Source: Natronorubrum halalkaliphilum | GTDB lineage: Archaea > Halobacteriota > Halobacteria > Halobacteriales > Natrialbaceae | Length of the DNA: 49,122 bases | Assembly: GCF_009834785.1 (NCBI RefSeq) | Contig: NZ_WUYX01000002.1 | Coordinates: forward strand, 1-49,122 | Direction: 5' to 3' | In this document: piece after piece, positions 1-49,122 of the stretch | Layout: each line of letters opens with the position of its first letter | How positions within the stretch are numbered: position 1 is the first letter of the stretch | The notes under the pieces: generated by a model | Seen by the model: the letters and a program-made list of their open reading frames with translations, nothing else | What the model was told of the DNA's origin: nothing | Database searches by the model: none | Program-made: the position numbers and the translations under genes

Positions 1-7
1 TTTCATT

Positions 8-51
8 GTCTGCTTGCTGCTGTTTGCTAGGCACATTCACAGCAAGCAGAC
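8..51. repeat. 12-bp inverted repeat at left edge
   Basis: GTCTGCTTGCTG (8-19) is perfectly mirrored by CAGCAAGCAGAC (40-51) around a 20-nt loop. It could be a hairpin terminator, a remnant of an insertion-sequence end or a protein-binding site. No open gene lies close enough to decide. The rest of 1-470 holds no gene I can support, only a small TGTCAT-ttg-ATGACA palindrome at 243-257. Confidence 0.5.
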
Positions 52-474
52 GTTCTAACTAAGCGGCTTTGTGAAGTACTGAGAATCTCTTGTGGAGGGA
101 GTTCCCCAGTCGATTGCCTCTCCGAACCGGTATCGGTTCCATCGTCCCTTGGCGGGTCATCAGCCATAGTGCTGTCTAAGTGAGTGGCTGAGTACTAAAT
201 ACCTCCGGCAGTCAATCATTCTAACCAACGGGATATGGCATATGTCATTTGATGACAGTATCAATAAGAGTTGTTAAAATGCAATAGTGGAATCTATCAG
301 CAGTCAGTGTTGGGTTCAGGTAGTTTATCGTAGCAACTGATACGATTTACACATTGGTCGCAACGCTATCATACGGCCAGATCTGGAGTGATTTTTAGTA
401 GCAACAGTAGGCGGTCACACGAGAAGTAGCCGTCTAGAGAAAAAGTATCAAATTATTTTACTCCCCCACCATTT

Positions 475-1225
475 CGGTCACGAACGTAACATAGGCGTTA
501 GAAATACCCACTCAGTATAGGATCCAAACCGATCAAGAGCCGTATTTTCATTGCTGGAAAACCGTCGAGTGAGCCACAACTTCTGTCGTGAACGAACCCA
601 AACCGAAAAGTCAAGGAGTATCTTCGGTGGACGCCCAAGATCCGCGACCAGGTGCGTTAGCCGGGTACGTCGATAGACGGCCGGGTATCGCGTGCAGGTC
701 AGACTACTGTGGCGTCCATTTCCCGCCGCTCTTTTCGGTTTCACTGAGCGCGTCCTGGTCGTCGGCGTCAGATCCACCGGCTGTTCGGAGTGGTTTCTGA
801 TAGCTCAATCCCGCTTCTTTGAGCAACCGTCGACAACTCGGGATCGAGTACTCGACATCGTACGTTTCCTCGAGATACTGCTGAGCGAGTCGCGGTGTCC
901 ACGCCGCCGCGTCAAAGCCAACCGTAGTAGGCGGTTCGTGGATGGTTTCCTGGAACTCTGTGTACTCGTTCTCTGAGAGCTTCCGCTTTCTCCCTGGCCG
1001 ATGAGCATCAGTTACAGCGTGCTCGATTGGCTCGTCGGTATCGAGTCGCTTGAGCCAGCTATATATCGTCCGCCGCTGGACATCGTGCCACTCGGCTAGC
1101 TCAGTCTGTGTGATTCCGTTTTTGTACGCGATCGCCGCTAATAGCCGTTGTGTCGGCTTCTTTCCCTCCACGTTCTCGAGGGCATCTTGCAATTCCTCGA
1201 TCGCGATTTCGTCGAGATGTTCCAT
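475..1225 (-). pseudogene. Decayed IS630-family transposase
   Basis: Reading leftwards from 1225, an intact 173-residue segment holds the helix-turn-helix half of an IS630-type transposase: a segment starting EHLDEIAIEELQDAL, then a LAEWHDVQRRTIYSWLKRL recognition region and a second winged-helix portion ending near residue 160. The DDE catalytic half should follow. Instead, in another frame downstream of about 720, I see stop-interrupted remnants such as RDTRPSIDVPG, then a stop, then RTWSRILGVHRRYSLTFRF, which resemble the IS630 catalytic-domain stretch usually reading RGTRPS..V.GQR.W. A later SLDGFP may correspond to the VLDGAP segment around the second Asp. Several stops, frame changes and probably an internal deletion make this a dead copy. 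The homology calls are from memory of the family. Confidence 0.7.
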
Positions 1226-1308
1226 TATGTCTACAAACGGGAAACGAGTAGAAAGTTCTAACGGTTATCGAGTCGGGTCACGCTAACTGGAGATTCTATC
1301 GGGAAAGC

Positions 1309-2445
1309 TCATGTATCGTGCTCTGCAAACGCATCGCCGGCATCCTTGGCCATCTCCTTGGCCTCGATGTGTGAGTAGGACGTTCGGACGACTTCTTCGC
1401 TGTTGTCCAGTAACCGCGCGGCGGCGGTAAAGCCGCGCTGGCGGACCATCACCTCACCAGCGCCGCGTCGGCCACCGTGTGGGGCGAGGTAGCCGTGTTT
1501 GTCGTCGAGATCGATTTCGGCGTCCGCACAGAGCCTTCGCATGATTCGCCGAGCACCGTCCGTGTTGATCGAGGGCGGTGCCAGATCGTACTCTCGGAGT
1601 GCGTCGAACACCTCGAGTTGCCCGGTGAGATCATCAACGACCGCTTCGACCTCACTCGCTTCCCACTCGTCGTTCCGTAACCCCGTTCGAAGCGTTTCGT
1701 AGAGCGTCGGCAGGTGAAACGTCGGGAACACCGGCCAGTCGTCACCGGCCGGATCGAGCAAATTTCTGTATCTCGACATAGGATTTATCGTTTGGTTCGT
1801 CAGCGACCGATCGGACCAGTCCTGTTTCTTCGCGAGAACCGTCATCTTCCGATCCTCGAGGGAGACATCCCCCCATTTGAGCCCGTTGCGGCGATCGTCT
1901 TTCGGATCCGCGAAGATCTCACCGCCGCGGACCCCGGAGTAACAGAGGACGTAGACGAGTGCTCGGTCGCGGAACTCTTTGAGCGCGTCGAGCCCCTTCT
2001 CGTCGGCAGCGTCGTGGGCGCACTTGTCTACGTGGCGGGTGATGGCCAGCCGGTGTTCGTCGGTCCAGGCCTGTTGGTCGCCCGACCGTCGACCGTCGTT
2101 TGCGGGCAGGGGCTCTTTCGCGACGTTTCGTTGCGCGTAGTTCGCCTCGAGAAGCCCCTCGCGAACACACCAGCCGATATAGGCGCTGACCTGCGCATAG
2201 TAGGTCCGAATCGTCCCCGGTGCGAGGTCGCGACTCGTGAGTTCTCGGGCGTACCGGCGAAACGTTCGTTCGTCCAGGTCCGCGAACGTCCCGTTCGAGC
2301 GGTGATCTTCCTCGAGCCACTCGAGGAAGTCCTCGACGCAGCGCTCGAGGTTCCGCCGATAGTTTCCGCTTTGCTCTCCGCCCTTCGATTTCGATCGGAG
2401 GAACTGCTCGAGGGGAGCTCCCACTGCTGTCGAATCTTGATTCAT
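1309..2445 (-). CDS. Tyrosine recombinase / phage-type integrase
   Basis: A 378-residue site-specific recombinase of the XerC/D-integrase superfamily. The N-terminal SAM-like DNA-binding domain covers about residues 10-105 and the catalytic domain about 125-365. The active-site set is visible: Arg173 in SGVRGGE, Lys206/207 in LAKKQ, the HxxR box at 323-326 (HGGR), and the Tyr nucleophile at 357 in RTSYSHIEA, so the enzyme should be active. Start is ATG at 2445. It lies next to a dead IS630 transposase and has a perfect 12-bp palindrome 80 bp upstream, which may be its operator. It may mobilise an element extending leftwards out of the window, or be left over from integration of the catabolic locus to the right; no att duplication was found by eye. 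Confidence 0.9.
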   Translation of the reverse strand: MNQDSTAVGAPLEQFLRSKSKGGEQSGNYRRNLERCVEDFLEWLEEDHRSNGTFADLDERTFRRYARELTSRDLAPGTIRTYYAQVSAYIGWCVREGLLEANYAQRNVAKEPLPANDGRRSGDQQAWTDEHRLAITRHVDKCAHDAADEKGLDALKEFRDRALVYVLCYSGVRGGEIFADPKDDRRNGLKWGDVSLEDRKMTVLAKKQDWSDRSLTNQTINPMSRYRNLLDPAGDDWPVFPTFHLPTLYETLRTGLRNDEWEASEVEAVVDDLTGQLEVFDALREYDLAPPSINTDGARRIMRRLCADAEIDLDDKHGYLAPHGGRRGAGEVMVRQRGFTAAARLLDNSEEVVRTSYSHIEAKEMAKDAGDAFAEHDT

Positions 2446-2524
2446 GCCTGCTCACCCTCGAGAGCCCGGATTCGGCTCGTTTCCATCGTTCGTGATTGAC
2501 AGAGGGAGGGGACTACCATAAAAC

Positions 2525-2554
2525 CACACTTGATTATTGAGCTAATCAAGTGTG
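2525..2554. promoter_or_regulatory. Perfect 12-bp palindrome upstream of the integrase
   Basis: CACACTTGATTA, a 6-nt spacer TTGAGC, and TAATCAAGTGTG form a perfect inverted repeat about 80 bp before the integrase start. Its symmetry and position fit an operator for a dimeric repressor or for the recombinase itself; it could also be a recombination core. The remainder of 2446-2814 contains no supported gene; an AT-rich stretch with TATTTAAAT near 2619 is a possible promoter element. Confidence 0.5.
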
Positions 2555-2814
2555 TTCTTCTGGCTGGTCTATTCGGGCGATATCGGTAGTGTGAGATCGT
2601 CTATGTGGCCAATCCCAACTATTTAAATCCCATAGTGCTATATAGAAAATTCGCAGTTATCCAAGGTTCAGGTGTGAATAACTCCGAACCGCGACCGTGC
2701 GTACATGTTCTGTGAGAACAACGGTTGACCCTGGTGACGTCTCCGGTCACTGATAGCGAACATGATGACCTCCTCGAGCAAGGTTTTTGATGCTGCCTAC
2801 CAGAAGAGGGCATA

Positions 2815-3834
2815 ATGCGTGCCATCGTTACCGACGGGAATAACGACATCTGGGAGGAAGACCGCGAGCGGCCCGTTCCGGGCGCCGGGGAAGCGCTCGT
2901 TCGAGTCCGAGCAGTCGGTATCTGCGGCAGCGATATCGGTCTGATTCGGGGCGAAGGGCCGCCGTGGACCGACTACCCCCTCGTTCCAGGGCACGAAGTT
3001 TGTGCCGAAGTCGTCGAACTCGGTCCCGGCATCGACTCGCTTTCGGTCGGCGACCGTGTCTCCCTCCACGGCTTCGTCTACTGTGGGACCTGCCGGGCGT
3101 GTCGCGAGGGCCGATACTACCAGTGTACCAGCCTCGAGGAAATCGGGTTTACCATCGACGGCGGCTACCGCGAGTACGCCGCCTTCCCCGTCGAAACCCT
3201 GCGGCCGCTCGAGGACGAAATCAACGACCTCGAGGCGACCCAGATCGATTCGGCGGGCTGTACATTGCACGCGCTGAAACGGGTCGAAACCTCATTTACT
3301 GACACAGCAGCGGTATTCGGCCCGGGCTCGTTGGGCCTGTTCGGCGTCCAACTCCTCAAAGCGAAGGGGATCGACGATATCGTTCTTACCGGCCTCCACG
3401 ATGAACGGTTAGCCGTCGGCGAGCGCTACGGCGCGGTGGAATCGATCAACATTCGCGAAACCGATCCCGCTAACGCGATCGACGACTACACGGACGGGAC
3501 TGGTATCGATCTGTGTCTCGAGGCCGCGGGCGCCGGGGACGTCGTCAATACCTGTCTGACGGTTGCGGGAACACAAGGATCGGTCATCCTCACCGGAGTC
3601 TTCGATGGGTCGCGAGAGATCGATCCGAACGATATCGTTGCGAAGGAACTCGAGGTCGTCGGCAGCGTGACTGCAGCCAACGCCGTGGACGAAATCGCGG
3701 CACTGTTCCGCACCGGCGACCTCTCAGTAGACGGCATCGTGACCCACGAATTCGACCTCGCGGAGTACGAAACGGCACTCGAGACCGTACGGAACCGCGA
3801 CGACGGCGTCATCAAAGCCGTCCTACGACCTTGA
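2815..3834 (+). CDS. Zinc-dependent medium-chain alcohol/polyol dehydrogenase
   Basis: A 339-residue MDR-superfamily dehydrogenase. Catalytic-zinc motifs GICGSD (Cys37) and PGHE lie in the N-terminal GroES-like domain, and a four-Cys structural-zinc loop follows (CGTCRACREGRYYQC, about 93-107). The Rossmann domain carries a GPGSLGLFGVQLL nucleotide-binding loop near 171. The family includes sorbitol, threonine and galactitol dehydrogenases using NAD(P). It opens the catabolic locus and faces a PLP enzyme that may act on sugar-derived amino acids, so an oxidised sugar or sugar-alcohol substrate is plausible, as is oxidation of lactate-derived or other alcohols. Substrate cannot be read from sequence. 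ATG start; no overlapping neighbours. Confidence 0.85.
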   Translation: MRAIVTDGNNDIWEEDRERPVPGAGEALVRVRAVGICGSDIGLIRGEGPPWTDYPLVPGHEVCAEVVELGPGIDSLSVGDRVSLHGFVYCGTCRACREGRYYQCTSLEEIGFTIDGGYREYAAFPVETLRPLEDEINDLEATQIDSAGCTLHALKRVETSFTDTAAVFGPGSLGLFGVQLLKAKGIDDIVLTGLHDERLAVGERYGAVESINIRETDPANAIDDYTDGTGIDLCLEAAGAGDVVNTCLTVAGTQGSVILTGVFDGSREIDPNDIVAKELEVVGSVTAANAVDEIAALFRTGDLSVDGIVTHEFDLAEYETALETVRNRDDGVIKAVLRP

Positions 3835-4017
3835 GTTCCCCCGCACTGCAGGCATCGCCTGTGCAGCCCGTTCCTTACAGCAAAAATGATCGGCGCGGAT
3901 CGGAAACCCGGAAGCCGTGAAAACGAGCGTGGCTGTATCGAACTCAAGAGTGTCGGCTCATACCTCGTGAGGAGTGTCTAGACGGTTCAGCAGTTCCCAC
4001 AGTCGGAGGTGATGTGT

Positions 4018-5220
4018 TCAGAGATACGTTCGAAGACGCTCCAGAACGTATTCGGCTTCGTCGTCCGTGAGACACATCGGATTGATCGTCAACGCGTCTG
4101 CATCGAGGTCGTCCGCACCGACGTAAATCCGGGGATGTTCCGTTCGAAGGCCACGGACGATATCGACCGCACTCGAATCGGCGACTGAGGCATCGACCGA
4201 GACGACAACTTCCGGTGCCACAGAGGTCTTTTCGGCCGCAGTCAGTCTCGTCTCGACTCCCGGAGACTCTGCAAGCTCCTGGGCAATTCGTTCGGATCGC
4301 GCGCGCCAGACCGTGGCGTTCTCGTCGTGATCGTCTTCGAGGAAGGCCGTGAGTGCGGTAATGAGCCCGACGAGTTCCTCTTTCCCGACTTTCATGCCTC
4401 GGCCGATGCCCTGTCTGGGAACGCCACCCAGTTCCTCGACATCGAGCAACGACGACGGCGGCGTCCACGCGGGTTCGGCTGCGTGCATATCGAGGTGTTG
4501 TGCCGCGACGGATCGAATGAGGTCCTCACGACCAGCGAGTATGCCGGTCGTCTGCGGGCCGCGAATCGCTTTACCGCCGCTGAACGCGACGAGGTCGACA
4601 CCAAGATCGACGAATCGGTTGAGATTCGTGACCGGCGGGAGTTCCGCTGCGGCGTCGACGATCACCGGAACGTCGTGGTCGTGAGCGATTTCGACGACGG
4701 TCTCGAGCGGTGGATCGGTGTAGGACTTTTGCATGTACGCGACCGCGGCCGTCTCCTCGGAGATTGCCCGATCGATCTCCCAGGGTTCGGTGTTGACCGA
4801 CCCGGTGCCGAGGTGTGCATCGTTCGTGCCGACATCGACGATGGACGCACCGGCGACACGGTAGGCGTGATCGTATCCAGAGCGGTGGGTTCGCGGAATG
4901 ACGATTTCGTCCGCCAGTCCGTCCGTGTCCGGTAGTTGAGCCATCGCCTCGAGATCCGTCCCGGCGATTGCCGCCGCCGCAGCCATCGTCAGACAGGCGC
5001 TGGCACCCGAACAGACGTAGCCCGCCTCGGCGCCGGTCGCGTCCTGAATCAGCGTCGATGCTCGCGCTTGCAGATCGGAGATCCGAGCGAACCCGTCGGC
5101 CGCTCGCTGCATCGCATCGGCGGCTTCCGGTCTGATTCGGCTCCCACCGATTCGCGTTTTCGTCCCCGTGGCGTTGATCACGGGTGATACCCCAATCTCT
5201 TCGTAGATCGAGTCGGTCAT
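4018..5220 (-). CDS. SelA/DgaE-like PLP enzyme, candidate amino-sugar-acid ammonia lyase
   Basis: A 400-residue fold-type-I PLP enzyme. The N-terminus INATGTKTRIGGSRI (about 15-29), the cofactor-binding Asp in VIVDAAAELPP (Asp189) and the Schiff-base lysine in SGGKAIRGPQ (Lys217) match the selenocysteine-synthase-like (SelA-like) branch. That branch includes D-glucosaminate-6-phosphate ammonia-lyase (DgaE), which beta-eliminates the 3-OH of a 2-amino-2-deoxy-aldonate to give 2-keto-3-deoxy-gluconate-6-P and ammonia. A real SelA role is unlikely, because haloarchaea lack this bacterial selenocysteine route. Neighbours are a deacetylase, a dehydrogenase and RidA, all consistent with amino-sugar-acid breakdown. 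It diverges from the PIG-L gene, and the AT-rich gap 5221-5300 holds likely promoters for both. Family confidence is high; substrate is inferred. Confidence 0.8.
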   Translation of the reverse strand: MTDSIYEEIGVSPVINATGTKTRIGGSRIRPEAADAMQRAADGFARISDLQARASTLIQDATGAEAGYVCSGASACLTMAAAAAIAGTDLEAMAQLPDTDGLADEIVIPRTHRSGYDHAYRVAGASIVDVGTNDAHLGTGSVNTEPWEIDRAISEETAAVAYMQKSYTDPPLETVVEIAHDHDVPVIVDAAAELPPVTNLNRFVDLGVDLVAFSGGKAIRGPQTTGILAGREDLIRSVAAQHLDMHAAEPAWTPPSSLLDVEELGGVPRQGIGRGMKVGKEELVGLITALTAFLEDDHDENATVWRARSERIAQELAESPGVETRLTAAEKTSVAPEVVVSVDASVADSSAVDIVRGLRTEHPRIYVGADDLDADALTINPMCLTDDEAEYVLERLRTYL

Positions 5221-5318
5221 AGCCGATCCTACGGGTAACTAATAAATAAGAATAGGGGACCGGGGCGCTCCGACCGGGAATCCGCGTATCGCTCGGTTTT
5301 AAGAACGATGACTGCGTT

Positions 5319-6026
5319 ATGCCCACCATGCGCATACTTGCAGTAGTTGCACATCCTGACGATGCGGACATCTTCTGTGGCGGAACACTGGCCAAACACG
5401 CCGATCAGGGCGACGATGTCACCATCGCTCATCTGACCGCTGGCGAATACGGCGGCTTCGAGACCACGGAAGACGAAATCGCAGCCACCCGAAAGGCGGA
5501 AGCCACGCGTTCCGCTGAAACGCTCGGCTGTGAGTGTACCTTTCTCGGGTTCAAAGACGGACGTCTCGAGAACACCATCGAGAATCGACTCGAAATCGTT
5601 GATACCATCCGGGAGTACGAACCCGATTTACTGATCACTCACTACGAGGACGATATGCATCCCGACCATCGTGTGACGGCCACACTGGTTACCGACGCCT
5701 ACTACATGGCGTCGTTGCCGATGGTCGAAACGGATCACGAGCCACACGACCCGGACAACGTCTACTTCTTCGGCAAACCGACTGCCGACTTCGAACCCGA
5801 CGTATACATCGATATTACCGGCTATCTCGAGCAGAAAACCGACGCGATCGAACACCACGAGTCCCAGGTCGTGTTTCTACAGGAACACGGCGGCATCGAC
5901 GACGAGTACGATAACCTGCTCGAGAGCGTACGCGCGAAAGCCCAGGTGCTGGGGACGAAATCCGGCGTCACCGCCGCGGAAGGCTACCGTCGTCATCACA
6001 CGATTGCAGCGGAGGGGCTTCGATGA
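5319..6026 (+). CDS. PIG-L/LmbE-family N-acetylglucosamine deacetylase
   Basis: A 235-residue zinc deacetylase. AHPDDADIFCGG at 11-22 supplies the His and Asp zinc ligands plus the general base, and HPDH at 114-117 supplies the third ligand. The family removes acetyl groups from GlcNAc-type substrates: GlcNAc-PI, mycothiol precursors and, in Thermococcales, GlcNAc or diacetylchitobiose. A soluble cytoplasmic protein of usual length. A TTTTAA box near 5296 fits a nearly leaderless transcript from ATG 5319 or the alternative in-frame ATG 5328. It overlaps the next gene by ATGA, so the two are almost certainly co-translated. In this setting N-deacetylation of GlcNAc, MurNAc or their phosphates is the likely job. 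Confidence 0.9.
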   Translation: MPTMRILAVVAHPDDADIFCGGTLAKHADQGDDVTIAHLTAGEYGGFETTEDEIAATRKAEATRSAETLGCECTFLGFKDGRLENTIENRLEIVDTIREYEPDLLITHYEDDMHPDHRVTATLVTDAYYMASLPMVETDHEPHDPDNVYFFGKPTADFEPDVYIDITGYLEQKTDAIEHHESQVVFLQEHGGIDDEYDNLLESVRAKAQVLGTKSGVTAAEGYRRHHTIAAEGLR

Positions 6027-7039
6027 GTGATGACCTCGAGCGAGGAACGAGCTATTTCGGCGTTCGAAACGTCGAACACGCTGAACGGGACCTCGAGCGG
6101 TTCGATGAAGCAGGGCTGAACGCAGTCTTGCACACCTTCAGCGAGCGCGATTACGAGTACTATCAGGGGACGATGGAGCGTATCGTCGAGAAAAGTCACG
6201 ACCGCGGCTTTACCGTCTACGTCAACCCCTGGGGAGTCGGTCGCGTTTTCGGCGGCGAAGCCGTGTCGGAGTTTATCGGCCGTCGCGCCGACGCCAGACA
6301 GGTGTTATCTACCGGAGAGGGGGTTCCCGCCGCCTGTTTTTCGAATCCGACGTTTCGTCGGTTCGTTCGCAACTGGACGAAAGCCGCCGTGGAGACGGGG
6401 GCCGATGTCGTGTTCTGGGACGAGCCACACTGGTTCATCGCCGACTGGGCAGATATTTCGGTGCCCGAGACTGCGTGGACCTGCCACTGCGAGCACTGTC
6501 AACGGGCATTCGAAGCGCAGTACGGAGAGTCGCTGCCGACCGATCCGACACCGCAGACGGACGCGTTCAGAGAGGACATGTTGCTCGAATTTTTGGACGA
6601 GATGATGGAACTCGTACACGGTCTGGGAGCACGAAACGCCGTCTGTCTGTTACCAAGGGAGGATACCGAGCACGGTCTCTCCGACTGGGAGTCGCTCGCA
6701 GCGAACGAGTTCCTCGATATTTTTGCGACCGATCCGTACTGGGCCGCGTTTCCCCACGCCACCGGGCCGGAATCGTTCGTGGGCGAGTACACCGACCGTG
6801 TCGTCTCCCTGGCGAACGAACACGACGTCGACAGTCAGATCTGGATTCAAGGATTCCGCCTTGACGACGAGCCGTCGACGATCGAGGCCGTCAAAACGGC
6901 AACCGAAACTGCCGTCGAAGGCGGCGTCGACAGCGTCTTCATGTGGGGCTATGACGGCTGTCGGTCCATTTCGAGCATCGCCTGTGACGATCCCGATGCC
7001 GTCTGGAACGCGTACCTCGAGACGGTCCCGTCGTCGTAG
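6023..7039 (+). CDS. Glycosidase-like (beta/alpha)8 protein with CxCxxC motif
   Basis: A 338-residue cytoplasmic protein with no signal or membrane segment. The pattern of beta-strand ends (VYVNPWGVGR, DVVFWDEPHWF about 130-140, AVCLLPRED, DIFATDPYW, SQIWIQGF, SVFMWGYDGC) fits a TIM-barrel glycoside-hydrolase-like fold. The acidic pair in FWDEPHW at a strand end is the best catalytic candidate. A CHCEHCQRAFEAQYG motif follows, of the CxCxxC...F..xYG type seen in poorly characterised GHL families (GHL6-like), and could bind a metal. It overlaps the deacetylase by four bases and shares its motif type with the gene at 9023. Function unknown; an acetylated amino-sugar glycoside is a reasonable guess from its partner. 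Confidence 0.7.
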   Translation: MSDDLERGTSYFGVRNVEHAERDLERFDEAGLNAVLHTFSERDYEYYQGTMERIVEKSHDRGFTVYVNPWGVGRVFGGEAVSEFIGRRADARQVLSTGEGVPAACFSNPTFRRFVRNWTKAAVETGADVVFWDEPHWFIADWADISVPETAWTCHCEHCQRAFEAQYGESLPTDPTPQTDAFREDMLLEFLDEMMELVHGLGARNAVCLLPREDTEHGLSDWESLAANEFLDIFATDPYWAAFPHATGPESFVGEYTDRVVSLANEHDVDSQIWIQGFRLDDEPSTIEAVKTATETAVEGGVDSVFMWGYDGCRSISSIACDDPDAVWNAYLETVPSS

Positions 7040-7080
7040 TCGAACAGTTCCCGCTCGTCTCCTTTCCCGTTCGTTGGCCG

Positions 7081-7923
7081 CTATTCGCCGTCCGCCGTCT
7101 CGGCCGAGTGGACGTGTACGGAGAGTGCCTGAACGACGGTCGCGAGTTCCTCCGCCAATCGATCGAACAGCTCGCGGCCTTTCGCCGCCGATGCGAGGTC
7201 CGGGTCGCCAATCGCTCCTGAGGAGGAGTACGACTCGAACGGCCGATAGACCGAGAGCGGCCCGGAATCGAGCAAGTCTGTATCGCCGTACACGAGCGGT
7301 TCATCAAGCGGCGTCGCCTCCCGTGGCCCATCGCGAACCAGGTCGGGAAAGAGATGCAAAAGCAGCGACGTCTCGAACTCGCCACCGTGGGCCATCCCAC
7401 CGGGATCGCTGTCTCGAATCTCGTCGATGAACGGTTCGGCCAGCGAAAAGTAGGTGAGCCCCGTCACTGTCACGTCGGGGTGTTCAGCCCCGATTTCACT
7501 GACCGCAGCCCCGACGAGTGGACCATTCCCGCCGTGACCATTGACCAGCAACACGGCATCGAACCCGTTCTCGAGCGCGCTCGAGACGATGTCGGTCAGG
7601 ACGGCCAGTGCGGTGTCAAAGGAGAGCGTTAGCGTACCCCCAAACGACAGATGGTGGGGTGAGTAGCCGCTCCAGACGGGCGGCGTGACGAGAGCGGGAC
7701 ACTCCTCGACGAGTGACACGCCGCACATTGTAACCGCAGACGCGAGGAGCGTATCGGTTCCGACGGGAAGATGTCGCCCGTGCTGTTCGACACTGCCGAC
7801 GGGAACGAGTACCACCGATCCATCCTGTTCGCCGATCTCGCGGGTCTCGCCGGCCGTTTTGCTGAACCACGACTGCGAGTGTGTAAACAGATCACCAATC
7901 ACAAGCGGTGCCTCTCGACACAT
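7081..7923 (-). CDS. Creatininase-family amidohydrolase
   Basis: A 280-residue member of the creatininase/ArfB/MftE family of metal-dependent hydrolases acting on cyclic amides, formamides or peptide ends. The hallmark metal-ligand segments are present: SVEQHGRHLPVGTD (about 44-57, Glu/His/Asp), VNGHGGN (about 128-134) and GMAHGGEFETS (His and Glu, about 174-184). ATG start at 7923. Haloarchaea use a relative (ArfB) in F420/riboflavin synthesis, but this copy is embedded in a sugar-catabolic locus next to RidA, which suggests a degradative role. Opening of a lactam or amide formed from an amino-sugar acid is chemically attractive but unproven. Confidence 0.85.
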   Translation of the reverse strand: MCREAPLVIGDLFTHSQSWFSKTAGETREIGEQDGSVVLVPVGSVEQHGRHLPVGTDTLLASAVTMCGVSLVEECPALVTPPVWSGYSPHHLSFGGTLTLSFDTALAVLTDIVSSALENGFDAVLLVNGHGGNGPLVGAAVSEIGAEHPDVTVTGLTYFSLAEPFIDEIRDSDPGGMAHGGEFETSLLLHLFPDLVRDGPREATPLDEPLVYGDTDLLDSGPLSVYRPFESYSSSGAIGDPDLASAAKGRELFDRLAEELATVVQALSVHVHSAETADGE

Positions 7924-7960
7924 CTACAAAAAGGTTCGTTCACGCCACCGGCCGACGTGA

Positions 7961-8335
7961 TCAGACGGAGGCAACGACTTCGATTTCGACCCCGATATCG
8001 ATCGGCAGGTCCTCGACTTGCACTGCACTCCGAGCCGGATACGGGTCGGTCATGTACTCGCCGTACACCTCGTTGATCGCGTCGTAGTCGTCCATATCCT
8101 GCACGAATACGGTGACTTTGACGACGTCCTCGAGAGAGGCGTCTCCCGCTCGAAGCACCGCGTCGATGTTCTCGAGCGTACGCTCCGTCTGGGCGGCGAT
8201 ATCGCCGTCGATGATCTCGCCGGTGTCGGGATCAACTGGTCCCTGCCCGGAGACGTAGATTCGATCGCCGTCTCGAACGCCCTGTGAGAACGGACCGATA
8301 CTGGCTGGTGCATCGTCTGTCGATAATGGGTGCAT
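7961..8335 (-). CDS. ridA: RidA-family enamine/imine deaminase
   Basis: A 124-residue YjgF/YER057c/UK114 protein of standard length. The conserved Arg sits in PYPARSAVQVEDLP (about 98-111) with the Glu in VEIEVVAS near the C-terminus, and the GPFSQGV and YVSGQGPVDPDTGE segments are typical. RidA hydrolyses 2-aminoacrylate-type enamines and imines released by PLP-dependent eliminases. It ends close to the start of the creatininase-family gene on the same strand (37-bp gap) and shares the locus with a PLP ammonia-lyase-like enzyme, so it probably drains the enamine that enzyme makes. The TATA region lies just to the right of 8335. Confidence 0.92.
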   Translation of the reverse strand: MHPLSTDDAPASIGPFSQGVRDGDRIYVSGQGPVDPDTGEIIDGDIAAQTERTLENIDAVLRAGDASLEDVVKVTVFVQDMDDYDAINEVYGEYMTDPYPARSAVQVEDLPIDIGVEIEVVASV

Positions 8336-8542
8336 CCGGTCTCACGTTACGAGAGCCCGGTAATAAAGATACGGCGTGAGGAGTGTGAGACGATCCGCTG
8401 TCGGTCAGTATCGGTTTCCCGCGACCGATTCGTAGGAGTGCTAATACGGTCCGTCGTCGTTCGGTATCGTCCCGTTCGATCGATCACCGACCGGACGCAC
8501 CAACGGACCGTACGAGACGTCGGGAAAGCGGCCCGTCCGGGA

Positions 8543-8896
8543 TTACGACTGTAGATTGCCCTTCGACTCCCAGATCGATTCCATCATGTCCGCAAAGACG
8601 GCCGTCCGAAGCGGGACGCCCTCCTCAGTCGTCTCCGAGAGGTCACAGTCTTCGATCTGGTCGACAAACGACTGCCGGTAGGTCATCCCGGCAAGCGTCT
8701 CGCGAACGTCGAACGTCAGTTCGCCGTCGGTATCCGTCTCGAGCCACGCCGCCGCCCGTTCTCGCTCGCCATACTCGAGCGTGTAGGTCTCGCCGAGCAA
8801 CGCAAGCAGCGTATCGGCCTCACCTACTTCGATCCACCCGTCGTCCGTCTCCAGGTAGTAGACCCCGTCGGAGAACCGCGAATCGTATCGACGCAT
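8543..8896 (-). CDS. Small acidic protein of unknown function
   Basis: I chose the ATG at 8896 (MRRYDSRFSDGVYYLETDDG), giving 117 residues; a longer reading to 8959 adds basic residues that look non-coding. The protein is acidic and probably cytoplasmic, with a beta-rich N-terminus and helical C-terminus, and I recognise no family. It is divergent from the glycosidase-like gene at 9023 and separated by an AT-rich promoter region. It could be a halo-specific accessory of the catabolic locus. Confidence 0.55.
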   Translation of the reverse strand: MRRYDSRFSDGVYYLETDDGWIEVGEADTLLALLGETYTLEYGERERAAAWLETDTDGELTFDVRETLAGMTYRQSFVDQIEDCDLSETTEEGVPLRTAVFADMMESIWESKGNLQS

Positions 8897-8989
8897 ACCG
8901 TCCCAATTCCCCCGGATCGGTATAAATTTCGGGGACGTGAACGATCGATCTCCGCACACGACGGCCCGTTCGCCACCGATAGGTGGAAA

Positions 8990-9022
8990 AGAGTTTTATT
9001 TGATGATAAATAAGTACACCCG
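8990..9022 (+). promoter_or_regulatory. TATA-box promoter of the 9023 gene
   Basis: A strongly AT-rich block (AGTTTTATTTGATGATAAAT) lies immediately before the ATG at 9023 in otherwise GC-rich DNA. TTTTATTT about 27 bp before the start fits an archaeal TATA element driving a leaderless transcript. No Shine-Dalgarno sequence is visible. Confidence 0.55.
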
Positions 9023-10201
9023 ATGACCGGTTTATGGACCTATCCATGGAGTTTTTCGGCCGACGGTTTCGATGCGTCCATGGATGCGCTAACGGCGGCT
9101 GGGATTAACCAGCTCAAAGTCGCTGCACACTACCACTCAGTTCGAACGTTCGACCCCAAAGACGACGCCTTCGGATTCTATACGTTTCCCGGCGGCTGTC
9201 TGTTCGACCCGGACGATCAGTGCTTCGAGCACACGACGATTCGACCGCCCCCGAACGAGATTCGTCGTCGATCCGATTCGTTCGGTGATCTCACCAGCGT
9301 AGCCACGGGACACGGTATCGGCGTCGATGCGTGGGTCGTCTGTTATCACGGCACCAGACTGGCGAGCAACTGGCCTGCATATCGGATCGAGGATGCGTAT
9401 GGAACCGCACACGACCACGCGCTGTGTCCGTCACACCCCGAGGTCAGGCGCTACTTCACCGGCCTCGTTCGCAACCTGACGCAGTACGAAATCGACAGTA
9501 TCGACCTCGAGTCGCTTGGCTTTCCGAGCGTCGTCCACGGCCACGGCGACAGCTACGGTCACCACAAAGATCACGTCATTCAGAACCGCACCGAAGAATA
9601 CCTCCTCTCGCAGTGTTTCTGTGACGGCTGTCGGGCGAGAGCGGCGAAGGGAGATATCGTCGATCTCGAGGCTGCCGAAGCCACCGTCAGAACGCTCTGC
9701 GATCGGTACCTGACCGACGTGGGTGACACGCCGCCGCTTTCGCAACTGATCGCAAAAAACCCGGTTCTCGAGGATCTGTTCGCGTTTCGGGAAGCCGTCA
9801 TCGGCGACCAACTCGCCGCGCTTGCCGACGCCAGCGGTGACGTTTCGCTCACCTACTATCTCGCTGACGCCAGCGGCTACACGCCTGATTCGCTCTGGCC
9901 GAGCGGCGTCACCCCCGCGCTGCTCGAGGCGTACGTCGACCGGGTGACCGCCCTCTGTTATACGGCAGAGACGTCGGTGATCGACGAACGACTGACAGCC
10001 GCCGAAGAAACCCTTTCTCACACCGTCGACGCCGGAGCGACGCTCGATCCATCGGTGGTCGACGACCGTGCCCACTGGGACGATCTATACAATCGCATCG
10101 AACGACAGATCGACGGCGACGTCTTCGTGTACAATCACGCGCTGTTGACCGACGGGCAACTCGAGTGGGTCGCGCCCGCGGGAACGACGACGCTGACCTA
10201 G
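9023..10201 (+). CDS. Glycosidase-like protein of unknown specificity
   Basis: A 392-residue soluble protein beginning MTGLWTYPWSF. An AHYHSVR strand near residue 35, DAWVVCYHGTRL, LCPSHPEVRRYF and a DSIDLESLGFP strand end near 155-165 fit a TIM-barrel glycoside-hydrolase-like fold; the Asp/Glu of IDLESLG is a candidate active-site residue. A QCFCDGCRARAA segment (about 196-207) repeats the CxCxxC idea of the protein encoded at 6023. No signal peptide, so it should act on imported material. Distinct from NagZ (GH3) and NamZ nearby. Function unknown, and I assign it to no numbered GH family. Confidence 0.6.
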   Translation: MTGLWTYPWSFSADGFDASMDALTAAGINQLKVAAHYHSVRTFDPKDDAFGFYTFPGGCLFDPDDQCFEHTTIRPPPNEIRRRSDSFGDLTSVATGHGIGVDAWVVCYHGTRLASNWPAYRIEDAYGTAHDHALCPSHPEVRRYFTGLVRNLTQYEIDSIDLESLGFPSVVHGHGDSYGHHKDHVIQNRTEEYLLSQCFCDGCRARAAKGDIVDLEAAEATVRTLCDRYLTDVGDTPPLSQLIAKNPVLEDLFAFREAVIGDQLAALADASGDVSLTYYLADASGYTPDSLWPSGVTPALLEAYVDRVTALCYTAETSVIDERLTAAEETLSHTVDAGATLDPSVVDDRAHWDDLYNRIERQIDGDVFVYNHALLTDGQLEWVAPAGTTTLT

Positions 10202-10285
10202 GTCGGAAACCGTTCGTCTCGGACAGCACTATCGTGTGGGGCGGAGCAGGAAGGTTTTAATGCGATCCGGTGGAGTTGTCACAGC

Positions 10286-11284
10286 ATGCCAATCGAGTGG
10301 CACTACAACGTTGGAGGGTGCTTTCGCGCTCCCGGAGAGGATCTGGCGCTGGCCGAGGACGCTGCAGCCGCCGGTTTCGAGGGAATCTGGATCGGCGATC
10401 ATTTCGTTCCGTGGCTTGACAATCGGCCCTATACTCACCATATACTGCCCTGGCTCGGGTCGGTTGCCGAACGCGTTCCCGACGCGACCATCGGCACCTG
10501 CGTGAGTTGTCCGACGATTCGGTACCGGCCGCCGGTCCTCGCACAGGCGCTCGCCACCATCGATAACGCGTATCCCGGCCGCCTCGAGTTCGGCGTCGGA
10601 ACCGGCGAAGCGCTCAACGAGGCCCGGTTTTACGATGGCGACTGGCCCGACTGGGGGACGCTCGCCGGGATGCTCATCGAATCGATCGACGTGATGGAAA
10701 CCCTCTGGGAAAGCGACGAGTACGTGGATCACGACGGGAAATACTACCAGTACGACGAAATGAAGCTGTACACGAAACCTCGGACGCGGATTCCGTTTCA
10801 CTGGGCTGCCTGGGGCCCACAGTCCGCACGGTGTGCCGGGAAATACGCTGGCAACCTGCTTACCGCCGGAGACGCCGAACTGATCAACGAGACGCTGGCA
10901 CCCGCGTTCGAAGCCGGACGAAGCGAGCGCGAGACGGACCGCGAAACCGACGGAACGATTTCGGTGCAGTTGCCGGCCCACGTCGGCGATCCGGGCGATA
11001 TCGTCGACGAACTCCGAGCGAACGGCGAGTACACGCCGCACGACGAACTCGAGACCGCGGATCCGCGAGACATTCAATCGATCGCCAACGATCGATTGGC
11101 GGATGTGTCGGATGCGGAACTCCGCAAAAGCAACAACGTTACCGACGATCCGACCGACCTGATTCCGACGGTCGAGCGCCTCGCGGCGGCAGGTGTCGAT
11201 CGCATCATTCTCGTCTCGAAAGTGGGCGACCCACGGCGGACGATCGACGCCATCGCGAACGAGGTCATGCCGCGCGTCGAGTAG
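10286..11284 (+). CDS. F420-dependent LLM-class oxidoreductase, glucose-6-P dehydrogenase-like
   Basis: A 332-residue luciferase-like monooxygenase-family (LLM) protein. EWHYNVGG at the N-terminus, EGIWIGDHFVPW (about 30-42), IGTCVSCPTIRYRPPVLAQALATID and GVGTGEALNE (about 103-112) match the F420-dependent glucose-6-phosphate dehydrogenase / hydride-transferase branch, which oxidises C1 of sugars or simple alcohols with F420. A TTTTAAT box near 10255, about 30 bp before the ATG, supports this start. It directly precedes namZ-nagZ-anmK on the same strand. C1 oxidation of glucosamine- or muramate-type sugars would make the aldonate a PLP lyase needs; that link is inference. Confidence 0.85.
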   Translation: MPIEWHYNVGGCFRAPGEDLALAEDAAAAGFEGIWIGDHFVPWLDNRPYTHHILPWLGSVAERVPDATIGTCVSCPTIRYRPPVLAQALATIDNAYPGRLEFGVGTGEALNEARFYDGDWPDWGTLAGMLIESIDVMETLWESDEYVDHDGKYYQYDEMKLYTKPRTRIPFHWAAWGPQSARCAGKYAGNLLTAGDAELINETLAPAFEAGRSERETDRETDGTISVQLPAHVGDPGDIVDELRANGEYTPHDELETADPRDIQSIANDRLADVSDAELRKSNNVTDDPTDLIPTVERLAAAGVDRIILVSKVGDPRRTIDAIANEVMPRVE

Positions 11285-11390
11285 GCTTCCGAGCGAAATC
11301 CGGAGCAATCCGTGGGACACGACGTGAAATTACGCCCGAAAATTGTCGCCCACCCACATATTTATAATCTCACCCTCAGTAACCGAGACT

Positions 11391-12560
11391 ATGGTTCGCG
11401 TGGGCATCGAGACGGTAGTAGAGACAGAACTGGCGGCGATCGAAGGCGATCGGATCGGCCTCATCACGAACCCGTCTGGGGTCGATTCCGATCTCAATCC
11501 GACGATCGATAGGCTCTACAATCACGACGAGGTTGAACTGATTCGCCTGTTCGGTCCGGAACACGGGATTCGCGGCAACGAACAGGCCGGCGTCAAAGTG
11601 GCAGACAGCGTCGACGAACGAACGGGACTTCCTGTCACGAGTCTCTACGGAGACAATCGACGACTCCAGCCCGACATGGTCGCCGACCTTGATACGGTCA
11701 TCTACGATATGCAGGACATCGGCTGTCGATTTTACACGCTGATCTACACGCTCGCGTACGCCCTTGAGGGGGTGAGCGAGACCGACACGACGTTCGTCGT
11801 TCTCGACCGACCGAATCCGATCGCCCCCCTCGGCATCGACGGTAATCGCGTCCCGCCGGAACACGAATCCTTCGTCGGCGGCCGCCGCCTCCCCATTACC
11901 CACGGGCTGACGGTCGGGGAACTAGCTCGCTACTTCAACGGCGCGTTCGACCTCGGGGCGGACCTGCACGTGGTCGAACTCGAGGGGTGGACGCGAGACA
12001 CCTGGTACGACGAAATCGAACACGCCTGGGTGCCGCCGTCGCCGAACATGCCGACGCTCGATACGGCAACTATCTACCCCGGTACCTGTCTGTTCGAGGG
12101 GACGACCCTCTCGGAGGGCCGCGGCACGACGAAGCCGTTCGAGTTGATCGGCGCACCCTGGATCGACGCCGAGGAGTGGGCGACCACGTTGAACGATCTC
12201 GCCATCGACGGGGCTGCCTTCCGGCCCGCCTACTTCACGCCGATGTTCTCGAAACACGAGCGCCGCGACGTCGAGGGCGTCCAGATACACGTAAAGGATC
12301 GAAACGAGATTTCGCCGGTCGAAATCGGGATGAAGATGCTGCTGACCGCGTTTCAGTTATACCCCGACTCCGAATGGGTTACGTCGAACGACGACTACTT
12401 CGTCGACAAACTCGCCGGTGGCCCCTCGCTACGAGAAACGGTTGCCGACGTTGAACCGGGTGAAGACCCCGACGAGGTCTACGATCGACTCGATGAAACG
12501 TGGACCGACGACCGAGACGCGTTCGCCGAGACGACCGACAAGTACCTGCTGTACCAATGA
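11391..12560 (+). CDS. namZ: NamZ-type exo-beta-N-acetylmuramidase (DUF1343)
   Basis: 389 residues from the ATG at 11391 (MVRVGIETVV), preferred over an upstream ATG because it aligns with the family start and follows an ATTTATAAT box at about 11359. Diagnostic DUF1343/YbbC segments are all present: RIGLITNPSGV, FGPEHGIRG, VIYDMQDIGCRFYT, LDRPNPI, WVPPSPNMPT, EGTTLSEGRGTTKPFE and VEGVQIHV. Bacterial NamZ removes non-reducing-end MurNAc from peptidoglycan chains; I know no other activity for this family. Its stop overlaps the next start (ATGA), so it is translationally coupled to nagZ, as ybbC is adjacent to ybbD in Bacillus. No signal peptide, so it should act in the cytoplasm on imported fragments. 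Standard full length and apparently intact. Confidence 0.93.
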   Translation: MVRVGIETVVETELAAIEGDRIGLITNPSGVDSDLNPTIDRLYNHDEVELIRLFGPEHGIRGNEQAGVKVADSVDERTGLPVTSLYGDNRRLQPDMVADLDTVIYDMQDIGCRFYTLIYTLAYALEGVSETDTTFVVLDRPNPIAPLGIDGNRVPPEHESFVGGRRLPITHGLTVGELARYFNGAFDLGADLHVVELEGWTRDTWYDEIEHAWVPPSPNMPTLDTATIYPGTCLFEGTTLSEGRGTTKPFELIGAPWIDAEEWATTLNDLAIDGAAFRPAYFTPMFSKHERRDVEGVQIHVKDRNEISPVEIGMKMLLTAFQLYPDSEWVTSNDDYFVDKLAGGPSLRETVADVEPGEDPDEVYDRLDETWTDDRDAFAETTDKYLLYQ

Positions 12561-14137
12561 CCGAGCCACCCCTCAGTACGCTCTCGCTCGAGCAAAAAGT
12601 CGGCCAGTTGTTCCACGTCGGCTTTCCGGAGACGGAACCAACGCCTGCCCTTGAAGAACTCATTTGCGACTACCACGTCGGTGGCGTGATCTACTTTTCG
12701 CGAAACCTCGAGACCCCCGAACAGACCCGATCGCTCTCGAAAGCGCTGCAACAGCGGGCGCTCGACTCGGGTGCGGAGATTCCGCTGTTGCTCTCGGTCG
12801 ATCAGGAGGGTGGGACCGTCAGACGGCTTCCATACGGGACTGACGTCCCGGGACAGATGGCCGTCGGCGCGACGGAGACGCCCGTAAACGCTGCGACCGT
12901 GGCTCGCGTAACCGCGAAACAGCTTCGAGACGTCGGGATCAATTTCAACCTGGCCCCCGTCCTCGACGTGAACAACAACCCCGAGAACCCGGTGATCGGC
13001 GTTCGATCCTACAGCGAGGATGCCGAGACCGTCGCGACCTTCGGCACCCGATATTTCGAGACCCTCCAGTCAGAATCGGTCGTCGCCTGTGGGAAACACT
13101 TCCCGGGTCACGGCGATACTGCGACCGACTCACACGCCGAACTCCCCGTCGTCGACGCACACGGAGACCGTCTAGAGGAGGTTGAACTCCGACCGTTCGC
13201 TCGAGCGATCGAGGCGGGAATCGACGCGATCATGACCGCACACGTTGCGTTTCCGGCAATCACCGGGTCCGAGACGAAGCCGGCGACGCTCTCTCCTGCA
13301 GTGCTGACTGACCTCCTGCGCGACGAACTCGGGTTCACCGGCGTTCTCACCACCGACTGTATGGAGATGAACGCCATCGCAGAGACCGTCGGGACGGCCC
13401 GTGGGGCAGTCGAAGCTATCGCCGCGGGGGCCGACGTAGTGTTAGTCTCACACTCGCCGGACAAACAACGACGCGCCATCGAACGCGTCATCGACGCCGT
13501 CGAACGCGGCGAGATCGCAGAGACGCGAATCGACGAGTCGGTCCGTCGTATCCTCACATTGAAATCGAATCGCGACCTGCAACCGGCACCCCTCACGGAA
13601 TCGGGCAGCGAAACGGTGATCACCGGCGACGACCGGGTCGCACTCCGAACCATCTCGCGGGACGCGGTGACGCTGCTTCGAGGGAATCTCGATACCCGAC
13701 CGATTGACCCGAACGACCAACTCCACCTCATTGCACCCGCTCAGACGAGCGGCTCGCCGGCCGCCGAATCCCAGTCCGCCGGAAGCGTCCTCGAATCGCT
13801 CTTCGAGAAACGAGACGTCGATACGCGACTGATCGAGATCGGGTCAGAAACCGATCTTAAGACGGCGGTTCCGACCGCCGCACAGGTGCTTTGCTGTACG
13901 GCCGATGTCGCTCGGAACCCGGAACAGGCCACGGCGGTCGAAGCCCTCCGCGCTGCCGGACACTCGCCCGTGGTCGCCGCGCTGACGACCCCCTACGACT
14001 GTCTCGAGTTGTCACAGGTCGAACCCGTTCTCACGACGTACGATCCAACGCTGGGGAACCTGACGGCGCTCGTCGACGTTCTCCTCGGCGAGCAGGACCC
14101 ACGAGGAACCCCGCCGACGAGCCTGCGTTCCGACTGA
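12557..14137 (+). CDS. nagZ: NagZ-type GH3 beta-N-acetylglucosaminidase
   Basis: 526 residues from ATG 12557, overlapping namZ by ATGA; a longer upstream reading is a shadow. The GH3 N-domain runs to about residue 345. VDQEGGTVRRLP (81-92), KHFPGHGDTATDSH (180-193, carrying the NagZ-type Asp/His acid-base loop) and the nucleophile Asp267 in TTDCMEMNAIAE place it with NagZ rather than beta-glucosidases. A C-terminal alpha/beta sandwich (about 360-526) makes it a two-domain form like Bacillus NagZ (YbbD), longer than the ~340-residue E. coli enzyme. It removes GlcNAc from GlcNAc-(anhydro)MurNAc and chitooligosaccharides. No signal peptide. With NamZ it would reduce murein disaccharides to free GlcNAc and MurNAc. 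Confidence 0.93.
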   Translation: MTEPPLSTLSLEQKVGQLFHVGFPETEPTPALEELICDYHVGGVIYFSRNLETPEQTRSLSKALQQRALDSGAEIPLLLSVDQEGGTVRRLPYGTDVPGQMAVGATETPVNAATVARVTAKQLRDVGINFNLAPVLDVNNNPENPVIGVRSYSEDAETVATFGTRYFETLQSESVVACGKHFPGHGDTATDSHAELPVVDAHGDRLEEVELRPFARAIEAGIDAIMTAHVAFPAITGSETKPATLSPAVLTDLLRDELGFTGVLTTDCMEMNAIAETVGTARGAVEAIAAGADVVLVSHSPDKQRRAIERVIDAVERGEIAETRIDESVRRILTLKSNRDLQPAPLTESGSETVITGDDRVALRTISRDAVTLLRGNLDTRPIDPNDQLHLIAPAQTSGSPAAESQSAGSVLESLFEKRDVDTRLIEIGSETDLKTAVPTAAQVLCCTADVARNPEQATAVEALRAAGHSPVVAALTTPYDCLELSQVEPVLTTYDPTLGNLTALVDVLLGEQDPRGTPPTSLRSD

Positions 14138-14185
14138 CGGCCGCGCGGCAGTACTGTTTTATTCCTGCTATCCGTCCTCTCGGAC

Positions 14186-15364
14186 GTGCCATCCTATCGG
14201 ACTATCGGGCTCATGTCCGGCACCTCGCTCGACGGCGTCGATGCTGCTTGCTGTCGAATCGAGATGCCGGCCACCGACGAACCGCTGACGGAGACGACGA
14301 TCGAACTCGAGGCGTCGATCACCGACGAGTATGATGCCGAGTTTCGACGGTTTATCGAGGGCTTGTGTACTGATACGGCGACGATCGACGATCTCGCTTA
14401 CGCCGATATCGCCGTCGGAAAGCGGTTCGCTCGAGCGGTCAATCGACTGTGTTCGACGGCAGGTATCGACCCGAAACGCGTCGACCTGCTCGGGAGTCAC
14501 GGCCAGACCGTCTGGCACGCGCCACAGCAGCGGGACCTGCCGGGCGACCTCGGAAAAACCAATACGACGCTACAGATCGGCGACGAGAGCGTACTCGCCG
14601 CCGAAACCGGGATCGACGCCGTCGGCGACTTCCGGCGGGCGGACATCGCCGCTGGCGGGCACGGTGCACCGCTGTCGCCGCTGCTAGACTGGCTGCAGTT
14701 CGCCGACGGCGGTGAACACCGCATCGTACAGAATATCGGCGGTATCGGGAACTGTACGCTGTTACCGCGTGGACCGACCCGAGCGGACGTCACGGCGTTC
14801 GACACCGGACCGGGAAACATGGTTATCGACGCCGTCGTCCAAGCCGTAACCGACGGCGAGCAGCGCTACGACGACGGCGGCCGTCTCGCAGCGACCGGGA
14901 CCGTCGACGAAGCATTCCTCGAGACGCTGCTCGATGATGCGTATTTCGAGATGGAACCCCCGAAGTCGACCGGGCGGGAACGCTACGGCGGTTCGTACGT
15001 CGAAACGCTGCTCGCCGAGGCGAGAAATCGGGGGCTCGAGGCGGCGGATCTGGTTGCGACGGCGACCGCGCTGACGAGTGCTTCGATCGCCGACGCCTAC
15101 AACAGGTACGTCCCGTTCGAACCGGACCGTGTGATCGTTTCGGGCGGCGGTGCGTGGAACGACACGTTGCTGTCGCAACTCGAGGCGCGACTGTCGTGTC
15201 CGGTCGAGACGAGCGGCGACCGCGGGATCGATCCGGATTTCCGCGAAGCGGCGCTGTTCGGGCTGCTCGGTGCGTTATTCCGAGAGGAACGTCCAGGGTC
15301 GCTTCCGTCCGTAACGGGCGCAGATCGGGCGGCGATCCTCGGAACCCGTGCAAAGCGGCCGTAG
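14186..15364 (+). CDS. anmK: Anhydro-N-acetylmuramic acid kinase
   Basis: 392 residues with a GTG start at 14186. A GTTTTATTCC box about 30 bp upstream implies a leaderless message starting at this GTG. The ATP-loop hallmark IGLMSGTSLDGVDA is at residues 7-20, with LGSHGQTVWHAP near 100, QNIGGIGNCTLLP near 180, FDTGPGNMVIDA near 205 and IVSGGGAWND near 318, all AnmK features of the hexokinase/Hsp70-actin fold. The enzyme opens and phosphorylates 1,6-anhydro-MurNAc to MurNAc-6-P, and the family is otherwise tied to murein recycling. The next expected enzyme, MurQ etherase, is not in the window. Confidence 0.93.
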   Translation: MPSYRTIGLMSGTSLDGVDAACCRIEMPATDEPLTETTIELEASITDEYDAEFRRFIEGLCTDTATIDDLAYADIAVGKRFARAVNRLCSTAGIDPKRVDLLGSHGQTVWHAPQQRDLPGDLGKTNTTLQIGDESVLAAETGIDAVGDFRRADIAAGGHGAPLSPLLDWLQFADGGEHRIVQNIGGIGNCTLLPRGPTRADVTAFDTGPGNMVIDAVVQAVTDGEQRYDDGGRLAATGTVDEAFLETLLDDAYFEMEPPKSTGRERYGGSYVETLLAEARNRGLEAADLVATATALTSASIADAYNRYVPFEPDRVIVSGGGAWNDTLLSQLEARLSCPVETSGDRGIDPDFREAALFGLLGALFREERPGSLPSVTGADRAAILGTRAKRP

Positions 15365-15488
15365 CCGGAGGGTTGTGGTGCAGAGACCCCGGCTTGACCG
15401 GCAACGGCGTGTTTCCGTGGTGCAGGATGTCGGTTGGAATTAGGTTGGCGTTGCGATGCGAAACGGCGTCGTCGAAAGGGACCGAGGG

Positions 15489-17087
15489 TCAGGCCGTCCC
15501 CTGTAACGTGAACTCGAGGTCCGCGACGGCTCCCGCGTCGACTGTCACGTGTTTGACCCGACGTCCGCGCGTTTCACTCGCCGGCAGTTCGACGCGGTAC
15601 CGACCCGGACTGAGATCGACGACGCCGAACCAGCCGTTGCCGGTGGTGGTCGTCGTCGCCACGGTCTCGTTGCGCTGTTTGACCGTTACCTCGAGACCGG
15701 TGACAGGGTCGCCGTCGCGGACGGAAACGGTGCCACCGACGTGGCCCGTCTCCGGACGTGTTTTCCACGTTCGTTCGGGAACGCTCGCAGACTCGGCAAA
15801 TACCGGCGCCTCGCCGTCCGGGCTGTCGGCCGTGACGGCGTCTGCGAGTGCGTCTCTGGATTCGTCCGCACCTCGTTCGCCCTCGAACGTCTTGAGATCC
15901 GGTGTCGCATAGGAGTACCCCACCCAGCCGACGGTGCGGTTACCCGCATCGGTCTCTGCGAGCGCGGCCCGAATTTGATCGACCGTATCCGAGACGTCGT
16001 TGAGATAGATCGCCGAGCCGACGACGGCGTGACGGTCGTACTGGTGGTCCGCGATGAATTCGTTCCACTGGCGATACATATCCGCCTGGTCGTCGTCCCA
16101 GTCGCGCTTGTAATTCATCGGGACGTTCAGGTCGATGATGCCTTCTTCCATCCACGCACGCCAGTCCTGGAGTACCTCCGCATACGTCCGAGAGGACTCC
16201 CAGCCACCCTGTTGTTCGGGCCCGAAGCCGTACGTGATGGTGTTCGCGCTGAGACAGATCTCGGGATCCAACTCGGCTGTCTCGAGGTAGATCCGACGAA
16301 CCAGATTCGTTACCTGGTCGCGACGCCACTGTGACCACTCCTCGTCGTCCGCGTCGGGGACATCGTCTCGTCCGGTTTCGTTCTGGAACCGTTCGAGTGC
16401 GGTTTCGTTGTATCCCCACGACGACGACCCGATCTCGAGGTTGTGATCCGGGTAGCGGACGTAATCGAGGTTGACGCCATCGATGTCGTAGTTATCGACG
16501 AGGCTACAGGCCGAGTCGACGAGATAGTCAGCGACGCCCGGATGGCCCGGATCGAAGAAGTAGTTGTCAGCGAAGTGTTCCTCACCGTCCTCGCGGATGC
16601 TGTGCCACGGATCCTCGGTTCCAGGCCCGTGCGTATTGAACGGATGGTCGTCCGCCTCGGGCGGCTCAGCCTGATTCCACATCGTATTGACGTTCATCCA
16701 GGCGTGGACCTCGAGGTCAGCCTCGTGGGCAGTCGCCACGAGCGACTCGAGCGGATCGAAATCGTCGGCAATCGGTGCGTCCGTCCGCGGCGGAAGTGCG
16801 TCGTTACAGAAACAGTCTCCGCGTCGGACGACCTGGGCGATGATCGCGTTGTGGTTCGATTCGGCGGCCGCCGCGACGAGATCGGCGACCTCGTCTTCGT
16901 TGTAGATGCCCTCGTTGAAACCGTCCACCCAAAACGCTCTCAATTCCTCCATCGTCGTTTCAGTCGTGTCGTCGCTATCGTTCGCCAGTGCGGTCCCGGT
17001 TGCGCCGAGACCGACGAGCGTTGCCGCGCTGCCGGTTGCTTTGAGAACTGTTCGTCGTCGTGTGTTCGACAGTCGTTGTCCTGTCAT
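15489..17087 (-). CDS. Tat-exported GHL10-family (DigH-like) glycoside hydrolase
   Basis: A 532-residue exported protein. It has a twin-arginine-type signal (NTRRRTVLKATG, then a hydrophobic stretch to about residue 35). The GHL10 barrel covers about 45-390: ELRAFWVDGFNEGIYNEDEV, NAIIAQVVRRGDCFCN, EVHAWMNVNTMW, DGVNLDYVRYP (strand end with Asp/Glu candidates), DWRAWMEEGIIDLNVPMNYK and VGWVGYSYA. A C-terminal carboxypeptidase-regulatory-like beta-sandwich (about 450-530: GGTVSVRDGDPVTGLEVTV) may anchor it or bind substrate. The family includes bacterial DigH (YddW), which cleaves denuded peptidoglycan glycan strands. Being the only exported hydrolase of the locus, it may make the first cut outside the cell. 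An AT-rich TATA-like block at 17240-17252 may be its promoter. Confidence 0.87.
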   Translation of the reverse strand: MTGQRLSNTRRRTVLKATGSAATLVGLGATGTALANDSDDTTETTMEELRAFWVDGFNEGIYNEDEVADLVAAAAESNHNAIIAQVVRRGDCFCNDALPPRTDAPIADDFDPLESLVATAHEADLEVHAWMNVNTMWNQAEPPEADDHPFNTHGPGTEDPWHSIREDGEEHFADNYFFDPGHPGVADYLVDSACSLVDNYDIDGVNLDYVRYPDHNLEIGSSSWGYNETALERFQNETGRDDVPDADDEEWSQWRRDQVTNLVRRIYLETAELDPEICLSANTITYGFGPEQQGGWESSRTYAEVLQDWRAWMEEGIIDLNVPMNYKRDWDDDQADMYRQWNEFIADHQYDRHAVVGSAIYLNDVSDTVDQIRAALAETDAGNRTVGWVGYSYATPDLKTFEGERGADESRDALADAVTADSPDGEAPVFAESASVPERTWKTRPETGHVGGTVSVRDGDPVTGLEVTVKQRNETVATTTTTGNGWFGVVDLSPGRYRVELPASETRGRRVKHVTVDAGAVADLEFTLQGTA

Positions 17088-17314
17088 TGGTCGTATCTTG
17101 CTCCGCGTTGTCTTCGATTGGTTACTCGATTCGATTGCCCGTTGTTTCGTGGCGACTGGCTACACAGAGACAGTTGCGTCGCTCACTGGCCGTCTACGTT
17201 CCGTTCTACTCACCTCGTATCTATTCCAATTACCGTTCTATAATATAACTATTCCTCCTAAAGTGAAAGTGGAAAAAGTCGATATCAACTCCAGAAAAGC
17301 GACCGAAAGCCGCA

Positions 17315-17980
17315 CTATAGACGGTCGATCACCGACGGTAACGCGGTCAGCGACTGAATTGTCGCATCCGGGCTCGGTGCAGTCGGCTGGGACTGAGTTC
17401 TGTCGAGATACACCGCTTCGAGTCCCGCTCGCCTGGCAGCCTCGATATCGGTTGCACGGTCGCCGACGTAGAGCCCCCCATCACACTCGAGGTCCGTCAT
17501 CGCCTGTTCGATGTAGTACGGATCAGGTTTCCGCCGTTCGAACCCATCCCACGTCGGTTCGCGACCGTAGGCCGTGTCGACCAGAGACTCGAGGCCGAAA
17601 TGGTCGAGCATGAACTCGATCGTGGCGTGTTGATTGTTGCTGACGAACGCAATCGGATGCGACCCAGCCAGCTTCGAGAGGGCACGAACGTCGTCGAACA
17701 GAACGCGCTCTCCTGCTCGACAGAGCGCTTGCTGGGCAGCTGAAACCGCCTGTTCGCGAACAGGCCAGAGCGTCGGGAGATCGAGACCGTACGTTCGACA
17801 GATCGACCGCATCCGCTCGGGGGAGACGTCACCGACGAACGATTGCCGTTCCTCGGCGGTGAGGCTGACATCGAACTCGGCGAACGCCTCGTCAATCGCT
17901 TTCGTGTAGACGGTCGGACCGGCGCGGTGATGCCGAACGATAACGCCATCGACGTCGAACAGGAGCGGACAGTCATCCAT
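17315..17980 (-). CDS. HAD-superfamily (subfamily IA) phosphatase
   Basis: 221 residues from ATG 17980 (MDDCPLLFDVDGVIV). HAD motif I is FDVDGV with a cap inserted after it, motif II is FVSNN near 120, the motif III lysine is in RRKPDPYY, and motif IV is YVGDRATDIEAA. Such proteins dephosphorylate small phosphates, including sugar phosphates; phosphoglycolate phosphatase and Pseudomonas MupP (MurNAc-6-P phosphatase) are relatives. In this locus a sugar-phosphate such as MurNAc-6-P or an overflow intermediate is plausible, but HAD specificity cannot be read from motifs. Same strand as the GHL10 hydrolase, with a 227-bp gap. Confidence 0.82.
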   Translation of the reverse strand: MDDCPLLFDVDGVIVRHHRAGPTVYTKAIDEAFAEFDVSLTAEERQSFVGDVSPERMRSICRTYGLDLPTLWPVREQAVSAAQQALCRAGERVLFDDVRALSKLAGSHPIAFVSNNQHATIEFMLDHFGLESLVDTAYGREPTWDGFERRKPDPYYIEQAMTDLECDGGLYVGDRATDIEAARRAGLEAVYLDRTQSQPTAPSPDATIQSLTALPSVIDRL

Positions 17981-18085
17981 CGGAATCGCCCCGGTGTCGC
18001 GTTCTGTCGGCAACCTCATTGGAATCAGCTGTCATAGCGTATGCGGTGAACGGCGGGCGAATAAACCTATCGACCAGCGACGGAG

Positions 18086-18850
18086 TTACGAGTAACTGAT
18101 CTGTAGCTCGATGACGTTTTTCGTGTCGGTTACCGACTCGAGAACCGATCCCCGTAATCGCTCGAGCGTCAATCGACTGGTGGGTCCTGTGACGCCGACG
18201 GCACCGACAGCGACACCTCGCTCGTTGCGGACGGGTGTAGCAACGGAACGAACGCCGCGGAGTCGCTCCTCGTCGCCGATCGCATGACCGGTCGACCGAA
18301 CCGATGCCAGTTCCTCTAACAGCGTTTCGCGGTCCGTGATGGTGCTACCGGTACACGCAGCGAGACCGTGGCGATCGAGAATCGACTCGATATCGTGGTC
18401 GGGTCGGTCGGCGAGGAGAACCTTTCCGAACGCGGTCGCGTGCAACGGGATGCGTTTGCCCGAAAACAGATCAAGCGGCAGATCAGTATCGCCCGCTTCG
18501 TGAGCAAGCACGAACCCGCGACCGGATTCGACGACGCAGATACTGGCAGCTTCGGACGTTTCGCCCGACAGATGTCGGAGTTCCGTTTCGGCCGCGTCGG
18601 AAATTTTGTACTGATTTTTGGCAAACTCCCCGTAAGTCAAAAACTGAAGGCTCAATCGGTAAACGCCGTCCGTTCTTGTTACGAATCCGCCCTCAACGAG
18701 TGTGCTCAAATGATTGTGAACCGTGCTATCGGGTAAATCGAGTCGAGCGGAAATTTCCGTGAGGCGAGCAGTCCCACACTCGTACAACGTCTCGAGGATG
18801 GCCAGCGAGCGTTGAGTCGCTTTCACCGGATTCTTCGCCTCGCGTGTCAT
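18086..18850 (-). CDS. IclR-family transcription regulator
   Basis: 254 residues. The N-terminal winged helix-turn-helix (about 9-75: KATQRSLAILETLYECGTARLTEIS...STVHNHLSTLVEGGFV) is followed by the IclR effector domain (about 85-250, with LHATAFGKVLLA and the conserved VGAVGVTGPTSRL). Haloarchaeal IclR proteins typically control sugar-degradation operons and bind the substrate or a pathway intermediate. It is divergent from the importer operon across a 566-bp gap containing GGTGAAC repeats, and so probably controls the importer and its own gene, possibly the whole catabolic locus. Complete, ATG start. Confidence 0.93.
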   Translation of the reverse strand: MTREAKNPVKATQRSLAILETLYECGTARLTEISARLDLPDSTVHNHLSTLVEGGFVTRTDGVYRLSLQFLTYGEFAKNQYKISDAAETELRHLSGETSEAASICVVESGRGFVLAHEAGDTDLPLDLFSGKRIPLHATAFGKVLLADRPDHDIESILDRHGLAACTGSTITDRETLLEELASVRSTGHAIGDEERLRGVRSVATPVRNERGVAVGAVGVTGPTSRLTLERLRGSVLESVTDTKNVIELQISYS

Positions 18851-19121
18851 TCGTTATGCGGTCTGATGGAACCCGCCACCATTAGTCTACCGCCGCGCGT
18901 CCGACGAGTACAGGGCTGTCCAGCGAACCAAAGCGACCGCTTCAGTAATGGTGAAACGGTGGTACTGCTTACCGATATTTCGTGGTGTGAGTTAGCATAA
19001 TCCAGTGTTCCCGGTTCATTGTGGACGGTACCGCCCGATTCGACGCGGTTTCAGCCAGCACGATTTTTACAATAGTACATCCGTAATAGACGGCTAGAAT
19101 AGTCTTTTTGTATGAATGAAA

Positions 19122-19161
19122 CAGGTGAACAGTCGACGGTGAACGGAAGGGAACGTTCACC
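19122..19161. promoter_or_regulatory. Candidate IclR operator repeats
   Basis: Between the IclR gene and the importer operon, GGTGAAC occurs at 19123-19129 and 19138-19144, and the second copy pairs with CGTTCACC (19154-19161) as a perfect 8-bp inverted repeat around an 8-nt spacer. A 10-bp direct repeat GTGATCGATT also occurs at 19191 and 19229. Such symmetry in a divergent intergenic region suits a dimeric regulator. No gene is visible in 18851-19416. Confidence 0.45.
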
Positions 19162-19382
19162 CATCGGCGCGAGGTCGAAACGACCGTAATGTGATCGATT
19201 CGCAGAGGACAGTGGGCCGAAAACTGACGTGATCGATTTCTATCATTCGAAAACGGTCATGATATTGCAACAAGTGGTATACGTTCATTGCACAGCGATT
19301 CTCAATTCACCGAAGTGCCCTTGAGGCCACATTTTCGTCGGAGACGGCCAACAGTGAGGATTCAGTGCCAAATCGTCGGCAG

Positions 19383-19416
19383 ATTTATAATGTTGGTTTT
19401 GATAATGAGAGTACGT
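19383..19416 (+). promoter_or_regulatory. TATA promoter of the importer operon
   Basis: ATTTATAATG at 19383-19392 lies about 25-30 bp before the ATG at 19417, an archaeal TATA box for a leaderless transcript. This spacing is why the start at 19417 was chosen over ATGs further upstream. Confidence 0.6.
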
Positions 19417-21267
19417 ATGCTGGAGAATAACATAGACGACGGAAGTACAAGCTGGTCCCGTCGAAAATGGTTGAAAGCAGTCGGACTCGGCGGTGCAGTC
19501 GGATCGCTCGCCGGATGTCTCGGCGTCGAAGACGAGAACGGAGACGACGAGTACTTCGTGCTTCCCGCGATCGGAAACATCGAACAGGCACACTTCAACG
19601 TCTGGAGTCTCGATAACCAACTGTTCTTCGAGACGGGAATGTTGTGGGAAGAGCTCGCATACTTCTCGGCCGACGAATCCGACTGGTATCCACAGTTCGC
19701 CGAGGACTGGACCTTCGACATGGACGCCGGAACCGTCACCTTCGATCTCCGTGACAACCTGGAGTGGCACGACGGGACCACGGTCACGGCAGACCACGCC
19801 GTCGATCACTTCAGACTGGCCGAGGTCTGGGGCGACGAGATCTGGGACTACGCCACCGACGTTCACGCACCCGAAGAGCACACGCTCGAGTTCGAGGTCG
19901 ACCCCGTCGCGCCGAGCCTGATCGAGCACGTCTTCCTTGGGGATATGTTCACCCGGTGGCTCTATACGCATCCCGAACTCCATCGTGAGTTCATCGAGCG
20001 AGCCGAAGACGCGACGACGGACGAGGAACTATCGGACATCAACGAAGATCTCGCGAACTACTCCATCGACGGCGACGAGGCGATCGAAGCCGGCCTCGGG
20101 AACGGGCCGGTCGAGCTCGTCGAAGTGACGGATTCGCGAATCGTCATGGAGCCATACGACAACTATCCGATCGGCTGGGAGGGCGACAACGACATGAACT
20201 GGGCCGGCTTCGAAATCGTCGACTTCGGAGACAGCGAAGCCGACTTCCATCAGGCCGCTATCGCCGACAACATCCACGGATTCACCGGCGATGCACCCGG
20301 AGAAGTCCGCAACTCGATGGACGATCACTGGGAGATTATGACCGGGCCACAGGAAGGGTTCCAGACGATCCAGTTCAGCCCCGACTCACACTGGGGCGAA
20401 GATACCGAAGAAAGCCGCGCGCTCCGTCAAGCGCTCGCGTACATGTACGATCCAACGGAGTACGTCGATATCTTCGGCGAAGAGATCATGGACTATCCGG
20501 ATCCGAACAACGTGACGGGCCTGAACTCGCCGATGGACGAAGAATGGCTCGGCGGCATCGTCGACGACTTCACGAACTACGGTAATAGCGACGAAGGCTG
20601 GATCCAAGAGGATCTCGCCGAGGAGTACATGGAAGAAGCCGGGTACGAACGTGAAGACGACCAGTGGGTCGACGCCGACTCCGGCGATCCGTTATCCGTC
20701 GAAATCCTCTATCCGGTCGACTTCGCCGCGAACGTCCCTTCCTACGAAAATATCGTCGAACAGTTCAATCGCTTCGGCATCGAAGCCGAAGGGATCGGCG
20801 AGGACTTCACGACGCTCCAGACTCAGATCATGCCCGAGCACGACTTCGAAATCGCCGTCTACACCTCGGGCCCCGCCGCGCCACACGCCGTCAGTTCCTA
20901 CCGGAACACGATTGGAGACGTTTCGGCCCCCGACACGACCCGCTGGAACAACCAGCTCTCGGAAGTCACCGTTCCCTGGCCACCCGGCGACGACGAAAAC
21001 GATCTCGAGACCGTCGATATCGACGAACGGATCGAGGGGCTCAACAACGCACAGGACGAGGACGAGGTGAACGAATACGTCGAAGAACTCGGCTGGATCT
21101 ACAACCAGTGGGTTCACGGCATTCAGACCTGTACCGAATTCCGCCTCAACTACGTCGCGACCGACAAGTGGGACTGGGGCGTCGAAATGGACGATCCACG
21201 AATCCGCTCGGAACAGCCGTGGATGTACCTGACTCGAACCGGCCACCTTCGATCGACATCGGAGTGA
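19417..21267 (+). CDS. ABC importer substrate-binding lipoprotein, SBP family 5
   Basis: 616 residues from ATG 19417 (MLENNIDDGS). A Tat lipoprotein signal is clear: SRRKWLKAVGLGGAVGSLAGC with the lipobox Cys around residue 35. The mature part is very acidic and belongs to the DppA/OppA-type family 5 (FDLRDNLEWHDGTTVTADHAVDHF is the classic segment; also ALRQALAYMYDPTEYV and AEEYMEEAGYE). These proteins bind oligopeptides, but in archaea also oligosaccharides such as cellobiose. It is followed by two permeases and a fused ATPase. In this locus muropeptides or amino-sugar oligomers are attractive ligands: E. coli also takes up murein peptides through an Opp-type importer. Ligand is inferred. 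Confidence 0.9.
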   Translation: MLENNIDDGSTSWSRRKWLKAVGLGGAVGSLAGCLGVEDENGDDEYFVLPAIGNIEQAHFNVWSLDNQLFFETGMLWEELAYFSADESDWYPQFAEDWTFDMDAGTVTFDLRDNLEWHDGTTVTADHAVDHFRLAEVWGDEIWDYATDVHAPEEHTLEFEVDPVAPSLIEHVFLGDMFTRWLYTHPELHREFIERAEDATTDEELSDINEDLANYSIDGDEAIEAGLGNGPVELVEVTDSRIVMEPYDNYPIGWEGDNDMNWAGFEIVDFGDSEADFHQAAIADNIHGFTGDAPGEVRNSMDDHWEIMTGPQEGFQTIQFSPDSHWGEDTEESRALRQALAYMYDPTEYVDIFGEEIMDYPDPNNVTGLNSPMDEEWLGGIVDDFTNYGNSDEGWIQEDLAEEYMEEAGYEREDDQWVDADSGDPLSVEILYPVDFAANVPSYENIVEQFNRFGIEAEGIGEDFTTLQTQIMPEHDFEIAVYTSGPAAPHAVSSYRNTIGDVSAPDTTRWNNQLSEVTVPWPPGDDENDLETVDIDERIEGLNNAQDEDEVNEYVEELGWIYNQWVHGIQTCTEFRLNYVATDKWDWGVEMDDPRIRSEQPWMYLTRTGHLRSTSE

Positions 21268-21525
21268 GCCACACGCCATATCCTGCACCAGGGCCGCGTT
21301 CCCCGTGGCCACCTATAGCAACAACTGCAGCTATTTAGACACTGATTGCTCAGTCGTCGTGCGATCAGGTATGCACTGAGTTCCAGTGGCTACTATCCGA
21401 TCGCTCGAGAACGGTCCCTGGCATCCGAGCGATCGGTGCATCCGTCTTTCTGACCTGACGCTCGGATCTGAGAGGTGTGTCAATCGGTACCTATATGTAC
21501 ATGGAGAGAACGGATATAATGTAGC

Positions 21526-22530
21526 ATGCATTGGGTACTGAAACGGGCAGCCAGAGCAGGATTTACCGTTTTCCTCGTCGTTCATTTTACGTTCCTCCTG
21601 GTTCACTTCCTGCCGGGCAGTCCGATGGATTACCTCCAGGCCCAGCTTTCACGCCAACAAGGGCTCAGCGAGGGTGAAATCGAAGCGATGGCAGCGGTGT
21701 ATCTCAACATGCACCCGGAGGCCTCGATCGGAGAACAGTACGTCGATTACATGTCCTCGTTGCTCACCGGCGACCTCGGCACCTCGATTTATTTCAACGA
21801 GTCGGTCGCGGAGCTCCTCGGAACCGCGATTCCGTGGACCGTCTTCTTGATGCTCAACGCGATCGCCATCTCGTTCGCCATCGGTATCTCACTCGGCGCG
21901 TTGATGGCGTATCTCGAGGGCAGTCGATTCGATAACGTCATGACGGTCGTCGCCATCGTCAGCAACTCGATTCCCTACTATATTATCGCCATTCTCCTCG
22001 TCTACCTGCTTGGCCACCAGCTCGATCTCTTCCCCGTCACCGGTCGGTACGACGACCGAACGACGCCCGGGTTAAACGTCCCGTTCCTCTCGAGCGTCGT
22101 CTATCACGCGACCTTGCCAGCCCTTTCGTGGGCCTTTGCCGGCCTCGGCGGGTGGGCACTCGCCATGCGGGCGAACAGTATCAGTATCCTGGGCGAAGAT
22201 TACCTTCGTGTGGGCCGCCTACGAGGGTTACCGACCCGACGGCTGACGCTTCGCTACGTCGCGCGAAACGCCGTCCTCCCGCTGTATACGAACATGATGG
22301 TCGTCATCGGTTACGCGTTCGGCGGAGCGGTCGTCCTCGAGACGATCTTCGTCTATCGGGGCGTTGGATACTACCTGTTCAGGGGTATCGAAGCCAGGGA
22401 CTTCCCGCTCATGATGGGGGCGTTCATCGTGATCACGATCGCCGTCGTGACCGCGCTGTTCCTGGCCGAACTGACCTACGGAAAACTCGACCCACGCGCA
22501 CAGGAAGGAGGGACCGATGAGTCATTCTGA
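21526..22530 (+). CDS. ABC importer permease, DppB type
   Basis: 334 residues and about six membrane segments, the first at 8-30. The long extracytoplasmic loop after helix 1 (LPGSPMDYLQAQL...) and the EAA loop (YLRVGRLRGLPTRRLTLRYVARNA, about 225-248) define DppB-type permeases; the conserved GVGYYLFRGIEARDFPLMMG follows. It lies 258 bp after the binding protein, a gap with no gene but a GGATATAATG box just before this ATG, so it may also have its own promoter. It overlaps the next permease by 14 bp. Confidence 0.92.
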   Translation: MHWVLKRAARAGFTVFLVVHFTFLLVHFLPGSPMDYLQAQLSRQQGLSEGEIEAMAAVYLNMHPEASIGEQYVDYMSSLLTGDLGTSIYFNESVAELLGTAIPWTVFLMLNAIAISFAIGISLGALMAYLEGSRFDNVMTVVAIVSNSIPYYIIAILLVYLLGHQLDLFPVTGRYDDRTTPGLNVPFLSSVVYHATLPALSWAFAGLGGWALAMRANSISILGEDYLRVGRLRGLPTRRLTLRYVARNAVLPLYTNMMVVIGYAFGGAVVLETIFVYRGVGYYLFRGIEARDFPLMMGAFIVITIAVVTALFLAELTYGKLDPRAQEGGTDESF

Positions 22531-23548
22531 CGGAACGTCGGGCGGGGACGACTTCCCGTTCCAGACGCCGACGACGGGCGAAACGACGCGGGAAGAACGC
22601 TGGTCGCGAACGATCGATCGGACGATCCTCGCGCCGATGCGGATCATTCTGAGCGACTGGCGCGGAAAGGTCGGCGTGACGATACTCGCGCTGTACCTGT
22701 TTATGGGAATCGCCGGCCCGTATCTGATCTCCCCACCGGAGACGGACACCGCCCACACGCTCGTCGGCCCGTTCGAAATGTGGCAGTACCCGCTCGGCAC
22801 CGATAGCTCGGGCAGAAGTCTGCTCGCCGACGTGGTCCACGCGACCCCGCCGATGTTGAAGATGGTCTTCGCCGGCGGCGTCTTTGCGGTCACCGTCGGA
22901 TCGATCGTCGGGATGGTCGCGGGCTACAAGGGCGGCCGCGTCGACCAGGCGCTGATGGTCATCACCGACTCGCTGATGGCCATTCCCGGCCTGCCGCTGA
23001 TCATCGTCCTGGCGTTTCTCTTCGAGCCGCGAAACCCCTATCTCGTCGGTGTGATTCTCGCGATACCCGCCTGGGCGGTCCTCGCTCGCTCGATCCGATC
23101 GCAGATGCTACCGCTTCGAAACGTCGAATACGTCGAGGCAAACCGTCTGATGGGGATCTCTACCTGGAAGATCATCCTCAAAGACATCGCGCCGAATCTC
23201 ATGCCCTACATCCTCGTGAGCTTCGTCAGCGCTTCCCGGGGCATCGTCTTCGATTCCGTCGCGCTGTACTTCCTCGGCGTCCTCCCCACCACCGATCCGA
23301 ACTGGGGCGTGACGATGGACACCGCCTACTCGAGCGGCGGCGCGCTGTACTCGTGGGGTGCGGCCCACTGGCTGATCGCGCCGATGCTCGCCGTGGTCTT
23401 CCTCTCGCTGGGACTGATCCTGGTCGCACAGGCCGCAGACAAGCTATTCAACCCGCGGATTCGAGCGCGTCACCAGAAGACGACCGCAAGCGAAGACGAC
23501 GAAGGCGAGCACGAACCACAGACACCGGCGAACGCGAACGTTCGGTGA
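22517..23548 (+). CDS. ABC importer permease, DppC type
   Basis: 343 residues. A cytoplasmic N-terminus of about 50 residues precedes the first membrane segment (VGVTILALYLFMGIAGPYL). The DppC-type sequence HTLVG..., PLGTDSSGRSLLADVVHATP and the EAA loop (YVEANRLMGISTWKIILKDIAPN, about 196-218) are present, with six helices in all. The start overlaps the dppB-type stop, indicating translational coupling. It should pair with the DppB-type subunit to form the membrane channel. The last ~35 residues are a hydrophilic acidic tail. Confidence 0.92.
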   Translation: MSHSDGTSGGDDFPFQTPTTGETTREERWSRTIDRTILAPMRIILSDWRGKVGVTILALYLFMGIAGPYLISPPETDTAHTLVGPFEMWQYPLGTDSSGRSLLADVVHATPPMLKMVFAGGVFAVTVGSIVGMVAGYKGGRVDQALMVITDSLMAIPGLPLIIVLAFLFEPRNPYLVGVILAIPAWAVLARSIRSQMLPLRNVEYVEANRLMGISTWKIILKDIAPNLMPYILVSFVSASRGIVFDSVALYFLGVLPTTDPNWGVTMDTAYSSGGALYSWGAAHWLIAPMLAVVFLSLGLILVAQAADKLFNPRIRARHQKTTASEDDEGEHEPQTPANANVR

Positions 23549-23613
23549 AGCAGCGTCGTCCACGATCGGATTCGGCTCGGCGATCCGTTGTGCAAAAAAC
23601 AATCGCGCGCCTG

Positions 23614-23823
23614 TCACCCGCACTTGTACCGAAACAGCCCGATAATAGCGATGAAGATCGTGATGACGAGCAGGTTGTACGAGGCGATGACGTACTCGGC
23701 CGAACCGCGCTCGAGATACGGGAACGAAAAGAGCGTCAGGACGCCGAGGGTGAACACCAGGATGCTGAGGATTTTGACCACAAACTCGTACGCACAGAGC
23801 CGATCCCAGACTGACTCGCTCAT
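23614..23823 (-). CDS. Small two-helix membrane protein
   Basis: 69 residues from ATG 23823 (MSESVWDRLCAYEFVVKI), chosen because upstream codons look non-coding. Two hydrophobic stretches (about 15-34 and 45-62) predict two membrane helices joined by a short YLERGSAEY loop, with a basic C-terminus (FRYKCG). I recognise no named family. It is inserted on the opposite strand between the permease and ATPase genes of one importer, so it is transcribed against the operon. Confidence 0.55.
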   Translation of the reverse strand: MSESVWDRLCAYEFVVKILSILVFTLGVLTLFSFPYLERGSAEYVIASYNLLVITIFIAIIGLFRYKCG

Positions 23824-24026
23824 TATCGGGGTATTCGAGCGCGACTGTATAACGATTGGGGACGCACTGGTCGTCGGTAGAGAGCAGACAAAGCGAATCG
23901 TTCGCATGGCACAAATTTCAAGTAACTGGACGGCACAGTACGGGTCATGAATCCGGTATTGAGACGTATCGTCACGGACACGAGGTCTCGTGATGGAGTC
24001 TGCCAGATCGAACGGCGGTGGCTGTG

Positions 24027-26225
24027 ATGGCGGCCAAGGAACGCGAACGGGCCGAGCCGAAACCCGACGACGTGATCATGAGCGTCGAAGACGTGACCGT
24101 GCGGTTCGGTATGGATCGGGGCGAATCTCGGGTGCTCGACTCGGTAAGCATGGACATCCATCGGAACGAAATCCTCGGTATCGTCGGCGAATCGGGATCC
24201 GGCAAATCCATGTTCGCCGACGCCCTCCTCGACGCCGTCGTCGATCCCGGTCGGGTCGACGGCTCGATCACGTATTACACGGACGACGGCGAACCCGTCG
24301 ACGTCCTCGATCTCGATAAGGAATCGCTGCGGACGTTCCGGTGGGAACACGTCTCGATGGTCTTTCAGGGCGCGATGAACTCCTTTAACCCCACGATGGA
24401 CATCCGGGGCCACTTCGTCGAGACGCTCGAGGCCCACGATTACGACGTCGAATCCGGCCTCGAGCACGCCCGAGAGTTACTCGAAGCGCTGTATCTCGAC
24501 CCGGACCGAGTGCTCGATTCCTATCCACACGAACTGAGCGGCGGCATGTCTCAGCGGGCGCTCATCGCGTTGAGTCTCGTCCTCGAACCGGATGTCCTCG
24601 TGATGGACGAGCCAACGGCGGCGCTCGACTTGCTCATGCAGCGCTCGATTCTGAGTCTCCTCGAGACCGTCAAAGACGAGTACGATCTCACCATCGTGTT
24701 CATCACGCACGATCTGCCGCTGGTAACCGGGTTGGCAGACCGGATCGCCGTCCTCTACGCGTTCGATTTCGTGGAGGTGGGCACCGCAGCGAATCTCTTC
24801 GAGAACCCATCCCACCCGTATACCCGGTCGTTACTCAAGGCGATTCCGACGCTCGATACACCCCTCGATGAGATCAAACCCATCGAGGGCTCGAGTCCGG
24901 ACCCCGTGTCACTGCCCACCGGGTGCACCTACCATCCGCGGTGCTCACTCGCGGACGACCGTTGTAAAGACGAAGAACCGGCGTTCCACGACGTGCCGGC
25001 CGACGACGGCCATCGGACGGCCTGCTTCCACTGGGAGGATGCCGCCGACGAAATTCCGCTCACGAGCGACGACGAGACGGACACAACGACCGAAATCGTG
25101 GGCGAACAATCCGACGAGGCGCTGCTGTCGCTCTCGGACGTCGAGGTTCACTTCGAACAGCAGGTCGGCCTGCTCGAGAGTTTCTTCTCCGACCCGAGTC
25201 CCGTACGAGCCGTCGATGGCGTCTCGCTCGATATCTACGAAAACGATGTCGTCGCGCTCGTCGGCGAAAGCGGGTGTGGAAAAACGACGCTCGGCAAGAC
25301 CATCGTCGCGGCACAGCGGCCGACCGGTGGAGAAATCACCTACTCGGGACAGGACATTTGGGACGCAAAGGACGGCGAGGGCGACATCGAGATCCCGTAC
25401 GGCGAGATCAGAAAAGCACTCCAGATCATCCACCAGGACCCCGGCAGTTCGCTCAATCCGAACCGGACCGTCATGGCGAACCTCGAGGTGCCGTTCAAGC
25501 AGTGGAACACGGAAATGGACCACAACGACCGAGAAAAGCGGATTCTCTCCATGCTCGAACACGTCGGCATGTCCCCGCCGCGGGATTACGCCCATCGCTA
25601 CCCACACCAGTTGAGCGGCGGCGAGCAACAACGCGTGGCACTAATTCGCGCCCTCTCGATGAACCCTGGCGTCATCTTCGCCGACGAGGCCGTCTCGGCA
25701 CTCGATGTTTCGCTACGCGTCGAAATGATGGATCTCATGCTCGAGTTGCAGGACGTCTTCGACACCTCGTTTCTGTTTACCTCGCACAACCTCTCGAACG
25801 CGCGGTATCTCTCGGCGAGTGTCGACGGTCGAATCGCGGTGATGTACCTCGGCGAAATCGTCGAAATCGGCCCGGGCGAAGAGGTGATTTCGAACCCGAA
25901 ACACCCCTACACGAAGATTCTCAAGTGGTCGACGGAAGATATCGACACCGAAGGTGAAGTCGCGGAATCACCGCTGCGCGAGATCGACATTCCGGACCCG
26001 ATCGACCCGCCGAGCGGCTGTTCGTTCCACACCCGCTGTCCGGACGCCCGCAAAGCGTGTACGGAGCACGATCCGCTACTGACACACGACGACAGCTCAG
26101 CGCATCACGCCGCCTGCTTCAGGGAGTATCCCGAAGATCACCCCTACTGGGACAGCGAACCGCTCAGCGAGGCCACCGACGAAACGGACGATTCCTCGGG
26201 TTCGGCGCTCGAGGCTGGCGACTGA
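24027..26225 (+). CDS. Fused two-domain ABC importer ATPase (DppD-DppF)
   Basis: 732 residues from ATG 24027; a GTG at 24018 would add three residues. Two complete ATPase halves are fused. The first has Walker A GESGSGKS, signature LSGGMSQR, Walker B LVMDEPTAALD and an oligopeptide-type C-terminal Cys segment (CTYHPRCSLADDRC). The second, from about residue 370, has Walker A GESGCGKTT, signature LSGGEQQR, Walker B VIFADEAVSALD and its own CSFHTRCPDARKAC tail. In most bacteria these are separate DppD and DppF proteins. In Walker B of the second half the usual DEP reads DEA. The long linker and acidic C-terminus are halophile-like. It completes the importer encoded from 19417. Confidence 0.93.
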   Translation: MAAKERERAEPKPDDVIMSVEDVTVRFGMDRGESRVLDSVSMDIHRNEILGIVGESGSGKSMFADALLDAVVDPGRVDGSITYYTDDGEPVDVLDLDKESLRTFRWEHVSMVFQGAMNSFNPTMDIRGHFVETLEAHDYDVESGLEHARELLEALYLDPDRVLDSYPHELSGGMSQRALIALSLVLEPDVLVMDEPTAALDLLMQRSILSLLETVKDEYDLTIVFITHDLPLVTGLADRIAVLYAFDFVEVGTAANLFENPSHPYTRSLLKAIPTLDTPLDEIKPIEGSSPDPVSLPTGCTYHPRCSLADDRCKDEEPAFHDVPADDGHRTACFHWEDAADEIPLTSDDETDTTTEIVGEQSDEALLSLSDVEVHFEQQVGLLESFFSDPSPVRAVDGVSLDIYENDVVALVGESGCGKTTLGKTIVAAQRPTGGEITYSGQDIWDAKDGEGDIEIPYGEIRKALQIIHQDPGSSLNPNRTVMANLEVPFKQWNTEMDHNDREKRILSMLEHVGMSPPRDYAHRYPHQLSGGEQQRVALIRALSMNPGVIFADEAVSALDVSLRVEMMDLMLELQDVFDTSFLFTSHNLSNARYLSASVDGRIAVMYLGEIVEIGPGEEVISNPKHPYTKILKWSTEDIDTEGEVAESPLREIDIPDPIDPPSGCSFHTRCPDARKACTEHDPLLTHDDSSAHHAACFREYPEDHPYWDSEPLSEATDETDDSSGSALEAGD

Positions 26226-26258
26226 GACGGTTTCCTGGCCCGGATTTTCCGTTTCGGA

Positions 26259-27395
26259 TCAACAGCCGCTCGCGTCTCTGCCTGACTCGACCCGATATCG
26301 TTCGACAGCCGCTTCGTCTACCGACACGCCGAGACCCGGACCGTCCGGGACGCGAATTGCGCCGTTTTCGACCTCGAGTGGATCCTCGAGAACGTGATCT
26401 GCCCACCCGTAATACACCGAATCCGGCGCGAGCGTAAGCGCCGGCGTACTCGCATACAGGTGCAAGACGGCGGCCTGTTTGATCCCGAGATCGAATCCGT
26501 TGTGGTGAGTGACGGAGATGCCAGCCGCCTCCGCGACCGCGATCTGTTCTCTCACTCCGAGGAGGCCCCCCGCAGGGACCAGATCGACGCCGGCGACGTC
26601 GACCGCCGAGCGCTCACAGAGATAATAGAGGTTCCGCGGAAAGTACGTATCCTCGTTTGCTGCGATCGGTTGTCGAAGCCGCTGTCGAAGCCGTTCGTAC
26701 GTCCCGTAGCTATCGATCCGACACGGCTGCTCCAAGTACTGAAGGTAGATCCCCGCGTCCTCGAGGGCCGCACCGGCCCGGACGGCTTCGTCGACCGTCC
26801 ACCCCTGATTCGGATCGAGGCGGAACTCGAGTTCACCGTCGGTTTCGTCGTGCATCGCTCGAATCCGATCGACATCCGCCTTCCAGTCCGGCCCGGCCTT
26901 GGTCTTGAGTACGTCGAACCCCTGTTCGAGCGCGCGGGCGGCGTACCGTCGCGATTCGTCCTCCGAAAGCATCCCGAGACAGTAGGCGACGTCGACCGTC
27001 TCACGGAGGCCGCCCCCGAGCAGTTCCGAGACTGACGCGCCGCGTCGTTTTCCAAGCGCATCCCAGAGTGCCGTTTCGACCGCACCGAGGAAGGGACGCG
27101 TCTTGACGTACGGATAGTAAAATGACGCCACGAAATCCCGGATTTCGTCCAGGTCGCGGCCGATCAGTTCCGGGGCGATGACGTCGTCGATCACCGCTTT
27201 CGTCACCGACGGGGACTGCATCGCGGTTAGCATCTCCCCCCATCCGGTGATGCCGTCGTCCGTCTCGACACGAACCAGCGTTCGCCCGACCGTTTCGACC
27301 TCGTCGTGATTGCTGCTGTACGGTGCGAGACCACCCTCCTCGAGTGGGGCTACCGGCACCGCTATCGGAATCGTCTCGACGCGTGTGACTGCCAT
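26259..27395 (-). CDS. Enolase-superfamily racemase/dehydratase (mandelate racemase-like)
   Basis: 378 residues. The N-terminal capping domain runs to about 125, then a beta/alpha barrel. A KxK motif at Lys164/166 (LKTKAG), metal ligands Asp194 (RLDPNQGW), Glu222 (YLEQP) and Glu248/Asp249 (ANEDTY), then Asp271 five residues before GG (DLVPAGG) and a His at 297/298 (VTHHNG) form a mandelate-racemase-type Asp/His pair. Dipeptide epimerases (L-Ala-D/L-Glu, also murein-linked) would carry a Lys where this protein reads VPAGG, so an acid-sugar dehydratase or racemase is likelier. It is convergent with the ATPase (33-bp gap). Substrate unknown. Confidence 0.82.
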   Translation of the reverse strand: MAVTRVETIPIAVPVAPLEEGGLAPYSSNHDEVETVGRTLVRVETDDGITGWGEMLTAMQSPSVTKAVIDDVIAPELIGRDLDEIRDFVASFYYPYVKTRPFLGAVETALWDALGKRRGASVSELLGGGLRETVDVAYCLGMLSEDESRRYAARALEQGFDVLKTKAGPDWKADVDRIRAMHDETDGELEFRLDPNQGWTVDEAVRAGAALEDAGIYLQYLEQPCRIDSYGTYERLRQRLRQPIAANEDTYFPRNLYYLCERSAVDVAGVDLVPAGGLLGVREQIAVAEAAGISVTHHNGFDLGIKQAAVLHLYASTPALTLAPDSVYYGWADHVLEDPLEVENGAIRVPDGPGLGVSVDEAAVERYRVESGRDASGC

Positions 27396-27668
27396 AGTAT
27401 CGACACCGTCCGCGATAACTAAAAACCACCTCTCGAGGATGGCTGTCGACCGAGAGTTGAGACCGGAATCAGTCTCACCGATCGAACGGGTATAGCGATG
27501 AGAGTCCTCGTGTAGTCACACGGAAATATCGAATTTTTGATTGTTCCTTTGCAAATATATCATATAGATTTTATAGACTAATATCGGTCATTACTGCGAT
27601 TGCACGCGCAGTTTTTCGACCGGGTGAGATCAACATTCGGAGACGACGAAGTCGCTCAAACACCTCGA

Positions 27669-28030
27669 TCAATGCCCCTCCAAAATCGGATTCGACGCGT
27701 TCGCCTCGAAGTCGGTATCCTTGTGTTGCCCAACGCCGTCGAACGGAACCCGAGCAACGCCGCTTTCGCCGATTAGATAGACGACGCCAGTAATTCCCGG
27801 ATCGACGGACCACTCAATTCGTCTGTATCGTTGTCCAGCGAGGGATCTACGTATCAACGCATGAATCGACTGAGACGGTCTCTAACCAGTCGAACTGGTA
27901 AGTTCCCGAACGAAATCCCGACCGAACGGAGATGTCATCGCCATCTCGATTACAACGGACGTCGTGAGTCATATACGCCTCGTCGAACGCCTCGAGAGAT
28001 TCGATCACGTCGTCCGCAGCGAAACTCGTA
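27669..28030 (-). pseudogene. Frameshifted remnant of an unknown protein
   Basis: On the minus strand two well-behaved peptide stretches lie in different frames. The upstream one contains FAADDVIESLEAFDEAYMTH and DGDDISVRSGFRSGTYQFDW and stops at TAG 27847-27849. The downstream one contains RRIEWSVDPGITGVVYLIG and ends PILEGH at 27669. Halophile-like composition and continuity across the shift suggest one gene broken by a frameshift; there is no good start codon. I recognise no family. The surrounding 27396-28701 is otherwise poor in coding signal. Confidence 0.4.
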
Positions 28031-28048
28031 GGACCTCAGGAGAAAGAC

Positions 28049-28279
28049 TCACCGCGGCCGTTCCGTCTCCCGCGTTTTGTCAGTCCGGGCGACCTCGATC
28101 GATTCAGACTCGATCTCGAATTCGAATTTGTTAACGTCTTTCTCAAGGTTTATAGTAAAAGAGAGGTTTTCAAAAATGACGGACATATTAATATCCAGGC
28201 CCGATTGCGTGGCTCCGAGACTATCGTCCTTACGAACAGTATTGGAATCGCCGTCCGACCCGTTCGTCGTCTCGGTCAC
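28049..28279 (-). CDS. Possible small acidic protein
   Basis: 76 residues beginning MTETTNGSDGDSNTVRKDD, with an acidic, serine/threonine-rich start and a central LSFTINLEKDVNKFEFEIES that could be beta-strands. The composition is typically haloarchaeal and unlike the opposite-strand reading, but no family is recognised and it sits in decaying DNA beside the frameshifted remnant, so it may itself be a truncated fragment. Confidence 0.35.
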   Translation of the reverse strand: MTETTNGSDGDSNTVRKDDSLGATQSGLDINMSVIFENLSFTINLEKDVNKFEFEIESESIEVARTDKTRETERPR

Positions 28280-28701
28280 ACACCCGACGAGGCCCCGGTC
28301 CGCCGACGGTCGTCAGGACCGTCCGTTGATGCATCGGAAACCGTATCCGAGAATTGATTTCTCCTTACCCAAAGAGTATCCAGAGTGAAAGGTCGATTTT
28401 CGGTGGCTCGAAACGCTGAATAGACTCAGCCGTCTCCCCTGCTTAACTTCGCCGTCAGACAAACGTGTCCCCGAACCGGGCTAGCCCTGCGATGTGAGTG
28501 GCGACGCTCTCGCATCGGCAGCAGACTGCCGTTGACAGCGGGGACGTTCCGTCGATTTGGCCATGATTTTCCCGTTAGGATCGTCAGCCCAACCGCTCCG
28601 ACACAGAACTCGGGCTTCGAAAACAGTTAACCGCAGATAGTTCGTGTAATTGTTACGTCGGAAATCGTGCCACAACAGCAAGTCGTACGACTACGCCGAA
28701 C

Positions 28702-29778
28702 TCACGGTGGAGAAGCGTCCTCTGACGGTTCGTCACGTACCTCGTACACCTCACTGAACACCTCTACAACGGCTTTGAACGTCGCCAAGAGAACCGGACC
28801 GAGTAGGAGTCCCAGGAACCCAAAGAGGTAGAGTCCACCGATGACACCGACGAGAACTGTCCCCGGATGAACTCCCGATCCCATATCGACCAGAATGGCA
28901 CGCAAGTAGTTGTCCACGACCGACAGAACGGTGATTCCGTACGCCAACAGCAGCGTCGCACTGACCGGTTCACCGATCAGAAACAGGTAACCGACAACTG
29001 GCGCCCAGACCAGCCAGATTCCGATCGCCGGAAGGAACGAAACGACGATCATAATGATCGTCCAGAACGCAGCGTTCGGAACGCCGAGCAGATAGAGCCC
29101 GATCCCACCGAGGACCCCCTCTGCGAACGCAACGAGCACGTGACTCATCAGCACCGCCCACGTAACGTCTTCGATTTCGCTCACCAGTTCCTCTCGAGCG
29201 TCGTCTTGGATCGGTGCGACCGAACCGATCCAGCCGATCAATCGGTGACCGTCGACGAGGAAGTAATACAGCAAGAAAACCAGTACCAGTAGACCCAGCG
29301 CAATCTGGAAACTCGTATTCAGCAATCCGAGCATTTCCTGAAGGACGAGTTCGGCACTCCGCTCGAGGAATCCGTCGATTTCGGTGGTGAGATACGTCTC
29401 TAGTTCGGCAATAGTGGTGTCGTCGAGCCCAAGGTCGTAAAGTGCATCGCGAACGATTTCGGTGAGTGCCATGTCGTCGAGGTCGTCGACGAACGAGAGG
29501 ACGGTCTGGAGGACGACGAGCGAGAGGCCGAGCAACGGAAGCACTGTCGCGACGATCCCGAAAACAGTGACAGCAGCCGCCGAGATTCGCGGTGAAATCG
29601 TAATCGTGGTTCCCCGGACCGCGACCGTTCGATGCGCGAGGGCTTCGTGGAGTGGGTAGAGAACGAACGCGAGCAGGGCAGCCGCTAACAGATACTGCAA
29701 GAGCGGGAGCACGACCAGTGCACCGACCCCACCGAGAAGGGCTACGAGAAACACCATAAATCCGACTCGAAGGTCCAT
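28702..29778 (-). CDS. AI-2E-family membrane transporter
   Basis: 358 residues from ATG 29778 (MDLRVGFMVFLV), preferred to a TTG at 29808. About seven to eight membrane helices. The central amphipathic region (SFVDDLDDMALTEIVRDALYDLG) followed by helices, LYYFLVDGHRLIGWIG near 185-200, and the conserved C-terminal block (NYLRAILVDMGSGVHPGTVLVGVIGGLYLFGFLGLLLGPV) are typical of PF01594. Members export autoinducer-2 in a few bacteria or act as Na+(Li+)/H+ antiporters; most are uncharacterised. Haloarchaea carry several, and the Na+/H+ role seems likelier here. Complete. Confidence 0.88.
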   Translation of the reverse strand: MDLRVGFMVFLVALLGGVGALVVLPLLQYLLAAALLAFVLYPLHEALAHRTVAVRGTTITISPRISAAAVTVFGIVATVLPLLGLSLVVLQTVLSFVDDLDDMALTEIVRDALYDLGLDDTTIAELETYLTTEIDGFLERSAELVLQEMLGLLNTSFQIALGLLVLVFLLYYFLVDGHRLIGWIGSVAPIQDDAREELVSEIEDVTWAVLMSHVLVAFAEGVLGGIGLYLLGVPNAAFWTIIMIVVSFLPAIGIWLVWAPVVGYLFLIGEPVSATLLLAYGITVLSVVDNYLRAILVDMGSGVHPGTVLVGVIGGLYLFGFLGLLLGPVLLATFKAVVEVFSEVYEVRDEPSEDASPP

Positions 29779-30275
29779 GGGTGTGCATTCTGGGAAAGTC
29801 CTATTCAACTATTGGATTTTCGACGACGGTGTGACCGGGGACCGACGACCAAGCCGGCAGAAGGTGGGACACAATTCGGGAACGAACGCCTTCGACTCGT
29901 TCGAACGGGAAAACGCCAAAGGCAATCGCGACTGACCAGAGCCAGAGGGAGTCGACGGACGACCGACGGATACAACGAGGTTCCGAGCAACACCGCTCCG
30001 AGCCGTCAACGGCCTACGTGAGCGAGTTTGGTTGTGATTCGACCGAAATTGGCGAGCGTTTCGCGACCACTGATCGATTCCGTCGCGGCGAGTACTCCGG
30101 ATACGTCCCCGCTCCGTTGCCGCGTCATACCATCGAATGGCCAGTGATCACAATGAGTTACCGCTCCGAATGACGCTACAGGCCCTTCGCCCGGGATACC
30201 GAGACGGACATACGATCCGTTTTCGATGGTCACTGGGTGAATCAGAATCCCTACGCTTACGGATATCCTCTTCCG
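29779..30275. other. Divergent intergenic region
   Basis: About 500 bp between two divergent transporter genes. Reading frames here on both strands are short and arginine-rich, without halophile-like composition, and I do not support any as genes. It should hold the promoters of both flanking genes, but no strong TATA element stands out. Confidence 0.5.
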
Positions 30276-31283
30276 ATGACGACACGGATGGAGTTCGTCG
30301 AGAAGTATCAGACGGTGTTCGTTCTCGTGGCCATTATCGGCGGACTCGCGCTCGGCCAACTCTCCGGAGTTCCGGCCATCGCAGACTCGCTCATTCTTCC
30401 GTTTCTGATGGTGATGTTGTTCGGAGCGTTCGCCGGAATGCCGCTGTCGAAGCTTCGCTCAGCGTTCGGGAACCGACGCGTCATCGGGTCGAGCCTCCTG
30501 GTGAATTTTGTCTGGAGTCCGCTGCTGGCCGTCGTCCTCGGCGCAGCGTTTCTCCGCGATCACCCCGCACTGTGGGTTGGATTGATTATGCTCCTGGTGA
30601 CTCCGTGTACGGACTGGTACCTGATTTTTACCGATATCGCGGACGGTGATGTCCCCCTCGCAACGGCTATTCTCCCGTACAATCTCGTCCTGCAGTTGCT
30701 ACTGTTGCCCGTCTATCTCTACGCGTTTGCCGGAGAACTCGTCGAACTGCCGCTCGAATTACTGATCGAGAGCGTCGTCCTCGTGTTGATCGTCCCGCTC
30801 GTTCTCGCCGGCAGTGTTCGGAAGGGGCTCGTGCGCTGGCGAGGCGACCAGTGGTTCAGACGAACGTTTGCGTCGAAACTCGCGCCGGTACAGATCGTCT
30901 TTCTGAGCCTCGCTATCGGGGCGATGTTCGCCTCACAGGGCCAGATAATCGTCGACAATCCGGGACTGCTCGCACTGCTCGCCGTGCCGGTGATTCTCTT
31001 CTACGCGATAAATCTCGGCGTCGGGTTCGGAATCGGTCGAATACTGTCGTTCTCCTACGCGGAGATGGTCTGTTTCAACAATACGATTCTCTCGCGGAAC
31101 TCGCCGACGGCCCTCGCGATCGCGGTCGTCGCGTTCCCACACGAACCGCTGATTCCGCTCGCACTGGTCATCGGACCGCTGCTCGAGCTCCCACTGTTAG
31201 GGCTGATCGCACGGATTCATCAGGAAATCAACGGCCGGGACTGGTGGCCGATCGGCACGCCTCCAATGTCCGATAGAAGTTGA
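30276..31283 (+). CDS. ACR3/bile-acid-symporter-family transporter
   Basis: 335 residues from ATG 30276 (MTTRMEFVEKYQTVFVL); an upstream ATG at 30237 is possible. About ten membrane helices. The LVTPCTDWYLIFT segment carries the conserved Cys of ACR3-type arsenite permeases, and CFNNTILSRNSPTALAIA near 270-290 matches the second conserved repeat of the BASS superfamily. ACR3 proteins export arsenite, but no arsR, arsA or arsenate reductase is nearby, so the arsenite role is tentative and an organic-anion:Na+ symport role is the alternative. Confidence 0.8.
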   Translation: MTTRMEFVEKYQTVFVLVAIIGGLALGQLSGVPAIADSLILPFLMVMLFGAFAGMPLSKLRSAFGNRRVIGSSLLVNFVWSPLLAVVLGAAFLRDHPALWVGLIMLLVTPCTDWYLIFTDIADGDVPLATAILPYNLVLQLLLLPVYLYAFAGELVELPLELLIESVVLVLIVPLVLAGSVRKGLVRWRGDQWFRRTFASKLAPVQIVFLSLAIGAMFASQGQIIVDNPGLLALLAVPVILFYAINLGVGFGIGRILSFSYAEMVCFNNTILSRNSPTALAIAVVAFPHEPLIPLALVIGPLLELPLLGLIARIHQEINGRDWWPIGTPPMSDRS

Positions 31284-31800
31284 CACGCCACCGTAAGTGT
31301 GAACTCCTGAAGTTGGGTTCGGAAGCTACCAACAGCTTCGGGTTCGGGCGGCGACTTGCAAGCATATCCCGTCGCCGTTGGTGTATCGGCGCGACACCAT
31401 CCGCGAGTGTAAACTTCGCAACCATATCCGATTATTATCAAAATGAAAGATTTTGGTATCCGTCTCTCACCTCGAGAGCAGAGCTACTTCGACGAAGGCA
31501 GTCGAGTGGCAAACGGCTCCTCCCTCGAACCAGTCGTTGTACCCAATCGCTGCTGTTCACCGTCGAACCCGAGTATCGCCACTTCGTACGTGCTGTGATT
31601 CGAACTCGGTGGAGTGTGTGTTCCAGAGTAACTGGTGTTCCATCTGCGAAGTGGTTTCGTCACTATAGGCACCGACCTCTCTGATACGTTAGTTGTACTC
31701 GAGCGAAATAGGATCGTGGAGCAACTGCCACAGCTATTCGATGGTGGCTAGCTTTGACGCGGTGGAGGTGGGACGCAGAGGGTGCGGGTTTCGCAACCGG

Positions 31801-31824
31801 AGAAACAGCGGACACACTGGTGTT
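31801..31824 (-). repeat. Isolated copy of the right-end origin-like motif
   Basis: Read on the minus strand, AACACCAGTGTGTCCGCTGT matches the ~20-bp motif found five times at 48651-48944 (core ACC..xGTGTCCGCTGTT). No second copy is visible within this intergenic stretch. 31284-31926 holds no gene I can support; a small GAAGCT/AGCTTC hairpin lies at about 31321-31338 after the ACR3-family gene. Confidence 0.5.
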
Positions 31825-31926
31825 CCAATTAACGGCTTCACACCCGATTGGCATGGCACAACCGACGGACCCGTACGCGGGAGTGGGCAATACGCCCATA
31901 CGCTCACAAAGGATTACGACCCGCTG

Positions 31927-31977
31927 CTGACTGAACGGTCAGTAACATTTATGCCGTCGGCTGACTAATCGTTCAGT
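31927..31977 (+). promoter_or_regulatory. TetR-type operators flanking a TATA box
   Basis: CTGACTGAACGGTCAG (31927-31942) and CTGACTAATCGTTCAG (31961-31976) bracket AACATTTATGCC, a TATA-like element. The half-site ACTGAACG at 31930 recurs inverted as CGTTCAGT at 31970, so the whole region is a palindrome centred on the promoter. This is the arrangement expected for repression by a TetR/AcrR-like dimer. The gene it should control begins at ATG 32007 and is broken. Confidence 0.55.
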
Positions 31978-32006
31978 TAGAGCCAGCAGCGGGTATTTAC
32001 GCGTGT

Positions 32007-32389
32007 ATGTGTGTAATTACTGAGACCGTCGAGGACGCAAATCGAGCGGCGAAAAACGCCGAGTACACGGCTTCTCTACGGCCTACAGGCGAAAGTCGAC
32101 TCCAGACGAACACCCCGGCCCGGATTCGAACTGAGAGGGTCTGCTACAGCTGCACCTGGATCGACCTATCGTCGCGTTACTGAGCGTCGTCGACGCGTAT
32201 CTGATCGCCCATACGCACAACGTCCACCTCGAGGTCCAGGAAGACTGGCGCTGTTCGTCCTGTTACCGCGAACTCGAGGACGACCTGTCGTTCTGTTCGT
32301 GGTGTGGAGCCGAACTTCCGGAGCCGATCGACGAAGCCACGGATCCCGGCGATGACGCGGCGGAGCCGAACGAGACGGCCGATCGCTGA
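32007..32389 (+). pseudogene. Broken gene with C-terminal zinc ribbon
   Basis: ATG 32007 opens a 58-residue frame (MCVITETVEDANRAAKNAEY...) that stops at 32183. In another frame, with no start codon after a stop at 32132-32134, runs a convincing haloarchaeal zinc-ribbon tail: VVDAYLIAHTHNVHLEVQED, WRCSSC, DDLSFCSWCGAELPEP and an acidic end stopping at 32389. The two CxxC pairs would bind one zinc. Either a frameshift split one gene, or a zinc-ribbon membrane-protein tail was fused to unrelated DNA by deletion. The intact TetR-like operator upstream suggests recent loss. Confidence 0.5.
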
Positions 32390-32575
32390 GATCGGATCGC
32401 TGCAGTCGGCTCTTGGTGCCGGTAGCCGGGTCTCGACGGTTTTTCGGGAACGTCCTGTTCTTCGACCACCCGCTCCGCTTCGGACCGATCACGCGTACGA
32501 ATTGCCGTAACGATGTACCGGCCATCGCCAGCACCGGTGTCGGCGACCGGTGCGCATTGACCACAGCAGTCCGTA

Positions 32576-34021
32576 TCAATCGTCGCTGGCCGCCACGTCG
32601 GGCCGGTAGGTCTCGCTGATCGTCTTCCACTTGTCCGTGCGGAATCGCCAGTAGTTGATTGCGGCGGGGACGCTCGTCTCCGCGAGGAACGCGAGGTACA
32701 GCCCCCAGTATCCCAGGGCGGTCGTCGCGCCGAGGTAGGCGAGCGGAATCGAGACGAGAAACATGCCGATGAACTGACTCGCGAAGGGGACTTGCGTATC
32801 GCCGCTGGCGTCGAGCGGCCCTGCCGCGGCACCGGCGACTCCCTGGAAGACGACCGCGAAACAGGCGGCGTAGACGAGATTGACGGCGATCGGTATCTCG
32901 GGACTCGTCGGATCGTCCGCGAACAGGACGACGATCTGCTCGGCAAAGATCGCGATGAGAATCGCCGAGATGACGTACGTCGCGACGGAGAAGCGGATAA
33001 TATCGCGGCCGTACGCTTTCGCCGTTCGTTCGTCGTTCTGGCCGAGCGCCTGTCCGACCAGACTCGAGGAGGCCAATCCGAAGCCCCAACCCGGCGTGTT
33101 CATGATCCCCCAGATGCGACGGGCGATGACGAACGCGGCGACGGTGTTCTCGCCGAAGAGATCGAGGATCCCGAGCATCGGGAACTCGGCGACGGTCCAG
33201 ACGAGATTCCGACCGCCGACCGGCAGCCCGATGGTGATGATGTCGCGGAGGGTTTCGGGGTCGAGGTAGGTTCCGAACGGATCGACCTGAATGGGGAACG
33301 CGCCGATACCGGGCAGTCGACCGGCGCCGATTCCGAGCGCGAACGTCGCCGTTACCGCAACGTTCGAAAGGACCGTCCCGTACGCTGCGCCGGCGACGCC
33401 CAGGTCGAGACCGAAAATGAACGCCGCGCTCAGGACGATGTTGGCGAGCGCGCCGCCGGCGCGGACCTGCATCGCGGTGTAGGAATCGTCCGCGCCGACG
33501 AGCGCTCGGCTGCCGACCAGGTTCAGTCCCGCAAAGGGGATGCCGAGTGCGACGATCCGGAGATACGTCGCGCCGTAGTCGATCGCGCGCTCGTTGCTAC
33601 TCAGCAGGGAGATAAGTTCGTGTGGCACGAGCCAGAAGACGGCCGTGACCGGCAGGCTGATCACGACGACGAGGAGCGTACTCGAGCGGATGGCCACGCC
33701 TAACTCGTCGTAGGCCTCCGCGCCGAATCGCTGGGAGACGAGTGCGATGGTGCCGCCGGCGACGCCGCCGCCGATAGCGAACGCGAGTCCCCAGAACGGG
33801 CCCGCGAAACCGACACCCGCAACGGCGGAGGTCCCGACCGCGACGCCGACCATCGCGACGTCGACGGCGTTTTTCGACATTCGGGCGATGCCGGTGACGA
33901 TACGAGGCCACGCGAGGGCGGTCGTCTGGATCGCTCGCTCCCGGTCGATCACCCCCAGACGGGCGAGTGCGAGACCGATATAGAGAATCGTAAGACGCAA
34001 CGGATTCGGGAGACGGACCAC
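32576..34021 (-). CDS. MATE-family multidrug/Na+ efflux transporter
   Basis: 481 residues with a GTG start at 34021. Twelve predicted helices in two six-helix halves (VDVAMVGVAVGTSAVAGVGFA is the first conserved MATE block; the mirror block is GRDIIRFSVATYV... in the second half). The family exports cationic drugs or metabolites in exchange for Na+ or H+. The C-terminus is acidic (SETYRPDVAASDD), as usual in halophiles. It lies on the same strand as the polyprenyl-synthase-like and TetR genes further right, though 250 bp away, so regulation by that TetR is possible but unproven. Confidence 0.9.
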   Translation of the reverse strand: MVRLPNPLRLTILYIGLALARLGVIDRERAIQTTALAWPRIVTGIARMSKNAVDVAMVGVAVGTSAVAGVGFAGPFWGLAFAIGGGVAGGTIALVSQRFGAEAYDELGVAIRSSTLLVVVISLPVTAVFWLVPHELISLLSSNERAIDYGATYLRIVALGIPFAGLNLVGSRALVGADDSYTAMQVRAGGALANIVLSAAFIFGLDLGVAGAAYGTVLSNVAVTATFALGIGAGRLPGIGAFPIQVDPFGTYLDPETLRDIITIGLPVGGRNLVWTVAEFPMLGILDLFGENTVAAFVIARRIWGIMNTPGWGFGLASSSLVGQALGQNDERTAKAYGRDIIRFSVATYVISAILIAIFAEQIVVLFADDPTSPEIPIAVNLVYAACFAVVFQGVAGAAAGPLDASGDTQVPFASQFIGMFLVSIPLAYLGATTALGYWGLYLAFLAETSVPAAINYWRFRTDKWKTISETYRPDVAASDD

Positions 34022-34273
34022 AGTTATTGTCAGTTTATTAGTAGAGGTGTTGAAATGGGTTTCGTTAGTCGCCGACCCGTGACGGGCATTGTCAGGGTAC
34101 GAGAGCGGTGATGCGACGCCGAACCAGCCACCGATGAGAATGCGTTGAGTGGCCTATCGTCCGCCCCGTCACACGAGTCAAGGGAGCGTCACGTACTGAA
34201 ACCGACGCCCCGGCGGGCAACGTCGCCCGGGCCGAACGCTGCAGCGGGAATTCCAAAACGCGTCGCCGGACGA

Positions 34274-35107
34274 TTAGACGACCGACTCGACCGACTCGTA
34301 GTTCGTCGCCACCTCGAGAAACGCACGTAGCTGGCGACGCACTCGGTCTCTCGACTGGGACGGACAGCAATCAGCGAGTGCATCGATATGTCTGTGGCAA
34401 GCGTCTATCGACTTCGAGGATGACCGTGTCTCTGTCGGTGCAGCGCCGGAGTTCAAGTGCGCCGATACGTGAAATCCGAGTGCAGTCCCGTGGTCGATCA
34501 GTCGCTGTCGGTCGTCGGACTCGATTTCTGCGACGAGTGCTGCAAGTTCGGCCGCGCCTCCGGTAAGAGCACCGAGCTGTCGAACGGCGTCGAGATCGGC
34601 AGTCGAAGCAGCGTCGGCTTCGTACCCGGTCGCGTGTCCTTCCTGTACTCGCCTGTTCGCCCTGACGAGGATGGCGAAATACCGCTGGACCATCCGAGGC
34701 GGCCCGCAAACGGAGAGCATCGTCTCGAACGCCGTTGACTCGAGGAGGTCGCCGCGAAGAATATCGCGCGTCGGATCGTAGTCCGGGGGCCCCGAACTGG
34801 AGTGGTCGAACGCCGTTCGGTGAACGTCCGTCTGTAACGAGGCGAGTTCGAGGGCGGCAGCGATGGGAAGAACCTGCTCCTGATCGTGATCCCGACTCTG
34901 ACCCCGTCCCCGATTCCGGTCGGAATCGAGAGCGCGATGCCCAGCCGTACATCCGTCGACCAGTGCAAGAAATACCTGGCCGCGAGTTCGGGGACGACCG
35001 ATCGATAACGGCGCCTCGCGATACCGATCGAACTCGTCCGCTTCGGGGAGACGGCTTCGAATCGCGTCTTCAATCTCCGTTCGTCTCTGGATGATCGTTT
35101 CTCTCAT
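34274..35107 (-). CDS. Polyprenyl-synthase-like protein lacking the Asp-rich motifs
   Basis: 277 residues from ATG 35107 (MRETIIQRRTEIEDAI). The helical pattern resembles isoprenyl diphosphate synthases: GRPRTRGQVFLALVDGCTAG at the position of the substrate-binding GGKR...P region, then PIAAALELASLQTDVHRTAFD where the first DDxxD normally sits, and LGALTGGAAELAALVAEIES, the usual K-T-aliphatic-A-E helix. The catalytic DDxxD is replaced (QTDVHRTAFD) and no second DDxxD is visible, so prenyl transfer is unlikely. It may be a non-catalytic partner or a diverged paralogue. Same strand as the adjacent TetR gene. The family call rests on pattern resemblance only. Confidence 0.55.
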   Translation of the reverse strand: MRETIIQRRTEIEDAIRSRLPEADEFDRYREAPLSIGRPRTRGQVFLALVDGCTAGHRALDSDRNRGRGQSRDHDQEQVLPIAAALELASLQTDVHRTAFDHSSSGPPDYDPTRDILRGDLLESTAFETMLSVCGPPRMVQRYFAILVRANRRVQEGHATGYEADAASTADLDAVRQLGALTGGAAELAALVAEIESDDRQRLIDHGTALGFHVSAHLNSGAAPTETRSSSKSIDACHRHIDALADCCPSQSRDRVRRQLRAFLEVATNYESVESVV

Positions 35108-35307
35108 AGCTGATGACCGGTGGGCGTTACGCATCCCATGCAGAGATCCGCAGTTAGTCGCTGGTTTGCAACCCCTTACTGGTCGATGAGTTTACATCAC
35201 TATGAAGGCTTTGTATTTCTCGTTTGGCCCACACTGACTAGCAATGGCTACCCGTCAAGCGCCACCTGCCGCCGTGAAGGGGCACAAAACGTCGCGCTCG
35301 AGAGCGA

Positions 35308-35919
35308 TCACTCAGTTGCGGACGACTCCTCAAGCAGATGGCGATCGATATATCGCAGCACGTGCTGTCGATTTCGACGATACAGCTCCCGATCGTCGAG
35401 CGTGGCTCCCCGTTCCATCGTCCCGATGAGCACCGAGTGGATGAAATCCGCGGTTCGTTCCGGGTCGACTGACCGAAATTGCCCCGACTCGACACCGCGT
35501 TCTATCACGTTCGTGAGCTCTGACTGCAGGAGTTGGTCGTTCTGTTCGATCAGGTCGTGATACGCGGTACTGTGGGGTGCCTGCGATCTGATCTCGAAAA
35601 ACGCCTGTCGGAATCGAAGCTGATCGTCGTCCAACTGTTCGGGCAGGATTCGATCGACCAATCCGACGAGCGTCTCGTACGGGTCCCCGGTCATCTCCTC
35701 GTTGATTTTCGTCTCGAACCGCTCGAGAAGATACCGGAGGAAGTCGGTGAGGAGATCGTCTTTATCCTCGTAGTGGTAGTACAACAGTCCCTTGCTCTTG
35801 TCGAATTCCGCGACGATACTCGAGATCGTCGTATCCGGATAGCCGTGTTCGCACAACGCCCGGTATGTCGCATGCATTATCGCTTCCGTCGTTTCATCCG
35901 AACGAGATCGAGTGCCCAT
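35308..35919 (-). CDS. TetR-family transcription regulator
   Basis: 203 residues from ATG 35919 (MGTRSRSDETTEAIM), favoured over an upstream ATG because the protein then starts just before the DNA-binding domain. The HTH (about 8-55: IMHATYRALCEHGYPDTTISSIVAEFDKSKGLLYYHYEDKDDLL) is typical of haloarchaeal TetR/AcrR proteins. The C-terminal ligand domain includes FRQAFFEIRSQAPH and IHSVLIGTMERGATLDD. It probably represses a nearby efflux gene (MATE downstream, MFS upstream). The ACTGAACG operators at 31927 may be its target or that of a lost regulator; no copy of that motif is visible in its own promoter. Confidence 0.92.
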   Translation of the reverse strand: MGTRSRSDETTEAIMHATYRALCEHGYPDTTISSIVAEFDKSKGLLYYHYEDKDDLLTDFLRYLLERFETKINEEMTGDPYETLVGLVDRILPEQLDDDQLRFRQAFFEIRSQAPHSTAYHDLIEQNDQLLQSELTNVIERGVESGQFRSVDPERTADFIHSVLIGTMERGATLDDRELYRRNRQHVLRYIDRHLLEESSATE

Positions 35920-36945
35920 CGATAGACGTACTCTGTGTAGAAGATACATGATTTTTGCCATCGAATTCCGTGCAGTGCAATACTATCAGGGTCCGAACTA
36001 TTATGAATCATTACGTAGCTATCCGATGACTCCGCTGCTCAAGCGGCAAGCCTACTTACCACCAAAGACGGGAAACACATCTGTACACCCCGTCCGTCCG
36101 CAACTACAGACGCTCCAGTATCGACCCCTCCCGGGTGTTGTGCGCCGAGGTCCAACGCCGTTGCTGTCACGGAAGCGCAGTATGATCTCGCTTCCCTCGG
36201 TTTCAGATAGTGTTCTACCTTCCGAGAGGTATGGTTCTGATCAAGTCAATAAACTGTGCGTGACCGAATTTTCAACGCCGATCGACGACTCGAGACGAGT
36301 TGCTGTCGGGGTCGTATTTCGGTCGTGAGGTTGACTATGTAATCCAATAGCGGAAAGAGACGACCATACGCTGTCCGTTGTCTCAGATAACACAAACAGT
36401 AGACGGGGCTGAACCTGCAGAAGCAGTAGTTGGGAGTGCGTCATTTCGAAAATCCTCGATGATGTATACGCTGTCGAACCTACCTGTTACGGAATAGAAC
36501 GCCTAAGTTATCCGTTTAAATATCATTCAAGGAATGCAGATACCGGTCAGCGTTGATCAGTGGCTCAGATCAGTTTCGTTCGCGCGGAGCTATCTCCTCA
36601 CGACAGCAAAATGATGAAAGAAACGCGATCGATTAATTCGACGCGATCGACTGCCGTCGAGCCGCTCGGAGATGCCGAACCGCCGCGAGGTAAACGCGAG
36701 CGCACCGAGAATCATCGGCGTATCGCCGAGCGTTCGCGCCCAGAGCAGCGTCTGGACGTGATCCTGCTCGTAGAACTCGAGACTCCGTGCGGCGGCGCAG
36801 TATGTCCGGAAGAGTGAACGGTACTTCGGAGGAAAACTACAACCTACTGGCACCGAGAGTCTTCCCGTATGTGTTGGATGGTGGCTGATCACTGGTCGCT
36901 CGAGTCGGCTCGAACGGGTACCGCCCAGTCCCGCGTTCGCTCGAG
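35920..36945. other. Kilobase with no supported gene
   Basis: Relatively AT-rich DNA between TetR and the MFS gene. One minus-strand frame around 36620-36790 contains a peptide with real-looking character (EFYEQDHVQTLLWARTLGDT, then MILGALAFTSRRFGISERLDG), perhaps a fragment of a lost membrane protein, but both ends degrade into arginine-rich non-coding sequence. I see no RNA gene or repeat here. Confidence 0.4.
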
Positions 36946-38205
36946 GTGGATCGCGTGAACGCGAATGATCGCGCGATCACGGGCTACGTCATGGCCGGTC
37001 ACGGACTGGTCCACACCTACGAAATGTCGATCCCGATCCTGATGACGATCTGGCTGCTCGAGTTTTCGGTCACGGCTGCGGTACTCGGCCTCGTCGTCAC
37101 CATCGGCTACGGCCTGTTCGGAGTCGGCGCGCTTCCGGGGGGCCTCCTCGTCGACCGGTACGGTTCCCGGCTCCTGATCGTCGGCTGTCTCCTCGGCATG
37201 GGGCTCTCCTTTCTGGTGCTCGCGCTCTCCCCGGGTATCGGCGGCGTCGCGCTCGCGCTCGCCGTCTGGGGGATCGCCGCGAGCGTCTACCATCCGGCGG
37301 GGCTCGCGCTGATCAGTAACGGCGTCCGGGACGACGTTCGGGGAACGGCCTTCGCCTATCACGGGATGGCCGGCAACGGCGGGATCGCGTTCGGGCCGCT
37401 GGCGACCGCGCTACTGTTGCTCGCATTCGAGTGGCGACTCGTCGTCGCGGTGCTCGCTGTGCCGGCGCTGTTGGCAGCGGTCGCCGGACTGGTGACCGAG
37501 TTCGACGAGACCGCCGCCGTGCAGGTCACCGACGGCGGCCGCGACGAGTCATCGGTCGACTCGCTCTCGGCGTTCGTCACCAGCACGCGACAGGTGTTCA
37601 CGCTCGGGTTCGCGCTCGTCTTCGTCGTGGTGATGTTTAACGGGCTGTACTACCGCGGCGTCCTCACGTTCCTCCCCGAACTGCTGGACGATTTCCTCGT
37701 CGCGTTCGTCGGGGAGTTCCGACTCGAGCTATTCGGTCCGGAAAGCCCGGTCGCCGAGGAGTTCGACCTCGCTCAGTACGTCTACGTCGGGTTGTTGACC
37801 ATCGGCATCGGCGGTCAGTATTTCGGCGGTAAACTCACCGATCGAATCGCGCCCGAACGCGGGTTGGTCGGGATGCTTCTTACGCTCTCAGCGATCGCCC
37901 TCGTGTTCGTCCCCGCCGCGGAAGCGAGTCTGGCGACGCTGTTCGCGGCGAGCGTCGCGCTCGGATTCGCGCTGTTCGCGATGCAGCCGCTCACGCAGGC
38001 GACGATCGCGAAGTACTCGCCGCCTGACGCTCGCGGCCTCTCCTTTGGCTACACCTACCTCGGCATCTTCGGGATCGGCGCGCTCGGGGCAACCGTCACC
38101 GGCTTGGTTCTCACCCACGCGTCGGTCGTCGCCGTCTTCGCCGTACTCGCCGTCTTCGCCGCGATCGGCTGCGTGCTGGCGTCGGGGCTCGTTCTCCGCG
38201 GCTGA
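36946..38205 (+). CDS. MFS transporter
   Basis: 419 residues with a GTG start at 36946; alternative starts a few codons in are possible. Twelve membrane helices. The MFS loop 2-3 motif is GGLLVDRYGSRLL and the mirrored copy is GGKLTDRIAPERG. GIAASVYHPAGLALISN, with the conserved YHPxG, suggests the fosmidomycin-resistance (FSR)-like or sugar/organic-acid branch. It is convergent with the amidohydrolase gene, only 38 bp apart. Likely an exporter; substrate unknown. Confidence 0.87.
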   Translation: MDRVNANDRAITGYVMAGHGLVHTYEMSIPILMTIWLLEFSVTAAVLGLVVTIGYGLFGVGALPGGLLVDRYGSRLLIVGCLLGMGLSFLVLALSPGIGGVALALAVWGIAASVYHPAGLALISNGVRDDVRGTAFAYHGMAGNGGIAFGPLATALLLLAFEWRLVVAVLAVPALLAAVAGLVTEFDETAAVQVTDGGRDESSVDSLSAFVTSTRQVFTLGFALVFVVVMFNGLYYRGVLTFLPELLDDFLVAFVGEFRLELFGPESPVAEEFDLAQYVYVGLLTIGIGGQYFGGKLTDRIAPERGLVGMLLTLSAIALVFVPAAEASLATLFAASVALGFALFAMQPLTQATIAKYSPPDARGLSFGYTYLGIFGIGALGATVTGLVLTHASVVAVFAVLAVFAAIGCVLASGLVLRG

Positions 38206-38243
38206 TTCGCCGATTCGTGAGCCACGGAAACGAAGTCGAACTC

Positions 38244-39572
38244 CTACGGACGAACTTTTTCGGCGGCCTCGCGATGGTCCTCGAGCGAGAGCGCGATCGC
38301 CCGCGCCTCCTCGCGGATCGCCTCGGCGTCGACGACGGTGACCTCGCCGTCCTCGACGAGGACGTTGCCGTCGACCATCGAAAACACGACGTCGTCGCCG
38401 TGGGCACCGTAGACGAGATGCGAGAGCGGATCGTGCAACGGGGTCGCTCGAGTCGGCTCCGTACTGACGCCGACGATGTCCGCGCGCCACCCCTCGCGAA
38501 TCGCGCCGAGTCGGTCGAAGCCCGCGGCGCGAGCGCCGTTTATCGTCGCCATCTCGAACAGTTCCGGAGCGGGTGCCGAGACGGGGTTCAGCCGGTCGAC
38601 CTTCTGGAGGAGGCTGCCCTGGCGCATCTCGGTGAAGGGGTCGAGCGTGTTGTTACACGGTGGGCCGTCGTTGCCCAGCGCGACGTTGATCCCGCGCTCT
38701 AAGTAGTCCGTCACCGGCGCGATCCCGCTCGCGAGTTTCATGTTCGACGACGGACAGTGCGTCACGTGGGTTCCCGTCTCCGCCAACACCTCGCGCTCGC
38801 TCTCGTCGGTCCAGACGCAGTGGGCGAGCACGACGTCCTCGCCGGTGAGACCGACCTCGTCCAGCCAGTGGATGTTTCGCATCCCCGTGTCTTCCTCGAC
38901 CGTTTCGATCTCGCTGCGGTTCTCGCTCGCGTGGGTGTGGATGCGGACGCCGTCGTACGCGTCGGCCAGGTCCCGAGCACCGCGGAGACAGCGTTCGGAG
39001 CAGGAGACGGCAAAGCGAGGCGTGACGGCGTAGCGGATACGGTCGTCGAACGAGCCGTGATACGCCTGAATCAGTCGCTCGCTCTCGGCCAGCGCCTCGT
39101 CGGTGTCCTCGAGCAGGCCGTCCGGCGAGCGTCGGTCCATCATGACCTTCCCGAGGACGCCGCGAATTCCGATCTCGCCCGCCGCTTCGAACGCGCGATC
39201 GGCGTGGTTGACCGAGAGGTGGTCGATACACGTCGTCGTCCCGCTCTCGATCATCTCGAGGTAGCCTAGTTTCGCCGCGGTTTCCATTTCCTCTGCCGAA
39301 AGGGAGGCCTCCATCGGCAGGATGTACTCGAACAGCCAGTCGAGGAGTTCGTGGTCGTCGGCGATCCCGCGGCCCAGACTCTGTACCGAGTGAATGTGGC
39401 CGCCGACGAGTCCCGGAAGCAAAAGATCGTACTCGCGTTCCTCGTGGCTCGGATACCGATCGACGATCTCGCTCCGCGGACCGACCGCCTCGATTCGGGA
39501 GCCCTCGACGACTACGCTCCCGTCATCGATGACGGTGTCGGCGTCGGCGATAATAGTTCCAGAACAGATCAT
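38244..39572 (-). CDS. Metal-dependent amidohydrolase, nucleoside/guanine deaminase-like
   Basis: 442 residues of the ATZ/TRZ/SAH-deaminase branch. The N-terminal beta-strand region (MICSGTIIADADTVIDDGS) and C-terminal strands form the composite domain. The metal site is complete: HxH in VGGHIHSVQSL (about 59-61), His in RIHTHASEN (about 205-208), His in VLAHCVW and Asp in LGNDGPPCNN. The family deaminates guanine, S-adenosylhomocysteine, 5'-deoxyadenosine or aminotriazines. HASENRSEIE and PSSNMKLASGIAP are typical of SAH/MTA-type deaminases, but the exact substrate is open. It faces an MFS transporter, so salvage of an imported base is possible. Confidence 0.87.
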   Translation of the reverse strand: MICSGTIIADADTVIDDGSVVVEGSRIEAVGPRSEIVDRYPSHEEREYDLLLPGLVGGHIHSVQSLGRGIADDHELLDWLFEYILPMEASLSAEEMETAAKLGYLEMIESGTTTCIDHLSVNHADRAFEAAGEIGIRGVLGKVMMDRRSPDGLLEDTDEALAESERLIQAYHGSFDDRIRYAVTPRFAVSCSERCLRGARDLADAYDGVRIHTHASENRSEIETVEEDTGMRNIHWLDEVGLTGEDVVLAHCVWTDESEREVLAETGTHVTHCPSSNMKLASGIAPVTDYLERGINVALGNDGPPCNNTLDPFTEMRQGSLLQKVDRLNPVSAPAPELFEMATINGARAAGFDRLGAIREGWRADIVGVSTEPTRATPLHDPLSHLVYGAHGDDVVFSMVDGNVLVEDGEVTVVDAEAIREEARAIALSLEDHREAAEKVRP

Positions 39573-39750
39573 ACGGCCGCTAGACGGAGGCCACTCGTAA
39601 AATCGTTGCTCTCTGGGAGTTCGCTACTGGCTGTGGACACTCGCGTCCACTGCCACGCTCGTCGGCGTCACAGCTTTTCACGAATCACAGAGATGTTTCT
39701 TGTATTATGTAACTGGATATCCTATACAGACATAATAACAAATCATCCTA

Positions 39751-40039
39751 ACCTCGTACCGAGTGACCTGAGTGCCTTCTTGCCTCAGAAGGAAGAATCA
39801 AACCAGACATAGCCTGATTGCTCTGCATCTCACCACCCACCACCTAGCTAGACTAGATAGATAGTACTTTACTATATTACTACCACGAATCGTGGTACGA
39901 CCCCCTGATTGACTAGCTACCACAACCGTTATTCACGCCTTTTTTATACTCTCTACTCAGGGATCAGCATCGCGAGCCAGTTGACTGGCTGTCTATGTCA
40001 CCTATTGTGACTTTCTTGCTCGCTCACTCGGTACGAGGT
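39751..40039. repeat. 16-bp perfect inverted repeat framing a low-GC segment
   Basis: ACCTCGTACCGAGTGA (39751-39766) is perfectly inverted as TCACTCGGTACGAGGT (40024-40039). The 257 bp between are AT-rich, with CTAGCTAGACTAGATAGATA, a CCACGAATCGTGG palindrome and a run of T, and hold no gene. This looks like a small non-autonomous element (MITE-like) or a structured relic; no target-site duplication is obvious. 39573-39750 contains nothing I can support. Confidence 0.5.
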
Positions 40040-40086
40040 GTGAGTGTGACTCTACGACCAGAACCCCGATTACTCGCTGAAAACCG

Positions 40087-40611
40087 CTACTCGAGCAATC
40101 CGAGATCCTCAAGCCGCACTACGATCACGTCGACAGCCTGTTCAGCTGTCTGTCCGCCTTTTCCCTCCAGTCACGACCAGCTTACCAGACCCGAACAGCA
40201 GAGCAACAACCTCTGGCTCATCGAATCGATACACCAGTCTGGAGGACTGTTCTGGCTCATACTCGATCTTCGCGAGGCCAAGCCCAATCGCGATTGCGTT
40301 TAGGTCGAGATTTCGCCCCAGGTCGGCGCTACTGACGATGTTTTGAACGACGATTTCTGGCTCATCTTCGACTTGGATTTGGAGTTCTCGGAGTTTTTCG
40401 AAGACGATCTTCAGGCTCTCGTGGACGTCATCGGTACTTTTCGCTCCGGTACGGACGATCTTCCCCGAACCACGATCAGGGCGGCGGATTTGGGGTACGG
40501 TAAGACAAGACCGAAGAACTGTTCCGGGGCGTAGTCGGATCCTTTGAGGCCCATAGCGACGCTCTGGAGATCAAGTTCCTATCCAATACCGGTCGACGCT
40601 ATTACCTCGAG
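40087..40611 (-). pseudogene. tbp: TATA-binding protein (TBP) pseudogene
   Basis: Read leftwards from about 40611, the frame-jumping translation follows haloarchaeal TBP closely. VIASTGIG is followed by an in-frame TAG where family members read Q (STGIGQELDLQS), then ELDLQSVAMGLKGSDYAPEQ, PKSAALIVV, a frameshift, GKIVRTGAKSTDDVHESLKI, FEKLRELQIQVEDEPEIVVQ, NIVSSADLGRNLDLNAIAIG, LVYRFDEPEVVALLFGSGKL, another shift near GGK, and EQAVDVIV.RLEDLGLLE ending at TAG 40087-40089. Both TBP repeats are represented. At least one stop and two or three frameshifts make it non-functional. Haloarchaea often carry several tbp paralogues, so this is probably a dead extra copy. Confidence 0.85.
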
Positions 40612-40760
40612 AACCAACCCCGTCCGACGCGGGATTTCGACGCACAACGGAATCGTTATACCGTTCAGTTAGCAACATCCGCTATCGAATATGGGTGACG
40701 GCACGTCTGGGATCGACGGGACAGGAGACCGCGATCGGTCGAAGCGAGCGGTGAGCTGAA

Positions 40761-42026
40761 ATGCGAGTCGGTGTCGTCGGAGCCGGAATGTCCGGACTGT
40801 CGCTCGTGCGGGCGCTCGACGAACGGGACGTCGACGTCGTCGCGTTCGAGGCCAACGACGAACCTGGTGGCGTCATGCGAAGCAGACGCGTCGACGGACG
40901 CGTCCTCGAGCTAGGGCCACAGCGGCTTCGACTCTCCCCCCAGATCGAATCGCTGGTCGACGACCTCGGACTGCGCGACCAGTTGCAGTTCGGGGACGAC
41001 GATCAGCCGCTGTACGCCTATCACGACGGGTGCCTCAGCGTCGTTCCGCTGTCGGTCAAAGAAGCGCTGACGACGGATCTCCTCAGCCCGCTCGGGAAGC
41101 TTCGGATCCTGAAAGAACCGATTACCGGTCCGCCGCGTCCCGACGAGACGGTCGACGAGTTTCTCACCCGGAAGTTCGGCCGCCAGGCAGCTCGCCGATA
41201 CCTCGGACCGCTGTACAGCGGGCTGTACGGTACCGATCCACAGGACATGCTAATGGAATACTCGCTCGGGAAAGCGATCGAGAAGGCGGGTATCGACGGG
41301 AGCATCCTCCTGTGGGTCGGTCGAAAGATCGTCGGCGGACGGAATACGCCGCCGATCTGTACGTTCGAGAACGGACTCGGCCAACTGCCGGAACGACTGT
41401 ACGAGACCCACGCCGATGCCATCTCCCTCGAGACACCCGTTACCGACGTTCGCGAGACCGACGACGGGTTCGAACTCGTCACCGATTCCGGGACCGAGAC
41501 CGTCGACGAAGTCGTCCTGACGACGCCTGCACCAACCAGCGCGGCGCTGCTTTCGAACGTCGACTCGGGCCTCGAGGCGACGTTACAGCGATTCAACTAC
41601 AACCCGATCGGGATGGTATACCTCGAATCCGATTTCGATCGCGACGGGATCGGAACGCTCGTCGGGACGCACGCTGACGCCACAATCAGCGGGCTGACCT
41701 GGAACGCGAGCTTCCTCGATCGCGACCGGCTGTTTACCTGTTATATCGATTCAGGGAGCTACCCCGAAATGACCGAGAGCACCGACGACGAACTCGGATC
41801 GGTCGCGGCGTCCGAGTTCGAACGGATCACGGGGTCGGCGGCGACGCCGATCCACGTCCACCGCTGGGAGCCGGGAATGCCGGCGTACGACCGGTCGTGG
41901 ACAGCGATGGACGACCTCGATCTGCCGACGGGAATCCACCTCTGTTCGAACTTCGTCGGCCGGGCCGGAATCCCCGGACGCGTCCGGAACGCGACGCGAC
42001 TCGCGGACGAACTCGCCGACGGCTGA
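40761..42026 (+). CDS. hemY: HemY/CgoX-type (copro)protoporphyrinogen oxidase
   Basis: 421 residues. The FAD dinucleotide-binding loop VGVVGAGMSGLSLVRALDE starts at residue 3, EANDEPGGVMRS follows, and the C-terminal GIHLCSNFVGRAGIPGRVRNA is the family's FAD motif II. LGPQRLRLSPQIESLVDDLGL and FLTRKFGRQAARRYLGPLYSGLYGTDP are standard HemY segments. It oxidises coproporphyrinogen or protoporphyrinogen. The next gene is ferrochelatase on the same strand, with hemE facing them. No membrane helix; likely soluble or peripherally bound. hemG is often used as a name for the same archaeal annotation, but the sequence is the flavin HemY type. Confidence 0.88.
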   Translation: MRVGVVGAGMSGLSLVRALDERDVDVVAFEANDEPGGVMRSRRVDGRVLELGPQRLRLSPQIESLVDDLGLRDQLQFGDDDQPLYAYHDGCLSVVPLSVKEALTTDLLSPLGKLRILKEPITGPPRPDETVDEFLTRKFGRQAARRYLGPLYSGLYGTDPQDMLMEYSLGKAIEKAGIDGSILLWVGRKIVGGRNTPPICTFENGLGQLPERLYETHADAISLETPVTDVRETDDGFELVTDSGTETVDEVVLTTPAPTSAALLSNVDSGLEATLQRFNYNPIGMVYLESDFDRDGIGTLVGTHADATISGLTWNASFLDRDRLFTCYIDSGSYPEMTESTDDELGSVAASEFERITGSAATPIHVHRWEPGMPAYDRSWTAMDDLDLPTGIHLCSNFVGRAGIPGRVRNATRLADELADG

Positions 42027-42136
42027 GCGGCGAGGGAACGGGTGTCACGGCGGCCCCTCGGCCGAAACGATGCCAGGGCGACCCGCCGGACTGCCGCGTT
42101 CGAAGTACCTAAACCGATCCCATCGTAACGGCCCAT

Positions 42137-43201
42137 ATGGAGACCGGCATTGTCCTGTTGAACTTCGGCGAACCGGCCGCACCAGAGCGCGAAGAGGTCC
42201 TCGAGTATCTAACGCGGATCTTCTACGACAACGCCTCGCTCGAAGACGCCGAGACCGAAGACGAAGCGTGGGAACGGTCCCGAGAACTGGCCCAGCGACG
42301 CCTGCCCAGCCTGATGGAAGAGTACGAGGAGATCGGTGGCTCGCCGCTACAAGAGCAGGCGACCGCGCAGGCCGAGGCGCTCGCGGAGACGCTTGCAGAC
42401 CGCGGCCACGATATCAGCGTCTATCACGCGATGCAGTTCATGGAACCGTTGATTCCGGACGTCGCCGCGGACGTCGCCGACGAGGGGCTCGACTCGATCA
42501 TCGCGATCCCGATCTACCCGCTGTGTGGTCCCTCGACGACGGTATCCGCGATCGACGCACTCGAGACATCGATCGACGATATCGACGGCTACGAGCCGGA
42601 GTTTAGCGCGATCACCGGCTGGCACAGAGCGCCGGCCTACAATCGGCTTCGGGCCGAGGGGATCACCGAATTCGTCGAGGAAGAAGAGATCGACCTTCAG
42701 GATCCCGACACCGCGTTCGTCTTCTCCGCACACGGCACGCCGACGAAGTATCTCGAGGACGGCAGCCGCTACGACCGGTACGTCGAGGAACACGCCGAAA
42801 CGATCGCCAGCATGATCGGCCTCGACGACTACGAGATCGGTTACCAGAACCACGCCAACCGCGGCATCGACTGGACCGAGCCGGAAACCGAAGCCGTCGT
42901 CGAAGGACTCGAGGGCGACGCCGAACGCGTCGTCGTCGAACCGATGAGTTTCATGCACGAACAGTCCGAGACCCTCGTCGAACTCGACGTCGACCTCCGC
43001 GAGGACGCCGCCGAAGTCGGGCTGGATCTCCACCGAGTGCCGGTTCCACACGACGATCCGCGGTTTCCGAATCTTTTGTCGGACATCCTCGAGCCGTTCC
43101 TGTCGGGCTTCGAGCCGTCGTACTACCAGCTTCGCCAGTGTGAGTGTCGTCCCGAGGCGGGAACCTACTGCTTCAATTCCGGACTGCCACCACAGCAGTA
43201 G
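42137..43201 (+). CDS. hemH: Ferrochelatase (protoporphyrin or coproporphyrin type)
   Basis: 354 residues. GIVLLNFGEPAAPEREEVLEYL opens the family's N-terminal domain. The active-site His is in FVFSAHGTPTKYL (about 195-207) and the Glu in MSFMHEQSETLVELD (about 272-286). The C-terminus QLRQCECRPEAGTYCFNSG carries three closely spaced Cys, which with another Cys could hold an Fe-S cluster as in some bacterial ferrochelatases. ATG start at 42137, 110 bp after the HemY-type oxidase. Its last codons are overlapped by a 28-bp tandem repeat. Whether the acceptor is proto- or coproporphyrin cannot be told by motif. Confidence 0.9.
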   Translation: METGIVLLNFGEPAAPEREEVLEYLTRIFYDNASLEDAETEDEAWERSRELAQRRLPSLMEEYEEIGGSPLQEQATAQAEALAETLADRGHDISVYHAMQFMEPLIPDVAADVADEGLDSIIAIPIYPLCGPSTTVSAIDALETSIDDIDGYEPEFSAITGWHRAPAYNRLRAEGITEFVEEEEIDLQDPDTAFVFSAHGTPTKYLEDGSRYDRYVEEHAETIASMIGLDDYEIGYQNHANRGIDWTEPETEAVVEGLEGDAERVVVEPMSFMHEQSETLVELDVDLREDAAEVGLDLHRVPVPHDDPRFPNLLSDILEPFLSGFEPSYYQLRQCECRPEAGTYCFNSGLPPQQ

Positions 43202-43287
43202 TTGCGGCCCGTTCCCGTCGCCGCAGTAGTTGCGCCAGAGTCCCATCACCGCAGTGGTTGCGACCCGTTTCCGCCTCCGCAGTCGTC
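43193..43287. repeat. 28-bp tandem repeat, about 3.4 copies
   Basis: Units beginning at 43193, 43221, 43249 and 43277 each open with C-x-GCAGT-x-GT (CCGCAGTAGTTGCG and variants) at exactly 28-bp spacing. They run from the last codons of hemH into the short convergent gap before hemE. They could form a terminator-like or regulatory structure, or simply be slippage expansion. Confidence 0.6.
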
Positions 43288-43323
43288 ATCGATACGACCG
43301 TTTCGCCGGCCGATACGGCCGTT

Positions 43324-44424
43324 TTATCGACTATTTTTCGCCGCGTCGAAGAACGCTTCGACGTTTTCGACCGGAGTGTTCCGATCAACGCCGTGGCCGA
43401 GATTGAGGATGTGGCCGGATTCGCCCGCAGCGTCGACAACCTCGTGGGTTCGCTCTCGAACAGTTTCCGGATCGCCGTACAGCAATGCCGGATCGAGGTT
43501 CCCCTGGACTGGCTGGTCGCCGAGTTCGTCTCGAGCCCGTGCGATATCGACCGTCCAGTCCAGGCCGACGACGTCGGCACCGCTGTCGGCGAGCAGGTCG
43601 AGATTGCCGCTTACGTTGCGAGCGAACATGATCGTCGGAACGTCGACCGCATCCAGTACCTCCCGATGCAGCGGCAACAAGAATTCGCGGTAGTCCGCGG
43701 GGGAGAGGAGCCCGGCGTACGTATCGAACAGTTGGATCGCGTCCGCGCCCGCTTCTTCCTGGTACGTGACGTACTCGACGAGAACGTCGGTAAAGGCTCG
43801 AAGCAATCGCTCGAACGCGTCCGGGTGTTCCGCACGGAGTCGTCGGATTTCCATGAACGAACGCGAGGGCGTCCCCTCACAGACGTACGCCGAAAGGGTA
43901 AACGGCCCGCCGGCGAAGCCGAGCACCGCGGCCTCCGAACCGAGTTCCGCGGTGAGTCGTTCGATGAGAGCGCCGACGTACCCGAGCTGTTCGCGGACGT
44001 CCCCGCGTTCACGGCGGGTGTCTGCAGGAGACTCGACCGGGTTCTCGACGACCGGACCGACGCCGGACTCGAGGTGGTAGGAAAAGCCCAGCGGTTCGAG
44101 GACGGTGAGAATATCCGAGTACATGACGACCCCGTCCGGCTGGAATCGCTCCCAGGGCTGCAGCGAGATTTCCGCGGCGATCTCGGGCGTCGAAATGGCC
44201 TCGAGAAACGAGTAGTCCTCCCGCAGCTCGCGGTATTCCGGTAGATATCGCCCGGCCTGGCGCATCATCCATACCGGCGGCCGTTCGGTCCGTTCGCCTC
44301 GAGCCGCCCTGAGGAAGAGATCTCTCATACTCGGACCTTGGCGGGGGAAGGGCCTAATAGTTGTGAATTGCCGGCACAACGGCGATTTGAAGGACAGGGA
44401 CCGAGCTGAGACCGTATCGTTCAC
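43324..44424 (-). CDS. hemE: Uroporphyrinogen decarboxylase
   Basis: The gene opens near 44424; an internal ATG at 44328 (MRDLFLRAARGERTERPPVW) matches the usual HemE start and gives about 334 residues, so the longer N-terminus may be untranslated. PPVWMMRQAGRYLPEYRE is the diagnostic HemE signature, with the substrate-binding Arg in RQAGR. GFAGGPFTLSAYV, EEAGADAIQLFDTYAGLLSP and LDWTVDIARARDEL are further conserved segments, and LGHGVDRNTPVENVEAFF closes the barrel. It converts uroporphyrinogen III to coproporphyrinogen III. Convergent with hemH. Confidence 0.92.
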   Translation of the reverse strand: MNDTVSARSLSFKSPLCRQFTTIRPFPRQGPSMRDLFLRAARGERTERPPVWMMRQAGRYLPEYRELREDYSFLEAISTPEIAAEISLQPWERFQPDGVVMYSDILTVLEPLGFSYHLESGVGPVVENPVESPADTRRERGDVREQLGYVGALIERLTAELGSEAAVLGFAGGPFTLSAYVCEGTPSRSFMEIRRLRAEHPDAFERLLRAFTDVLVEYVTYQEEAGADAIQLFDTYAGLLSPADYREFLLPLHREVLDAVDVPTIMFARNVSGNLDLLADSGADVVGLDWTVDIARARDELGDQPVQGNLDPALLYGDPETVRERTHEVVDAAGESGHILNLGHGVDRNTPVENVEAFFDAAKNSR

Positions 44425-44429
44425 TAGCG

Positions 44430-44490
44430 GTCAGGTATATAGTATGGAAAAACAATATACTGCTCGCACCCGAAAGACACTGCAGTTGCC
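44430..44490 (+). promoter_or_regulatory. TATA promoter of the tandem-Usp gene
   Basis: AGGTATATAGTATGG at 44432-44446 is a strong TATA-like element, 45-60 bp before the ATG at 44491. No ribosome-binding site is obvious. Confidence 0.45.
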
Positions 44491-45366
44491 ATGCCCGACG
44501 AAGTCTCGAACGCCGACGGTACCTTGCTCGTTCCGATCGCAAACCCCGAAACCGCCACCCGCCAGCTCGATACCGCAATCGAAATCGCGATCGATCGGTC
44601 GTACCGAATCCTTCTCGTCTACGTTCTCGAAGTGCCGTCGCAACTGTCGCTCAACGACGGCCGTCGATACCTCCTCGAGGACGAAGACGAGCAACTGCTG
44701 ATCGACGCCAAATCGCGTGTCGAGGCCGCTGGTGTTCCCGCCGAGAAACGAATCCGGATCGCTCGGGGCGTCGCCACGGGGATAACCGGTGCCGTCGAAA
44801 AATACGATATCGACGCCATCCTGATGGGGTGGCGCGGCCGACCGCCCCGACAGGACGTTATTCTGGGAAGCCACCTCGACAAAGTTCTGCGAAACGCCGA
44901 GTGTGATGTCCTCGTCAAACGAATCAAGACGCCGTCGCCGGAGGAGGTCGAATCCGTCCTCGTTCCAGTTGCTGGCGGCCCCCACGACGGCTTTGCCGCC
45001 GAGGCTGCCGCCTCGATCGCCCGCCGCAATGACGCTTCCGTCACACTGTTACACGTATTCGATCCCGACGACCCTGATCGCCCGAGAGAAGACGCACGAG
45101 CGCTGCTCGCAGAGACGGCAGACACGTTCGAAGGCGTGCAATCGATCGACAGCGAACTCGTCGAAAGCACCGACGTCGCCGGGACAATTACCGATTGGAC
45201 GACCGAACACGACGTAACCGTACTCGGTGTTTCACGCGGGGGACTTCTCCAGCGAGCAGTACTCGGAACGATTTCGGAAGCGGTCGGCCGGCACGCTGCC
45301 GGCACGGTCGTACTGGCAAAGCGACACGATCCCGTCTCGTCGCGACTTCGGCGCCTGCTCCCGTGA
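44491..45366 (+). CDS. Tandem universal stress protein (two Usp domains)
   Basis: 291 residues. The first UspA domain is at about 8-150 (TLLVPIANPETATRQLDTAIEIA...; the ATP-loop region reads DAILMGWRGRPPRQDVILGSHLDKVLRNAECDVLVKR). The second is at about 155-285 (ESVLVPVAGGPHDGFAAEAAASIARR...; VTVLGVSRGGLLQRAVLGTISEAVGRHAAGTVVLAKR, a G-x9-GS-like loop with divergent residues). Such tandem Usps are common in haloarchaea, often beside transporters. Soluble. A second single-domain Usp lies 2 kb downstream. Confidence 0.88.
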   Translation: MPDEVSNADGTLLVPIANPETATRQLDTAIEIAIDRSYRILLVYVLEVPSQLSLNDGRRYLLEDEDEQLLIDAKSRVEAAGVPAEKRIRIARGVATGITGAVEKYDIDAILMGWRGRPPRQDVILGSHLDKVLRNAECDVLVKRIKTPSPEEVESVLVPVAGGPHDGFAAEAAASIARRNDASVTLLHVFDPDDPDRPREDARALLAETADTFEGVQSIDSELVESTDVAGTITDWTTEHDVTVLGVSRGGLLQRAVLGTISEAVGRHAAGTVVLAKRHDPVSSRLRRLLP

Positions 45367-45428
45367 CGGTGCTGCCGGCCGTCGGTGGGTTCCAGTAGCG
45401 AGAGACACCATACAGTCGATACCGAAAC

Positions 45429-45898
45429 ATGGCAAACACACTAACTGACGACGTCACGTCGGCTCTCAAGGACGCCTTCCCCGAACGAGGCGTCGACGAT
45501 ATCCGGCCCGCCGGCCCTTCCTGGAACGACCGGAATCAGACGGTCGGCGTCAGCTTCAGCGATGACCAAAGCGCCTTTCTGAAGGTGGCAGTCGACGGAG
45601 ACGCCTCTCGAATCACCAGAGAATGTGCGGTGAACTTCACCGTGCTCGAGATCAGCTCGTACCGAACGACAGCGATATCACCGAACGGCTGGTGACGGCT
45701 CTCCACGAGGGCTACACGCAACGTGCTGGCTCGCTTCCCGCGGGATTCGAGGAACGGACCCCGGTATACAACGCAGTCAGATTCCTCGGGACCTCGGGCT
45801 TCTTCGAGAAGTGGGTCGAATTCACAGATCAGCCGCCGGCGGAAGCCGCGACGTGGGTCGAAACCGAGATGCAGCGACGTCTCGAGAACAGCAGATAA
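45429..45898 (+). pseudogene. Internally deleted aminoglycoside-phosphotransferase-like gene
   Basis: An N-terminal piece (MANTLTDDVTSALKDAFPER to SRITRECAVNF) resembles the N-lobe of APH/fructosamine-kinase-like phosphotransferases, with VGVSFSDDQSAFLKVA as the Lys-bearing strand. It runs out of frame after about residue 70, and a C-terminal piece (DSDITERLVTALHEGYTQRA...YNAVRFLGTSGFFEKWVEF) resumes in another frame and ends at 45898. The catalytic loop and DFG-equivalent (roughly 180-200 residues) are missing, so it is an internal deletion with a frame change. Confidence 0.7.
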
Positions 45899-46017
45899 CG
45901 CTTCGTCGCTAAGAAGTTCCGTTTCGAGTCACTGAAACGAAGGAGCGAATTTCAAGTAGCATCCATGAATTTCGTGTTGGCAAAAACGCTTATGCCAGGT
46001 GGATCAGACCTTCTCAT

Positions 46018-47202
46018 ATGACTAACCGGACGGAGGGAGAACTCGATGCAGCACTCGAACATATTACAACGATTTCTGACCATATAGAAGAAACGGAGCA
46101 GTTGACAGCGATTCAGGACGAGAAAATTACGGAGATATATCGGGAGATTTCGGATTTGAGTGCATCGATGGAAGAGGTCGCCGCGAGTTCCGAAGAAGTG
46201 ACGACCGCCGCGGAAACCGCTCGGGAGGCGGCAAATACCGGGAAAGGTGTCAGCGAGGACGTCTGGAAGACGATGGGTGAAGTGGTCGAGTCCGCCGAAC
46301 AGCTCGCAGCGACGACGGACCGACTCGAACAGCAGATGTACGAAATCGACGACGTCATCGAAGTCATCAGCGACGTTGCAGACGAAACTAATTTGCTGGC
46401 GTTGAATGCCTCCATTCAGGCGGCTCGTACGAACAGCGGGGGAGAGGGATTCGCAGTCATCGCTGACGAAGTCAAATCGCTCGCGGCCGAAACGAGCGAC
46501 CACGCTGATTCGATCTCCGACGAACTCACGGAACTGCAAGGCCAAACGGACAAAGCGAGTCAGGAAGCTCGAGAGACCAACGAGCACCTTCGAGAAGCGA
46601 GTAGCGAACTGGAAGGCGTCATCGACCGATTCGAACGGATCACCGAAACCGTCGACGAAGCTGCGGTCGGAATCGCGGAGGTCGCAGCCGTCAACGACGA
46701 CCAGGCAAACGCCGTCGAGAGCGTTACCGACGGCATCGAACAGATCGATACGCGTTCCGAACGCGTCACCTCGGAAATGAATGAAGCCGGTTCGCTGGTC
46801 GACCGACAGACCGAGATCGTCGAGCACCTGACGTCGTATATCCACAACCTTCCGGGGATGGCCTACCGGGTCAAAAACGAAGATGGATGGCCAGTGATGT
46901 TCGCCTCGGACGGCACAGAACGTCTCACCGGGTATACGAGCGACCAACTACTCGCGGGTACCGTCTCGCTCGGTGAGGATGTGATTCACGAGGACGACGG
47001 TGACGACGTTTGGGATGCCGTTCAGGCGGCTCTCGACGACCGCCGAAGCTTCGACATCGCATACCGTATCAGAACTGCACGGGGCGAGGTTACGCCCGTG
47101 CGAGAACAAGGTCAAGGCGTGTACGACGAGCAGGGCGAGGTGATCGCAATAGAAGGGTTCATGGTGGAGAACGTAACCGAACAGACAACTCAACTGTACT
47201 GA
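46018..47202 (+). CDS. Soluble methyl-accepting transducer with C-terminal PAS domain
   Basis: 394 residues without membrane helices. Residues 1-265 form the coiled-coil MCP signalling domain; the conserved hairpin tip is DETNLLALNASIQAARTNSG then EGFAVIADEVKSLAAETSDH (about 122-162), where CheA/CheW bind, and Glu/Gln pairs nearby may be methylated. A PAS sensor follows at about 280-390 (YIHNLPGMAYRVKNEDGWPV...GYTSDQLLAG...GEVIAIEGFMVENVTEQ). This order, output first and sensor last, is the reverse of most chemoreceptors. ATG start at 46018, with an AACGCTTATGCC box upstream. No che genes are nearby. Confidence 0.9.
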   Translation: MTNRTEGELDAALEHITTISDHIEETEQLTAIQDEKITEIYREISDLSASMEEVAASSEEVTTAAETAREAANTGKGVSEDVWKTMGEVVESAEQLAATTDRLEQQMYEIDDVIEVISDVADETNLLALNASIQAARTNSGGEGFAVIADEVKSLAAETSDHADSISDELTELQGQTDKASQEARETNEHLREASSELEGVIDRFERITETVDEAAVGIAEVAAVNDDQANAVESVTDGIEQIDTRSERVTSEMNEAGSLVDRQTEIVEHLTSYIHNLPGMAYRVKNEDGWPVMFASDGTERLTGYTSDQLLAGTVSLGEDVIHEDDGDDVWDAVQAALDDRRSFDIAYRIRTARGEVTPVREQGQGVYDEQGEVIAIEGFMVENVTEQTTQLY

Positions 47203-47331
47203 GACGAGACTTTTTCGACTGACCGACCACACTGCTGTTCATCGTGGCCGATCAGAAATGGCCACCGGAGACCACGGGTAATCAAGCCAACCATTATGTC
47301 CAGGCGAATACTGATCTGAACTACGAATACA

Positions 47332-47820
47332 ATGGCTGGAGCCAATCACATCGACGACCCGATCCGATCAATTCTCGTCGCAACCGACGGAAGTGACTCC
47401 GCAAAGGACGCGCTCGAGCGAGGGCTACAACTCGCCGAGGCAACCGGTGCAAACGTCCATATCCTCTCCGTGGTCGATACAACGTCGAACCCGATGCGGT
47501 TCGGTGTAGCGGACGTTGCTGAACTGCACGAGACCAGAGAACGAGTCGTCGACGAAATCGTTGCAGCCATCGACAACCGTGATATCGAGGTTCACGGATC
47601 GATTCGTCGCGGCCACCCCGCGAGTACGATCCTCACCTACGCCGACGAAAACGCGATTGACCTGCTCGTGATCGGACGGACAGGACGTGGGCGAGTGGCT
47701 GAAGCACTTCTCGGAAGTACCGCGGATCGACTCGTCCGGCAGGCATCGATTCCCGTGATCGTCGTACCAGCAGATGAGGATAGGGACGAAGACGGCCGAC
47801 AAAACGATAGTAGCCACTGA
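47332..47820 (+). CDS. Universal stress protein, single Usp domain
   Basis: 162 residues. SILVATDGSDSAKDALERGL at the N-terminus and IDLLVIGRTGRGRVAEALLGSTADRLVRQASIPVIVV near the C-terminus give the full ATP-binding signature (G-x2-G-x9-G[ST]), so it probably binds ATP. The acidic C-terminal tail is halophile-like. ATG start at 47332. Co-orientation with the transducer gene, 130 bp upstream, may be coincidental. No gene is visible between 47821 and 48004. Confidence 0.92.
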   Translation: MAGANHIDDPIRSILVATDGSDSAKDALERGLQLAEATGANVHILSVVDTTSNPMRFGVADVAELHETRERVVDEIVAAIDNRDIEVHGSIRRGHPASTILTYADENAIDLLVIGRTGRGRVAEALLGSTADRLVRQASIPVIVVPADEDRDEDGRQNDSSH

Positions 47821-48004
47821 AACGATTTGCAGACTGCAGTGATACGGACTGTGGAGCGCTGTATCTCACACATGCTCGCGCCCTCTCCTGGTCACGCTCC
47901 CTGAGGTGGGGAACTTAGCACCGCAATTCAACTAAGAGTGAGCAACGGCACGGTGATGGTGGGCGGGTTTCGGTGTCTCGTAAGGGGGAGGTGGTTCCCG
48001 CGGG

Positions 48005-48475
48005 TTACTCGTAGTAATCGATCCGTTCGATAACGTCGGCGAATGCGACGTTTTCCTGCACCTGTGTGATCTCTATTCGCACGCGTTCTCCCTTATCGGC
48101 ATCCGAAACGATAACGACATATCCGCGCTCAACGCGCGTGATTCCGTCGCCCTGATCGCCAATATCTTCGATCTCGACCGTTCGAGTTTCACCCTCTTCG
48201 ACGGGTGGTTGCAATGAGTCGGACGTCGACGTGGATGTTCGATCAGCTGTCGACTCGGGTTTCGGGGCAGCCGCTGATGTCGACGTCGATGTTGACGTTG
48301 ATTCCGTCTGTTCTGTGGTGTCCGTAGCGGACTGCAACACTGCGACTCGGTACGAGTGTTCCTCGTCTATATCGCCGAGTTGGAGTTCCTGCTCGGGAAC
48401 TTCGATAACGTATGATCCATCTCGCTCTTCGATTTGTCCTGAAAACAGACAAAGAAGTCGTTCAGATATCTTCAT
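48005..48475 (-). CDS. TRAM-domain protein with Ser/Thr-rich linker
   Basis: 156 residues. The N-terminal ~55 residues (MKISERLLCLFSGQIEERDG...VIEVPEQELQLGDI) are a conserved haloarchaeal module. An unusual low-complexity linker of alternating Ser-Thr (TSTSTSTS..., about 57-88) follows, then a TRAM domain at about 92-153 (GETRTVEIEDIGDQGDGITRVERG..VIVSDADKGERVRIEITQVQENVAFADVIER). TRAM proteins bind RNA and include archaeal cold-shock-like RNA chaperones. Soluble; ATG start at 48475. Confidence 0.9.
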   Translation of the reverse strand: MKISERLLCLFSGQIEERDGSYVIEVPEQELQLGDIDEEHSYRVAVLQSATDTTEQTESTSTSTSTSAAAPKPESTADRTSTSTSDSLQPPVEEGETRTVEIEDIGDQGDGITRVERGYVVIVSDADKGERVRIEITQVQENVAFADVIERIDYYE

Positions 48476-48650
48476 TGGATATGCCTTAGTTTAGGAGATA
48501 CGATTACAGATCCTTGAGTCTACTGATGGGTGGTATCGGAACCAACCGGAGGGTTCGAACTTCGTCCTTCGACGAATATTGCTCGAGGCGGAGCATTGTG
48601 GGCCTCTCGAGCGAATCGACGTTCGAACCGACTTCGGTGACTGTATCTCC

Positions 48651-48944
48651 AACACCACAATGTCCGTTGTTATTTTGATGTTTTGTGGCAAGAACTGCGG
48701 ACATCATGGAGTAGGGTGAGAGAAGAGAGAAATAGAAATAACAGTTTTGGGGGGCTGAAAGGCAGGAAAGCCGGGAAAGAATTGAATCCATTTCGAAAAC
48801 ACCACCGTGTCCGCTGTTCGGGCGTGTCACCACTACTCTTCTTGCGAGAAACACGAGAAAGGCGGCCGGTAAACACACCACCGTGTCCGCTGTTCGTGAG
48901 GAGGGAAGTTTCCTTTGCGGAGAGAACAGCGGACATAGTGGTGT
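48651..48944. other. Candidate replication-origin repeat cluster (five ~20-bp motifs)
   Basis: Five copies of a motif with core ACCACxxTGTCCGCTGTTC: forward at 48651 (AACACCACAATGTCCGTTGT), reverse at about 48691-48709, forward at 48798-48819 (AACACCACCGTGTCCGCTGT), forward at 48873-48895 (ACACCACCGTGTCCGCTGTT) and reverse at 48923-48944 (AACAGCGGACATAGTGGTGT). The last two form a facing pair, as do the first two. Between them lie an AT-rich AGAAATAGAAATAACAG stretch and a run of six G at 48749-48754. This layout resembles origin-recognition boxes, but the motif is not one I can match to a named ORB. 48476-49122 has no supported gene; orc1/cdc6 would be expected just outside the window. Confidence 0.55.
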
Positions 48945-49122
48945 ATCTAGCAGCCTAACGCAGACTGTTGCTACCTCTCAGTTGCCGAACGCGACCAGCA
49001 AAAGAATCGGCGAATCAGACGTATGTAACGGCATGGTAAGTATCAGTACCTCACAAATCAGTCTCAGCTAACCGGCGCTGAAGTGTGATTTACCGACGAG
49101 TCAGAGCCGAATCCGTTCTCCG

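Follow-up and report, generated by a model that had tools for sequence, protein, structure and literature searches.

Inverted boxes at the right end of contig C41

The stretch of DNA analyzed here (the window; 49,122 bp) is the entire contig C41 of the 4.56-Mb, 72-contig genome of Natronorubrum halalkaliphilum. Its right end holds five copies of the motif ACCACNNTGTCCGCTGTTC, three on the plus and two on the minus strand, in less than 300 bp, followed by a 5-bp target-site duplication (AGTAT, 49039..49043) and by the end of an ISH3-family element that is cut by the contig end (49044..49122). Box copy 1 (ACCACAATGTCCGTTGTTA, 48654..48672, plus strand, two mismatches to the motif) faces the degenerate copy 2 (TCCATGATGTCCGCAGTTC, 48692..48710, minus strand, three mismatches). 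Copy 3 (48801..48819, plus strand), copy 4 (48877..48895, plus strand) and copy 5 (48924..48942, minus strand) are exact, the last two being the left and right halves of a second facing pair, 47 bp apart from start to start. A 32-nt inverted repeat, 48864-48895/48924-48955, turned up independently of the motif scan. A sixth, weaker match on the minus strand (31803..31821, two mismatches), 17 kb from the cluster, is possibly a stray box.

Such a cluster is not expected by chance. Dinucleotide shuffles of the whole window gave an expectation of 0.15 copies in all 49 kb, with a maximum of two, while a Markov-1 simulation of the last 3 kb gave 0.0075 copies against the five observed, and no simulation reached two. 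The first-pass annotation of this DNA, made from the letters alone, was right about the position of the cluster and its three-forward, two-reverse arrangement. It had also placed the facing pairs around AT-rich DNA and a G-run. There are indeed two such pairs (48654/48692 and 48877/48924), but only the first encloses AT-rich DNA; the DNA between the two pairs has a GC content of 43–59%, and the G-run (at about 48747) sits there, inside neither pair. The window boxes end in GTGGTGT and lack a G-run, unlike the halophile origin recognition box (ORB), which has a G-string. The cluster contains an initiator-specific box in several copies of both orientations; an AT-rich unwinding stretch between facing boxes is found not here but at a second site, on contig C67.

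The probable junction between contigs C41 and C67

Searching the whole genome with up to two mismatches, we found motif clusters on C41 and C67 only; one further exact copy lies on contig C50, and the remainder are scattered and carry mismatches. The motif is very unlikely to be the ordinary dispersed repeat that the first-pass annotation had considered as the alternative to an origin, and the genome-wide search detected no copies near any other Orc gene of this genome. C67, a 4351-bp contig, encodes a complete Orc1/Cdc6 of 419 amino acids (2598-3857, minus strand), directly upstream of which are three boxes (3899, 3908 and 4165) plus a degenerate copy near 3961. These surround the most AT-rich DNA of that region (62–67% AT in windows that begin between -270 and -210 from orc), and the copy at 4165 has a G-run, GTGGGGTGGG, at the box end. 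No orc gene was found on C41.

The exact copy on C50 faces a degenerate partner at a distance of 121 bp (85704/85825, within C50:85704-85844), and the two sit between a MaoC-like and a CBS-domain-like gene on a contig without an orc gene. By blastn, this orphan pair has the box alone in common with the origin loci of relatives. It may have remained from an origin since lost, or be a stray site for titration.

The first-pass annotation had suggested looking for an orc1/cdc6 gene to the right of base 49122, and it appears to be the gene on C67, past the ISH3-type element that ends the window. The terminal sequences of C41 and C67 (C67:4273-4351) have CAGTAC(C/T)TCACAAA in common and both read inwards, and are therefore opposite ends of a single multicopy element. 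Five other sites carry the final 79 bases of C41, and the final 79 bases of C67 are found, exactly or nearly so, at five further sites; nearly all of these sites are contig ends. An ISH3-family transposase adjoins a relative's copy of the terminal sequence. The partner of the target-site duplication adjoins the element end at the right end of C67, reading AGTAT when reverse-complemented. A 5-bp duplication is by itself weak evidence of adjacency, being common to two insertions in this genome: the right ends of C43 and C50 bear the same pair, so that the duplication does not discriminate between C67 and C50 as the partner of C41. However, homologues of the carbamoyltransferase-like gene at the C43 end and of the SCO1-like gene at the C50 end lie about 2 kb or less apart in two genomes of the same genus (G002 and G007), in the divergent orientation that a C43–C50 join predicts. 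This synteny pairs C43 with C50, the only rival partners, and leaves C67 as the neighbor of C41. A direct comparison of C41 and C67 by blastn matched only the motif and chance words. From three indirect lines, namely target-site duplication, synteny and geometry, we infer that C67 adjoins C41 in the genome with one ISH3-family element between them, which gives the window cluster an orc1/cdc6 gene as its neighbor. What looks like an orphan origin at the end of a contig can thus arise as an artefact when an insertion element breaks the assembly.

Positions 1-86, at the left edge of the window, likewise represent one end of that ISH3-family element, paired with contig C37 by the duplication AGAAT; the whole 49-kb contig is therefore flanked by two element copies.

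Box positions and the associated Orc1/Cdc6 family

At the joined empty site, the window boxes are located at -800, -762, -653, -577 and -530 relative to the orc start, and the C67 boxes at -326, -122, -69 and -60. The pair formed by copies 4 and 5, now 577/530 bp upstream of orc, aligns with an upstream pair in relatives: the boxes of N. bangense lie at -583/-537, -326 and -69, those of N. thiooxidans at -621/-574, -334, -69 and -60, and those of N. sulfidifaciens at -611/-564, -324, -69 and -60. The spacing of this pair is 47 bp here, in N. thiooxidans and in N. sulfidifaciens, and 46 bp in N. bangense. Even the odd first pair of the window, with its TTGTTA and GCAGTTC variants, has a counterpart in Natrinema versiforme (-698/-661 of orc). 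In a multiple alignment of the upstream regions, the core aligned, as did the facing pair in most relatives, the alignment being unreliable farther out. For the last genes of the window, encoding a UspA-like and a TRAM-domain-like protein, we found no neighborhood in common with the origin loci of relatives; the box cluster therefore goes with the origin rather than with those genes.

Close homologues of the C67 Orc are encoded by megaplasmids and other contigs of Natrialbaceae, Haloferacaceae, Haloarcula and others. The C67 protein is 85–93% identical to its Natrialbaceae homologues and 72% identical to Cdc6K of the Haloarcula hispanica plasmid pHH400; in a tree that included the other Orcs of this genome, the C67 protein, pHH400 Cdc6K, an Orc of pHM500 and the other homologues formed one group (100/100 support). 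Allowing three mismatches, we detected boxes at all 36 close-homologue loci, 4 to 18 at each, and, in the same scan, none at the loci of two distant Orcs (31–32% identity). The motif is exclusively associated with the C67-type Orc family, which bears out the first-pass proposal that its copies are archaeal origin-recognition boxes. Because the boxes are specific to this family, the window cluster is most likely bound by the Orc1/Cdc6 encoded on C67.

Among the loci surveyed, one in G002 (C1:736000-752000) has the same plasmid-type origin and orc gene on a 3.35-Mb contig that is presumably the main chromosome; the origin therefore seems to move between replicons. One same-genus genome has two related orc genes side by side in opposite orientation (6948-8198 and 10024-8813), whose products share 78% and 61% identity with the C67 Orc. 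Tandem boxes occur downstream of orc in Halobaculum saliterrae, about 34 bp apart (down+264 to +468), and in an uncultured haloarchaeon, about 39 bp apart (down+277 to +551); these are array-like versions of the outlying cluster.

The boxes of the 36 loci differ according to position. A CCC in the 5' flank was present in 45 of 66 core copies, as against 15 of 91 copies in the upstream cluster and 11 of 75 downstream. We set the position classes from the distances seen, which may have misplaced a few copies, and the 36 loci are mutually related. The window boxes belong to the outlying class, which mostly lacks the C/G string and lies outside the AT-rich core. Facing pairs at these loci (n = 24) are spaced 30 to 85 bp apart, most often 36–47 bp, and relatives have similar copies downstream of orc and as far as about 6 kb away. 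The window cluster is a true, conserved feature and a new example of a known origin type, rather than a new type.

Role of the outlying boxes and comparison with known origins

We consider it highly probable that the window cluster represents the outer upstream box array of an oriP-cdc6K-type origin, with core and orc1/cdc6 gene on C67. Orc1/Cdc6 produced from the C67 gene would most likely bind the window boxes, which are partly arranged as facing pairs; the origin core would consist of the C/G-string boxes on both sides of AT-rich DNA on C67; and the outlying boxes would hold initiator away from this core, so that initiation would most likely be damped and timed, as proposed by analogy with oriC2D and oriC2 of H. 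hispanica. In that species, 11 boxes spread over 722 bp make up oriC2D, which lies downstream of cdc6E, has no ARS activity of its own, lowers the activity of oriC2 and can be removed only together with oriC2; the authors proposed that control of this type is widespread in haloarchaea (PMC3936714). As no outlying cluster offers a better precedent than oriC2D, we favor titration, with an enhancer as its main rival. Titration by the window boxes, taken alone, is nonetheless a claim on which we are evenly divided, since it would transfer to five upstream boxes what was seen for 11 downstream boxes of another Orc family. It is a more tentative idea still, and one we would not yet bet on, that the family as a whole has two box classes, C/G-string core boxes opening the origin and outlying boxes without the string, frequently paired face to face, acting as a conserved built-in brake. 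If true, the insertion element has displaced the brake from its origin here, providing a natural distance experiment.

The outlying boxes may instead be a positive part of the origin, either extra Orc1/Cdc6 loading sites or an enhancer required for efficient firing. The nearly constant distance between the upstream facing pair and the core in several Natrialbaceae would fit this, and PMC3936714 describes a G-rich inverted repeat that acts as an enhancer at oriC1 of H. hispanica. However, the C/G string is mostly absent from the upstream copies, an insertion element parts the boxes from the core here in a living strain, and similar copies occur downstream and kilobases away in relatives; we therefore regard this role as rather unlikely. 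Less likely again is that the facing pairs serve incompatibility or handcuffing, linking replicon copies via Orc1 at paired sites. The prevalence of 36–47-bp spacings speaks for it, as does the incompatibility of an oriC2 plasmid with wild-type H. hispanica mentioned in PMC3936714, but spacing varies across the family and, not being constant, disfavors a rigid dimer.

The window cluster is probably not a complete origin. Its facing boxes, its intergenic position and some AT-rich DNA inside the first pair speak for the first-pass reading of a complete, distinct origin, but that reading now seems highly improbable: C41 lacks an orc gene, C67 holds both the AT-rich core and the G-string boxes, relatives have this cluster together with the core, and the comparable oriC2D has no ARS activity alone (PMC3936714). 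That the motif is an ordinary transcription-factor operator or dispersed repeat unrelated to replication, as the orphan pair on C50 might suggest, is scarcely credible given that copies gather at a single Orc family at every locus, with core boxes fixed around an AT-rich stretch, and were not found near the other Orc genes of this genome.

Returning to the titrating outer array that we prefer, the consistent core/outlying split makes titration testable in culturable haloarchaea such as Haloferax and Haloarcula, and a widespread origin family that has received little study now has an initiator–box pairing. The presence of homologous initiators and these boxes at 36 loci in several haloarchaeal families stands against the view, expressed in 2014, that conservation of oriP-cdc6K is restricted to Haloarcula (PMC4441112).

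Literature searches with the motif string returned nothing relevant, and we found no paper on Natronorubrum replication origins. The first-pass annotation could not match the motif to a known haloarchaeal ORB, but it belongs to the megaplasmid oriP-cdc6K box family, and a near-identical sequence has been published as the Origin II box, TAACAGCGGAAACAGTGGGGTGGGGGGGT, found in Halorubrum lacusprofundi (Hla_3512) and in Haloquadratum walsbyi (HQ2959A) (PMC3528665). On C67, the core copy GAACAGCGGACACAGTGGGGTGGGTGTGT matches it, G-string included, except for one center base (GGAAAC for GGACAC), whereas the window copies lack the G-string. On Haloferax mediterranei pHM500, likened here by protein alone, one Orc of the same tree group is 74–75% identical to the C67 Orc; it is either cdc6L, of a dormant origin, or cdc6M, of an active one (PMC4595724).

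Like oriC2D, the window cluster is intergenic and close to the initiator gene but not part of the origin core; unlike it, oriC2D is downstream of its gene and belongs to another Orc family, and titration was tested genetically there while it is read from sequence here. The closest counterpart is oriP-cdc6K of pHH400 (PMC3528665, PMC3936714), which has the same box at -687, -600, -563, -455 and -75 and also downstream of its gene, arranged as core boxes upstream of orc with outlying boxes on both sides. This origin has demonstrated ARS activity (PMC3528665) and could not be deleted in H. hispanica (PMC3936714). The two origins have the same box and initiators of one clade, but these initiators are 72% identical, below the 80% family cut-off of PMC3528665, and we therefore do not claim strict membership in the published oriP-cdc6K family. 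A further difference is that, in N. halalkaliphilum, the upstream arm is split from the core by an insertion element.
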